Below, piece by piece: positions 1 through 43,114 of a stretch of DNA of 43,114 nt. The notes beneath the pieces are model-generated. The model did no database searches. It was not told the DNA's origin and was given only the letters and a program-made list of their open reading frames with translations. Position 1 is the stretch's first letter. Every line of letters starts with the position of its first letter. The stretch is taken from positions 1 through 43,114 of the forward strand of contig WRGF01000213.1 of the NCBI GenBank assembly GCA_009787345.1, written 5' to 3'. Origin of the DNA: Turicibacter sp. GTDB lineage: Bacteria; Bacillota_I; Bacilli_A; MOL361; Turicibacteraceae. The translations under genes and the position numbers were made by a program.

Positions 1-185
1 ATGACGGCTCCAACACCCTCGCCGTCGCGCCCGGGGTGGTGATGACTTATGACCGCAACTACCTGTCCAACGACATGCTAAGGGAAAATGGCATCAAGGT
101 CATCGAAGTCCCCGGCTCCGAACTGGTCCGCGGGCGGGGCGGCCCACGGTGCATGAGCATGCCAGTTTGGCGGGAAGGGATATAA
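1..185 (+). CDS. arcA: Arginine deiminase, C-terminal fragment
   Basis: This is the last 60 codons of a gene cut by the window edge, read in the frame starting at base 3 and ending at TAA 183-185. It contains the family's C-terminal block, [13 protein letters not shown], in which the Cys is the catalytic nucleophile that attacks the guanidinium of arginine. ArcA hydrolyses arginine to citrulline and ammonia, the first step of the cytoplasmic arginine deiminase pathway. A strong terminator follows immediately, so arcA is the last gene of its transcript on this side. No arcB, arcC or arcD lies downstream; if present they are upstream or elsewhere. The identification rests on the C-terminal motif and is confident despite the short length. 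Confidence 0.93.
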
Positions 186-186
186 T

Positions 187-227
187 AAAAGAGGCTAACC
201 CTGAAAAGAGTGGGGTTAGCCTCTTTT
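187..227 (+). terminator. Intrinsic terminator of arcA
   Basis: A 15-bp perfect inverted repeat (187-201 with 213-227, arms AAAAGAGGCTAACCC and GGGTTAGCCTCTTTT) has an 11-nt loop and an internal U-tract. It begins two bases after the arcA stop codon. The A- and T-rich stem ends make it usable from both strands, and the next gene is convergent, so it may stop transcription both ways. Confidence 0.9.
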
Positions 228-311
228 GTTGATTGGGTAAAAAGCATTTAACCCAAATATTCAAGGATTAAAGGATTTCTCGGATACTAAAACTGATTAC
301 TGTAGAAACAT

Positions 312-701
312 TCAAAAAAAACGGGGACGCTCGCTTCCTTTTGGCACATATTTGATATTGAGGGTATTGTTTTTTCGGTTTTTCAAACGATTTTCCCTGT
401 ATTCGTCAGAGAGGTTTTTTTCACGGAATAATCGAATGTATGAATGATAAAGCAGTTCACCCACATCCTTAATCCGTTCCTCACTATTATTTGCTACAAA
501 CCTCTTTGCACATTCATAAGCATCTTTTTTATTGGAAAAATAGGCGGGGTTTTGGATTTGTTGCGAAATTTTAAGTGCTATTTGAGCAGTTTCCACCCGA
601 TAGGGGTTGCTTCCACCCATAAAATAATCTAGCGTTTCCGTCAAATAGGCGGTGAATTCATCATGAGTCACTTGTTCGGTAGGATCTTTTAGCATTCCCA
701 T
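312..701 (-). CDS. Uncharacterised protein paired with a DUF6036-like gene
   Basis: A 129-residue soluble protein of no family I recognise. It is helical in character with many charged residues and a strongly basic C-terminal third (KNRKNNTLNIKYVPKGSERPRF) that could contact nucleic acid. There is no signal peptide or membrane segment. Its start ATG lies inside the 3' end of the upstream gene on the same strand (13-bp overlap), so the two are almost certainly co-translated and may act as a pair. Being the second gene of a two-gene unit whose first product has a nucleotidyltransferase fold recalls toxin-antitoxin or abortive-infection modules, but nothing in the sequence proves this. Confidence 0.6.
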   Translation of the reverse strand: MGMLKDPTEQVTHDEFTAYLTETLDYFMGGSNPYRVETAQIALKISQQIQNPAYFSNKKDAYECAKRFVANNSEERIKDVGELLYHSYIRLFREKNLSDEYRENRLKNRKNNTLNIKYVPKGSERPRFF

Positions 702-1228
702 CGTTTCACGTCCTTTAGATTATTGACATTTAAATTTCCATCTTCTGGGTTGGTCAAATAGCTTTTGTATTCTTCAATCAAAGCGGTTAATTTTTCGGCA
801 TCGCACAGCGAAAGTAGTTCGCTGGTTTCCAAGTCCCTTAGATCTTTCTCTCGTTTGGAAAACATTTTGGAGATGGCAAGCATTTCTATGGAAGGTACAG
901 AAATCCGTATGGCTCGGAAGTTGTTGTCTATTTCAAATAACGCATCATTTTCCAAATCTTCAATGGGGGGGAAGTCGACAATATCCGCTAACGTATCTAT
1001 GTCGAATCCTTCGAAGGCCCTTGCCAAAGAAGATTTGTCAGTGGTTTCAATGATGTGAAAATCCAATTCCACCGTGGGTCTAAATCCATGCCCTTCTAGT
1101 TCTAAGGCAATCATTAAACCTGCTCCACCTAGTAGTAATAGGTCTGCTTTTACATTTTCCTCGGCACACCGCTTATCTAAGTCTGTTAACATATCAACTA
1201 CATCCAAACTGCTTAGCAAAATTGCCAC
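689..1228 (-). CDS. DUF6036-like nucleotidyltransferase-fold protein
   Basis: About 179 residues, cytoplasmic. The N-terminal half contains a LLLGGAGLMIALE segment followed about 12 residues later by RPTVELDF, resembling the glycine-rich turn and acidic strand of the DUF6036/AbiEii-like nucleotidyltransferase fold. A KREKDLRDLE segment near residues 125-135 matches the Lys/Arg-Asp helix typical of that group. Only one clear acidic residue (LDF) sits at the usual catalytic pair, so activity is uncertain. The longest frame begins at GTG 1226-1228, but a G-rich ribosome site overlaps that codon. TTG at 1217-1219 has better spacing and is an equally likely start. It overlaps the downstream unknown gene by 13 bp, forming a two-gene operon. 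Confidence 0.65.
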   Translation of the reverse strand: MAILLSSLDVVDMLTDLDKRCAEENVKADLLLLGGAGLMIALELEGHGFRPTVELDFHIIETTDKSSLARAFEGFDIDTLADIVDFPPIEDLENDALFEIDNNFRAIRISVPSIEMLAISKMFSKREKDLRDLETSELLSLCDAEKLTALIEEYKSYLTNPEDGNLNVNNLKDVKRWEC

Positions 1229-1343
1229 CCCCTCGCATACGTACCCCTATTTTACCATGTTGAATGCACGCAGAAAAGTTTTTTTCAACATAAGGTTAAA
1301 ATAAAACATAAGTCTGCCGGACTTCTCTTTTTTTCGAAACTGA

Positions 1344-1388
1344 TTGCTTCCTTTTACTAACTTGTGGTATAATAAACTTGTTATCAAG
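1344..1388 (+). promoter_or_regulatory. Promoter and possible operator of PadR/flavodoxin operon
   Basis: A -35-like TTGCTT (1344-1349) and a perfect TATAAT (1368-1373) are separated by 18 bp. Directly downstream is the palindrome CTTGTTATCAAG (1377-1388), placed where a repressor would cover the start of transcription. The adjacent PadR protein is the obvious candidate, by inference. Confidence 0.55.
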
Positions 1389-1399
1389 GAGGCGGTAGA

Positions 1400-1957
1400 A
1401 TGTCATTGAAGCATGGTTTGTTAGGGTTTTTGACTTATGGGGACATGAGCGGTTATGATTTGGAGAAGCTGTTCAGCCAGTCCATCGGGCATTTTTGGAG
1501 TGCGAAGATCAGCCAGGTCTACCGGGATTTGACCACGATGGAGAAGACGGGTTGGGTGGCTTCTGAAATGGTGGTGCAAACTGGAAAACCCAATAAAAAG
1601 GTTTTCAAGATTACCGAAGGCGGTCAACAGGAACTGGAGCGGTGGCTTTTGGAATACGATGTCAGCCAAGCTCTGGAAATCCGGGTGGGCCTCTTAATGC
1701 GGATGTTCTTTTCCAAACGGGTCCCTGTGCAAGCGACGATTCAAATGCTGGGGCGGTTTCAGCACATTTGCCAAAAAGCACTGGAGGGGTTACAGCAGGC
1801 GGAGCGGGAAGTTCCTAAGGAAAATCCCGACTATTTCTACATCAAGACGACCCTTTCATACGGGCGCAAATACTACCAAATGCAAATCGAGTGGTGCGAG
1901 GAAACGCTTCACTTACTAGGAGGGGACGGCCAGGAGGCTCATCATATCGGACAATGA
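1400..1957 (+). CDS. PadR family transcriptional regulator (long form)
   Basis: A 185-residue DNA-binding regulator. Residues 1-80 form the PadR winged helix: LKHGLLGFL start, SGYDLEK recognition region, then the wing with KKVFKITEGGQQELERWL. The C-terminal half is a helical dimerisation region (Vir_act_alpha_C type, two long amphipathic helices). A good AAGGAGG lies 10 bases before ATG. It heads an operon with two flavodoxin-like redox proteins, and PadR-type repressors commonly control adjacent detoxification or redox genes, so autorepression with derepression by a small molecule is a reasonable inference. The ligand cannot be guessed from sequence. Confidence 0.9.
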   Translation: MSLKHGLLGFLTYGDMSGYDLEKLFSQSIGHFWSAKISQVYRDLTTMEKTGWVASEMVVQTGKPNKKVFKITEGGQQELERWLLEYDVSQALEIRVGLLMRMFFSKRVPVQATIQMLGRFQHICQKALEGLQQAEREVPKENPDYFYIKTTLSYGRKYYQMQIEWCEETLHLLGGDGQEAHHIGQ

Positions 1958-1970
1958 AACTACGAAAACT

Positions 1971-2414
1971 TTGGCGGGAGATATGCTAAAAGCCCCCCAT
2001 CTTGGAAAAGGGGCGCATTGTGTTGGCTGCTTCGGTTGCTGGGTGAAAACCCAGGGGGAATGCGTGTTGAAAGACAGCTACCATGACTTCGGGGCCACCC
2101 TGTCCACTTGCGACGAACTGGTTATTGTAAGCAAATGCACTTACGGTGGCTTCAGCCCCTTCGTGAAAAAAGTGCTGGATAGGTCCATCCCCTACATTTC
2201 CCCTTTCTTTAAAATCATCAACGGGGAAATGCACCATCAGAAGCGGTACGACCATTCCATGAAAATGCGGGCCTACTTTTATGGGGAAGGGCTTTCGGAA
2301 AGGGAAGTAAAACTGGCAGCCAAGTCCTTTAAAGCCTTCGCCCTGAATTTTCATGGGCAGGTACTGGATGTCCGGTTCCTCAAATCCTTCGAAGAAGTGG
2401 AGGTGCTCTTATGA
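1971..2414 (+). CDS. Flavodoxin-like / FMN-dependent reductase protein
   Basis: This encodes a cytoplasmic flavodoxin-fold protein of the NAD(P)H-dependent FMN reductase type. Visible signs are a CVGCFGCW di-Cys motif typical of iron-sulfur-flavoprotein relatives, and the SKCTYGGFSPFVKKVLDRS segment that follows beta-3 and binds FMN. The first ATG/GTG/TTG in frame is TTG 1971, which would delete the first beta strand and phosphate-binding loop. The reading frame is open from 1920, and codons 1941-1970 encode IISDNETTKT, a sensible beta-1/loop. A perfect AGGAGG (1932-1937) sits just before ATC 1941 and ATA 1944, so initiation at a non-standard codon or loss of an ATG is suspected. The stop overlaps the next start by 4 bp. 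Confidence 0.75.
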   Translation: MAGDMLKAPHLGKGAHCVGCFGCWVKTQGECVLKDSYHDFGATLSTCDELVIVSKCTYGGFSPFVKKVLDRSIPYISPFFKIINGEMHHQKRYDHSMKMRAYFYGEGLSEREVKLAAKSFKAFALNFHGQVLDVRFLKSFEEVEVLL

Positions 2415-3019
2415 AAGCAGCCCTCATCAACGCCAGCCCCAAACTTCGTGGAAGCGCAAGCGGTACCCTAGTTGCGGATATTAAAAACACATTGCCCCCT
2501 AGCATAAAATCCGTAGAATTTAAAATATACCGCTCCTTCTTGAAGCCCTCGGAAGTGGAAGCGCTGAAGGAATGCGCCATTTGGGTGTTCGTGTTCCCCT
2601 TGTATGTGGACGGACTCCCCTCCCACCTGCTATCCTGCCTATGCCAACTGGAAGAAGCGGGATTGAAAGACCACGGTATCACCGTTTATGGCGTGGCAAA
2701 CTGCGGGTTTTACGAAGGGCATCAAACGAAGTTGGCATTGGAAACCCTGGAAATCTGGAGCGAAAAAGCCCAGTTGAAATGGGGAATGGGCATCGGTTTT
2801 GGCGGTGGCGGGGCGCTTGCCCAAATGGCAGCCATCCCCCTCGGAAAAGGGCCAAAAAAATCACTGGGGCAGGCCTTGAACCATTTATCGGAAACCATGT
2901 TTATGGGCGAAAGCCGGGAGAACCAATACCTCTCCCTCGGCATCCCCAGGTTCTTCTATAAAGCTGCCGCCGAGCACCATTGGAAACAGCGGATAAAGGC
3001 CAATAAAAGGGCAAGGTAA
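2411..3019 (+). CDS. Flavodoxin family NAD(P)H-dependent oxidoreductase
   Basis: A 202-residue protein with the opening of the NADPH-dependent FMN reductase family: strand MKAALINASPK, then a phosphate-binding loop rich in Ser/Gly, then WVFVFPLYVDGLPSHLL at 55-72 (the family's PLYWDxxPxxLK region). YGVANCGFYEGHQ at about 93-105 forms the flavin-contact turn. Its ATG overlaps the stop of the preceding flavodoxin-like gene (ATGA), so the two are translationally coupled and probably act together. The C-terminal tail is basic. Likely role: flavin-dependent two-electron reduction of a quinone or similar electrophile under PadR control. The substrate is unknown. Confidence 0.85.
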   Translation: MKAALINASPKLRGSASGTLVADIKNTLPPSIKSVEFKIYRSFLKPSEVEALKECAIWVFVFPLYVDGLPSHLLSCLCQLEEAGLKDHGITVYGVANCGFYEGHQTKLALETLEIWSEKAQLKWGMGIGFGGGGALAQMAAIPLGKGPKKSLGQALNHLSETMFMGESRENQYLSLGIPRFFYKAAAEHHWKQRIKANKRAR

Positions 3020-3108
3020 GGGGAGTAAAATTTCAGTCCCTTTATCCGAAGGTGGCTTGCCAGGACTTCGATTTAGGCTTATAATAGAACAAACGAGGAG
3101 GGACTCAT

Positions 3109-3678
3109 ATGGGGTACACGCTAGAACAGGTTGAACGTTTAATTAAGGAAATCAATCGGGTGCATGAATGGTTTTCCCGTGAATATTTTGAAATCCATGG
3201 CGGGGAGAAAATCAAGTTGAAACAGACGATTTCTCATATCCCCGAAGCAGCCATTTTTCGCTATCGGCTCCATCTTCATGAGAGCATCAACGATTATTTA
3301 TACAAAACGGATTTGGATGACGTGAAGTATTACTACCGGGTTAAAACTGCTGAATCCCTGGCATATAAAATTGAAAAATTCAAGAACCGCGAGGAAAAAT
3401 ATCCCGTCAACAAGTGGCTAAACGATATTTTTGGTTGCCGGATTATTTTGGATGGGGGATTGATACGAAACCTCTTGGATAACTTGGATAAGTGGGAAGA
3501 ACAGTATGGGCTGAAGAACTGGTACTTTCGGGAGGCAGAGGGCTACCGGGGGATTCATATTTACTTTAAAAGCCAGAGCAATTTCTATTTCCCATGGGAA
3601 CTTCAAATCTGGGACAAGGAAGATGCTGAGAAAAACATCGCCTCCCATCGCTTGCATAAACGAAGTTTTGTGAAATAA
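3109..3678 (+). CDS. Stand-alone RelA/SpoT-domain alarmone synthetase-like protein
   Basis: A 189-residue single-domain protein with the synthetase motifs of the RelA/SpoT nucleotidyltransferase fold. These are RVKTAESLAYK (R77, K79, S83, K87) for ATP binding, NDIFGCR (D106, R111) for the metal, EGYRGIH (Y146, H150) for guanine stacking, and WELQI (E164, Q166) for the catalytic acid. A C-terminal SHRLHK also resembles small alarmone synthetases. No hydrolase, TGS or ACT domain is present. It therefore probably transfers pyrophosphate to a nucleotide (GTP/GDP, or tRNA in toxSAS relatives). It is monocistronic with a terminator directly after it, and no antitoxin partner is evident. It diverges enough from RelP/RelQ that the acceptor is uncertain. 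Confidence 0.85.
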   Translation: MGYTLEQVERLIKEINRVHEWFSREYFEIHGGEKIKLKQTISHIPEAAIFRYRLHLHESINDYLYKTDLDDVKYYYRVKTAESLAYKIEKFKNREEKYPVNKWLNDIFGCRIILDGGLIRNLLDNLDKWEEQYGLKNWYFREAEGYRGIHIYFKSQSNFYFPWELQIWDKEDAEKNIASHRLHKRSFVK

Positions 3679-3680
3679 AG

Positions 3681-3714
3681 AAAGGCAGTGTTGCAGAAGG
3701 AAAAACTGCCTTTT
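3681..3714 (+). terminator. Intrinsic terminator after the RelA/SpoT-like gene
   Basis: Arms AAAGGCAGT (3681-3689) and ACTGCCTTT (3705-3713) with a 15-nt loop, ending in TTTT. It starts three bases after the stop codon. Confidence 0.75.
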
Positions 3715-3816
3715 GCAACCGATTAAAAATCAAATGGATACATGATAGCAGAGTTTTTAAAGGCTTATATTATTTTTCCAACAAGACCAGTTGCCACATA
3801 GTGGCTCAGATTTATT

Positions 3817-3876
3817 GCACATAGTGAAAATGGAGGTTTGACGCAAAAACGTTAAACCTCCATTTTCACTATGTGC
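3817..3876. repeat. 60-nt near-perfect hairpin
   Basis: A 23-bp perfect inverted repeat (3817-3839 with 3854-3876) extends by four further pairs (GACG/CGTT) to a 27-bp stem with a six-base loop, CAAAAA. No U-tract follows. The stem begins with CACATAGTG, which also occurs as a direct copy at 3795-3803. The 312-bp gap 3687-3998 holds otherwise only the promoter of the next gene. It may be a small non-autonomous mobile element, a protein-binding or processing hairpin, or a bidirectional transcription barrier. Confidence 0.8.
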
Positions 3877-3906
3877 GGCACCCCTTTAATTTTTTCCAAA
3901 TCCTGG

Positions 3907-3940
3907 TTGACACCACAACTATATCATGTTAAGATATAGT
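3907..3940 (+). promoter_or_regulatory. Promoter with overlapping palindromic operator (PadR/DUF2812 cluster)
   Basis: TTGACA (3907-3912), 17-bp spacer, TAAGAT (3930-3935). An 8-bp inverted repeat ACTATATC (3918-3925) / GATATAGT (3933-3940), separated by 7 bp, covers the spacer and -10 box. This is the position expected for a steric repressor. The adjacent small PadR protein is the likely binder. Confidence 0.65.
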
Positions 3941-3998
3941 CATAACAGATGTATCACCTATGGATATACCTAATTAAATCTCTTCAAGGAGGGACAAG

Positions 3999-4328
3999 AT
4001 GGCAAGAAACGAAGCGATTGAAACCGAGCAGTTGACGGATTCCTTTTATTACATCCTCATTGCGTTGCTGGTTCCCCGTCATGGGTACCTGATTATGAAA
4101 TACATCGAAGAACTAAGCGGCGGCGATTTCGTCATGGGTCCAGCGACCCTTTATACCATTATCAAAAAGTTGCTTAAAGCAGAACTCATCACACCCCATA
4201 GTGAAGTGGACCGAAAAAAAATCTACCTTATCACGGATAAAGGCAGGGAACTGTTGGTTCATGAAGTCAAGCGGCGGGAAAAAATGGTTCGGCACGGTAT
4301 TGAAGCATTGGAAGGAGTGAAGCCATGA
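3999..4328 (+). CDS. PadR family regulator (short form)
   Basis: A 109-residue winged-helix repressor: residues 15-95 carry the PadR core (YYILIALLVPRHGYLIMKYIEEL, then GPATLYTIIKKLLKAELI, then the wing with KKIYLITDKGRELL). It lacks the long C-terminal helices, as is usual for the short PadR forms that sit directly before DUF2812 genes. The ribosome site AAGGAGG is 8 bases upstream of ATG. It overlaps the next gene by 4 bp (ATGA), so regulator and target are coupled. It probably represses its own promoter through the palindrome at 3918-3940. Confidence 0.92.
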   Translation: MARNEAIETEQLTDSFYYILIALLVPRHGYLIMKYIEELSGGDFVMGPATLYTIIKKLLKAELITPHSEVDRKKIYLITDKGRELLVHEVKRREKMVRHGIEALEGVKP

Positions 4329-4999
4329 AAACGACCAAACGTATCTGGTACGATATAATTTCAACTGATGAAAACAAACTGCTTGAACAATGGGCGGAAC
4401 ATGCTAAAAACGGCTGGCTATTGGAATCGGTTTGCATAGGGTATTTCTACGGGAAGTATCGGAAATGTGCAGCCGAAGAAGTGATATTCAGCCGGGACAT
4501 TTTTGAGGGAAGCCCAGAAGAATATCAGGAATATTTGGAGTTTTATGATCAAGCGGGTTGGGAAAAGGTGTGCTCCTTAGGAAAACTCCGGAAACGAAAA
4601 AGCATCTACCCAAGTTTTATAGTCACCATCTTTAAAGCACCTATGGGTACCTTGCCCCTTCACGTAGATAAAGAATCCCAAAATACTCATTTAAATAAAC
4701 AGCTAAAGACATTGAAAATGGGGAGCCGCTTATTAATAGGTTTCAGCACATTGGGGCTGATTATCGAACTTTTGGACAATCGTTTCTCATTTATGGCAAC
4801 ACCTCCAGGTATGATGGCAAGCTACATCTCCATCCTCCTCATCCTTGGCCTTACCTTCTCCCTTCAGGCATGGGCGATGAAACAAAAGCAAGAGGGAAAA
4901 GCCGACGGCATACTGCAATTAAAATGGTTCAATATTTTATCAACCCTCCTCCCCCTTGCCATCATGGGCCTTGTCCAATATTTCACCCTTTGGAGGTAA
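4325..4999 (+). CDS. DUF2812 domain membrane protein, paralogue 1
   Basis: A 224-residue protein. Residues 1-125 are the soluble DUF2812 domain: a WAEHAKNGW helix, an acidic EYQEYLEFYDQAGWEKVCSL segment, and IFKAPMGTLPLHVD ending the domain. About three hydrophobic segments follow (near 137-155, 163-183 and 203-221), so the domain is probably cytoplasmic and membrane-tethered. DUF2812 proteins are known mainly by their habit of following PadR regulators, and their function is unknown. It is coupled to the PadR gene by a 4-bp overlap and is followed four bases later by a second DUF2812 gene. Paralogues here share the NGW, EYxEYLExxxxxGW and FKAPxGTxPL signatures. Confidence 0.88.
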   Translation: MKTTKRIWYDIISTDENKLLEQWAEHAKNGWLLESVCIGYFYGKYRKCAAEEVIFSRDIFEGSPEEYQEYLEFYDQAGWEKVCSLGKLRKRKSIYPSFIVTIFKAPMGTLPLHVDKESQNTHLNKQLKTLKMGSRLLIGFSTLGLIIELLDNRFSFMATPPGMMASYISILLILGLTFSLQAWAMKQKQEGKADGILQLKWFNILSTLLPLAIMGLVQYFTLWR

Positions 5000-5003
5000 C
5001 CAT

Positions 5004-5654
5004 ATGAAAAAAGCTACCAAAACCCTCAAAAACAACGGCTTCGCCTGGAGCAGCCACGAGGATATGGAAAAACTGGCCCAAGAAGCCGAAAATGGCTGGC
5101 ATTTAACAGGATTCACCTGGGGCGGCTTTGCCTACAAACTGGAAAAAGGGGCTCCCGAACAACTCGCCTACAGCTTGGACTGCTACCGCGGGACGAAGGG
5201 GGAATATGCTGAATACCTTGAATTGTTTGAAATGTCAGGATGGAAAAAAGCCTGTACCTTAGGAAGTGGAAGTGCGGGCACCTACACCATTTTCAAGGCG
5301 CCCAAGGGAACGCCCCCACTTTACAGCGACTCCACAACCTTGGCGGAAAATTACCACTATCAGGGAAAAACACTCCTAACTTCCGGAATCGCCCTGGTTA
5401 TTCTTGGTATCTTTTTCTTTATCCTAATTCCCATCATCCGGGAACGGGGAATCGACCACGAAATCAGGGTGCTCTTATCAGGAGTCGGTGGAGGTTTCAT
5501 CGGCGCAGGCGCCATGTTGCTGGTAGGTTGCACCATCATGCACCTTCGGGCAAAAAAATCCAACACCGCCTTCCTAAAAACGAAACTATTTTGGATAGCC
5601 ATTTACCTGATTATTGCTGTATTGACTGGTATGCTCGCCATTGCCATTCTATAA
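5004..5654 (+). CDS. DUF2812 domain membrane protein, paralogue 2
   Basis: 216 residues from ATG 5004, chosen over an upstream in-frame start at 4956 because GGAGGT at 4992-4997 is correctly spaced and the extra residues lie inside the previous gene. The soluble part (1-115) has EAENGWHL, EYAEYLELFEMSGW and IFKAPKGTPPLYSD, matching DUF2812. Three membrane helices follow (about 123-147, 158-180, 193-215). It is directly downstream of paralogue 1 and in the same operon. Immediately after its stop lies a short hydrophobic ORF that looks frame-damaged. Confidence 0.88.
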   Translation: MKKATKTLKNNGFAWSSHEDMEKLAQEAENGWHLTGFTWGGFAYKLEKGAPEQLAYSLDCYRGTKGEYAEYLELFEMSGWKKACTLGSGSAGTYTIFKAPKGTPPLYSDSTTLAENYHYQGKTLLTSGIALVILGIFFFILIPIIRERGIDHEIRVLLSGVGGGFIGAGAMLLVGCTIMHLRAKKSNTAFLKTKLFWIAIYLIIAVLTGMLAIAIL

Positions 5655-5672
5655 ACTTTTTGGGGAATCACC

Positions 5673-5781
5673 ATGGAAATCAAACTCATTCATCCGCACA
5701 TTGAAGCCAGCCCTCAACTGGGTCATCGGACTATCGGTAGCGTTGGTAGTGGTTATCGTATTATTAATCGGCTTAAGTTAG
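5673..5781 (+). pseudogene. Small single-helix membrane ORF, apparently frameshifted
   Basis: A GGGGA ribosome site precedes ATG 5673, but the frame of that ATG simply runs through into the next gene. In the +1 frame, bases 5674-5778 encode a coherent short protein that has a basic start and then one membrane helix (WVIGLSVALVVVIVLLIGL), stopping at TAG 5779-5781. The two facts fit a roughly 35-residue membrane protein whose start was separated from its body by one base near 5674-5680. A sequencing error, a real frameshift, or a pure accident of composition remain possible. Confidence 0.4.
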
Positions 5782-5807
5782 CAAAAAAAACGAAAGGAGG
5801 TTCGAAC

Positions 5808-6374
5808 ATGAAAACAGAAAAAAAACTCCCGCTAGGGGATTGGATTCACAACGATGAAAAAGAGCTGGAAAAGTTCGCCGATTGGGCCCGTGAAGGATGG
5901 ATTTTACAGGCAACGGGCATGCCCTACCACCCCTATAAATTGGTCAAAGGCGAGCCCCAAAACTTAGTGTATGCGGTTGATTATTTTACCGATAAGCGGG
6001 AGAATTATGCTGAATACCTTAGGTTATTTGAAGCGGGAGGATGGAAACTGGTGGTCCGTACCGAAGCCCCATGGGAACTTTTCAACAAGTCATTATGTAT
6101 TTTCAGTGCCATTGATGGCACTCCGCCCATTTATACAGACAAAACCACCAAAGCCGAAATTTATGGATTCCGAAAGAAAAAATCATTGAAATTCTTCTAT
6201 TATTACACGGTATTGGCAATCCTTAGCAGCACCGTAGAATTAACGCAACTTATGAGGGGCGATTTCGGCATTCGAAACATCCTTTGGGTACTGGCTTGGT
6301 GGATTCCAGTCGCATATAACACCTACAAATTCTTCTACCTAAGGCATCAAGAACGCAAGTTCTGCTTAAATTGA
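5808..6374 (+). CDS. DUF2812 domain membrane protein, paralogue 3
   Basis: 188 residues from ATG 5808, which has AAAGGAGG seven bases upstream; the longer frame from 5673 is rejected because its extra residues look non-coding. The DUF2812 domain fills 1-120: WAREGWIL, NYAEYLRLFEAGGWKLV, and a FSAIDGTPPIYTD variant of the closing motif. Only two hydrophobic segments follow (about 124-146 and 158-180), making it the shortest of the three paralogues. It sits in the same presumed operon between paralogue 2 and the M28 peptidase gene. Confidence 0.88.
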   Translation: MKTEKKLPLGDWIHNDEKELEKFADWAREGWILQATGMPYHPYKLVKGEPQNLVYAVDYFTDKRENYAEYLRLFEAGGWKLVVRTEAPWELFNKSLCIFSAIDGTPPIYTDKTTKAEIYGFRKKKSLKFFYYYTVLAILSSTVELTQLMRGDFGIRNILWVLAWWIPVAYNTYKFFYLRHQERKFCLN

Positions 6375-6402
6375 TAAATCGTCGATAAAAAGGGGGAAAA
6401 TC

Positions 6403-7332
6403 ATGAGAGAGAGCATTCAGGAACTTCTAGGTTCCTATCAAATCCGCAAGACAAAAAAGCAAAAGCAAGCATTTATCCAGTGGTTGGAAAATCATGCAAC
6501 CAAGCATGGATACGAAATTAAAAAAGATGATTATAGCCAGGACGGAACCAACTTAATCGTGGGAAATCCCCGTGAAGCCAGCCTATATTTGACTGCCCAC
6601 TACGATACTCCCGCCAATTTATTCATTCCTATCATTGCAGGGCTCAACCCGCTTGGGTTTGCACTATCACAGCTTTATCTAGTTGCCATCATGTACTTTC
6701 CCTTACTGATTTTGGTATGGGGGATTGGCCTCCTGAACATTGACCCTATGATTATTGCTCTGGTTCAGGCAGTGATGTTCTTCGGTTATAGCCTGTCCCT
6801 GCTTCATTTCGTAGATAAGGTTCCCAATAAAAACAATGCCAACGACAATACGTCGGGAGTGTCTGTTCTTTTGGCTCTCCTTGAAGATTTAAAGCCAGGC
6901 GAGCGGGCGGAAATATGCTTTGTTTTCTTCGATGAAGAGGAAAAGGGATTAGTAGGCTCCCAAGCTTTCAAGAAAAACTATAAGGTGAAAAATACACCAT
7001 TGATTAATTTCGACTGCGTGGCAAACGGTGAACATCTCGTATTCGTTGCAAAAAAATCCTTTCGGGAATCTGCTCTTGGGCGCTACTTCATAGAAAACAA
7101 AAACCAGTACCCAAGACTAAACATCGTCAATGCCAGCACGAACATTTATGCCTCCGACCAGATTATCTTTAAAAATAGCTTAGGGGTAGCCAGTAAAAAG
7201 AAAGCCCCCATTTTTGGTTATTACTTCGACCGTATCCATTCCCACAGGGACACCATCTTCGACAACCAAAACATCGAGGATTTAAACGTAATGATGAAAG
7301 ATTTACTAGCGAACGTTTCAAACAATGACTAG
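6403..7332 (+). CDS. M28 family metallopeptidase with membrane insert
   Basis: A 309-residue zinc aminopeptidase-like protein. Metal ligands of the M28 family are visible: H66 and D68 in TAHYDTP, D148 in NANDNTSG (bridging), E178/E179 in FFDEEEKGLVGS (general base and ligand), D204 in NFDCV, and a late His in RIHSHRDT. Between the first two motifs, residues 75-138 form an insertion of two to three hydrophobic helices, so the enzyme is probably anchored with its catalytic halves on one side of the membrane. Family members remove N-terminal residues from peptides. Placed between DUF2812 proteins and an ABC exporter, it might process or degrade a peptide handled by this cluster (inference). Confidence 0.88.
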   Translation: MRESIQELLGSYQIRKTKKQKQAFIQWLENHATKHGYEIKKDDYSQDGTNLIVGNPREASLYLTAHYDTPANLFIPIIAGLNPLGFALSQLYLVAIMYFPLLILVWGIGLLNIDPMIIALVQAVMFFGYSLSLLHFVDKVPNKNNANDNTSGVSVLLALLEDLKPGERAEICFVFFDEEEKGLVGSQAFKKNYKVKNTPLINFDCVANGEHLVFVAKKSFRESALGRYFIENKNQYPRLNIVNASTNIYASDQIIFKNSLGVASKKKAPIFGYYFDRIHSHRDTIFDNQNIEDLNVMMKDLLANVSNND

Positions 7333-7371
7333 AGGGAGCAAAAAATCTGAAGGTGGAGTGGAGGGATTACG

Positions 7372-7713
7372 ATGAAAGTGAAAATAAGAAAGTGGCTGAG
7401 TGTGGAAGAAAGCCATGAAGAAACCCAAACGCCTAAGGAAAAGCCATCAGGCTGGGACCTTCTCATAATGGGACTAGTTTTCGGGGTGGCAACAGGGCTT
7501 AATAGCGGGCCTGTTCACTGGGGAACGCTTATTGGGATGATTCCTATTACGTTTGTGGGAGTGATTTTGGGGCGAATCTTCCATATCAAACCCACTGCTT
7601 TATGGAAAGGCAATTGGAAACTATTCATTGCATGTGTCGCATTATTCATTATGGGTACAAGTATAATCACCAGAATTGCGGCTTTCTTTGACGGTTTGTT
7701 TGGGTTTTCTTAA
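7372..7713 (+). CDS. Small integral membrane protein
   Basis: A 113-residue protein of unknown family. A charged 28-residue N-terminus (KESHEETQTPKEKP-like) precedes three hydrophobic segments (about 28-46, 50-68 and 82-108) with Gly-rich packing. There is no cleavable signal or enzymatic motif. A GGAGGGA ribosome site precedes ATG 7372. It lies in the same orientation 39 bases after the M28 peptidase gene and 35 bases before the next gene, with no terminator on either side, so it belongs to the PadR/DUF2812 cluster. Confidence 0.75.
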   Translation: MKVKIRKWLSVEESHEETQTPKEKPSGWDLLIMGLVFGVATGLNSGPVHWGTLIGMIPITFVGVILGRIFHIKPTALWKGNWKLFIACVALFIMGTSIITRIAAFFDGLFGFS

Positions 7714-7748
7714 CAAGTTCAGCATTACAAGGTAGAAGGAGGTTCACT

Positions 7749-8081
7749 ATGAAAAAACATAAAGGCTTCATCGTGGTAATAGCCCTGGCAATTTTAGCAT
7801 ATTTGGGATATTTCATCACTCATATTAATTATAATCCCGGTCCAGGACACGAGCTGACTCTGGAAGGCTTACAGGCAACTATTTTAGAAGTCCATGATGG
7901 ATGGGTAATGGTTGAAACGGCAGGGCAAAATGCGGAGCGGATAACCTTTAATACCCAACACTTGCCTGAACTTTCTATCCAAGTGGGAGACGTTATCGTC
8001 ATTGAGTTTGACGGCATCATTTTAGAAAGTGACCCAGCCCAAATCCGTGCATCGAATTGGCATTTGGTCGAAGAAAATTAA
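7749..8081 (+). CDS. Membrane-anchored small beta protein (YobA/DUF3221-like)
   Basis: A 110-residue protein with an N-terminal membrane anchor (residues 5-25, FIVVIALAILAYLGYFI) and an extracytoplasmic domain. The domain reads as a small beta barrel: ATILEVHDGWVMVET, then a VGDVIVIEFDG strand pair, then an Asp/Pro-rich end, a pattern like DUF3221 (YobA) proteins. It lacks the lipobox Cys that many of those have. A strong AGAAGGAGG ribosome site precedes ATG. It is part of the same directional cluster. A 9-bp hairpin (8089-8110) without a U-tract separates it from the ABC transporter genes and might tune their expression. Function is unknown. Confidence 0.7.
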   Translation: MKKHKGFIVVIALAILAYLGYFITHINYNPGPGHELTLEGLQATILEVHDGWVMVETAGQNAERITFNTQHLPELSIQVGDVIVIEFDGIILESDPAQIRASNWHLVEEN

Positions 8082-8136
8082 CCAACGTCAACCGTCCTAA
8101 GGGATGGTTGAATCCACCAAGAAAGAGGGGAAACCT

Positions 8137-9018
8137 ATGTTAAGCATCCAACAGTTAAGCAAGCAGTTTGAATCCCAAATGGCAGTGAACCAGCTATCAT
8201 TTGAGGTGGGCAAGGGGCAGGTGTTTGGGCTCCTTGGGCGAAATGGTGCGGGAAAATCCACCACAATAAAAATGATTTTGGGGCTGGTAAAGCCCAGTGG
8301 TGGGGAGATTACTTGGAACGGGGTTCCCATCGAGCAGGCGAACGTCCGCATTGGCTACTTGCCTGAAGAACGGGGGCTTTATACCAAGAGCAAGGTGGGG
8401 GATATGCTCACTTACTTTGGCAAATTGGAAGGAATGGGCACCAAGGAAGTAGGGACGGCTATCGACTATTGGCTGAATCGCCTTGAAATCCCAGAGTACA
8501 AAACCAAGTTGGTGGCGGATTTATCCAAAGGGAACCAGCAAAAAATCCAGTTGATTGCCACCCTCCTCCATGACCCGGAACTGGTTATTTTGGACGAGCC
8601 TTTCAGTGGGCTAGACCCTGTGAACTCCCAAGTCTTTGCTATCATCATCGAAGAGGAAATCGCCAAAGGAAAAACAGTCATCATGTCCAGTCACCGCATG
8701 GACATGGTGGAGGCTTTCGTGGAGGAAGTCACCCTTTTAAAACAAGGGAATGCCATGGTGTCAGGAAGCCTTCAGGCGATTAAAGATAGCTACCAGACCC
8801 GCAATTTAATCCTAGGTGCAAGTGCGCCTGTCACTGAACATTTCAAACAACAGGGGATTGATTTTAGCATAGACAAGCAAAACGTCTTGGTGAAAGTTGC
8901 TGATGATTCGGTTGGTTTGAATGTCCTTAATGGGCTGGCGAAAGCGGGTATCCGGGTGCCGGAATTTAAGCTCTTGCAACCCACATTGGAAGAAATCTTT
9001 ATCGAGAGGGTAGGATAA
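8137..9018 (+). CDS. ABC transporter ATP-binding protein (NatA/YhaQ-like)
   Basis: 293 residues from ATG 8137, preferred to an in-frame upstream GTG/ATG because GAGGGGAAACCT is correctly placed. All nucleotide-binding motifs are present: Walker A GRNGAGKST (34-42), signature LSKGNQQ, Walker B with LVILDEPFSGLDP, and the switch His in SSHRMD. The C-terminal 75 residues match the DUF4162 tail of drug/sodium-export ATPases such as YhaQ. It powers the membrane partner encoded one base downstream. It is the eighth real gene of the PadR-led cluster, so the exporter may be induced together with the DUF2812 proteins. Confidence 0.93.
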   Translation: MLSIQQLSKQFESQMAVNQLSFEVGKGQVFGLLGRNGAGKSTTIKMILGLVKPSGGEITWNGVPIEQANVRIGYLPEERGLYTKSKVGDMLTYFGKLEGMGTKEVGTAIDYWLNRLEIPEYKTKLVADLSKGNQQKIQLIATLLHDPELVILDEPFSGLDPVNSQVFAIIIEEEIAKGKTVIMSSHRMDMVEAFVEEVTLLKQGNAMVSGSLQAIKDSYQTRNLILGASAPVTEHFKQQGIDFSIDKQNVLVKVADDSVGLNVLNGLAKAGIRVPEFKLLQPTLEEIFIERVG

Positions 9019-9019
9019 C

Positions 9020-10228
9020 ATGAGAAAATTCGGACTGGTATTTTGGTTTCATTTCAAGGAGAGCATTACAGGCAAAAAGGCACTTATATCAGGATTGGTG
9101 CTATTCGTCATCTCCCTCGGCTTCTTCGGGGCTACCCATTGGTTTTCCCAACAGGAAGGGGAGCAATACCTCATGGCGGTCGTCCAGGATTCCGGAGCCT
9201 TCGTGGTGGATTTAAACACCCTAAACAGCGTGAGCCCTGACATCGGGTTTGAAGCCCTAGGTCTTGAAGAGGCAAGGCAGTCACTGGAATCCGGCGAGGT
9301 GGATACGGTGTTCGTCATTGAAGGGGAGGAGATCCCCACCCTCAAAACCCTGTCAGAGCGGGGGAGCCATTCCACGGCGGAATTTATCGTGACCCAGGAA
9401 CTTTCCCATCAGTATTTGGCACGGGTGATGGAGCAAGAGGACATTAGCCCCGAACTCCTGCAAAGCCTGTTGAGCCCCGTGGCGGTCACCCATGAAACCT
9501 TTGAAAACATGGAAGAATTTTTCCTGAATTTTGCTATCTCTTGGGTCGTTGGAATGGCGCTTTATATGGTCGTTGCAACTTCGGGGACCATGATTGGCAC
9601 GTCGGTCATGAACGAAAAGGCTTCAAGGGTCATGGAAGTCATGATTTCCAAAGTAAGGCCCACCACCATAATGTATGCGAAAATCCTGTCCAACCTGGCC
9701 TCTGTCATGGTGACTTCCCTCATGTTATATGTCGGTTACTTGGCAGCCAGCGTCTTGGGCTGGGCGGATATGGAGCAGCTTGCCTTCTTCGGCGGGGCGG
9801 TGGACTTTGCCAGTGTAGACCCTATGATTTGGGTGCTGGCAGTCGCGTACTTTATTTTAGGCTACCTCGTTTATGGGATGTTCTTCGCCATGGCGGGTGC
9901 CCTGTGCACAAAGGTGGAGGATTACCAAAGCGTCGCGGCCCCTATCACCATTTCCCTGATGATTCCATTCTTCGCCATGATGTGGGGGCTGACTGACGGG
10001 ATTTTCGGGTCCATCGCTACCTACATCCCCTTATTCTCACCATTCATTACTTTCAGCCGCTTCGCAGATGGGACGGCAGGCTACACAGAAGTAGGGATTA
10101 CTTTGGTGCTTCTGCTAATTTCCATCCTATTGATTGGAAAGCTGGCGACGAAAATCTACACCGGCGGGGTCATGCATTATAGCGAAAAAGCTAGTTTCAA
10201 GGACATCCGCAAGCTATTGAAAGGCTAG
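9020..10228 (+). CDS. ABC-2 type permease (NatB/YhaP-like)
   Basis: A 402-residue integral membrane protein: one N-terminal helix (about 20-42), a 130-residue extracytoplasmic domain, then five or six helices from about residue 173. The mid-protein segment with MNEKASRVMEVMIS is the cytoplasmic coupling helix signature of the NatB/YhaP group. It starts one base after the ATPase stop, so the pair forms one transporter. Known relatives export sodium ions, drugs or peptides, and sequence alone does not give the substrate. A strong terminator at 10289-10325 closes the cluster. Confidence 0.92.
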   Translation: MRKFGLVFWFHFKESITGKKALISGLVLFVISLGFFGATHWFSQQEGEQYLMAVVQDSGAFVVDLNTLNSVSPDIGFEALGLEEARQSLESGEVDTVFVIEGEEIPTLKTLSERGSHSTAEFIVTQELSHQYLARVMEQEDISPELLQSLLSPVAVTHETFENMEEFFLNFAISWVVGMALYMVVATSGTMIGTSVMNEKASRVMEVMISKVRPTTIMYAKILSNLASVMVTSLMLYVGYLAASVLGWADMEQLAFFGGAVDFASVDPMIWVLAVAYFILGYLVYGMFFAMAGALCTKVEDYQSVAAPITISLMIPFFAMMWGLTDGIFGSIATYIPLFSPFITFSRFADGTAGYTEVGITLVLLLISILLIGKLATKIYTGGVMHYSEKASFKDIRKLLKG

Positions 10229-10288
10229 GGATAGCCAAAAAGGAAAGCGCCTTTTGGAAATCTGTTAAAGGGCGGATAAGTAAAAAGC

Positions 10289-10325
10289 AAAAGGCTGGCT
10301 CGGGAATTCCCAAGCCAGCTTTTTT
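10289..10325 (+). terminator. Terminator of the PadR/DUF2812/ABC cluster
   Basis: GC-rich stem GCTGGCTCGGG / CCCAAGCCAGC with one mismatch, a four-base AATT loop and a TTTTTT tail. The TATAAT of the next gene's promoter (10330-10335) lies only a few bases beyond, so terminator and promoter are nearly fused. Confidence 0.88.
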
Positions 10326-10366
10326 ATGTTATAATGGAACTAAAATAATTTCAGGGAGGCCAAAAG

Positions 10367-11212
10367 ATGAGTGAGAAATGGGATGGGCATAGCCATACGC
10401 AGTTTTGCTTGCATGGGGCGGTTGAGGATGTGGAGCAGTTGATCCAGCGGGCGATTAGTCGGGGATTCACGAAGTATTCCATTACGGAGCACGCCCCCAT
10501 GCCAAAAGGGTTTTACGAAAAAGCAGGCGGCCCCAAGTGGGCGCTTGAAACGGCAGGGATGGAGCCGGGCGCGGTGGAACGTTACCTGAAAACCATGCAC
10601 GGGCTGAAAAAGAAATACGCTTCCCAGATTGAGCTGCTGATTGGGATGGAGTATGACTATTTGCCGGAATTTAATGCTTGGACCACCGATTTTTTGAACG
10701 AGTACGGAGGGCAAATGGACGATGGAATCTTATCGGTACATTTTCTTCCCGGCAATGAGGGCCTTCGGGTCATCGACGAAAGCCCAGGGGACTATAAGGA
10801 TGGGTTGCTTGATTTTTATGGCAACTTCCAAGCGGTCCAAGAAGCCTACCTTGAAAGGGTATACGGCTCCATCATGGCGGACCTAGGTCCCCATAAGCCC
10901 AAGCGGATTGGCCATGTCAGCCTTGCAAGGAAGTTCAAGAATGCCTTCCCACATGAAGATACCGGCTTCTCCCAAACTTCCATGGACTGGTACCAAAAGA
11001 TTTTCACGGAAATGGAAAGGCAAAACCTCGCCATGGACATGAACATGGCAGGCTTGTTCAAGGACTACTGCCAGGAACCTTATCCCCCGAAAGAAATCCT
11101 GAACCATTTCAAACCCAAAGTCAAAAAAATCTACGGCTCCGATTCCCACCATTTGGATGATGTGGAGCGGGGGTATGAGGTGTATAGGGAAATGATGGGG
11201 GGGATGAAATGA
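10367..11212 (+). CDS. hisK: Histidinol-phosphatase, PHP family (HisJ type)
   Basis: A 281-residue cytoplasmic metal-dependent phosphatase of the PHP superfamily. Metal ligands can be seen in DGHSHTQF (H8, H10), ITEHAPMP (His near 43), a central GMEYDY Glu, the VHFLPG and IGHVSLAR histidines, and the terminal YGSDSHH. The family dephosphorylates histidinol phosphate to histidinol in histidine synthesis. No other his gene is in the window, so it is an isolated copy and other phosphoester substrates are possible. TATAAT at 10330-10335 and AGGGAGG before ATG drive it. The last codons overlap the next gene by 4 bp. Confidence 0.88.
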   Translation: MSEKWDGHSHTQFCLHGAVEDVEQLIQRAISRGFTKYSITEHAPMPKGFYEKAGGPKWALETAGMEPGAVERYLKTMHGLKKKYASQIELLIGMEYDYLPEFNAWTTDFLNEYGGQMDDGILSVHFLPGNEGLRVIDESPGDYKDGLLDFYGNFQAVQEAYLERVYGSIMADLGPHKPKRIGHVSLARKFKNAFPHEDTGFSQTSMDWYQKIFTEMERQNLAMDMNMAGLFKDYCQEPYPPKEILNHFKPKVKKIYGSDSHHLDDVERGYEVYREMMGGMK

Positions 11213-11529
11213 GGATAAAAAATCAAATCAATCCCTGGGCTTATGCGGCTTTTCTAGCGGGAATACTTGCTGGTTTCCTACCCAATGGGGTAATGAGTGT
11301 CGTATTGGGGGCATGGGCAGTGTTGCTAGGGCTGATTGCATTAGGGAAAGGAAGCACTTCCAAAGCGGAAAAGGTTGTAACCCTAGGTTCTATTGGTGCT
11401 GGATTTCTATACAGCGTAGTGTTTGTTTTGGTAATGTTCATCAGCGAGAGGAATCATCGAATGATTCCAAATGCTTCGCCTGAGGAGTTAAATCGGACAT
11501 TAGAAGTTTCCTCTTACGAAGGGGAATAA
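11209..11529 (+). CDS. DUF4190-like small membrane protein
   Basis: 106 residues: a short polar start (MRIKNQINPWAYAAF), two or three hydrophobic Gly/Ala-rich segments (about 10-30, 34-48, 60-80) and a polar tail. The pattern of two helices separated by a LGLIALGKGSTSKAEK linker matches small DUF4190-type proteins and closely resembles the gene at 12454. It starts at an ATGA overlap with the histidinol-phosphatase stop and is therefore translationally coupled to it. Function is unknown. Confidence 0.75.
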   Translation: MRIKNQINPWAYAAFLAGILAGFLPNGVMSVVLGAWAVLLGLIALGKGSTSKAEKVVTLGSIGAGFLYSVVFVLVMFISERNHRMIPNASPEELNRTLEVSSYEGE

Positions 11530-11598
11530 TGACCTTTATTCAATTGGAAAGTGTTGACTGAAGGAATGGCTTTTCTCCAACTCCGGTTCATACAAACG

Positions 11599-11646
11599 TT
11601 AAAAGTCATTGAAACCTTGCTATTGCTGGATTTCAATGACTTTTAA
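11599..11646. terminator. Bidirectional terminator between convergent genes
   Basis: Perfect 16-bp inverted repeat TTAAAAGTCATTGAAA (11599-11614) / TTTCAATGACTTTTAA (11631-11646) with a 16-nt loop. A- and T-tracts at the stem ends make it functional from both sides. Confidence 0.85.
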
Positions 11647-11673
11647 TATGTTGACTAGGGATAAGGCCCGCCC

Positions 11674-12252
11674 TCAATAATAGGTGCGTAAGGTTTTGGC
11701 AAACACATCGGCGAGGGGGATTTTTAAATCGGGAAACAAAGGCGTGCTAAACGCTTCGACGACGAGTTCCTGCCGTTCTTGGTCAGTCATATCCTCAATG
11801 TCGTCCTCGGAATAATGGGTATAAGTATCGGCAAGAGTGTAATGCCCGTTTTCCAGCAAGTAAATTTCCAATACTTGGGCAATGGGCTCTACAATCCAAT
11901 ATTCGCCGACACCGCATTGGGCATAAAGCCCCATCTTATATCCCCGGTCACTCTTAGTGGTGCCTGGGGACAAAACTTCCACAATCAAATTCGGGGCACC
12001 GTGAATCCCATTTTTCCTAAATAGGCTCGGATTGCACACCACTGTCATGTCAGGGACTACCTTGTCTTTTTCGGTTAAAAATACTTCCATGCCATCCCCA
12101 AACACGGAGCAAGTATTATGCCTCAAATAATTGAAGAACGTATTATATAAATTTCCAGATACCACATTGTGGTTGAAAGACGGACGGGGAGCCATTGCTA
12201 CAACCCCATTCAACAGCTCGCTTTTTCTCTGATTTTCCACTGGCTGGCTCAT
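11674..12252 (-). CDS. Uma2 family endonuclease-like protein (DUF820)
   Basis: 192 residues from ATG 12250-12252, which has GGGAGG 8 bases upstream; a longer frame to 12282 lacks a ribosome site. The protein follows the Uma2/DUF820 plan: KSELLNGVVAMAPRPSFNHN (E then the active loop), PDMTVVCNP (D of the PD-(D/E)XK core), NLIVEVLSPGTTKSDRGYKM (E-x-lysine region) and GVGEYWIVEP. These proteins have a restriction-endonuclease fold and are abundant in cyanobacteria and some Firmicutes. Their targets are unknown. It is monocistronic and convergent with the preceding genes. Confidence 0.88.
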   Translation of the reverse strand: MSQPVENQRKSELLNGVVAMAPRPSFNHNVVSGNLYNTFFNYLRHNTCSVFGDGMEVFLTEKDKVVPDMTVVCNPSLFRKNGIHGAPNLIVEVLSPGTTKSDRGYKMGLYAQCGVGEYWIVEPIAQVLEIYLLENGHYTLADTYTHYSEDDIEDMTDQERQELVVEAFSTPLFPDLKIPLADVFAKTLRTYY

Positions 12253-12453
12253 TTTAACGACCTCCCTCTCATTTATAACCATTTTAGCACATTTTTAGGT
12301 TGAATGCTACTTGGCTTCTTCGTTAATTTGACCGGCATCCAAAAAGCCTGGTTACCAAAAACTATGTGCATTGAGCACAATTCCTGAAAAACTGTCAGAT
12401 GATTTAATGTATAATAGGGAATATCATTCACTAACTAACGAAGGAGGGGTTGC

Positions 12454-12795
12454 ATGGAAACGAAGAAAAATCCGTTGGCACTGGCAGCATTCATCGTAGG
12501 TGTGGTTGCCGTATTCGTGCCCATTATCGGAATCATCCCGGGAATCGTCGCTGTGGTTTTGGGGATTATCGCATTGAGGTCAGGGACGTTGGAAAAGAAT
12601 GATAAAGTATTCGCCATCGTAGGAACTGTGACCGGGGGAATCGCTGTGCTGTTGCTTCCGTTGTTAGCAGTGTCGTTTTTTACTATTGACAGCGGAGTAA
12701 GCACCGCGAGCCTTGTGTCAGTAGACAATGTTTCAGATTTGCTGGAGTATTATGAGGAAGGCTCAGAAGTTATGGTAGTAGAATCTATTGATTAA
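12454..12795 (+). CDS. DUF4190-like membrane protein
   Basis: 113 residues. Two membrane helices (about 8-40 and 52-77) flank the typical DUF4190 linker LGIIALRSGTLEKNDK, followed by an extracytoplasmic acidic tail rich in Ser, Val and Glu. An AAGGAGGGG ribosome site precedes ATG and a TATAAT lies at 12410-12415. It resembles the protein at 11209, so the two may be local paralogues separated by the Uma2 gene. Function is unknown. Confidence 0.8.
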   Translation: METKKNPLALAAFIVGVVAVFVPIIGIIPGIVAVVLGIIALRSGTLEKNDKVFAIVGTVTGGIAVLLLPLLAVSFFTIDSGVSTASLVSVDNVSDLLEYYEEGSEVMVVESID

Positions 12796-12804
12796 TTTCC
12801 CGCT

Positions 12805-12851
12805 AAAAAAGGGCAGTGCCTGAAAGTCATCTTTCAGGTACTGCCCTTTTT
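12805..12851. terminator. Shared terminator of convergent genes
   Basis: Long stem AAAAAAGGGCAGT-x-CCTGAAAG / CTTTCAGG-x-ACTGCCCTTTTT with a TCAT loop. The stop codon of the minus-strand DUF4129 gene (12834-12836) lies inside the hairpin. It should work in both directions. Confidence 0.9.
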
Positions 12852-14015
12852 AATTATCTCCCGAAGGAGTTGCTTTGCCAACTTGCCGTCCTCCTTCGTG
12901 ACCGCCCTTCCCCCATAGCGGGTTTCGATGTACAGCGCCCGAAGCTCCCTGGATTTCTCGCAGTGAAATGCCTTCAAAGCCTCTTCTTCGATGGATTCGC
13001 TGGTCATGTAGGACTGGAGTTGCAACTCATTTTTGGTGCAATGGTGCAAGAACTTGCGGTAGCAGTCCCGGACCTGGTTTTGGGAACGGTGATGGCGGGG
13101 CTTTTTCGGGCGATCCGCCAGGTGGGTGCGGGTTTCTTCAACGCCGGATTGATTTTCTTGAATTTCATGCTTTTTAGCCAATCGTTTGAAAATGACCACG
13201 AGGATTCCCGCCACTGCAAGGATTAAGATGATGTAACCTATCACGCCCAAGGCCCCGATTTCAGGAGGGTCTGTCAGTGGGGGAAGTTCGCCATAACCGG
13301 GTTCAACCTCTCCACCCCCAAAGTCGATTTCAGGAAACTCCGGACGGGAAAGCCCTATTAGGGAGAAAATCCAGTTGAGGGCCTGAAGGAGTACAAAGAT
13401 AATGAACCCAATGATGGGAACGAAAAGTTGCCCATACACAAAAACGAGAGTCCCCCAGATAACGTTTAAAAAAAGGGGATGGCTCAGCATCCCTCCAACC
13501 CCAAGAATGGTTAAAAGAGAAAGGATGTTCAGCCATTTGAAGCGTGGCCGGCTGATGACTTCTTCGTCGTGGCGGGACATTCGCATGAGGACGATGGAGG
13601 CACCTAAGAACATAATCCCGAAGGGGAGGGTGGTGTCTTCAAAGATGGGCATTTGTCGCAATGTCAGGGCGACCACCAAAAAGCCGAAGAACACCTTGAT
13701 GAACAGGGAGAAAATGTCCGTGTAGTCGAATTGACCGATGTGTTCCCTTGATTTTGGGAGGGCAACCACCAAATAGGCGATGATGGGAGCCAGCACGGCT
13801 AAGTTGGGCAAGCTGGCGGGGATGATGAAAAAAACGAGGGGAATCAACAGGAGGGGAATCCGCGACAGCCGCCAAACTGATAGAGTAATGGCTGCGGCGA
13901 AAAAAGGAAGGGCAACCATCAGGTTATCGCCCCCAAATAGCAGCCCGATGAAGCTGGCGAAGGTCATATAAAAGCAAACATCACAAATCCGTTTCAGGCT
14001 CGATGGGAATATCAT
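12834..14015 (-). CDS. DUF4129 domain membrane protein of a MoxR operon
   Basis: A 393-residue protein: about seven membrane helices in residues 10-225, a proline/acid-rich linker (GELPPLTDPPEIG), another helix near 255-278, then a basic cytoplasmic tail with the DUF4129 element (CYRKFLHHCTKNELQL...AKQLLREI). The usual transglutaminase-like domain of the full-length relatives is missing, so this is the short version. Its start overlaps the DUF58 gene by 35 bp with a GGGAGGA ribosome site inside that gene. It is the third and last gene of the MoxR-DUF58-DUF4129 operon. Confidence 0.82.
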   Translation of the reverse strand: MIFPSSLKRICDVCFYMTFASFIGLLFGGDNLMVALPFFAAAITLSVWRLSRIPLLLIPLVFFIIPASLPNLAVLAPIIAYLVVALPKSREHIGQFDYTDIFSLFIKVFFGFLVVALTLRQMPIFEDTTLPFGIMFLGASIVLMRMSRHDEEVISRPRFKWLNILSLLTILGVGGMLSHPLFLNVIWGTLVFVYGQLFVPIIGFIIFVLLQALNWIFSLIGLSRPEFPEIDFGGGEVEPGYGELPPLTDPPEIGALGVIGYIILILAVAGILVVIFKRLAKKHEIQENQSGVEETRTHLADRPKKPRHHRSQNQVRDCYRKFLHHCTKNELQLQSYMTSESIEEEALKAFHCEKSRELRALYIETRYGGRAVTKEDGKLAKQLLREIIKKGST

Positions 14016-15069
14016 GGCAGTCCTCCCCGTATAAAATAATCAGGCTCCCGCCCACCAGTTCCTGCCTTACAACATGGGATTTTGACTCATCCCTTTGGGG
14101 CGTGACGATGATGGCAGAGCGGCTCCGTGCCTGTTTTTTGACCAACCTTTGAACCGTTTCCTCGAAAGTATCGCCACTGTAATAAGAGGCTTTCCCCAGA
14201 AGTTCCAGCACTTTTTTGAAATGGCTTTTCCCCAGGCCTTGTGCTAAATACTCCCCGTTTTTGGAAAGCTGGCTATCAGGCACTGTGTTCGTTATGAGGT
14301 CATAGGCTATCCCCTTTTGTTCCAACTGTTGGCAAATGGACCGGGTTAGGGAGTAGCATTTTTCCAAAAGGTTATTATCGCTGGAGTTGGTGCTGACATC
14401 AAGGAGGATGGACACCATGGGCTCCACCGTATAATCGAACTGCTTCACCTGAAGCTCGCCACGGCGGGCGCTATGCTTCCAAGAAATCTGGTTCAGGGGT
14501 TCCCGCCCGGTATAATCGCGGATGCCCACGGTCAACACCGGGTCCTCCATCATAAAACGGCGGACGGACACTTCCCCTAAAAAACCGCCAAAAGCGTCCT
14601 CCAAATGGGGGATGGGGATGGCTTTCGGATAGACGGCGACTTCCTCAAAGGCGGTAAAATTTCCCCGCTCCTCCCAAAGCCCCAAAAAATCTCCACCCGA
14701 AATCTGGGCACCCCGAAAGTAATAAAGCCCCCGTTTCGGGATGGACAGGGTAATCTTTCGGGTTAGCTGACTTTTTGGCATTAAATACGTGGAATAATGA
14801 TGTTTCACCGTCCCTGCTAAATCCGTCCGCTGCTGACCTTTTCCATAGGTAAGCACGGTACCTTTCGGGAAAGTTTCCTCCACCCGCAAAAAAGGGATAA
14901 TCCGGCGGGAGTGGTTGGAAAGGGTGCTGACGAGCTGGAATTCCTCGCCCGCCTCCACTAAATTTTGGGTACATTTGGACTGGAACGCCACGCCACTTAG
15001 GGCATTTTTCCGCGCCCAGTTTTGATAGGCGGCCACCACCACAATAAGGACAATCAGGAATAAAATCAT
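13981..15069 (-). CDS. DUF58 domain protein
   Basis: 362 residues. An N-terminal membrane anchor (2-18) is followed by an Ig-like beta region and then the DUF58 signature near residues 200-230 (VGIRDYTGREPLNQISWK, then LQVKQF). A von Willebrand A-like fold follows, with LLDVSTNSSD at the position of the MIDAS loop, where the classical DxSxS is present as DVSTNS. It partners with MoxR ATPases, which remodel or insert metal into target complexes. Its start overlaps the moxR stop by 4 bp (ATGA). Confidence 0.9.
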   Translation of the reverse strand: MILFLIVLIVVVAAYQNWARKNALSGVAFQSKCTQNLVEAGEEFQLVSTLSNHSRRIIPFLRVEETFPKGTVLTYGKGQQRTDLAGTVKHHYSTYLMPKSQLTRKITLSIPKRGLYYFRGAQISGGDFLGLWEERGNFTAFEEVAVYPKAIPIPHLEDAFGGFLGEVSVRRFMMEDPVLTVGIRDYTGREPLNQISWKHSARRGELQVKQFDYTVEPMVSILLDVSTNSSDNNLLEKCYSLTRSICQQLEQKGIAYDLITNTVPDSQLSKNGEYLAQGLGKSHFKKVLELLGKASYYSGDTFEETVQRLVKKQARSRSAIIVTPQRDESKSHVVRQELVGGSLIILYGEDCHDIPIEPETDL

Positions 15070-16007
15070 AGGTTTTCCAATGGCACGGCGGCAAGATTTA
15101 TGATTTCGGAAACGGCTGCTACCCCATCCCCTTGCTTGAAACTTCCTTGAATATTCAGGCGGTGGGCCAGTACATGGGGTGCCACAAACTGCACGTCCTC
15201 GGGCAACACATAATCCCGTCCATTAAGGGCGGCACAGGCTTGGGAGGCTTTATACAGGGCCATGGCCCCACGGGTGGAAAGCCCTGTCGCAATCCGGCTC
15301 GAATTTCGGGTGGCTTCCACAATGTCCATGATGTAATGGGCCACATCTTCTTGGACAAATACTTCCGTATAAGCAGTCCGCACATACTGGGTTTCCTCAG
15401 CGGTGACCACCTGGCTTAACGTTTCAACCAAGTTGATGGTGGACACCCGTGCCAGCACTTCCATTTCCTGCTCCCGGGTCATATAGCCAAGGGAGAGTCG
15501 CATGAAAAACCGGTCCAGCTGAGCGTCGGGCAACGGGAAGGTCCCATAAGATTCCAACGGGTTTTGGGTCGCCATGACCATGAACGGGTTTTCCAGTGGG
15601 AAGGTCTTTCCGTCCACCGTCACCTGAAATTCCTCCATGGCTTCAAGGAGGCTGGACTGGGTACGGGGGGTGGCCCGGTTGATTTCATCGGCCAAGACGA
15701 CGTTGGTAAAAAGGGGACCCGCCCGAAATTCAAATTCCCCGGTTTTTTGGTTGTAAAAATGGATGCCCGTCAGGTCGGACGGCAAGAGGTCTGGGGTGAA
15801 CTGCACCCGCTTGAAGTCCCCGCCAATGGTCTTGGCAAATGCCCGCAGGAGCATGGTCTTCCCCGTCCCCGGCACATCTTCAAGGAGCACATGCCCCGAA
15901 CAAACAAAGCAAATCAGGAGCAATAAAATCTTCTCCTCCTTGCCAAAAATCACCTGTGAACAGTTCTTTACCACTTTCTGGCGGTACGCTGCAAAACGTC
16001 GGTTCAT
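15066..16007 (-). CDS. MoxR family AAA+ ATPase
   Basis: A 313-residue AAA+ ATPase. Walker A is EDVPGTGKT (43-51), the PDLLPSDLTG loop is diagnostic of MoxR, Walker B is VVLADEINRA, sensor 1 lies in MATQNP, and a C-terminal lid contains STRGAMAL and EDVQFVAPHVLAHR. MoxR proteins act as chaperones with DUF58/VWA partners, and exactly such partners follow by overlapping starts. AGGAGG precedes ATG 16007, and a TATAAT (minus strand, 16042-16037) lies upstream. The 270-bp divergent spacer 16008-16277 shows nothing else clear. Confidence 0.93.
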   Translation of the reverse strand: MNRRFAAYRQKVVKNCSQVIFGKEEKILLLLICFVCSGHVLLEDVPGTGKTMLLRAFAKTIGGDFKRVQFTPDLLPSDLTGIHFYNQKTGEFEFRAGPLFTNVVLADEINRATPRTQSSLLEAMEEFQVTVDGKTFPLENPFMVMATQNPLESYGTFPLPDAQLDRFFMRLSLGYMTREQEMEVLARVSTINLVETLSQVVTAEETQYVRTAYTEVFVQEDVAHYIMDIVEATRNSSRIATGLSTRGAMALYKASQACAALNGRDYVLPEDVQFVAPHVLAHRLNIQGSFKQGDGVAAVSEIINLAAVPLENL

Positions 16008-16277
16008 TGGGTTTCCTCCTTAGTATTTTAATTCAAATTATACCATGATTTTGGAAATTCTGCTAGGAACCTTCGCTAATTGGAAGCGGCATTATCAGGT
16101 ACCTTCCAAAAATGGGATTTGCATTAGCAGCTTGACCAAAAAATCACCAAAATTGTCTGCTTTTAGGGGAGTGCTTCTAATCGGGGGCAGGGGTTCATAG
16201 GTTAGGGTATGGGAAAATTCCGAATCTAGTTGGGATAGCTTCACGTTGTCCCTGCTATATAGCTAAGGAGAGTCACT

Positions 16278-16970
16278 ATGAAACGATTTATTGTTTTAGT
16301 CGCCTTTGCAGGCCTGATTATTTTAAGCTACATCCCTATCCATAATGCCAGCAATGCCACCCGCTTGGTTGGGGGAAGGTACCAGGATTTGACGGTGGTT
16401 CTCGATGCCGGCCATGGGGGGCGCGATGGTGGGGCGGTTTCTGCCAGCGGGATTTTGGAGAAGGACGTGGTGCTCCAAGTGACCCGGAAGGTGGAAACCC
16501 ACTTGCGGTTGGCGGGCTTTAACGTGGTGCTCACCCGTGACGGGGATTACGACTTAGCCCCCGCGGGTGCCAAGAAACGAAAAAATCCCGACCTGAACCG
16601 CAGGGCCGAGATTTTCAACACCCAAGAAAGCGAGAACACCATCGCCGTTTCCATCCATGCCAACGCCACCACCAAGCCGGACTGGAAGGGTGCCCAGACA
16701 TTTTATGACCCAATCTTGCTGGAAAACCAGCAGTTGGCGGGCGCCATCATGCAAAGCATGGGAAGAAACATCGCCCAAAACCGGGAGGCGAAGCCCATCT
16801 CCAACATCCTCATCTTGAGGAAGTCAACTGTCCCCACTGCCTTGGTTGAAATCGGCTTCCTATCCAACCCAGACGAAGCGAAGAAGCTGAACCAGACAGC
16901 CTACCAAGAAGAACTGGCCTATGCCATCTTCGAGGGAATCCTTTACTTTTTGGATAACCCAGTGGAATAA
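16278..16970 (+). CDS. N-acetylmuramoyl-L-alanine amidase (CwlD-like)
   Basis: A 230-residue exported or membrane-anchored cell-wall hydrolase of the Amidase_3 family. Residues 5-20 form the N-terminal membrane segment. Zinc ligands and catalytic residues are visible: H46 in LDAGHGGRDGG, E61 in ILEKDVV, H127 in SIHANA, and E191 in ALVEIGFLSN. It cleaves the amide between N-acetylmuramic acid and the stem peptide. No SH3 or other wall-binding repeats are present, so it resembles CwlD in size and plan. CwlD acts in spore cortex formation, but no sporulation genes are seen here, so a vegetative role is more likely. AAGGAGAG precedes ATG. Confidence 0.92.
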   Translation: MKRFIVLVAFAGLIILSYIPIHNASNATRLVGGRYQDLTVVLDAGHGGRDGGAVSASGILEKDVVLQVTRKVETHLRLAGFNVVLTRDGDYDLAPAGAKKRKNPDLNRRAEIFNTQESENTIAVSIHANATTKPDWKGAQTFYDPILLENQQLAGAIMQSMGRNIAQNREAKPISNILILRKSTVPTALVEIGFLSNPDEAKKLNQTAYQEELAYAIFEGILYFLDNPVE

Positions 16971-16974
16971 CGTG

Positions 16975-17004
16975 AATCCCCCCATTCGTGAGAATGGGGG
17001 GATT
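16975..17004. terminator. Hairpin between convergent genes
   Basis: Perfect 13-bp stem AATCCCCCCATTC / GAATGGGGGGATT with a GTGA loop, five bases after the amidase stop and just before the convergent stop at 17007. No U-tract follows on either strand, so it may be a weak or factor-assisted terminator. Confidence 0.7.
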
Positions 17005-17006
17005 TG

Positions 17007-17525
17007 CTATGTGGGAATGTTATCGCTCTCAACCTGTTTGGCTTCCTTGCGGGCCCGGTACTCCATGTAGCTCCCGAAGGCTGCCGCCACTAAAAAGGCT
17101 GCCAAGCCCCCTGTGTTAATCACCCATGACGTGTCAGAGACCCTGGCAATGAGCGTTGCTACCAAAGAATAGGAGAAAAGCCCCAGCACAATTCCCAAAG
17201 CAAGCCCTATTGCCGTTTTCAGTTTGCGGGCATGAAAGAATGCAACTGCCAATGCCGCATAAACCACCTGCCCGGCCCACACCGTCAAAAATCCGCCCAA
17301 GCCATGGCGGGCGACAAATTCCACGTCCACCGCAAGTAGCGCAAGCACCGTACTGGACAAAAAGCCCTTGCATGATTTCAAATAAAGCGCCTGGGCGACG
17401 AAAATCAGGGGATAAGCCACATAAAGCAGCACCAAAACATCCTTGCTGTACGGGTTGAAATAATCAGCGACGGACAGCAGCGCCACCAACAACGGGGCAA
17501 GCAACACCTTGAACACCTTTTTCAT
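17007..17525 (-). CDS. Integral membrane protein
   Basis: 172 residues with five to six predicted helices (about 7-25, 32-50, 56-73, 80-98, 106-128, 137-152) and a short charged C-terminal tail. The positively charged KKVFK start and loop Lys/Arg suggest a cytoplasmic N-terminus. No motif tying it to a known transporter was recognised. GAAAGGTT precedes ATG. It is monocistronic, between the convergent amidase gene and the divergent tRNA cluster. Confidence 0.75.
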   Translation of the reverse strand: MKKVFKVLLAPLLVALLSVADYFNPYSKDVLVLLYVAYPLIFVAQALYLKSCKGFLSSTVLALLAVDVEFVARHGLGGFLTVWAGQVVYAALAVAFFHARKLKTAIGLALGIVLGLFSYSLVATLIARVSDTSWVINTGGLAAFLVAAAFGSYMEYRARKEAKQVESDNIPT

Positions 17526-17674
17526 AGCCCAACCTTCTTTCCCACGAGTCTACTACATCTTATTCGACAAGCCTCGGGATTATTCTTTTTTCGGCTGAAT
17601 GCTGAATGGTTGCGTTAATAGGAATGGATGGGAGGGCTGCTGAATAAAAAATTGGCGAAAAATGCAAAAAGTGC

Positions 17675-17703
17675 TTGCAATAGTTTGGGTGCCATGGTAT
17701 TAT
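17675..17703 (+). promoter_or_regulatory. Promoter of the tRNA cluster
   Basis: TTGCAA (17675-17680), exactly 17 bp, TATTAT (17698-17703). An A-rich tract (17646-17670) immediately upstream resembles an UP element. This is the form usual for stable-RNA promoters in Firmicutes. The rest of the region 17526-17743 shows nothing else. Confidence 0.75.
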
Positions 17704-17743
17704 TATTAAGTCGCCGATGGCAATAGTTGTTGGCGCCATGTAT

Positions 17744-17820
<77 letters not shown>

Positions 17821-17826
17821 TACAAT

Positions 17827-17902
17827 GGTCCAGTGGTGTAGCGGTTAACATGCCTGCCTGTCACGCAGGAGATCGCGGGTTCGATCCCCGTCTGGACCGC
17901 CA
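17827..17902 (+). tRNA. tRNA-Asp (GTC)
   Basis: 76 nt with encoded CCA. Acceptor stem GGTCCAG/CTGGACC, anticodon GTC at 17860-17862 in a normal seven-base loop, and T-arm GGTTCGATCCC. Confidence 0.97.
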
Positions 17903-17907
17903 TTTTA

Positions 17908-17983
17908 GGCCTCATAGCTCAGTCGGTAGAGCAAAGGACTGAAAATCCTTGTGTCGGCGGTTCAAGTCCGTCTGAGGCCACCA
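17908..17983 (+). tRNA. tRNA-Phe (GAA)
   Basis: 76 nt with encoded CCA. Acceptor stem GGCCTCA/TGAGGCC; anticodon GAA at 17941-17943 inside AAGGA-CTGAAAA-TCCTT; T-arm GGTTCAAGTCC. Confidence 0.97.
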
Positions 17984-18006
17984 TAAAGAGCTTTTTTTAT
18001 TCATAT

Positions 18007-18081
<75 letters not shown>

Positions 18082-18085
18082 ACGT

Positions 18086-18161
18086 GGCCCGTTGGTGAAA
18101 CGGTTAACACACCTGCCTTTCACGCAGGCATTCACGGGTTCGAACCCCGTACGGGTCACCA
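18086..18161 (+). tRNA. tRNA-Glu (TTC)
   Basis: 76 nt with encoded CCA. Acceptor stem GGCCCGT/ACGGGTC with one G-T pair, anticodon TTC at 18119-18121, T-arm GGTTCGAACCC. It is the last tRNA of the cluster. Confidence 0.97.
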
Positions 18162-18174
18162 TTATATCGAACTT

Positions 18175-18198
18175 AGACTCCCATTGGGAGTTTTTTTT
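18175..18198 (+). terminator. Terminator of the tRNA cluster
   Basis: Short stem ACTCCC/GGGAGT with a three-base ATT loop followed by eight Ts (18191-18198), 13 bases after tRNA-Glu. Confidence 0.85.
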
Positions 18199-18246
18199 AT
18201 ACCACAAAACCAGCCGAAAAAAAATTCGGCTGGTTTTGTGGTATAA
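18197..18246. repeat. Long 22-bp perfect hairpin
   Basis: Arms 18197-18218 and 18225-18246 (TTATACCACAAAACCAGCCG start) are perfect inverted copies around six As. The eight-T tract of the tRNA terminator runs into its left end. The right arm ends in TATAAT, a -10 hexamer pointing away from any gene. It probably acts as terminator for the convergent gene at 18257, but no U-tract lies on that side. Confidence 0.75.
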
Positions 18247-18256
18247 TGAAGGTGGG

Positions 18257-18544
18257 TTAATTGGGGAGCTTGAACGTCTTGCTGTTTTGTGCGTAAAGGA
18301 CTGCTACGAGGTTGGTCAAAGTGAAAGCAGATAGGAGCAGGGTCGTAACAATAAACCGCCCCTGTTGTTCGAGGATGGCGATAAACATTGCCACAATCCC
18401 ATTTCCTAAGTACCAAAAACCCCATGCTACTCGGAGCTTTTCAAGGTTATATTCAATCTGGCCGGGCTTGTTCCATAGCGGGAATATTTTAGTGAAAAGC
18501 ATCGCAAGCCCTAGGATGAAAAAAATAAAGGTAGTTACAAACAA
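18257..18544 (-). CDS. Small membrane protein
   Basis: 95 residues, three hydrophobic segments (about 3-20, 42-60, 66-84), with a basic loop between the first two. It starts at TTG 18542-18544 with AAAGGGAG eight bases upstream. No family was recognised. It is convergent with the tRNA cluster and divergent from the nucleotidyltransferase gene, standing alone. Confidence 0.65.
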   Translation of the reverse strand: MFVTTFIFFILGLAMLFTKIFPLWNKPGQIEYNLEKLRVAWGFWYLGNGIVAMFIAILEQQGRFIVTTLLLSAFTLTNLVAVLYAQNSKTFKLPN

Positions 18545-18624
18545 AATACCATCTCCCTTTGCAAAATATCGTTGTTAAAGGATATGCAATGCAAGTGGGG
18601 ATAGACCATTAGGAGGATATGAAA

Positions 18625-19380
18625 ATGTATAAACACCATAAAGAATCCATTGAAAAAATGATTGAACACTATCAAGAGAATCAGGAAATCCAGGCGCTGT
18701 TTTTAGTGGGATCCGTTGCCACAGGCACTGAACGCCCAGACTCCGATTTGGATGGGGTGGCCATTGTTTCACCGGAATACTTTGAATACCGCCAACATAA
18801 TGGTGGCCTTGAGGAAGTTGTCCGAGGCAAATGCACCTACGAAGCGGGTTATTTCAATATCCACTATATGACAAAGGAGCATATGACGGAATTGATTGAA
18901 AAGGGGTCAGAGCCTATGCGCAACCTCTTTTGCGATGCGGTTCCCCTATATTGCTACGATGAGGAATTGGCAAGCCTAGCAAGCAGCATTCCCATTTACC
19001 CTACGGAAGAAGCAAAAACCAAACAGTTCAAATTTTATTGCACCTTCAAAATGTATCACACTTATTATTGGAAAAATTGCAAGCCCGAGGGATTCGCCCG
19101 TTATCAGGTGGCAGTCGGGATGATTTACAACCTGTACCGCCTACTGCTCATAGAGAATGAAATCCTGTTCCCGTCCATGAGGAAGCTTGAAGCGTATGTG
19201 CTGACCGCCCCGAATTTACCAGATGGGATCGTCGCCCAGTGCCGGGCATTTTTACAGTCCCTGACGGATGAAGATGCTGAAAACCTGGTGTTGGCTTATG
19301 AAAACTGGACTTCCTATGATTTGCCAAAAGACCATAACACGGTGATGAACAACTTCCAGGAACCGCTGGAGTGGGTGTAG
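18625..19380 (+). CDS. Nucleotidyltransferase domain protein
   Basis: 251 residues. The start is ATG 18625: the AGGAGG at 18611-18616 is only two bases from the earlier ATG 18619 but eight from this one. Residues 24-50 carry the polymerase-beta-type nucleotidyltransferase signature LVGSVATGTERPDSDLDG, with catalytic acids D41 and D43 and a third likely strand around VAIVSPEYF. The C-terminal 130 residues are helical, as in kanamycin-nucleotidyltransferase-like stand-alone enzymes. It could modify an aminoglycoside or another small molecule; nothing fixes the substrate. It is monocistronic. Confidence 0.85.
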   Translation: MYKHHKESIEKMIEHYQENQEIQALFLVGSVATGTERPDSDLDGVAIVSPEYFEYRQHNGGLEEVVRGKCTYEAGYFNIHYMTKEHMTELIEKGSEPMRNLFCDAVPLYCYDEELASLASSIPIYPTEEAKTKQFKFYCTFKMYHTYYWKNCKPEGFARYQVAVGMIYNLYRLLLIENEILFPSMRKLEAYVLTAPNLPDGIVAQCRAFLQSLTDEDAENLVLAYENWTSYDLPKDHNTVMNNFQEPLEWV

Positions 19381-19475
19381 GAATTCGTTACTGCCAAATT
19401 TATCCGTTGCAAACGGCCTCAGAATATGCTACAATGAGATGCTTTTAACTCAATTTAGTACAATTGGAGGCCTGC

Positions 19476-20870
19476 ATGGAAGATAAAAAATATGATTTGA
19501 CCACAGGGAATATTTTAAATAAATTGCTGGTGATTGCCTTGCCTATCATGGGGAATCAGCTGTTTCAGATGCTTTACAACTTGACGGATATGTTCTTCGT
19601 CGGCCGGGTTTCCAGTGACGCCGTCGCTGCGTCGGGTGCTGCGGGAATGTATCTTTGGCTTTCCGTGGCCTTCTTTTTGGTGGGCCGCATGGGTGGCGAA
19701 ATCGGGGTTTCCCAAAGCATTGGGCGGCGTGATATGAAAAGTGCCAAGGCTTTTGCGTCTAATGCTATTTTCATTTCCATTGTTTTAAGCGCCTTGTTCA
19801 CAGCAGCCATGATTTTATTTAGGTATCCCCTGATGGAATTTTTGGGGATTCAGGAAGCTACTGTACTCCGTGACGGTGCCGAATACTTGGCAATCGTTGC
19901 ACTGGGACTTCCGGCGACATTTTTGGGGGCAGCCTTTCAAGGGGCTTTCACCGGTGCCGGGAACTCAAGGCTGCCCTTTTACTTTACAGCCATTGGCGTT
20001 ATCTTAAACGTTATCCTCAACCCGATTTTCATCTTCACTTTTGGGATGGGGCTTGCAGGAGCAGCCATTGCTACGATTATCGGCCAATGGACGGTTGCCT
20101 TTCTCTTTATTTGGGCGATGAAATACCATAAAGCCCGCCCCTTCCAGGACTTTAATTACCGCTTGGTATTTAAACCCAGTGGGGAAGTCCTAAAATCCAT
20201 TTTCAAATGGAGCATCCCCATTAGTATGGAATCCTTATTCTTCACCTTCTTATCCATGTTCATCACCCGTTTCGTTGCCGCTTTCGGTTCGGATGCATTG
20301 GCAGCCCAGCGGATTGGCACCCAGATTGAATCCCTTTCCTGGCTCATTGGCGGCGGCTATGCTTCGGCACTGACGTCTTTTATCGGACAAAATTATGGGG
20401 CCCAAAAATGGGGGCGTATTCGCAAGGGATACCAGATTTCCTTCAACGTCCTCTCCATTTGGGGCATCATCACCACCCTCATCGTCTTTTTCTTCGCCCG
20501 CCCATTGATGGCAATCTTCATCCAAGATGAGAACGTCATTCAAATTGGGGTAGGTTACTTGCGCATCGTGGCAACCATCCAATTATTTACTTGTTGGGAG
20601 GCACTTGCCGGCGGGGCATTCCGTGGCATTGGGAAAACCCTGCCGCCATCCATCATCTCCATCTCCGGGAATGTGCTACGGGTCGGTTTCGCCTGGGCTT
20701 TGGCAAGGACTTCCCTCGGAATCGATGGCATCTGGATCGGGATGTGCATCGGAAATGTCATCCGCGGGCTTGGCGTTATGATTTGGTATTCCATGGATAG
20801 CAAGAAACAGCCGAAAGAGGATGTGAAGTCCTCAACCCCTCTAAAATCCCGCTTGAAAGCCGGGTTTTAG
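19476..20870 (+). CDS. MATE family multidrug/sodium exporter
   Basis: 464 residues from ATG 19476 (GGAGG five bases upstream; an in-frame TTG 19464 overlaps the ribosome site and is rejected). Twelve membrane helices are arranged as two six-helix halves. The family's opening is clear: KLLVIALPIMGNQLFQMLYNLTDMFFVGR, with the conserved Pro and the first half's Asp-containing VG segment. The second half repeats it at about 255-285 (SIPISMESLFFTFLSMFITRFVA). It exports cationic compounds in exchange for Na+ or H+. The last codons overlap the terminator hairpin. Confidence 0.94.
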   Translation: MEDKKYDLTTGNILNKLLVIALPIMGNQLFQMLYNLTDMFFVGRVSSDAVAASGAAGMYLWLSVAFFLVGRMGGEIGVSQSIGRRDMKSAKAFASNAIFISIVLSALFTAAMILFRYPLMEFLGIQEATVLRDGAEYLAIVALGLPATFLGAAFQGAFTGAGNSRLPFYFTAIGVILNVILNPIFIFTFGMGLAGAAIATIIGQWTVAFLFIWAMKYHKARPFQDFNYRLVFKPSGEVLKSIFKWSIPISMESLFFTFLSMFITRFVAAFGSDALAAQRIGTQIESLSWLIGGGYASALTSFIGQNYGAQKWGRIRKGYQISFNVLSIWGIITTLIVFFFARPLMAIFIQDENVIQIGVGYLRIVATIQLFTCWEALAGGAFRGIGKTLPPSIISISGNVLRVGFAWALARTSLGIDGIWIGMCIGNVIRGLGVMIWYSMDSKKQPKEDVKSSTPLKSRLKAGF

Positions 20871-20873
20871 AGG
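20838..20873 (+). terminator. Hairpin overlapping the end of the MATE gene
   Basis: CCTCTAAAATCCCG / CGGGTTTTAGAGG with one bulge. The stop codon TAG (20868-20870) is inside the 3' arm. It is probably an intrinsic terminator with its T-tract inside the stem. Confidence 0.65.
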
Positions 20874-20900
20874 TGCCCTTTATGCGATTTTTCATTTTCA

Positions 20901-20939
20901 GAACCCAATAATCCCAAGGTTTTAGGGATTATTGGGTTC
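20901..20939. terminator. Terminator between MATE and HTH genes
   Basis: Perfect 15-bp inverted repeat GAACCCAATAATCCC / GGGATTATTGGGTTC, loop of nine, then TTT on the plus strand. The stop of the minus-strand HTH gene lies within it. Confidence 0.85.
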
Positions 20940-21146
20940 TTTGGCCTTCCTATACTCCAATATTTCGCCCGGCTGGCATTCCAGCGCTTCGCAAATGGCT
21001 TCCAACGTGGAAAACCTCACGGCTTTGGCTTTGCCATTTTTGAGGATGGACAGGTTTGCCATGGTAATCCCCACTTTTTCAGTGAGTTCCGTCACGCTCA
21101 TTTTTCGTTTGGCGAGCATGACATCAATATTTACAATAATGGGCAT
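20922..21146 (-). CDS. Cro/CI-type HTH regulator (YozG-like)
   Basis: A 74-residue single-domain helix-turn-helix protein: INIDVML-type start, SVTELTEKVGITMANLSILKNGKAKAVRFSTLEAIC (HTH plus third helix), ending in CQPGEILEYR. This is the compact YozG-like group almost always encoded next to a DUF2975 membrane protein, as here, 15 bases downstream of one. It has a very strong TAAGGAGGAG ribosome site. It probably regulates the pair; the signal is unknown. Confidence 0.92.
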   Translation of the reverse strand: MPIIVNIDVMLAKRKMSVTELTEKVGITMANLSILKNGKAKAVRFSTLEAICEALECQPGEILEYRKAKEPNNP

Positions 21147-21161
21147 GGTGGCTGCTCCTCC

Positions 21162-21671
21162 TTAGATAGTGAGTTCATTTTCCGCCTTCATGGCGATGGC
21201 TTCTTGCAAGACCGTTTCGAGTATCATAGCCAAAACAGCAAAAACCACGGGGGAAAGGCCGATGACAAAGGCAATCAGGATAAGCCCCGGACCGTCGGCA
21301 AGCTGTGCGACGGTATAGGCCATCGGCAAAACGCCGGCCATGTATAGGATGCAGACTGCAAAAGCGCAGACTTTGATCCGGCCGAGGGTGTGGACAGCCA
21401 TCATGGAAAAGGATTTTTTTTGCTCAATCAGCCGCAGCAATGCGAAGGTCTCCCGGGCGCCCAGTAAAAACGGGATCAAGCCTCCGAAAATCCCAACCAT
21501 CAAGAAGATATTCCCAAAGCCAAGGAGTGGGCTCCATTCCCGGGCAAGGCTCGCGGCGGCAGTGGACTCCTGCCAGATTTCAGGGGCAAGCCCTATCAGC
21601 ATAAACAAAACAATGGCGACAATCGCCAGTACAACCAATCTCAAAAACCAAATGGCACGTTTCAAAACCAT
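21162..21671 (-). CDS. DUF2975 membrane protein
   Basis: 169 residues from ATG 21669-21671 (AAAGGTG upstream; a GTG two codons earlier overlaps the ribosome site). Four membrane helices (about 7-29, 48-68, 93-115, 126-150) match DUF2975. FLLGARETFALLRLIEQKKSF lies between helices two and three, and that LIxxIxxxxxF element is characteristic. It forms an operon with the YozG-like regulator. The role is unknown; such pairs are widespread in Firmicutes. Confidence 0.9.
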   Translation of the reverse strand: MVLKRAIWFLRLVVLAIVAIVLFMLIGLAPEIWQESTAAASLAREWSPLLGFGNIFLMVGIFGGLIPFLLGARETFALLRLIEQKKSFSMMAVHTLGRIKVCAFAVCILYMAGVLPMAYTVAQLADGPGLILIAFVIGLSPVVFAVLAMILETVLQEAIAMKAENELTI

Positions 21672-21826
21672 CAACACCTTTCTGTCTGATGTATCGATTA
21701 TAATGTATTATTTATCGTTTTGCAATAAAGAAATTCCGATTTTCGTAAAATAACTGTCGGGATACGGAAAAATTTTCATGAAGCGTCCAACTTTTGAATA
21801 AAATGGTGATGGATGGGGGTGAACCA

Positions 21827-23068
21827 GTGGAGAATAAAGTGGAGGCTTTTGATGTTTGGCATTATTTCAGCCGGGATTTATACGAACCCTTTATGCGGTC
21901 CCGCCTGGATTTTTCAGGAAGGCTTCAAGTGGATGCATTGGAAAAATCCATCGCCTTGACTTTCAAGGCAGTCCCCTTGCTGAGCTGTGTTTTTAAGGTG
22001 GACAATGGGGTGCCTAAATGGCAGTCCCGCCCATTTAAAGGTGAGGATGCTCTTGACGTGGTGAAAGTCTTGGGGGCATCCGTTGCCGATAGATATTTGA
22101 CGGGGTCTATTGACATCAGCAGCCAACCCCAGTTGAAGGTGTTTTTGCTTAGGGGGCAGTACAGCGACTCCCTTGGGGTCATCATGAGCCATATGATTTG
22201 CGACGGGGCTGGTTTCAAGAAGTACCTATATCTTTTGGCCGACATTTATTCAGCCATCGCCCGGGGGGACGCGCCTACCGTTCCTCCTCCCTTGCCCCGA
22301 GGGAGTGAGCCGCTATTTTCTGGACTGGGCCTCAAGGATAAATGGCAGATCGCCAAAAGCCGGTACTCGGCCTACGCCCCCATAAGGGACATTCCTAAAA
22401 AGCCAGCCACACAGCAGCCCGTCAGGGCACACTTAGTCAGGGTCACCATTCCCCCAAAAGATTTTTCCTATTTGAAAAGCATGGCCAAAGCCGAAGGCGC
22501 TACGGTAAATGATGCTTTGATGGCGTTGTTCGCAAGGGCAATTAGCGACACCCATTGCCTAGAGTGCGTCAGGTTCCCAGCCACCATGGACCTGCGGAAG
22601 TTCATTCCAGAGGGGACATCCTATGGCATTGGCAATTATTCCTCCAACTGCATGTGCAGCTTCAAGATAAAATCAAGGTCACCATTTTTAGGCACCTTAA
22701 AGGATGTTTCCAGGCAAATGGCTGTCCACAAAAAGTCCCCGGCAGTGCTTAAGTCCGTGTTGCTGTGGGAGTTTGCCTTCAAGGCCCTGCCATATCCCAT
22801 CCTAAAAAAAGTCTATGACCGGGTCATCATCTATCCACGGTTCAGTTTCACCAATGTGGGCATCTTAGATGAAAAACGGCTATCATTTGGGGGGCTGCCC
22901 ATTCGGTCGGCGTGCATGACTGGCACGATCAAAAAAACGGCCTACACCCAAATGTCGGTATCAACCTTCAAGGGTGCATGTACGTTATGCTGCAACATCA
23001 TCGGTACCGACGAAAAGCGGGCTGCCACGGAAAAATTGTTAAAACAAGTTGCGAAAGGGTATATGTAA
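21827..23068 (+). CDS. Condensation-domain-like acyltransferase
   Basis: 413 residues from GTG 21827, which has GGGGGTG nine bases upstream; the in-frame TTG 21794 has no ribosome site. The catalytic HxxxDG motif of the CoA-dependent acyltransferase/condensation superfamily is present as H122-MIC-DG (SHMICDGAGF). The flanking layout is right too: an early F/RL start, a LKVFLL strand before the motif, and a late NYSSN region analogous to the floor loop. No carrier-protein or adenylation domain is attached. Relatives of this size are annotated as alcohol acetyltransferase- or PapA-like. It stands alone, so acceptor and acyl donor are unknown. Confidence 0.8.
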   Translation: MENKVEAFDVWHYFSRDLYEPFMRSRLDFSGRLQVDALEKSIALTFKAVPLLSCVFKVDNGVPKWQSRPFKGEDALDVVKVLGASVADRYLTGSIDISSQPQLKVFLLRGQYSDSLGVIMSHMICDGAGFKKYLYLLADIYSAIARGDAPTVPPPLPRGSEPLFSGLGLKDKWQIAKSRYSAYAPIRDIPKKPATQQPVRAHLVRVTIPPKDFSYLKSMAKAEGATVNDALMALFARAISDTHCLECVRFPATMDLRKFIPEGTSYGIGNYSSNCMCSFKIKSRSPFLGTLKDVSRQMAVHKKSPAVLKSVLLWEFAFKALPYPILKKVYDRVIIYPRFSFTNVGILDEKRLSFGGLPIRSACMTGTIKKTAYTQMSVSTFKGACTLCCNIIGTDEKRAATEKLLKQVAKGYM

Positions 23069-23098
23069 AAGGCTCCGAAACAAAGGTTTCGGAGCCTT
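23069..23098. terminator. Shared terminator of convergent genes
   Basis: Perfect 12-bp stem AAGGCTCCGAAA / TTTCGGAGCCTT with a six-base loop and A/T-rich ends, overlapping neither gene's coding core. It serves both the acyltransferase and the NCS2 permease genes. Confidence 0.85.
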
Positions 23099-23109
23099 AC
23101 AACAGTTAT

Positions 23110-24498
23110 TTAACCTAAAACGAATTGAAGGACGAAGAATGCTGCCAGGATGACCGTTGAAAGTTTGATTTCTTTCATGCGGCCTGTCAATAATTTGATG
23201 ACGACGTAAGAGATAAGCCCGAATGACGTCCCGTTAGCGATGGAAGCAGTCATTGGCATGATAGCGATCGTAAGGAATGCCGGCAAGCTTTCCGTGATTT
23301 CAGAGAAGTCAACTTCTTTGATGTGGGAAACCATCAAGCAACCTACGAAAATAAGGGCAGGCGCAGTTGCTACGACTGGGATCAAGCTGACAAATGGGGC
23401 AAGGAAGATGATCCCTAAGAACATAACCCCTGTCACCAATGAAGTAAGCCCTGTACGTCCGCCTTCGGCAATACCGGCAGCAGAAGATACTGTCGTCGCA
23501 GTAGATGAAGAACCGAACAGGGCACCCACAGCAGTCCCTAAGGCATCAACCGTCATTCCGCGCTGAAGGCCAATTACTTCGCCATTTTCATCAACCATAT
23601 CATTAGCAGAAGCAATTCCGTAGATAGTCCCCAGTGCATCAAGCAAGTTGACTAGCAAGAACGTGAATCCCATGGTAATCAAAGAACCAAGGGCCGCCCC
23701 GCGGATACCGGCGAAGTTGCTGAAGTCAAGCTGTAGGAAAGACACATCCATGAAGTCCTGGATGATGGCGCCTGGGTTCGTGCTGAACGTATCAGGGATC
23801 GTAGAATGCCCAGTGATGTAAGCTAAAACCGTTGTTGCCAAAATCCCAATCAGGATGCTACCTTTGACTTTTTTAGAGAAAAGGACAACCATGATGACAA
23901 GCCCGATAAGAGCCAAGACAGCCCCTTTGACAGCTGTCGTATTTTCAGAGAAATTCCCAAAATTAATTAAGGAAACAAAAGTTCCCGGATTGGCAACGAC
24001 AACGCCTGACTGGCGAAGGCCAAGGGATGTCATGAACAACCCGATACCGGAACCTAGGGCAATTTTAATGTTTTTCGGCACCCCTTCAATGATGAACTGG
24101 CGCACGCCACCGATGGATGTGGCAACGAAGGCAAGCCCTGAAACAAATACCAAGGCAAGTGCCATCTGGTATTGCTCGACGGGTGACATGTCCGGGTTTC
24201 CGGCAAGCAGCGCAAGGGCTGGCATGGCAGTAAAGGCGAAGAAAGAACCAAGCCCCATCCCAGGTACCTGAACGAATGGCAGGTTGGCGATGAAAGCTTT
24301 CATCAATGACCCGGCAGCGGCACTCAATACGGCGGCGATAAATACACCGTTCATCAAGCGGGTGTATCCCTGACCGATCATCCCTGGGATTGTCAAGATA
24401 GCGAATACGGATGAGAAAAAGATGGTTATCCCGGCCATGACCTCTGTGCGTACCGTCGTCTTATGGGCTTTTAACTTAAACATTTTTTCAAAGTTCAC
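23110..24498 (-). CDS. NCS2 family guanine/hypoxanthine permease
   Basis: 462 residues, starting at GTG 24496-24498 with TAGGAGGA 7-8 bases upstream. The AzgA/PbuG subgroup of NCS2 is recognised by the start KAHKTTVRTEVMAGITIFFSS and by PGMGLGSFFAFT (helix 3 region). GLQRGMTVDALGTAVGALFGSS and AGIAEGGRTGLTS mark the substrate-binding re-entrant helices. About 14 membrane segments are expected. It imports hypoxanthine and guanine with protons. The purine riboswitch in its leader supports that assignment and predicts shut-off when guanine is plentiful. Confidence 0.94.
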   Translation of the reverse strand: MNFEKMFKLKAHKTTVRTEVMAGITIFFSSVFAILTIPGMIGQGYTRLMNGVFIAAVLSAAAGSLMKAFIANLPFVQVPGMGLGSFFAFTAMPALALLAGNPDMSPVEQYQMALALVFVSGLAFVATSIGGVRQFIIEGVPKNIKIALGSGIGLFMTSLGLRQSGVVVANPGTFVSLINFGNFSENTTAVKGAVLALIGLVIMVVLFSKKVKGSILIGILATTVLAYITGHSTIPDTFSTNPGAIIQDFMDVSFLQLDFSNFAGIRGAALGSLITMGFTFLLVNLLDALGTIYGIASANDMVDENGEVIGLQRGMTVDALGTAVGALFGSSSTATTVSSAAGIAEGGRTGLTSLVTGVMFLGIIFLAPFVSLIPVVATAPALIFVGCLMVSHIKEVDFSEITESLPAFLTIAIMPMTASIANGTSFGLISYVVIKLLTGRMKEIKLSTVILAAFFVLQFVLG

Positions 24499-24555
24499 TG
24501 TGGTTCCTCCTAAGTGTCATTCCACCATCTTTCGAAGTTCCACAAGGAATGCCCA

Positions 24556-24683
24556 TTAAAAAAATGCAACGTCCCCTTTGGCAGGATGCTAAAAGAAATG
24601 GCATTGTTTGAAATGTGCATCCGTAGTCTGCCATTTAAGGTGGCAGGTAGAAACTTCGAACCATATTATCGAAATATACGAAT
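24556..24683 (-). promoter_or_regulatory. Purine (guanine-class) riboswitch upstream of the NCS2 permease
   Basis: On the minus strand, 24683-24619 folds as a purine aptamer. P1 is seven pairs (ATTCGTA/TACGGAT), and the conserved core includes ATATGG, GTTTCTACC, the TTAAAT loop and GACTAC. The discriminating base in GACTA is C, which pairs with guanine or hypoxanthine (adenine switches have T there). Downstream at about 24586-24556 is an imperfect GC-rich hairpin (GCATCC...GGACGTTGC) followed by seven Ts, consistent with a transcription-terminating expression platform. The rest of the 476-bp gap (24684-24914) shows nothing clear. Confidence 0.92.
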
Positions 24684-24914
24684 GAAATGCATAATGTACC
24701 GTTATTTTACAGCAAAAACCGCCAAAATTCAACAGAAAAAGGGAAGAAAAATGTAAAAAATACACGCGGTTTTCATATGAATTTTAAGCATGTTAAGATA
24801 CGGCCTGTATTTTGAGGGGTTAGCGAAAATAAAATGCAAGATTTCACGGAAATTAAAGAGGAAGGCAGGAGCGGGAGGGTAGGATTTTGACAAAACCAAA
24901 GTGAGCTTCTTTAC

Positions 24915-24969
24915 TGCCGACCACATCAAAAAGCACCCTGGGGCCAGGGTGCTTTTGATGTGGTCGGCA
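24915..24969. terminator. 55-nt long hairpin after the Rieske gene
   Basis: A 26-bp stem with a single bulge (TGCCGACCACATCAAAA...CCCTGG) lies six bases beyond the minus-strand stop. The inner part AAAAAGCACCCTGG/CCAGGGTGCTTTT is terminator-like with its T-tract inside the stem. No separate U-tract follows on the minus strand. Confidence 0.75.
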
Positions 24970-24974
24970 AAATC

Positions 24975-25949
24975 CTAGTTAGTCCCTAGCACAACACCTT
25001 GTTCTTTTAGGTATTGGCGGTAGGCGATGCTCATGCGGTCGCAAATCAGGGAAAGTTCCACTTGCAGGTCCAGTGGCAGTTCTTCTGGTTTTTGGTTCTC
25101 GACCACTGGCTTGTCCTCGGCGAAAATGGCATCCTGGAACTGGATGGTTTCTTCGTCGGTGGAGCCGGTATCATAGTCAAAGGACATGATGCCATAAGCC
25201 ACGGAATGGGTTTCGTTTTTCGGGCGGATGGTCAACAGGATGGTCATGTTGGTGTTTTTCTCACGGTCTTTTTTCGTGAACAAAACGGTCAACGGGCGCA
25301 GGATTTCATACGTGTAATAAACGTACCGGGGGACGCCTGCCCCGTCCGGGTTCGGCTGATAGATGGCGATTTCATCACTGACTAAGCGGTCCCCTTGCTT
25401 GGTGACGGAATAGTCGTTGATTTCACGGTGCTCGGCATCTCCTAGGGAACCTTGATGGACAATAGCTAAGTGGCCAACATCCAAGAAGTTCTCAACGATG
25501 CGGGGAGGAAGTGCCTCAACTTCCTGAGGCCCCCACATGATGTGGTGATACTTTTCATTATTCATAATGTCATGGTCGAAAAGCCTTGGGTTGTTCCCAG
25601 AGAAGTTGACCCAGACAAAGCCGTATTTTTCCATGGTCCCATAAACGATGGCTTTGGCTTTTTGGGGGATGGAGCGCCCTTCTGGAAGCTGAGGGATTTT
25701 CACACAATCCCCTTTGTCATCAAATTCCCATGCGTGGTATGGGCAAACAAGGCAGTTATTCTTAACTTCCCCAAGGGATAAAGCTGCCCCACGGTGGATG
25801 CATAGGTCCTTAAAGATGTGGACGCCGGATTCATTCCTGAATACGACTAGCCGTTCTCCCATGACTATCATTTGTACAGGCTTTTCACCCACTTCAGTGC
25901 TTTTACAAACCACAATCCAATCATCTAACAGGGCTTTATCCTGAATCAT
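24975..25949 (-). CDS. Rieske non-heme iron oxygenase, alpha-subunit type
   Basis: 324 residues from ATG 25947-25949, placed nine bases after AAGGAGGG. The N-terminal Rieske domain has C50-x-H52 (LCIHRG) and C69-xx-H72 (CPYHAW) for the 2Fe-2S cluster. The catalytic domain provides the mononuclear iron ligands in NFLDVGHLAIVH (bridging D157, H160, H165) and a third acid, D279, in AEDKPVVENQ, followed by a DRMSIAYRQYL tail. All expected ligands are therefore present and the enzyme is probably active, adding oxygen to or demethylating an organic substrate. The required ferredoxin/reductase is not encoded nearby. Such enzymes are unusual in lactic acid bacteria. Confidence 0.9.
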   Translation of the reverse strand: MIQDKALLDDWIVVCKSTEVGEKPVQMIVMGERLVVFRNESGVHIFKDLCIHRGAALSLGEVKNNCLVCPYHAWEFDDKGDCVKIPQLPEGRSIPQKAKAIVYGTMEKYGFVWVNFSGNNPRLFDHDIMNNEKYHHIMWGPQEVEALPPRIVENFLDVGHLAIVHQGSLGDAEHREINDYSVTKQGDRLVSDEIAIYQPNPDGAGVPRYVYYTYEILRPLTVLFTKKDREKNTNMTILLTIRPKNETHSVAYGIMSFDYDTGSTDEETIQFQDAIFAEDKPVVENQKPEELPLDLQVELSLICDRMSIAYRQYLKEQGVVLGTN

Positions 25950-26026
25950 AAAAGCACCCTCCTTATACATTCATATTTTACCCTCTATTATAAATGGGTT
26001 TGCGAAACGTGTCAAGAAATTGTCGA

Positions 26027-27163
26027 TTAAAGTCGATTGATGAAAGCTTCCAACCGGTCCATGGCTGCAACAATGACCTCTTGGTCCACGCAGTAGCTAA
26101 TCCGGATGAAGTCGTCGGCATCGAAGCAGACCCCTGGCACCAAGGCGACTTTTTCCTCGTCAGCCAAGCGGGTGCAAAATTCCCAGGAACCCAGGCCGAA
26201 TTTTTTGATGGACGGGAACATGTAGAATGCCCCTTCTGGAAGCTCGACCTCGATGCCCATTTTAACGAGCCTGCCGTACACATAATCCCGGCGCAAGCGG
26301 TAGGACTCGGTCATGTCCGATGGGTCATAATCAAGGGCTGCGATCCCGGCATCTTGGATGAAGGTATTGGCGGCGATGACCATGTACTGATGGATTTTAC
26401 GGGCCTGCTCCGTGAATGCCTTGGACGCCAGCATGTAACCAATCCGCCAGCCTGGCATGGCATACGGCTTGGAAAAACTTTGGCACACCACAATGTAATC
26501 CCTGATGTCTTGGTACTTGGAAAACCCTAATTGGCGCTTGCTATAAACCAGCTGGTTGTAGCATTCATCCGAAATGACGAAAAATTCGTGAATCTTTTGG
26601 GCTTCATACACAAGCTCTAGGGATTCGTCGTTTAAAATAGCGCCCGTCGGGTTGTTTGGCGAGGTCAGGATGATGACTTTTGTGCGATCGGTAATAGCCG
26701 CATCTAGCATTTCCTTAGTGAGCTGGAACTTGTTTTGGGACACGTCGATGGGCACGATGACACCGCCCAAAAGCCCGGTGATGTTCTTATATAAAGGATA
26801 AGCAGGCGTTAAGATCACCACTTCGTCGCCGGGGTTCAGCATGGTCATCAGGGCCGCCGTCAGCGCTTCCGTGGAGCCTGTGGTGATGGTCACTTCCTCA
26901 GGCATGTACTTGATTTGGTTGACCCGCTCCTCAAACTCGCACACCTTTTGGCGAAAATCCAGATTGCCGGGGGTCATGCCATATTTTGTTTTATCCGCGT
27001 TTAATGCTTTAATGCACGCATCCTTGATGATATCCGGCGTTGCGAAATCCGGTTCCCCAAGAGTCAGTATGAGCTCGGCACCATTGGCCTTGGCCATGTT
27101 ATTGAATTTCCTGATAAGGCTTTCCTCTACGTCAAAAATCTTCTTGTTTAATAAATGCTCCAT
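26027..27163 (-). CDS. PLP-dependent class I/II aminotransferase
   Basis: 378 residues, cytoplasmic. Fold-type I aminotransferase residues are visible: TGSTEAL (phosphate loop, 95-101), SPNNPTG (N171), SDECYNQL (D199, Y202), SFSKPYAMPGWRIGY with the Schiff-base K232 and R240, and a C-terminal FIRISYC Arg for the substrate carboxylate. Best matched to the aspartate/aromatic aminotransferase (PatA-like) subgroup. It lies 77 bp upstream of the Rieske gene on the same strand, with no visible terminator between, so co-transcription is possible. AAGGAGAG precedes ATG. Confidence 0.92.
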   Translation of the reverse strand: MEHLLNKKIFDVEESLIRKFNNMAKANGAELILTLGEPDFATPDIIKDACIKALNADKTKYGMTPGNLDFRQKVCEFEERVNQIKYMPEEVTITTGSTEALTAALMTMLNPGDEVVILTPAYPLYKNITGLLGGVIVPIDVSQNKFQLTKEMLDAAITDRTKVIILTSPNNPTGAILNDESLELVYEAQKIHEFFVISDECYNQLVYSKRQLGFSKYQDIRDYIVVCQSFSKPYAMPGWRIGYMLASKAFTEQARKIHQYMVIAANTFIQDAGIAALDYDPSDMTESYRLRRDYVYGRLVKMGIEVELPEGAFYMFPSIKKFGLGSWEFCTRLADEEKVALVPGVCFDADDFIRISYCVDQEVIVAAMDRLEAFINRL

Positions 27164-27269
27164 TCCTTAACCCTCTCCTTCGCTGCCCAATTGGGCTCAA
27201 ATGCAAATCTTGTTGAGGAAATTATATCAATACTGGGGCTGACTTTCAATTATTTTCGACAATTTTGTA

Positions 27270-27384
27270 CTATTTCCGTTCTAGAAAGTTGTCTAATCAG
27301 CGAGGATTTTTCGTTCTAGTCGAGGAGCGACGGAAGACAAGGCGGAAAAGACAGCTCAGGAGGTGGCTTTTGGAACGGAAATAG
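27270..27384. repeat. 115-bp element with 12-bp terminal inverted repeats
   Basis: The ends CTATTTCCGTTC (27270-27281) and GAACGGAAATAG (27373-27384) are perfect inverted copies. Just inside the left end is a GTTCTAGAAAGTTGTC tract that recurs almost unchanged at 36928-36942. The remaining parts of the 351-bp gap 27164-27514 show no gene. Size and ends suit a small non-autonomous repeat, though no target duplication is evident. Confidence 0.55.
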
Positions 27385-27514
27385 AATTTATTGCAATGAT
27401 ACGCCGAATAGGAGTTACAAAGATGGGAAAAAGGTTATAGCAATTATTTCACTTTGCCGAAATATGTGGTAAAATAATAGAAATATACGCAAACGAGCAG
27501 GAGGAGAGCAGCCA

Positions 27515-30277
27515 ATGAGCACGACGAACCAGGATTATGATATGAACCAGCCCCTGCGCCGGGATGTGAAGCTTTTGGGCAATATGCTTGGGGAAATGCT
27601 TCTCAGCCAGGGCGGGCAGGAGCTTTTGGACACGGTGGAAAGCATCCGCAAGAAGGCGAAAGCGCTTAGGAAGGCCCATGATGGGGAAAAGGAGGCCGAG
27701 CTTCGCAGTGAAATCCAAGGGCTTGACCCCCATGTCCGTTGCCAGGTCATCCGGGCATTTTCCATCTTTTTTCACCTCATCAACGCGGCGGAGCAAAACC
27801 ACCGCATCCGCCGCCGCCGCCAGTACCAATTAAGTGCGGGGAAAGCACCCCAGCCCCTTTCCATCGAAAGTGCCGTGGTGGAACTGAAGGACCATGAAGT
27901 GGATGCCAAGACTATCCAGGAATCATTGAAAACCCTTTCCTTGGAGTTGGTCATTACGGCCCACCCGACGGAAGCGACGAAACGTTCCATTTTGGAAACC
28001 CAGCAACGGATTGCCGCCATGCTGACAAGCCTTGACAACCCACTTCTGACCAACCGTGAACGAAAAGGCATTAAAGAAGGGCTGTTCAACGAAGTTGCCA
28101 TCCTTTGGCAGACCGATGAGCTGCGCCGCAAGAAACCATCGGTGAGCGATGAGGTCCGAAGCGGGATTTACTATTTCGACCATACCCTTTTCGACGTGCT
28201 GCCGGACATCCACCGGGAAATGGCCCTCAATTTGGAGAAATATTACCCTGGGAAAGACTGGGAAGTACCAAACTTCCTGACCTTCGGTTCCTGGATTGGC
28301 GGGGACCGTGACGGCAACCCGTTCGTCACCCATGACGTGACCTGGGAAACGTTGAAACTTCAGCGGGAGCTTATTATCAACAAGTATAAATCCGTGCTTC
28401 AGGACATGATGAGCCGCTATGCCCATGCCAGCAGCCGGGTGGAAGTCAGCCCGGAATTTTTGGAGAAGCTGAAAAAAGACGAAGGCAAGTACCTGCATCC
28501 AGACGAGCGCTGGGATGTGGAAACAGAAGTCTACCGGCGATTTTTCGCAGTCATGCTAAAAAAAGTATCCAACGTTGGAAAGTCCCGTTTGGGATACGCC
28601 TCCGTTGATGAATTTTTAGAGGATTTGAACCTGGTTGCCAAAAGCCTGAAACTGCACCATCCGTCCCAGCACGAGCTTCGCACCATCCAAAAACTGATCC
28701 GTCAGGTACAGCTTTTCGGGTTCCACCTGGCGTCCCTGGATATTAGGAACCACAGTGGGGAGCATGAAGGCGCCATTGGGGAAATCCTTGAAAAAGTTCG
28801 CATCTGTGCCGATTATGCCGGCCTGTCGGAAGCCAATAAAGTCCAGTTCCTGCAACAGATTTTAGCAGACCCGCGTCCGCTTTTATTGTCCATGGACGAG
28901 TACAGCGCCCCGACACAGGAAATCATCAACGTGTTCATGATGATTAAGAAAGCCCATCAGGAATTTGGACCGCGTTCCATTTATGTTTACTTGGTGAGCA
29001 TGACCAAATCTGCCAGCGACCTCCTTGAAGTACTGGTGCTTGCCAAGGAAGCCGGGTTATTCCGCATCCATACAGACGGCACCGTCGAGAGCCATTTGAA
29101 TGTAGCACCCTTACTAGAAACCATCGACGATTTGGCGGCAGGGCCTGCTATGATGGAAACCCTGTTCAGGATGCCACTGTACCGCCAACATTTATTAGCC
29201 CTTGGCAACAAGCAGGAAGTCATGCTGGGCTACTCCGATGGAAGCAAGGATGGCGGCACCATGACTGCCAACTGGAAGCTTTACAAAGCCCAGATTGAAA
29301 TCCACAAAATGGCAGAGCCTTATAATATCCACATCAAGTTCTTCCATGGACGGGGCGGTTCCCTTGGCCGTGGGGGCGGTACCCTGAACCGCTCTCTATT
29401 GTCACAGCCTTCCGAAACCATTGGGGACGGGGTTAAGATTACGGAACAGGGCGAGGTGCTTTCTGCCCGCTACTTGCTTGAGGACTTAGCATTCAGAAGT
29501 CTTGAACAAGCGGCTTCTACGTTGCTCCGTAAATCCACCCTTGTCCTTCAAGAAGAGAAGCAAGGGCATTACCGTGAGGACATTTGGGTTACTGCCATGG
29601 AGCAGATTGCCGACAGCGCTTATAAGAAATACCATTCATTGGTCTTTGAAGACGGGGATTTCCTGAATTATTTCCATCAGGCGACCCCCCTTAAAGAAAT
29701 TGGGGATTTGAACATCGGTTCCCGTCCTATGAGCCGTAAAAGTCAGGGGCGTTTTGAGGACTTACGGGCCATCCCATGGGTATTTGCCTGGACCCAAAGT
29801 CGGCAGTTGCTTCCTGCCTGGTACGCAGCGGGCACTGGTCTAGCCGAGTTTTCCAAGCAATCCAGTGAGAATTTAGCATTAATGCAGCAGATGTACCAAA
29901 ATTGGCATTTCTTCAAAAATACCATCGACAACTTGCAAATGGCGCTCATGAAGGCGGATATGACCACGTCCAAAGAGTATGTGACCCTTGTGGACAACGC
30001 GGATGCCGCTAACCGGATTTTTGCCAATATCCAGCAAGAGTACGCTACAACCAAGGACATCGTCCTGAAAATTACCGGCGATGAGGAACTCCTAGAGCAG
30101 ACGCCAAATATCAAAGAATCCGTTTACAAACGAAACCCATACATCGACCCATTGAACTTCATCCAAGTGGAGCTCATCCGCGAGCTTCGCGAAGGAAACG
30201 ATGTGGACGATTCGACCCTGATTCAGGTGCTATTGACCATCAGCGGAATTTCCGCAGGTCTTCGTAATACAGGATGA
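27515..30277 (+). CDS. ppc: Phosphoenolpyruvate carboxylase
   Basis: A 920-residue enzyme that adds bicarbonate to phosphoenolpyruvate to form oxaloacetate, replenishing the partial TCA pathway and aspartate supply. All signature blocks are present: VITAHPTEATKRS with catalytic H150, GSWIGGDRDGNP, LGYSDGSKDGG, FHGRGGSLGRGGG (the mobile loop), RAIPWVFAWTQSR, and the C-terminal ISGISAGLRNTG. Length is as in other bacterial enzymes, with no truncation. AGGAGGAGAG precedes ATG. It is monocistronic and ends in a strong terminator. Confidence 0.98.
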   Translation: MSTTNQDYDMNQPLRRDVKLLGNMLGEMLLSQGGQELLDTVESIRKKAKALRKAHDGEKEAELRSEIQGLDPHVRCQVIRAFSIFFHLINAAEQNHRIRRRRQYQLSAGKAPQPLSIESAVVELKDHEVDAKTIQESLKTLSLELVITAHPTEATKRSILETQQRIAAMLTSLDNPLLTNRERKGIKEGLFNEVAILWQTDELRRKKPSVSDEVRSGIYYFDHTLFDVLPDIHREMALNLEKYYPGKDWEVPNFLTFGSWIGGDRDGNPFVTHDVTWETLKLQRELIINKYKSVLQDMMSRYAHASSRVEVSPEFLEKLKKDEGKYLHPDERWDVETEVYRRFFAVMLKKVSNVGKSRLGYASVDEFLEDLNLVAKSLKLHHPSQHELRTIQKLIRQVQLFGFHLASLDIRNHSGEHEGAIGEILEKVRICADYAGLSEANKVQFLQQILADPRPLLLSMDEYSAPTQEIINVFMMIKKAHQEFGPRSIYVYLVSMTKSASDLLEVLVLAKEAGLFRIHTDGTVESHLNVAPLLETIDDLAAGPAMMETLFRMPLYRQHLLALGNKQEVMLGYSDGSKDGGTMTANWKLYKAQIEIHKMAEPYNIHIKFFHGRGGSLGRGGGTLNRSLLSQPSETIGDGVKITEQGEVLSARYLLEDLAFRSLEQAASTLLRKSTLVLQEEKQGHYREDIWVTAMEQIADSAYKKYHSLVFEDGDFLNYFHQATPLKEIGDLNIGSRPMSRKSQGRFEDLRAIPWVFAWTQSRQLLPAWYAAGTGLAEFSKQSSENLALMQQMYQNWHFFKNTIDNLQMALMKADMTTSKEYVTLVDNADAANRIFANIQQEYATTKDIVLKITGDEELLEQTPNIKESVYKRNPYIDPLNFIQVELIRELREGNDVDDSTLIQVLLTISGISAGLRNTG

Positions 30278-30285
30278 TAGTTAAG

Positions 30286-30334
30286 CAGGCCCCCTAAATT
30301 TCACAAAACGAAATTTAGGGGGCCTGATATTTTT
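30286..30334 (+). terminator. Intrinsic terminator of ppc
   Basis: Perfect 17-bp stem CAGGCCCCCTAAATTTC / GAAATTTAGGGGGCCTG with a seven-base loop (30303-30309), followed by ATATTTTT. Confidence 0.93.
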
Positions 30335-30347
30335 AGGAGAGGACGGG

Positions 30348-30846
30348 ATGTCAGCAATGTTATTTATAGCTTCCCAATATTAAGTTGGAGATACCTGAGT
30401 CAGCGGAAATTAAAAATTTTCCATCAATGAAGTGGTGGCTGAGGGAACCGATTTGTAAGAACTTTCGCAAATGCTCGATGAGAATTGGGGGGATTCCCCT
30501 GGCTGGGATGAAACCAGGCGAACCTTTCATGTCATGGATAGACAAAAACGCCTTTAGAATTTGGCAAACGGATGAATATAGCCAATACACGCAACTACCT
30601 TTCCGCTATGAAATTGATACCTCAAGGGCAGGGCTTATTATTGAATATCTGCTAAAACACCTCCCAATATTTGAATGGCTTGAGCTTTGGTATATCTGGA
30701 TAGGGCATGACCCAGGCGATAGGGTTCTTAGGTATTAGGTGGAAGGGCTCACCCTTGAAAGGTTATCCCAATTTTTAGAGGACTACGACCCGGGCTTAGG
30801 GTCGGAAATTTTAGTTATCAGCAGTGTGGTTCCAGAGGAGGAATAG
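30348..30846 (+). pseudogene. Decayed gene with a frameshift and an in-frame stop
   Basis: AGGAGAGGACGGG precedes ATG 30348, which encodes MSAMLFIASQY and then hits TAA 30381. One base further on, the shifted frame continues KLEIPESAEIKNF and stays open for 117 codons to TAG 30736-30738. The same frame then continues VEGLTLERLSQFLEDYDPG and ends at TAG 30844-30846. A single protein of about 165 residues is thus reconstructed with one +1 shift near 30380 and one nonsense codon. I do not recognise the family; the C-terminal part looks like an ordinary soluble protein. Either it is a pseudogene or the assembly has two errors. Confidence 0.65.
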
Positions 30847-30981
30847 CCTCCACAGTTGCCGGAAAATCCAACCCTTTTTATCAATGTGGGTGTCATGGGG
30901 TAGATTTTATTTTTACTGGTTAAAAAGTTTGGGTAATGGTATAATGGGGTTAAAGCGATGCTCTTACAAGGGGGGGATTTG

Positions 30982-32661
30982 ATGGAAAGCCGTTATTCGC
31001 TACCGATTGGTACAGATGATTTTAGAAAGCTTAGGGAAGTAAAAAGCCACTATTATGTTGATAAAACCCTTTTAATTCAAGAAATTTTGAACCACCGGAT
31101 GGAGGGGCTTTTGTTCACCCGCCCCCGACGTTTCGGAAAGACGCTCAACATGACGATGATTCGAGATTATTTTGATTTGCACCAGGATTCAAAGTCTATT
31201 TTTGAGGGACTCGCCATTCTCGAGACGCAGTATGCGAAACAGCTGAATTCCCGTCCTGTACTTTATTTTAGTTTTAAAAACTGTGAGTCGGCGACTGCCA
31301 ACGGTATGCTTTGGAAATTGATGCGGGAAATTCACAAGGAATATGCACGATATGCTCGAATGTATGCTAAAACCCTGACTTGTCCTGAGCATTCGTTCAT
31401 TGGGTTCATCCGTATCCACAGCTATTTTTTAAGCCTCTTGAGTGTCCCAGCCGATTATGAGGGGAATTTGCCATCCATCAATGTGGAAACGATGATGGAA
31501 AGCTTAAGTGAATTGATTCAGACCGTCCATTTGTTAACTGGAATTAAACCGATGGTGTTGATTGATGAGTATGACCAGCCACTCTTATCAGCTCATAAGG
31601 CTGGCTACAGGGAATCATTTTCACCTATTTATGCTGGATTTTTGACGGAAGGGTTGAAAGGGAATGTCCACCTACAGCAATCTATTTTAACAGGCATCCA
31701 GCGGGTCGCTAAGGAAAGTATTTTTTCAAAGCTTAATAATATTGTAGCCTATACTGTCAGTGATGAACGTTATGGTGAATTTTTTGGGCTGACCGAGGAT
31801 GAAACAAACAAGGCATTAATTGCTTTTGGGATGGTGTTAACAGAAGAAGTTAAAACCTATTATGATGGCTACCGATTTGGTCGATTTGAGATTTATAATC
31901 CATGGTCGGTTCTAAACTACATTGACAAATTAAAACTTGAGCCTTATTGGGTCCACACATCTACCAATGCCTTGATACATGAAGCCATTAAAAAAGCTGA
32001 TTCCGAGTTTTTTGAGTCCTTTGAGGAGCTTATCGCTAAGTCGGAAGCTGTTGTGTCAGTTGACTTGCAAGCATCCTTTATTGAATTGGAGTCCTCCGCA
32101 ACGCTTTGGGGCTTGTTGGTTAATTCGGGTTATTTGACCATCATAGGCGAATATGGAGCATCTTTGAAACTGTTGAAAATTCCCAATGAAGAGAGCCGGA
32201 CGGAGTTCCGGAAAATCGTGGCTGCTTATACAAAAATCAATGAACAAAGTTTAGATACTTTGTTTGCCTCTTTAGCCCGTAATGATATGGACCGATTTTT
32301 GAAACTTTATAAAAAAATCGTTAACCAATGTACGAGTTATTATGATGCTAAGGAAAATGCATACCATATGCTGTTTTTAGGCATGTCGATGGCAGTATCA
32401 AGCCTATACGATATTAAAAGCAACATTGAGAGCGGTGATGGAAGGCCTGATATCTTGATGGTTTCTAAACAACCGGCACTTCGCCCCCATATGGTCATTG
32501 AGTTTAAGCAATCAGAGGATTTAGAATCTGCAAAAACAGAAGCTTTGGATCAAATCATCAAAAAGAATTATTTTGTCAACTTGACTGGAGAAGTGTTGTG
32601 CTTAGGCATTGCTCACCATAAAAAAGCTTGCGATTTGTCCTCACGTTTACTTAGGATGTGA
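30982..32661 (+). CDS. AAA-ATPase-like / PD-(D/E)XK nuclease domain protein (DUF1703 type)
   Basis: 559 residues from ATG 30982 (GGGGGG seven bases upstream; the earlier in-frame ATG 30958 lies in the ribosome-site region). Residues 5-300 are the AAA-ATPase-like domain (PF09820 type): YYVDKTLLI, a degenerate P-loop RPRRFGKT, and Walker B-like VLIDEYDQPL. The C-terminal 110 residues resemble the PDDEXK_9 nuclease domain, with GRPDILMV and MVIEFKQS providing the D and E-x-K. Such proteins occur in many copies in some anaerobes and Firmicutes, and a defence or mobile role is suspected but unproven. Codon use looks AT-richer than its neighbours, suggesting transfer. Confidence 0.88.
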   Translation: MESRYSLPIGTDDFRKLREVKSHYYVDKTLLIQEILNHRMEGLLFTRPRRFGKTLNMTMIRDYFDLHQDSKSIFEGLAILETQYAKQLNSRPVLYFSFKNCESATANGMLWKLMREIHKEYARYARMYAKTLTCPEHSFIGFIRIHSYFLSLLSVPADYEGNLPSINVETMMESLSELIQTVHLLTGIKPMVLIDEYDQPLLSAHKAGYRESFSPIYAGFLTEGLKGNVHLQQSILTGIQRVAKESIFSKLNNIVAYTVSDERYGEFFGLTEDETNKALIAFGMVLTEEVKTYYDGYRFGRFEIYNPWSVLNYIDKLKLEPYWVHTSTNALIHEAIKKADSEFFESFEELIAKSEAVVSVDLQASFIELESSATLWGLLVNSGYLTIIGEYGASLKLLKIPNEESRTEFRKIVAAYTKINEQSLDTLFASLARNDMDRFLKLYKKIVNQCTSYYDAKENAYHMLFLGMSMAVSSLYDIKSNIESGDGRPDILMVSKQPALRPHMVIEFKQSEDLESAKTEALDQIIKKNYFVNLTGEVLCLGIAHHKKACDLSSRLLRM

Positions 32662-32752
32662 GTGAAAGGAACTAGCCATTAATACAAGAATCCTAGACAT
32701 CAAATTTTGATAGGATAGGAATAGGATAGGATTAGAATAAGAGGTTGTTGGT

Positions 32753-32797
32753 ATGGAAAAAGAATTTAACCCAAGGGACGAGGAGGCAGCACGATGA
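32753..32797 (+). other. Possible 14-codon leader ORF before scrR
   Basis: ATG 32753 begins a short frame (MEKEFNPRDEEAAR) whose stop TGA overlaps the scrR start as ATGA. Its 3' half is the scrR ribosome site itself. It may couple or modulate scrR translation, or be accidental. The 32662-32752 stretch before it contains only short ATAGG repeats. Confidence 0.35.
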
Positions 32798-33759
32798 AAA
32801 CAACCATTGCAGATGTGGCGGGCCTTGCGGGTGTTGCCAAAAGCACAGTGTCACGGTATCTTAACGGCGGGTATGTCAGCGATGAAACCCGCAAGAAAAT
32901 CGATCAGGTCATCAAGGACACCAAATATGAGCCCAACACGTTTGCCCAAAGCCTGAAGGCGAAAAAGACCAATCTGGTAGGGGTAGTGATACCGCGGCTG
33001 AATTCCTACTCTGCGTCCCTTACTTTAAAAGGTATCGACGAGAAACTACGGGGTGAGGGGTATCAATTATTGATTTCCAATACGGACCAGTCCATTGACC
33101 GGGAAATCGAAAGCCTTTATAGTTTTGCCAACCAAAAAGTGGCAGGGATTATTTTGATGGCGACCCAGATTACGAAGGAGCATTTAATGGCCATCCGTGA
33201 AATTGAGGTGCCCATCCTTTCTATTGGGCAAGAACATCAGGGGGTTGCTTCCCTGGTTTATAATGATGAAGAAGCCGGTTATGACTTGGCCCAATATGTC
33301 CTTGGTTGCGGGCATCGCCGGATGATTTATGTTGGGGTTTCGGAAGCGGATGTTGCTGTTGGGAAGAACCGCAAGCGGGGCTTTTACCGAGCGTTGGAGG
33401 AAGCCGAGGATGTGGAAGTGGATTTCTACGAAACGGATTTCTCCATGAAAAGTGCCTATCGATTATTTGATAGCCTCAACTTGGAAGGAAAAACCCTCAT
33501 CGCCTGTGCGACGGATAATATTGCCCTTGGGATGATGAAAGCGTTAGGCGAGCGTGGGATTTCCATCCCCGGGGATATATCCATTACAGGTTTTGGCGAC
33601 TATGAAGTGGCGGATATTATGGGGCTGACTACCATGCATTATCCTTACGAGGAAGCAGGGCAACTTGCCGCCCAAACGGTACTTTATCCAGAAGCCGCTC
33701 GTGTTTCCCCGCCAAAAAGCCAAATTATTTTTCGTAAAAGCGTTGACATTTTGAAGTAG
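32794..33759 (+). CDS. scrR: LacI family repressor of the sucrose genes
   Basis: A 321-residue regulator. The HTH is at residues 3-24 (TIADVAGLAGVAKSTVSRYL), followed by the hinge helix (FAQSLKAKKT) and the periplasmic-binding-protein-like core (LVGVVIPRLNSYSASLTLKGI ... SITGFGDYEVADIMGLTTMHYPYEEAGQLAA). It stands directly upstream of fructokinase, EIIA, EIIBC and sucrose-6-phosphate hydrolase genes, the classic ScrR context. It should bind the GGAACC-GGTTCC palindromes at three downstream promoters, released by a sucrose-derived ligand, most likely fructose or a fructose phosphate (inference). GAGGAGG precedes ATG. The scrK promoter begins inside its last codons. Confidence 0.93.
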   Translation: MKTTIADVAGLAGVAKSTVSRYLNGGYVSDETRKKIDQVIKDTKYEPNTFAQSLKAKKTNLVGVVIPRLNSYSASLTLKGIDEKLRGEGYQLLISNTDQSIDREIESLYSFANQKVAGIILMATQITKEHLMAIREIEVPILSIGQEHQGVASLVYNDEEAGYDLAQYVLGCGHRRMIYVGVSEADVAVGKNRKRGFYRALEEAEDVEVDFYETDFSMKSAYRLFDSLNLEGKTLIACATDNIALGMMKALGERGISIPGDISITGFGDYEVADIMGLTTMHYPYEEAGQLAAQTVLYPEAARVSPPKSQIIFRKSVDILK

Positions 33760-33771
33760 GCACGCTATAAT
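33735..33771 (+). promoter_or_regulatory. scrK promoter with cre-like site on the -35 box
   Basis: Perfect TTGACA (33743-33748), 17 bp, perfect TATAAT (33766-33771). A 14-base cre-like sequence, TAAAAGCGTTGACA (33735-33748), fits the TGWNANCGNTNWCA consensus at 13 positions and includes the -35 box. It starts in the 3' end of scrR. Confidence 0.85.
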
Positions 33772-33783
33772 TAACCTCATCAC

Positions 33784-33795
33784 GGAACCGATTCC
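33784..33795. promoter_or_regulatory. ScrR operator O1 of scrK
   Basis: GGAACCGATTCC, an imperfect palindrome of the LacI-family type, 12 bases after the -10 box. Confidence 0.8.
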
Positions 33796-33822
33796 ACAGG
33801 TTCCTTTTGTTCAGAGGGTTGT

Positions 33823-33834
33823 GGAACCGGTTCT
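33823..33834. promoter_or_regulatory. ScrR operator O2 of scrK
   Basis: GGAACCGGTTCT, one base from the perfect palindrome, 39 bp downstream of O1 and between promoter and ribosome site. The O1-O2 distance (39 bp, against 41 bp upstream of scrA) suggests DNA looping. Confidence 0.8.
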
Positions 33835-33856
33835 CCAAACAAAAGGAGACCAACGG

Positions 33857-34852
33857 ATGTTATTTACCATCGGCGAAGTATTGATTGATTTTGTAGCAGA
33901 GCAAAAAGGCTGTTCCATCAGCGAAGCCACAAGCTTCCGAAAAATTGCAGGCGGGGCACCGGCAAATGTGGCAGCGGCAGTTGCCAAGCTAGGCGGGAAA
34001 TCCGCATTGATTACCCAAGTGGGGCAGGATGGCTTCGGGGATTTCCTCATCCAATCCTTGGCTAATGCCGGAGTGGACACCTCATACATCCAAAGGATCG
34101 AACAAGCAAATACGGGACTGGCCTTCGTGTCTGTCAAATCGGACGGGGAGCGGGACTTTTCTTTTTACCGCAATCCGTCAGCGGACCTTTTGCTGGCTCC
34201 TGAAAATGTCCAGGAATCCTGGTTTAAAGAAGGGGATTACCTCCATTTTTGCTCGGTTGACTTAGTGGAGAGCCCCATGAAAGAAACCCACCGACAGGTT
34301 ATCCAGTGGGTGAAGGCTAAGAATGGTACCATAAGTTTTGACCCGAATGTACGGCTTTCCTTATGGGAAAACCCCGATGATTGCCGACAAGCAATTTTAG
34401 ACTTTATCCCATATGCCCACATTTTAAAAATATCGGATGAGGAGTTAGCATTCATTTCTGGTATCGAGGAAGAATCTGCTGCCCTGCAATCCTTGTTTGT
34501 AGGCGACGTGGAAGCCATCCTCTATACGAAAGGTGCAGAAGGTGCTGTGCTCATTACCAAGGAGCATAGTTTCTATCAACAAGGATTTAAAGTCAAAGTG
34601 GAAGATACCACTGGGGCGGGAGACGCGTTCATTGGCAGTTTCTTGCACCAACTGGTCGCCCATGGGGTTAAAAAAGAGGGGCTAGTTTCCTTTTTAACCG
34701 AAAATCATAGCGAAATGCTGACCTTTGCCAACGCAGCCGCTGCCCTGACCGTCACAGGAAAAGGTGCCATCGGTGCATTGCCGAAGTTGCCGGTATTGGA
34801 AAAATTCATTAGCGAAGGAGTGCAGGACAATGAACTTGCGAGGATTATTTAG
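33857..34852 (+). CDS. scrK: Fructokinase, PfkB family
   Basis: 331 residues from ATG 33857, with AAAGGAGA upstream; the in-frame GTG 33821 lies inside operator O2 and is rejected. PfkB/ribokinase-family signatures are present: the [16 protein letters not shown] start, [11 protein letters not shown], and the catalytic C-terminal box [14 protein letters not shown] with its Asp base. It phosphorylates the fructose freed by sucrose-6-phosphate hydrolase to fructose 6-phosphate. Most streptococcal and lactococcal scrK products are ROK-family enzymes, so this operon uses the alternative family. It overlaps the EIIA gene by 23 bp. Confidence 0.92.
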
Positions 34853-35315
34853 CAAAAACACGGACAAAACAGGGGTTTTCGTTCCCATCCAGGGGCGGGT
34901 CATGCCCATCACCGAAGTCCCCGACCTGGTATTCAGCCAAAAAATGATGGGTGACGGATTCGCCATCGAGCCAACGGAAGGCAAAGTCTACTCACCCGTC
35001 CACGGCAAGATACTAACGATTTTCCCGACGAAACATGCTATTGGGATTCTTTCATCGGAAGGGCATGAGCTGCTCATCCACTTCGGCATGGACACGGTCG
35101 CCCTTGGCGGCGAAGGGTTCAAGTCCCATGTCAAGGAAGGCGACATCGTAACCCCGAAAACCCTGCTCTTGACTGCCGATTTGAAGAAAATCGAAGGGCG
35201 CGTCCCATCATTGATTACCCCGGTAGTATTCACCAACCTGGAAGGAAAATCCCTTAACATCACAGCCATGGAAACTTCCAAGCTAGGGGACAAGTTGGAC
35301 ATTTCCTTCGGATAA
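34830..35315 (+). CDS. PTS EIIA component, glucose family
   Basis: 161 residues from ATG 34830 with AAGGAG upstream. It has the Crr/EIIA-Glc plan: the [22 protein letters not shown] beta core, then paired active-site histidines H69 (TKHAIG) and H84 ([10 protein letters not shown]) 15 residues apart, as in E. coli Crr, with H84 the phosphorylated residue. It accepts phosphate from HPr and passes it to an EIIB domain. The downstream EIIBC lacks an EIIA domain, so this protein is its likely donor. It overlaps the fructokinase gene by 23 bp. Confidence 0.93.
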
Positions 35316-35344
35316 TTTTCGGGAAACAGGCAAAAATATAAAAA

Positions 35345-35381
35345 AGAAACCGTTGACATCCAGTTGGAAAGCGGTTATAAT
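35345..35381 (+). promoter_or_regulatory. scrA promoter with cre-like site on the -35 box
   Basis: Perfect TTGACA (35353-35358), 17 bp, perfect TATAAT (35376-35381). The cre-like AGAAACCGTTGACA (35345-35358) matches the consensus at 13 of 14 positions and includes the -35 box, exactly as at the scrK and rpiR-type promoters. Confidence 0.87.
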
Positions 35382-35393
35382 AAGTTTATTAAA

Positions 35394-35405
35394 GGAACCG
35401 GTTCC
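35394..35405. promoter_or_regulatory. ScrR operator O1 of scrA
   Basis: GGAACCGGTTCC, a perfect palindrome, 12 bases after the -10 box, the same distance as at scrK. Confidence 0.88.
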
Positions 35406-35434
35406 CTATGACCGATTTTCTAAAGGCGGCTTAT

Positions 35435-35446
35435 GGAACCGATTCC
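35435..35446. promoter_or_regulatory. ScrR operator O2 of scrA
   Basis: GGAACCGATTCC, identical to O1 of scrK, 41 bp downstream of the perfect palindrome. A small hairpin (CATGGTT/AACCATG, 35470-35487) follows before the ribosome site. Confidence 0.82.
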
Positions 35447-35513
35447 CCAATAGCTCGTTTAATTAACTGCATGGTTGCTAAACCATGACTTCATCATACT
35501 AGGAGAGATAAAC

Positions 35514-36908
35514 ATGTCAAATCAACTGATTGCACAAAAATTGGTAGGTGCCCTTGGAGGCAAAGAAAACATTGAATCCGTCGCCCACTGCGCCACACGC
35601 TTGCGGGTCATTATCCGTGACGAAAACCAGGTCCAAAAAGACGAAATCGAGAACATCGACAAAGTCAAAGGCTCATTCTTCAACTCGGGACAGTTCCAGG
35701 TTATCCTTGGGACAGGCACGGTCAACAAAGTCTATGAAGAAGTCATCGGCTTAGGGGTTTCCAGCAGTACCACTTCAGAGCAGAAATCAGCGGCAACAGC
35801 AAATAGCAACGTCTTTGCCCGTATTGTCCGCACCTTCGGTGATGTGTTCGTTCCCATCATTCCGGTCTTGGTAGCCACTGGATTGTTCATGGGGGTCCGA
35901 GGGTTGCTGACCCAACCACAGGTACTGGCTTGGTTTGGCATGGCACCCGCGGACATTTCCGATAACTTTATTTTATTCACCCAAATCCTGACGGATACAG
36001 CCTTTATCTTCCTTCCAGCTCTCATCACCATGTCTGCCTTCAAGATTTTCGGCGGGACGCCAATGATTGGTTTGGTCCTTGGGATGATGTTGGTATTCCC
36101 TGGCCTTCCTAATGCATGGGGCGTTGCCGGTGGTGACGTTGAACCGATTTACTTCTTCAACTTCATCCCAGTTGTTGGGTACCAGGCTTCTGTTATCCCG
36201 GCTTTCATCTCTGGTTTCATCGGTGCGAAGCTTGAACAAAAAGTCCGTAAATTTATACCCGATACCCTTGATTTAATCGTCACGCCATTCATCACGTTGC
36301 TAACAATGATCGTCGTAGCATTATTCGTCATCGGCCCAATCTTCCGCTCGGTTGAAGGTTCCATCGTTCAAGCAATCGTCGCCCTTCTTGCATGGCCATT
36401 CGGATTAGGTGGCGCATTGATCGGTTTCTTCCACCAAATCATCGTGGTCACAGGTGTCCATCACGTCTTCAATGCATTGGAAGTTGGCTTATTGGCAGAA
36501 CATGGCTTCAATGCCTTCAACCCAATCATCGCAGCAGCCATGGCAGCACAAGGCGGGGCAGCGCTGGCAGTCGGGCTTAAAACCAAGTCGCCTAAATTAA
36601 AGGCTTTATCTTTCTCATCTTTCACTGCTGTTATGCTTGGGATCACCGAACCGGCAATCTTCGGTATCAACCTGCGCTACGTTAGGCCATTTGTTTTAGG
36701 TCTTGTTGGCGGAGCCATCGGTGGGTTCATCGCTTCCCTTCTAGGGCTTCGGGCGACAGGGATGGGGATTACCCTAGTACCGGGTATGCTTTTATACCTG
36801 GATGGACAGCTGCTTTCCTACCTATTGACCATGGTTGTTTCCATCGGTTCAGGGTTCGCCCTCACTTGGCTATTTGGCTTCAGCGACAAAATGTTAGAAA
36901 ACAAATAA
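35514..36908 (+). CDS. scrA: PTS sucrose-specific EIIBC transporter
   Basis: 464 residues from ATG 35514 with AGGAGAG upstream; an in-frame start at 35475 is rejected. Residues 1-85 are the EIIB domain with the phosphorylated C26 in VAHCATRLRV. The rest is the EIIC membrane domain of the glucose-sucrose family, ten or so helices, with IIVVTGVHHVFNALEVGLL and LGITEPAIFGINLRYVRPF as signature loops. It imports sucrose and releases it as sucrose 6-phosphate. No EIIA is fused, unlike typical lactic-acid-bacterial ScrA; the stand-alone EIIA gene upstream should fill that gap. Confidence 0.94.
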   Translation: MSNQLIAQKLVGALGGKENIESVAHCATRLRVIIRDENQVQKDEIENIDKVKGSFFNSGQFQVILGTGTVNKVYEEVIGLGVSSSTTSEQKSAATANSNVFARIVRTFGDVFVPIIPVLVATGLFMGVRGLLTQPQVLAWFGMAPADISDNFILFTQILTDTAFIFLPALITMSAFKIFGGTPMIGLVLGMMLVFPGLPNAWGVAGGDVEPIYFFNFIPVVGYQASVIPAFISGFIGAKLEQKVRKFIPDTLDLIVTPFITLLTMIVVALFVIGPIFRSVEGSIVQAIVALLAWPFGLGGALIGFFHQIIVVTGVHHVFNALEVGLLAEHGFNAFNPIIAAAMAAQGGAALAVGLKTKSPKLKALSFSSFTAVMLGITEPAIFGINLRYVRPFVLGLVGGAIGGFIASLLGLRATGMGITLVPGMLLYLDGQLLSYLLTMVVSIGSGFALTWLFGFSDKMLENK

Positions 36909-36925
36909 GATTTTATAGATTGAGC

Positions 36926-36989
36926 CGTTCTGGAAAGTTGTCGGATGGGCGGGTAACACCGCTTCAAAAGACAATTTTCAGAACGTTTT
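36926..36989 (+). terminator. Hairpin with U-tract between scrA and scrB (repeat-related)
   Basis: Arms 36926-36942 and 36970-36985 pair with one bulge and a G-U pair, with TTTTCATTTT after. The left arm GTTCTGGAAAGTTGTC is nearly the same as part of the 27270-27384 element. It could attenuate or terminate between scrA and scrB. Confidence 0.6.
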
Positions 36990-37013
36990 CATTTTCAGGA
37001 AGGGAAAAATGAC

Positions 37014-38483
37014 ATGGAATGGACAAGAGAAAAATTATACACACCCATTGAGAAAGCCCCTGAAGGATTCTTAAAACGGTTGAAAAAACAAGTGGATGCC
37101 TGCGCATGGCGGCAAACGTATCACATCCAACCAAAAACCGGGCTCCTTAACGACCCCAATGGCTTTGCCTATTACCAAGGGGAGTACCACTTATTTTACC
37201 AATGGTTCCCGCTAGGGGCGGTCCATGGCTTGAAATACTGGTACCACTTAAAATCCAAAGACCTCATCAGCTGGGAGAACTTGGGGATTGGCATAAAGCC
37301 TGAACATCATTATGACAGCCACGGTGCCTATTCGGGAAGCGCCATCGAAAAAGACGGCAAGCTCTACCTGATGTACACAGGAAACCACCGGGACGCTGAC
37401 TGGAACCGCAGGCCAACCCAGGTTATCGCCATCATGCACCCTGACGGCACCATTGAAAAACGCTCCGATGCGGTCATCCAAACAGTTCCGGAAAATTACA
37501 CCGACCACTTCCGCGACCCGAAAGTTTGGGAAAAAGACGGAAAGTTTTATGCCATCATCGGCGCCCAGCGGGAAAACGAAATGGGGTGTGCCGTCTTGTA
37601 CCAGTCATCCGACCTGATGGATTGGGATTTCCTCGGCGAACTTGCCACCAACGCCCCTGACTTTGGCTACATGTGGGAATGCCCGGACTATTTCGAACTG
37701 GACGGCCGCGGCATCTTGATGCTCTCCCCCCAAGGACTTGACCAATATCCAAATATCTATCAATCCGGATATTTTTTGGGAGATATGCTGAACCTTCCTT
37801 CCTTGGAATGGTCCCATGAAGAGTTCCTAGAAATCGATAATGGCTTTGATTTTTATGCCCCACAGACCATGGAAGATGGACGGGGACGCAGGATAATGAT
37901 TGCCTGGATGGGGCTTCCCGACATTGATTATCCCACTGATGAAAGTGGCTGGGCCCATTGCATGACACTCCCAAGGGAGTTGAAGCTCATTGATGGCAAA
38001 CTCCATCAACAGCCAGTGCCAGAACTCGAAGGCCTTCGCGAATCGTCGGAAACTTTCCAAATGTCCCTTTCCAATCAGCTAAGGGTCCTTAGCAATGGCT
38101 CCGTATACGAATTGGAGTGCCATTTCTCTCAAATCGAGGGCACGGAAATCGGTCTTTCCCTACGAAAAGGCGGCGGCGAAGAAACAGTCATTAAATACGA
38201 CTGCGCTACCCAGCGATTAATCGTAGACCGCTCCAAATCCGGCAAACCAGTGGCAACTGAGTACGGCACTACCCGCGTAATCCCATATGCCAAAACCGAG
38301 TTGAGCCTTCGCATCTTTATGGACAACTCCTCTATGGAAGTTTTCCTAAATGGGGGAGAAGTTGCCTTCACTTCCCGTATCTTCCCAACCAATAACCAAA
38401 ACGACATCGAAATTTTCGCCAACGGCCGGTGCCAGGCGACGGTAGTGAAGCATGAACTGAAAAAAAGCGGGTGTGCCGAGTAA
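37014..38483 (+). CDS. scrB: Sucrose-6-phosphate hydrolase (GH32)
   Basis: 489 residues, cytoplasmic (no signal peptide). The three GH32 catalytic motifs are intact: LLNDPNG with nucleophile D47, FRDPKVW with transition-state D168, and WECPDYF with general acid E222. A C-terminal beta-sandwich (from about 345) ends with the family's FLNGGEVAFTSRIFP. It splits sucrose 6-phosphate from the PTS into glucose 6-phosphate and fructose. It lies 105 bp after scrA with a hairpin between and no separate promoter seen, so it is probably read through from the scrA promoter. AGGAAGGG precedes ATG. Confidence 0.96.
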   Translation: MEWTREKLYTPIEKAPEGFLKRLKKQVDACAWRQTYHIQPKTGLLNDPNGFAYYQGEYHLFYQWFPLGAVHGLKYWYHLKSKDLISWENLGIGIKPEHHYDSHGAYSGSAIEKDGKLYLMYTGNHRDADWNRRPTQVIAIMHPDGTIEKRSDAVIQTVPENYTDHFRDPKVWEKDGKFYAIIGAQRENEMGCAVLYQSSDLMDWDFLGELATNAPDFGYMWECPDYFELDGRGILMLSPQGLDQYPNIYQSGYFLGDMLNLPSLEWSHEEFLEIDNGFDFYAPQTMEDGRGRRIMIAWMGLPDIDYPTDESGWAHCMTLPRELKLIDGKLHQQPVPELEGLRESSETFQMSLSNQLRVLSNGSVYELECHFSQIEGTEIGLSLRKGGGEETVIKYDCATQRLIVDRSKSGKPVATEYGTTRVIPYAKTELSLRIFMDNSSMEVFLNGGEVAFTSRIFPTNNQNDIEIFANGRCQATVVKHELKKSGCAE

Positions 38484-38513
38484 GAGGGCGACAGATTTCG
38501 ATAACACTAATAT

Positions 38514-38550
38514 AGAAAGCGTTGACAATTATTCCCTTTGCCGTTATAAT
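38514..38550 (+). promoter_or_regulatory. Promoter of the RpiR-type gene with cre-like site
   Basis: Perfect TTGACA (38522-38527), 17 bp, perfect TATAAT (38545-38550), with AGAAAGCGTTGACA (38514-38527) matching the cre consensus at 13 of 14 positions. It has the same design as the scrK and scrA promoters. Confidence 0.83.
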
Positions 38551-38560
38551 CGAATAATTG

Positions 38561-38590
38561 AGAACCGCTCCCTTGAGCCGGTTCTTTTTA
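38561..38590. promoter_or_regulatory. Hairpin/operator just after the RpiR-type promoter
   Basis: GAACCG-CTC / GAGCCGGTTC with one bulge and a CCTT loop is followed by CTTTTT. It contains two degraded ScrR-like sites, AGAACCGCTCCC (38561) and TGAGCCGGTTCT (38574), each 9 of 12 to GGAACCGGTTCC. It could be an operator, the scrB terminator, a leader attenuator, or more than one of these. Confidence 0.6.
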
Positions 38591-38627
38591 GTAACAAGCG
38601 TGGTTGCTTGGATTGGAGGAATGCCAA

Positions 38628-39359
38628 ATGCTTATTACAGAACACCAATTGCAGTCCCTTAACCAGCTGGAACGAGCAGCCTATGATTATATTGCAGCCA
38701 ATAAAGATGAGGTTATTTCAATGACTATCCGGGACTTATCCAAGTCCATTCATGTATCACCAACCACGATTTTAAGGATGTGCAAAAAGTTGGATATTAA
38801 AGGCTACTCAGAGCTTAAGCTTCGGCTTAAAATGTTTCAGATTGATTCGGTGGTGGCAACAAAAAATCAAAAACTTCCTGATTTGGACTACTTGGGAGCT
38901 TTGGGAACACCAGTTATGGGAGATAAGGTGAACAAGGCCGCCACACTCATCCAAGCTTCCAAGGAATTGATTCTATTTGGGTTAGGGACCTCAGGCTTAA
39001 TTGCCCGTTACGCTGGGCACTTTTATGAGATGATGGGTTGTAAAGCCCAGGTTATTGACGATACATATTTCCATTATACGGATAAAAACTATGGTCAAAC
39101 GATTATTATCGTAATCAGCCGTTCTGGGGAAACACCTCATATTATCAACCGGGTTAAATTCTTTAAAGATCGGGAGGCAGTGGTCATCGCTTTGACTAAC
39201 TGGGATAATAATAGCGTTGCTTTGCTCTCTAATCTGGTTATTTCATATCAAGTCCCAAGAAAGGAAATATCCCTGTCCGATGTCACTACCCAAATCCCAG
39301 CGCTTGTTTCGTTAGAGGCCATAGCGCACCGGTTTTTTGAATTAGAAAATTCGGCCTAG
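38628..39359 (+). CDS. MurR/RpiR family transcriptional regulator
   Basis: 243 residues from ATG 38628, with GGAGG eight bases or so upstream; the in-frame start at 38604 lies before the ribosome site. The N-terminal HTH_6 (about 1-75) contains SMTIRDLSKSIHVSPTTILRMCKKL, and the C-terminal SIS domain (about 100-235) carries GLGTSGLIARYAGHF and IIVISRSGETPHI for binding a phosphosugar. Such regulators sense sugar phosphates. It shares promoter design with the sucrose genes and stands between them and the glycerol genes, so it may respond to a sucrose-derived phosphosugar. Its targets are unknown. Confidence 0.9.
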   Translation: MLITEHQLQSLNQLERAAYDYIAANKDEVISMTIRDLSKSIHVSPTTILRMCKKLDIKGYSELKLRLKMFQIDSVVATKNQKLPDLDYLGALGTPVMGDKVNKAATLIQASKELILFGLGTSGLIARYAGHFYEMMGCKAQVIDDTYFHYTDKNYGQTIIIVISRSGETPHIINRVKFFKDREAVVIALTNWDNNSVALLSNLVISYQVPRKEISLSDVTTQIPALVSLEAIAHRFFELENSA

Positions 39360-39368
39360 TCAAATCTG

Positions 39369-39406
39369 AAATGCCGCCTGTTGCACTAGTCTAACAGGCG
39401 GCATTT
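39369..39406 (+). terminator. Intrinsic terminator of the RpiR-type gene
   Basis: Perfect 14-bp stem AAATGCCGCCTGTT / AACAGGCGGCATTT, loop of ten, followed by TCTT. Confidence 0.9.
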
Positions 39407-39428
39407 TCTTGTGATGTTTCTCACAGAT

Positions 39429-39533
39429 ATAACATATTCCCTTGTCATGGGACATGTTATCGCTTTTAATAAAAGGCTTTTATTCTTTGTTTTCTGTGCT
39501 ATAATCTAGTTATGTTCAAGAAAGCGCTATACA
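39429..39533 (+). promoter_or_regulatory. glpK promoter region
   Basis: TATAAT at 39500-39505 has no clear -35 box 17 bp away. An imperfect inverted repeat, ATAACATATTCCC (39429-39441) / GGGACATGTTAT (39449-39460), lies upstream and a cre-like AGAAAGCGCTATAC (39519-39532, 11 of 14) lies just downstream. A weak -35 plus upstream palindrome would suit activator-dependent, catabolite-repressed control. Confidence 0.5.
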
Positions 39534-39563
39534 GAGAGCGGAACCAATTGGAGGGTGTTAATT

Positions 39564-41054
39564 ATGGAACAGTATGTTATGTCAATCGATCAAGGAACGA
39601 CCAATAGCCGTGCAGTCATCTTTGATAAGCAGGGGAAAACGGTGGGAAGCTTTCAAAAGGAGTTTACCCAGTACTTCTCCCACGAAGGATGGGTTGAGCA
39701 CAATGCCAATGAAATCTGGAATTCTGTCCAGTCTGTCATTGCAGGTGCCTTCATTGAAACAGGGATCAAACCAAACCAAGTTGCGGGGGTGGGAATCACC
39801 AATCAGCGTGAAACAACAGTTATTTGGGAAAAGGATACGGGTCGGCCAATTTACAACGCCATCGTTTGGCAGTCCCGTCAATCAGCTGATATTGCTAATT
39901 CTTTGAAGGAACGTGGTTTGCAGGAATTTTTCCACCAAAAGACCGGTTTGGTCATTGATGCTTATTTTTCCGCAACTAAGGCCCGCTGGATCTTGGATTA
40001 CGTTGAAGGGGCACAGGAACGGGCAGAAAAAGGGGAACTGTTATTTGGTACCATCGATACTTGGTTGGCATGGAAGCTGACGGGCGGTGAAGTGCATGTT
40101 ACCGATTATTCAAATGCTGCCCGTACGATGCTGTTTAATATCAATGACCTGGCCTGGGATCAGGAAATCCTAGAATTATTGAACATCCCTGCAGCTATGT
40201 TGCCAAAAGTGGCTTCTAACTCCGAGGTTTATGGCCATACAAAGGACTATCACTTCTTCGGCAGCCAAGTCCCGATTTCTGGGATGGCAGGGGATCAGCA
40301 AGCAGCATTAGTTGGTCAGATGGCTTTTGAGCCGGGAATGGTGAAAAATACCTACGGTACAGGCTCCTTTATTGTGATGAACACAGGGGAAACACCGGTT
40401 ATTTCCAAAAATAACTTGCTGACAACAATCGGTTATGGAATCAATGGGAAAGTTTATTACGCTTTAGAAGGAAGTGTCTTCGTGGCAGGATCTTCCGTCC
40501 AGTGGCTGCGGGATTCAGTCAAGATGATTGAGAAATCTTCGGATTCTGAAGAGATGGCCCGCCGTTCAACCAATGAAGATGAGGTTTATGTCGTTCCTGC
40601 TTTCGTTGGCCTGGGTGCCCCTTATTGGGATCAAGAAGCTAGAGGGGCAATGTTTGGCATTACCCGGGGGACAACGGACGAGGATATCGTCAAAGCTACC
40701 CTTCAGGCCATTGCTTATCAGGTAAAAGATGTGATTGGTTCCATGGTTGAGGATACCAACATCCAGATTCCAGTCTTAAAAGTCGATGGCGGGGCAACGA
40801 TGAATGGGTATTTAATGCAATTTCAATCCGATATATTAAATCTTCCCATCCAGCGCGCTTTTAATCTAGAGAGTACTGCTTTAGGGGCTGCTTACCTTGC
40901 TGGTTTGGCCGTGGGGTTCTGGTCGGACTTAGAGGAAATCCGAGAAATGTATGAAGCGGGACAGGTTTTTGATTCTACGATGGAAGAATCCCGCCGCGAA
41001 AAACTATACACTGGTTGGAAAAAGGCTGTTGCCGCAACACAGGCTTTCAAATAA
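39564..41054 (+). CDS. glpK: Glycerol kinase
   Basis: 496 residues from ATG 39564 (GGAGG nine bases upstream). FGGY-family signatures: [15 protein letters not shown] at the start, [24 protein letters not shown], and [17 protein letters not shown] with [13 protein letters not shown] near the end. H230 in KDYHFFG corresponds to the His phosphorylated by HPr in enterococcal glycerol kinase (H232), so activity is probably increased by the PTS. It makes sn-glycerol 3-phosphate, the substrate of the following GlpO. No glpF uptake gene is in view. Confidence 0.97.
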
Positions 41055-41165
41055 ACGCAGATAAAACTGATTTAATCTATTGGACGCGCCCAGTTTAATT
41101 GATGCCATTTTCAAAAACGAAGGTCAGGGGTTAGCATCCTATCCAAAAAATGAGGAGGAATTGAG

Positions 41166-42989
41166 ATGTTATTTTCAGCAAAGACAAGGCAAGAAAATAT
41201 TCAAAAATTACAAGAGGGGGAATTGGATCTCTTAATAATCGGAGGAGGCATTACAGGCTCCGGGGTGGCCCTTCAAGCAGCTGCCAGCAAAGTCAAGACC
41301 GGATTAATTGAAATGCAGGATTTCTCTGAAGGAACATCTTCCCGTTCTACGAAATTAGTCCATGGGGGCATCCGCTACATGAAATCCTTTGATGTGGAAG
41401 TGCTTAAGGATACAGTAGGAGAACGTGCGATTGTACAGCGTGTAGCGCCACATATACCCCGTCCCGCTAAGATGGTACTCCCATTATATGAAGAGGAAGC
41501 TGCTTCGACTTTCTCAATGCTTTCTTTAAAAATTGCAATGGGTGTTTATGACCAACTGGCTGGCATCGAAGGGACAGAGCTTGCCAACCGTCTTCTAAGC
41601 CCTGAAGAAGTGTTGGAACTTGAACCACACTTGAAAAAAGAAGGATTGCTTGGTGGAGGCTGCTACTTGGATTTCATCAACAATGACGCACGCCTTGTGA
41701 TTGACAACTTAAAAAAAGCTGCTGAGGATGGTGCGCTCCTTGCTAGCCGGGTAAAGGCTATCGGATTCTTATATGAAGGTGATAAAATTGTTGGGGTAAA
41801 AGCGCGTGATGTACTCAGCGGTGAAGTGTTTGAAGTAAGGTCCAAGTATGTCCTAAATGCTTCAGGCCCATGGGTTGATAAAGTACGCAACCTTAATTTC
41901 AAAAGGGCACCTCGTCCTAAGATGCGCCCGACGAAAGGGGTTCACCTCGTGGTGACAAAAGAGAAACTGCCGATTACCCATGCTACTTATTTTGATTCTG
42001 GATATGGGGATGGCCGCATGATCTTCGCCCTTCCGAGGGAAAATAAAACTTATTTCGGAACAACTGATACGGATTATCATGGGGATTTGGCAAACCCACA
42101 AGTGACCCAAGAGGATCTGGACTACTTGCTTGGGGCAGTGGAACTCCGTTACCCAGGACTAATTATTGGCAAGGAAGACATTGAGTCAAGCTGGGCTGGT
42201 TTGCGCCCACTGCTAAATACCAACTCTGGTTCGGATTATAATGGTGGGGACAATGGGTTCATTTCGGATAAGAGTTTTCAGGAATTGGTTTCAGCTGTCG
42301 TTGATTACAAAGAGGAAAAGCTGTCCCGTGGGGAACTGGAATCAATCCTGAAGAATTTGGAAGGAAGCCTAGGAGAAAAACGCTTGTCTCCATCAGCAGT
42401 ATCCCGTGGGAGCTCTCTTGAACGGGAAGAGGATGGCCTGATTACCCTTTCCGGAGGGAAAATAACAGATTACCGTAAAATGGGCGAAGGGGCCCTTGGG
42501 CTTGTCATTGGATTGCTGAAAGAGGAGCATAGTGCCAAATTTGATGAAGTGGACTCCACTTCTTATGCTATTTCTGGTGGAGAGTTTGACCCTACGAAAG
42601 TGGAAGAAACTATGGTGGCAAATGTTAGGAAAGGCGTAGAGGCTGGACTAACAGAAACTGAGGCAACCTATATTGCTAACTACTATGGGATGAATTGTCT
42701 TCATGTATTTGGATATGCCGATGAAATGGATGCTTATCCTGGATTATCCCTTGCAGAATCGGCAAGGTTAAAGTATGCGCTCGAGCATGAAATGGTATTA
42801 ACTGCTGCGGATTACTTTATACGCCGTACCAATCACGTGCTTTTTGGGAGGGAAAAGGTGGAAGGTTTAATAGACCCAGTCCTTGACGCCATGGGTAACT
42901 ATTTAGGCTGGTCAGAGGAAGAACGCCAAAATCAGGGGCACTTATTTAAGGCTATATTGGAGAAATCCGACCTGAAAGGGTTGAAGTAA
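41166..42989 (+). CDS. glpO: Alpha-glycerophosphate oxidase
   Basis: A 607-residue FAD enzyme. The dinucleotide fold LLIIGGGITGSGVALQAA (18-35) and SSRSTKLVHGGIRYMKSF are typical of glycerol-3-phosphate dehydrogenases. A long insert at about 358-428 (rich in Lys, Glu, Ser) before GGKITDYRKMGEGAL distinguishes the Lactobacillales GlpO oxidases from GlpD, and total length matches them. It oxidises glycerol 3-phosphate to dihydroxyacetone phosphate with O2, releasing hydrogen peroxide. It follows glpK by 111 bp in one likely operon. AGGAGG precedes ATG. Confidence 0.95.
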   Translation: MLFSAKTRQENIQKLQEGELDLLIIGGGITGSGVALQAAASKVKTGLIEMQDFSEGTSSRSTKLVHGGIRYMKSFDVEVLKDTVGERAIVQRVAPHIPRPAKMVLPLYEEEAASTFSMLSLKIAMGVYDQLAGIEGTELANRLLSPEEVLELEPHLKKEGLLGGGCYLDFINNDARLVIDNLKKAAEDGALLASRVKAIGFLYEGDKIVGVKARDVLSGEVFEVRSKYVLNASGPWVDKVRNLNFKRAPRPKMRPTKGVHLVVTKEKLPITHATYFDSGYGDGRMIFALPRENKTYFGTTDTDYHGDLANPQVTQEDLDYLLGAVELRYPGLIIGKEDIESSWAGLRPLLNTNSGSDYNGGDNGFISDKSFQELVSAVVDYKEEKLSRGELESILKNLEGSLGEKRLSPSAVSRGSSLEREEDGLITLSGGKITDYRKMGEGALGLVIGLLKEEHSAKFDEVDSTSYAISGGEFDPTKVEETMVANVRKGVEAGLTETEATYIANYYGMNCLHVFGYADEMDAYPGLSLAESARLKYALEHEMVLTAADYFIRRTNHVLFGREKVEGLIDPVLDAMGNYLGWSEEERQNQGHLFKAILEKSDLKGLK

Positions 42990-43048
42990 GAGGTTGTTGT
43001 AGCGGGGATGGATAAAATGTAAGCGGGAAATAAAAACATGGATAGAAA

Positions 43049-43097
43049 AAAATCCTGGGGCATGATACCATTAATGGGTAGCACGACTCAGGATTTT
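43049..43097 (+). terminator. Probable terminator of glpKO
   Basis: AAAATCCTG (43049-43057) pairs with CAGGATTTT (43089-43097) around a 31-nt loop, ending in a T-tract. The long loop makes it less certain. Confidence 0.55.
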
Positions 43098-43114
43098 TAA
43101 TATGCCTTTATGAA

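What the first reader, a model, noticed from the sequence alone, without database searches (positions are those of the whole stretch)
3907..10228. PadR-led cluster: three DUF2812 membrane paralogues, a membrane M28 peptidase and an ABC exporter
Seen: regulator, DUF2812 x3, M28 peptidase with helices inserted between its metal motifs, two small membrane proteins and a NatA/NatB-like exporter run on one strand, with overlaps or gaps of 1-153 bp and no terminator until 10289. Known: PadR genes often precede DUF2812 genes, whose function is unknown. Inference: this could be an induced membrane-stress or peptide-handling module in which DUF2812 proteins sense or bind a compound, the peptidase trims it and the exporter removes it. 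It is my main candidate for an undescribed system.
Basis: partly seen in the sequence, partly recalled or inferred. Interest (0 to 1): 0.72.

Follow-up and report, generated by a model that had tools for sequence, protein, structure and literature searches.

The report
PadR-DUF2812 membrane-response operon with exporter
This is a self-regulated bacterial operon in which a repressor (PadR) is tied to a membrane protein family of unknown function (DUF2812), an exporter and a membrane peptidase; the repressor-DUF2812 pair and its DNA control site recur across Bacillota, whereas the full gene set was found only here.

Summary
In detail: PadR, three DUF2812 proteins, an M28 peptidase with an inserted membrane hairpin, two small membrane proteins and a NatAB-like exporter lie on one strand from one promoter to one terminator.

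The proposed system is only partly right. M28 is a local addition: 0 of 80 related M28 loci outside the window carry DUF2812. The second M28 gene and second PadR-DUF2812 pair of this genome stand apart from each other and from any such exporter.

The conserved core is the PadR-DUF2812 dyad: 84 distinct pairs, 82 of them overlapping or at most 15 bp apart. It has its own operator, TATATC-N7-GATATA, often repeated every 15 bp. Two copies sit on this operon's promoter. Searching about 400 other genomes with the operator alone led to a PadR-DUF2812 pair at 26 of 30 sites read.

An ABC exporter follows the pair in most Vagococcaceae and at two other loci. The ATPase tree says these linkages arose independently of the one here.

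Best reading: an autorepressed PadR whose membrane partner is DUF2812, a tandem-repeat domain with no solved fold match, inducing an exporter against membrane-active compounds. The regulatory part is well supported; sensing and substrate are inferred. It is a new variant of a known kind (PadR-resistance and HAAS-PadR units).

The parts
3907..3935 (+). sigma-70 type promoter TTGACA-N17-TAAGAT with TG before the -10
3920..3938 (.). operator 1, TATATC-ATGTTAA-GATATA (12/12), covering the spacer and the -10
   Evidence: same motif upstream of 23 of 29 PadR-DUF2812 dyads
3950..3968 (.). operator 2, TGTATC-ACCTATG-GATATA (11/12), 30 bp from operator 1 (two 15-bp periods); a degenerate site (9/12 by reading) lies between them at 3935-3953
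3999..4328 (+). PadR family repressor, 109 aa
   Evidence: Pfam PF03551 50.7 bits; PadR-like solved structures match by sequence
4325..4999 (+). DUF2812 membrane protein 1, 224 aa, start codon overlapping the padR stop codon (ATGA)
   Evidence: PF11193 49.4 bits; overlap
5004..5654 (+). DUF2812 membrane protein 2, 216 aa: N-terminal (beta-alpha-beta-beta)x2 domain and three membrane helices
   Evidence: PF11193 70.6 bits; AlphaFold2
5808..6374 (+). DUF2812 membrane protein 3, 188 aa
   Evidence: PF11193 68.9 bits
6403..7332 (+). M28 peptidase with a membrane hairpin between its first and second metal motifs, 309 aa
   Evidence: PF04389 66.2 bits; alignments A1 and A3
7372..7713 (+). small membrane protein, 113 aa, no family
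   Evidence: one marginal match in 100 relatives
7749..8081 (+). small protein with one N-terminal membrane anchor and an outside domain, 110 aa; only a sub-threshold DUF3221 match
8137..9018 (+). ABC exporter ATPase (DrrA/NatA type)
   Evidence: PF00005, PF13732; 57% identical to a stand-alone exporter ATPase of the same family, G001
9020..10228 (+). ABC exporter permease (NatB-like, ABC2_membrane_3)
   Evidence: PF12698 118.6 bits
10289..10324 (+). intrinsic terminator closing the operon
   Evidence: inverted repeat I2 followed by a T-run

Best explanation
An autorepressed stress operon. PadR binds paired TATATC-N7-GATATA sites on its own promoter and silences the whole transcript. DUF2812 is PadR's translationally coupled membrane partner: a cytoplasmic domain made of two beta-alpha-beta-beta repeats, tethered by two to three membrane helices. 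When a lipophilic or membrane-active compound, or the resulting membrane disturbance, is present, DUF2812 and/or PadR register it, PadR leaves the promoter, and more DUF2812 plus the NatAB-type exporter are made; the exporter removes the compound. In this lineage DUF2812 was multiplied and an M28 membrane peptidase and two small membrane proteins were added. Shown by sequence: gene order, a single promoter and terminator, the operator, dyad conservation, repeated independent exporter linkage. Inferred: repression, the sensing role of DUF2812, the substrate, and peptidase action in the same response.
For: PadR directly precedes DUF2812 in 84 distinct pairs, 82 overlapping or within 15 bp. The operator has at least 10 of 12 matches in 23 of 29 dyads against 1.85 in shuffles. 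Perfect TATATCG-N5-CGATATA sites in 296 class genomes: 13, of which 8 are at PadR-DUF2812. Operator-only scan of 399 other genomes: 26 of 30 loci read are PadR-DUF2812, in 13 sequence clusters. The window promoter carries the only perfect operator in the genome, plus a second site, and no internal operator. Exporter linkage: Vagococcaceae 13 of 15, L315, L045 and the window; the ATPase and DUF2812 trees keep the window apart from Vagococcaceae. Most dyad PadRs, this one included, lack a Trp in the C-terminal helix (17 of 85 have one), the residue implicated in drug recognition in LmrR-type PadRs (PMC5050560). Precedents: PadR-membrane protein operon BC4206-4207 induced by enterocin AS-48, with BC4207 giving resistance (PMC2774856); LftR-LieAB (PMC4517056).
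Against: No expression, binding or phenotype data. Most dyads have no exporter, so DUF2812 must have a role without one. The window exporter's nearest relative stands alone, so its place here could be incidental. The membrane-active signal rests on analogy with other PadR operons.
Confidence: 0.5

Rival explanations
1. DUF2812 is the effector, not the sensor: an induced membrane-protecting protein (as BC4207 appears to be), with PadR sensing the compound itself; exporter and peptidase are further effectors.
For: BC4207 overexpression alone raised AS-48 resistance in B. cereus and B. subtilis (PMC2774856). Most dyads have no other gene in the operon, so DUF2812 is the only output available. Gene multiplication here would suit a dose-dependent effector.
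Against: Translational coupling to padR in nearly every genome fits a partner of PadR at least as well. Whether BC4207 is a DUF2812 protein was not tested. Most dyad PadRs lack a C-terminal-helix Trp.
Confidence: 0.3
2. The operon is a chance run: a PadR-DUF2812 dyad that happens to lie upstream of unrelated membrane genes, co-transcribed without a shared function.
For: M28 and DUF2812 never co-locate elsewhere. The exporter ortholog stands alone in G001, and related exporters stand alone in other relatives. The small membrane proteins are close to unique to this genome (for the first; the second was not searched separately).
Against: Short gaps, no internal terminator or strong promoter, and repeated independent pairing of such dyads with ABC exporters.
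Confidence: 0.25
3. One reading: a peptide-handling system in which the M28 enzyme trims a peptide that DUF2812 binds and the exporter removes.
For: Intact metal site and membrane hairpin; all genes in one operon.
Against: No conserved DUF2812-M28 association in 80 related M28 loci from public genome contigs or in those found across the phylum. Of 39 genomes with this M28, 20 also hold DUF2812, but elsewhere.
Confidence: 0.08

Closest known systems
HAAS-PadR dyad (PMC11237479)
   Same: PadR with a neighbouring, often membrane-anchored partner protein, proposed as an alternative to two-component systems
   Different: DUF2812 has no HAAS/DUF1700/DUF1048 match and a predicted (beta-alpha-beta-beta)x2 domain, not three helices
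BC4206-BC4207 of Bacillus cereus (PMC2774856, PMC3506622)
   Same: PadR-first operon with a membrane protein, induced by a membrane-active bacteriocin and giving resistance
   Different: two genes only, no exporter or peptidase; described operator is a degenerate ATGT/ACAT motif; whether BC4207 is DUF2812 was not tested
Listeria LftR-LftS / LieAB and LltR operon (PMC4517056, PMC6624303)
   Same: PadR repressor with a small partner (LftS) or membrane protein (Lmo0600), and a drug-type ABC transporter under its control
   Different: lieAB lies at a separate locus; the membrane partner Lmo0600 is DUF1700; no TATATC-N7-GATATA operator reported in the passages read
LmrR-LmrCD of Lactococcus lactis (described in PMC3506622, PMC5050560)
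   Same: PadR-s2 repressor controlling an ABC drug exporter
   Different: no DUF2812; operator ATGT/ACAT; drug sensed by PadR itself through a C-terminal-helix Trp
NatAB / DrrAB type ABC-2 exporters
   Same: ATPase with the DrrA C-terminal domain and an ABC2_membrane_3 permease
   Different: below the cut-off of every NCBIfam model listed; substrate unknown

Membership tests
PadR family regulator | PadR winged-helix domain above the curated cut-off | tested here: met
   50.7 bits against 27
PadR family regulator | ATGT-N8-ACAT operator | tested here: not met
   the shared site is TATATC-N7-GATATA in 23 of 29 dyads; published motif
DUF2812 (PF11193) | domain above the curated cut-off | tested here: met
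   49.4, 70.6 and 68.9 bits against 27.8
HAAS-PadR dyad | partner carries a HAAS (DUF1700/DUF1048/DUF1129) three-helix domain | tested here: not met
   no Pfam match; predicted alpha/beta fold
HAAS-PadR dyad | stand-alone PadR gene always next to the partner gene | tested here: inconclusive
   84 adjacent pairs, but a minority of DUF2812 genes have no PadR neighbour detected
M28 metallopeptidase | two-metal ligand set and catalytic Glu | tested here: met
   H66, D148, E179/E180, D204, H279 invariant in A3
M28 metallopeptidase | peptidase activity | not testable with these tools
   needs purified protein
NatAB/DrrAB ABC exporter | ABC ATPase with DrrA C-terminal domain plus ABC2_membrane_3 permease | tested here: met
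NatAB/DrrAB ABC exporter | a named equivalog or subfamily (e.g. DrrA, GldA) at its cut-off | tested here: not met
   TIGR01188 171.9 against 312.45; TIGR03522 171.6 against 402.6
GyrI-like (double SHS2) ligand-binding domain | structural match to a GyrI-like fold | tested here: not met
   no PDB match at E<=0.001 and no GyrI-like entry among the 50 listed, despite a similar order of elements
Known anti-phage defence system | PADLOC match beyond generic ABC ATPase similarity | tested here: not met
   only the ATPase matches, generically

The most novel reading that the evidence does not exclude
PadR-DUF2812 is a distinct membrane-signalling dyad of Bacillota, separate from HAAS-PadR: DUF2812, a tandem beta-alpha-beta-beta repeat domain without a solved fold match, anchored in the membrane, binds PadR and controls its hold on a dedicated operator array (TATATC-N7-GATATA every 15 bp), and lineages independently hang exporters, and here a membrane peptidase, on this switch.
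Probability: 0.35. Interest if true: 0.7.

Novelty: new variant of a known kind. Interest (0 to 1): 0.5.

Why it matters
Only two papers in a 5.39-million-paper library mention DUF2812, each once, although the family recurs in Bacilli and Clostridia. Tying it to PadR by a shared operator, coupled translation and repeated exporter recruitment turns an orphan membrane family into a testable regulatory switch, gives a DNA motif that finds it genome-wide, and suggests where to look for inducers.

Tried and rejected
GyrI-like/double-SHS2 fold for DUF2812: suggested by element order, not supported by Foldseek. Kinship with DUF4177: weak (E 0.005 for one half-domain, below cut-off), kept only as a lead. 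A conserved M28-DUF2812 pair: searched in the own genome, relatives, phylum and 80 loci from public genome contigs, none found. A common origin of the window and Vagococcaceae exporter linkage: not supported by the ATPase tree. Defence system: no PADLOC support. Plasmid and phage copies: no M28 on plasmids; dyads on Priestia and Niallia plasmids, without an exporter in the annotated Priestia record; nothing in phages. No same-genus genome was available, so conservation of the full operon within the genus could not be tested.

Full report
OBSERVATION. The gene run is as described. PadR (3999-4328) overlaps the first DUF2812 gene by four bases (ATGA), followed by two more DUF2812 genes, an M28 peptidase, two small membrane proteins, an ABC ATPase and a permease, most with a Shine-Dalgarno-like sequence. 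Domain scores exceed the Pfam cut-offs. A TTGACA-N17-TAAGAT promoter lies at 3907-3935 and a hairpin with a T-run at 10289-10324. The M28 metal residues are intact, and a membrane hairpin separates H66/D68 from D148.

WHAT IS CONSERVED. Within the same genome there is a second PadR-DUF2812 pair without exporter or peptidase (C73) and a second, 44% identical M28 gene away from both (C167). In same-family genomes PadR-DUF2812 stands alone in G003, and the exporter stands alone in G001. Across the class, PadR directly precedes DUF2812 in most loci. Over all loci gathered there are 84 distinct adjacent pairs, 82 of them overlapping or within 15 bp. By contrast, M28 proteins of this hairpin type are widespread in Clostridia and other groups, but none of 80 such loci has DUF2812 within the fetched flanks, usually 6 kb, nor do those found across the phylum within about 1.5 kb. 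Of 39 of those genomes, 20 do hold DUF2812, at other places.

THE OPERATOR. The 8-bp dyad seen in the window promoter matches palindromes upstream of other dyads. TATATC-N7-GATATA with at least 10 of 12 matches occurs upstream of 23 of 29 dyads against 1.85 expected in shuffles. Many promoters carry two to five sites, often at a 15-bp period. The window has a perfect site over the spacer and -10, and a second site 30 bp further. The genome has no other perfect site; its three further one-mismatch sites show no PadR or DUF2812 gene among the ORFs read there. In 296 class genomes the strict form TATATCG-N5-CGATATA occurs in 13, 8 of them at PadR-DUF2812. A scan of 399 genomes of the class of a Vagococcus genome with an extended operator and no protein information gave 30 loci to read, of which 26 have PadR-DUF2812 (one, L297, with DUF2812 found and PadR hidden by a longer opposite frame), in 13 clusters at 60% identity. 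This differs from the ATGT/ACAT motif described for PadR and LmrR and from the cdPadR1 motif. Among papers of the library that hold both PadR and TATATC or GATATATC, none appears to describe it, judging by titles and by the passages opened.

THE EXPORTER LINK. In Vagococcaceae 13 of 15 D2-like loci read PadR-DUF2812-ATPase, with the start of a membrane protein following in most of the short loci and a NatB-like permease in the locus read in full (L269), with operator sites in most. L315 and L045 also have an ABC gene after the dyad, L045 with a different exporter type. The window ATPase groups with the stand-alone exporter of G001 (57% identity, support 95/92), not with Vagococcaceae (41-44%). 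DUF2812 proteins of the window and of Vagococcaceae also fall in separate groups. Exporters thus seem to have been recruited to these dyads more than once. Still, most dyads have none: among the class dyads read for downstream genes, one had an ABC gene next.

DUF2812. AlphaFold2 gives the soluble domain high confidence (mean pLDDT 89.5) with the order beta-alpha-beta-beta twice, followed in the full protein by three membrane helices. The two halves align with each other profile to profile in local mode (P 1.3e-6, probability 91%; the global alignment was weaker), each with a conserved Gly-Trp after its helix, so the domain looks like an internal duplication. No solved structure matches at E<=0.001; small DUF4177/DUF1737-like viral domains match one half weakly. 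In D2 the loop between helices 2 and 3 carries five Lys/Arg and no acids, which by the positive-inside rule puts the N-terminal domain in the cytoplasm, where it could meet PadR. This is inference.

MECHANISM. See Best explanation. The regulatory anatomy is well supported by sequence. That DUF2812 rather than PadR registers the signal rests on coupling, topology and the lack of a C-terminal-helix Trp in most of these PadRs, set against the LmrR-type proteins in which that Trp is implicated in drug recognition. The rival, DUF2812 as protective effector, has a real precedent in BC4207.

PLACE AMONG KNOWN THINGS. It works like PadR-resistance operons and like the HAAS-PadR dyad, but it fails the HAAS domain test, and its operator differs from those published. 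I file it as a new variant of a known kind.

Noticed in passing
window 3817-3876: 27-bp near-perfect inverted repeat just upstream of the operon promoter; a second copy (94% identical) lies at C180:15537-15600 between tatD-like and metG-like genes, so it is a small dispersed intergenic element.
   Followed up: partly
window 5641-5781: Open frame ending in a strongly hydrophobic 20-residue stretch between the second and third DUF2812 genes, with no clear start; may be a small membrane peptide or a remnant.
   Followed up: partly
window 3109-3678: Small RelA/SpoT-like protein, below the Pfam cut-off (24.2 against 27 bits), just upstream of the operon.
   Followed up: partly
window 24604-24701: Purine riboswitch on the minus strand upstream of a xanthine/uracil permease gene (23110-24498).
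   Followed up: partly
window 17744-18161: Cluster of five tRNA genes (Ile, Asp, Phe, Met, Glu).
   Followed up: no
L099, L101-L103: Stand-alone NatAB-like exporters in relatives; G001-G006 each have one permease match, so it may be a family housekeeping exporter.
   Followed up: partly
L134 (Priestia megaterium plasmid) and L135 (Niallia taxi plasmid): PadR-DUF2812 dyads with three to four operator sites on plasmids, suggesting mobility.
   Followed up: partly
L136-L215: M28 peptidases with the same membrane hairpin are a widespread subfamily in Clostridia; their partners were not studied.
   Followed up: partly
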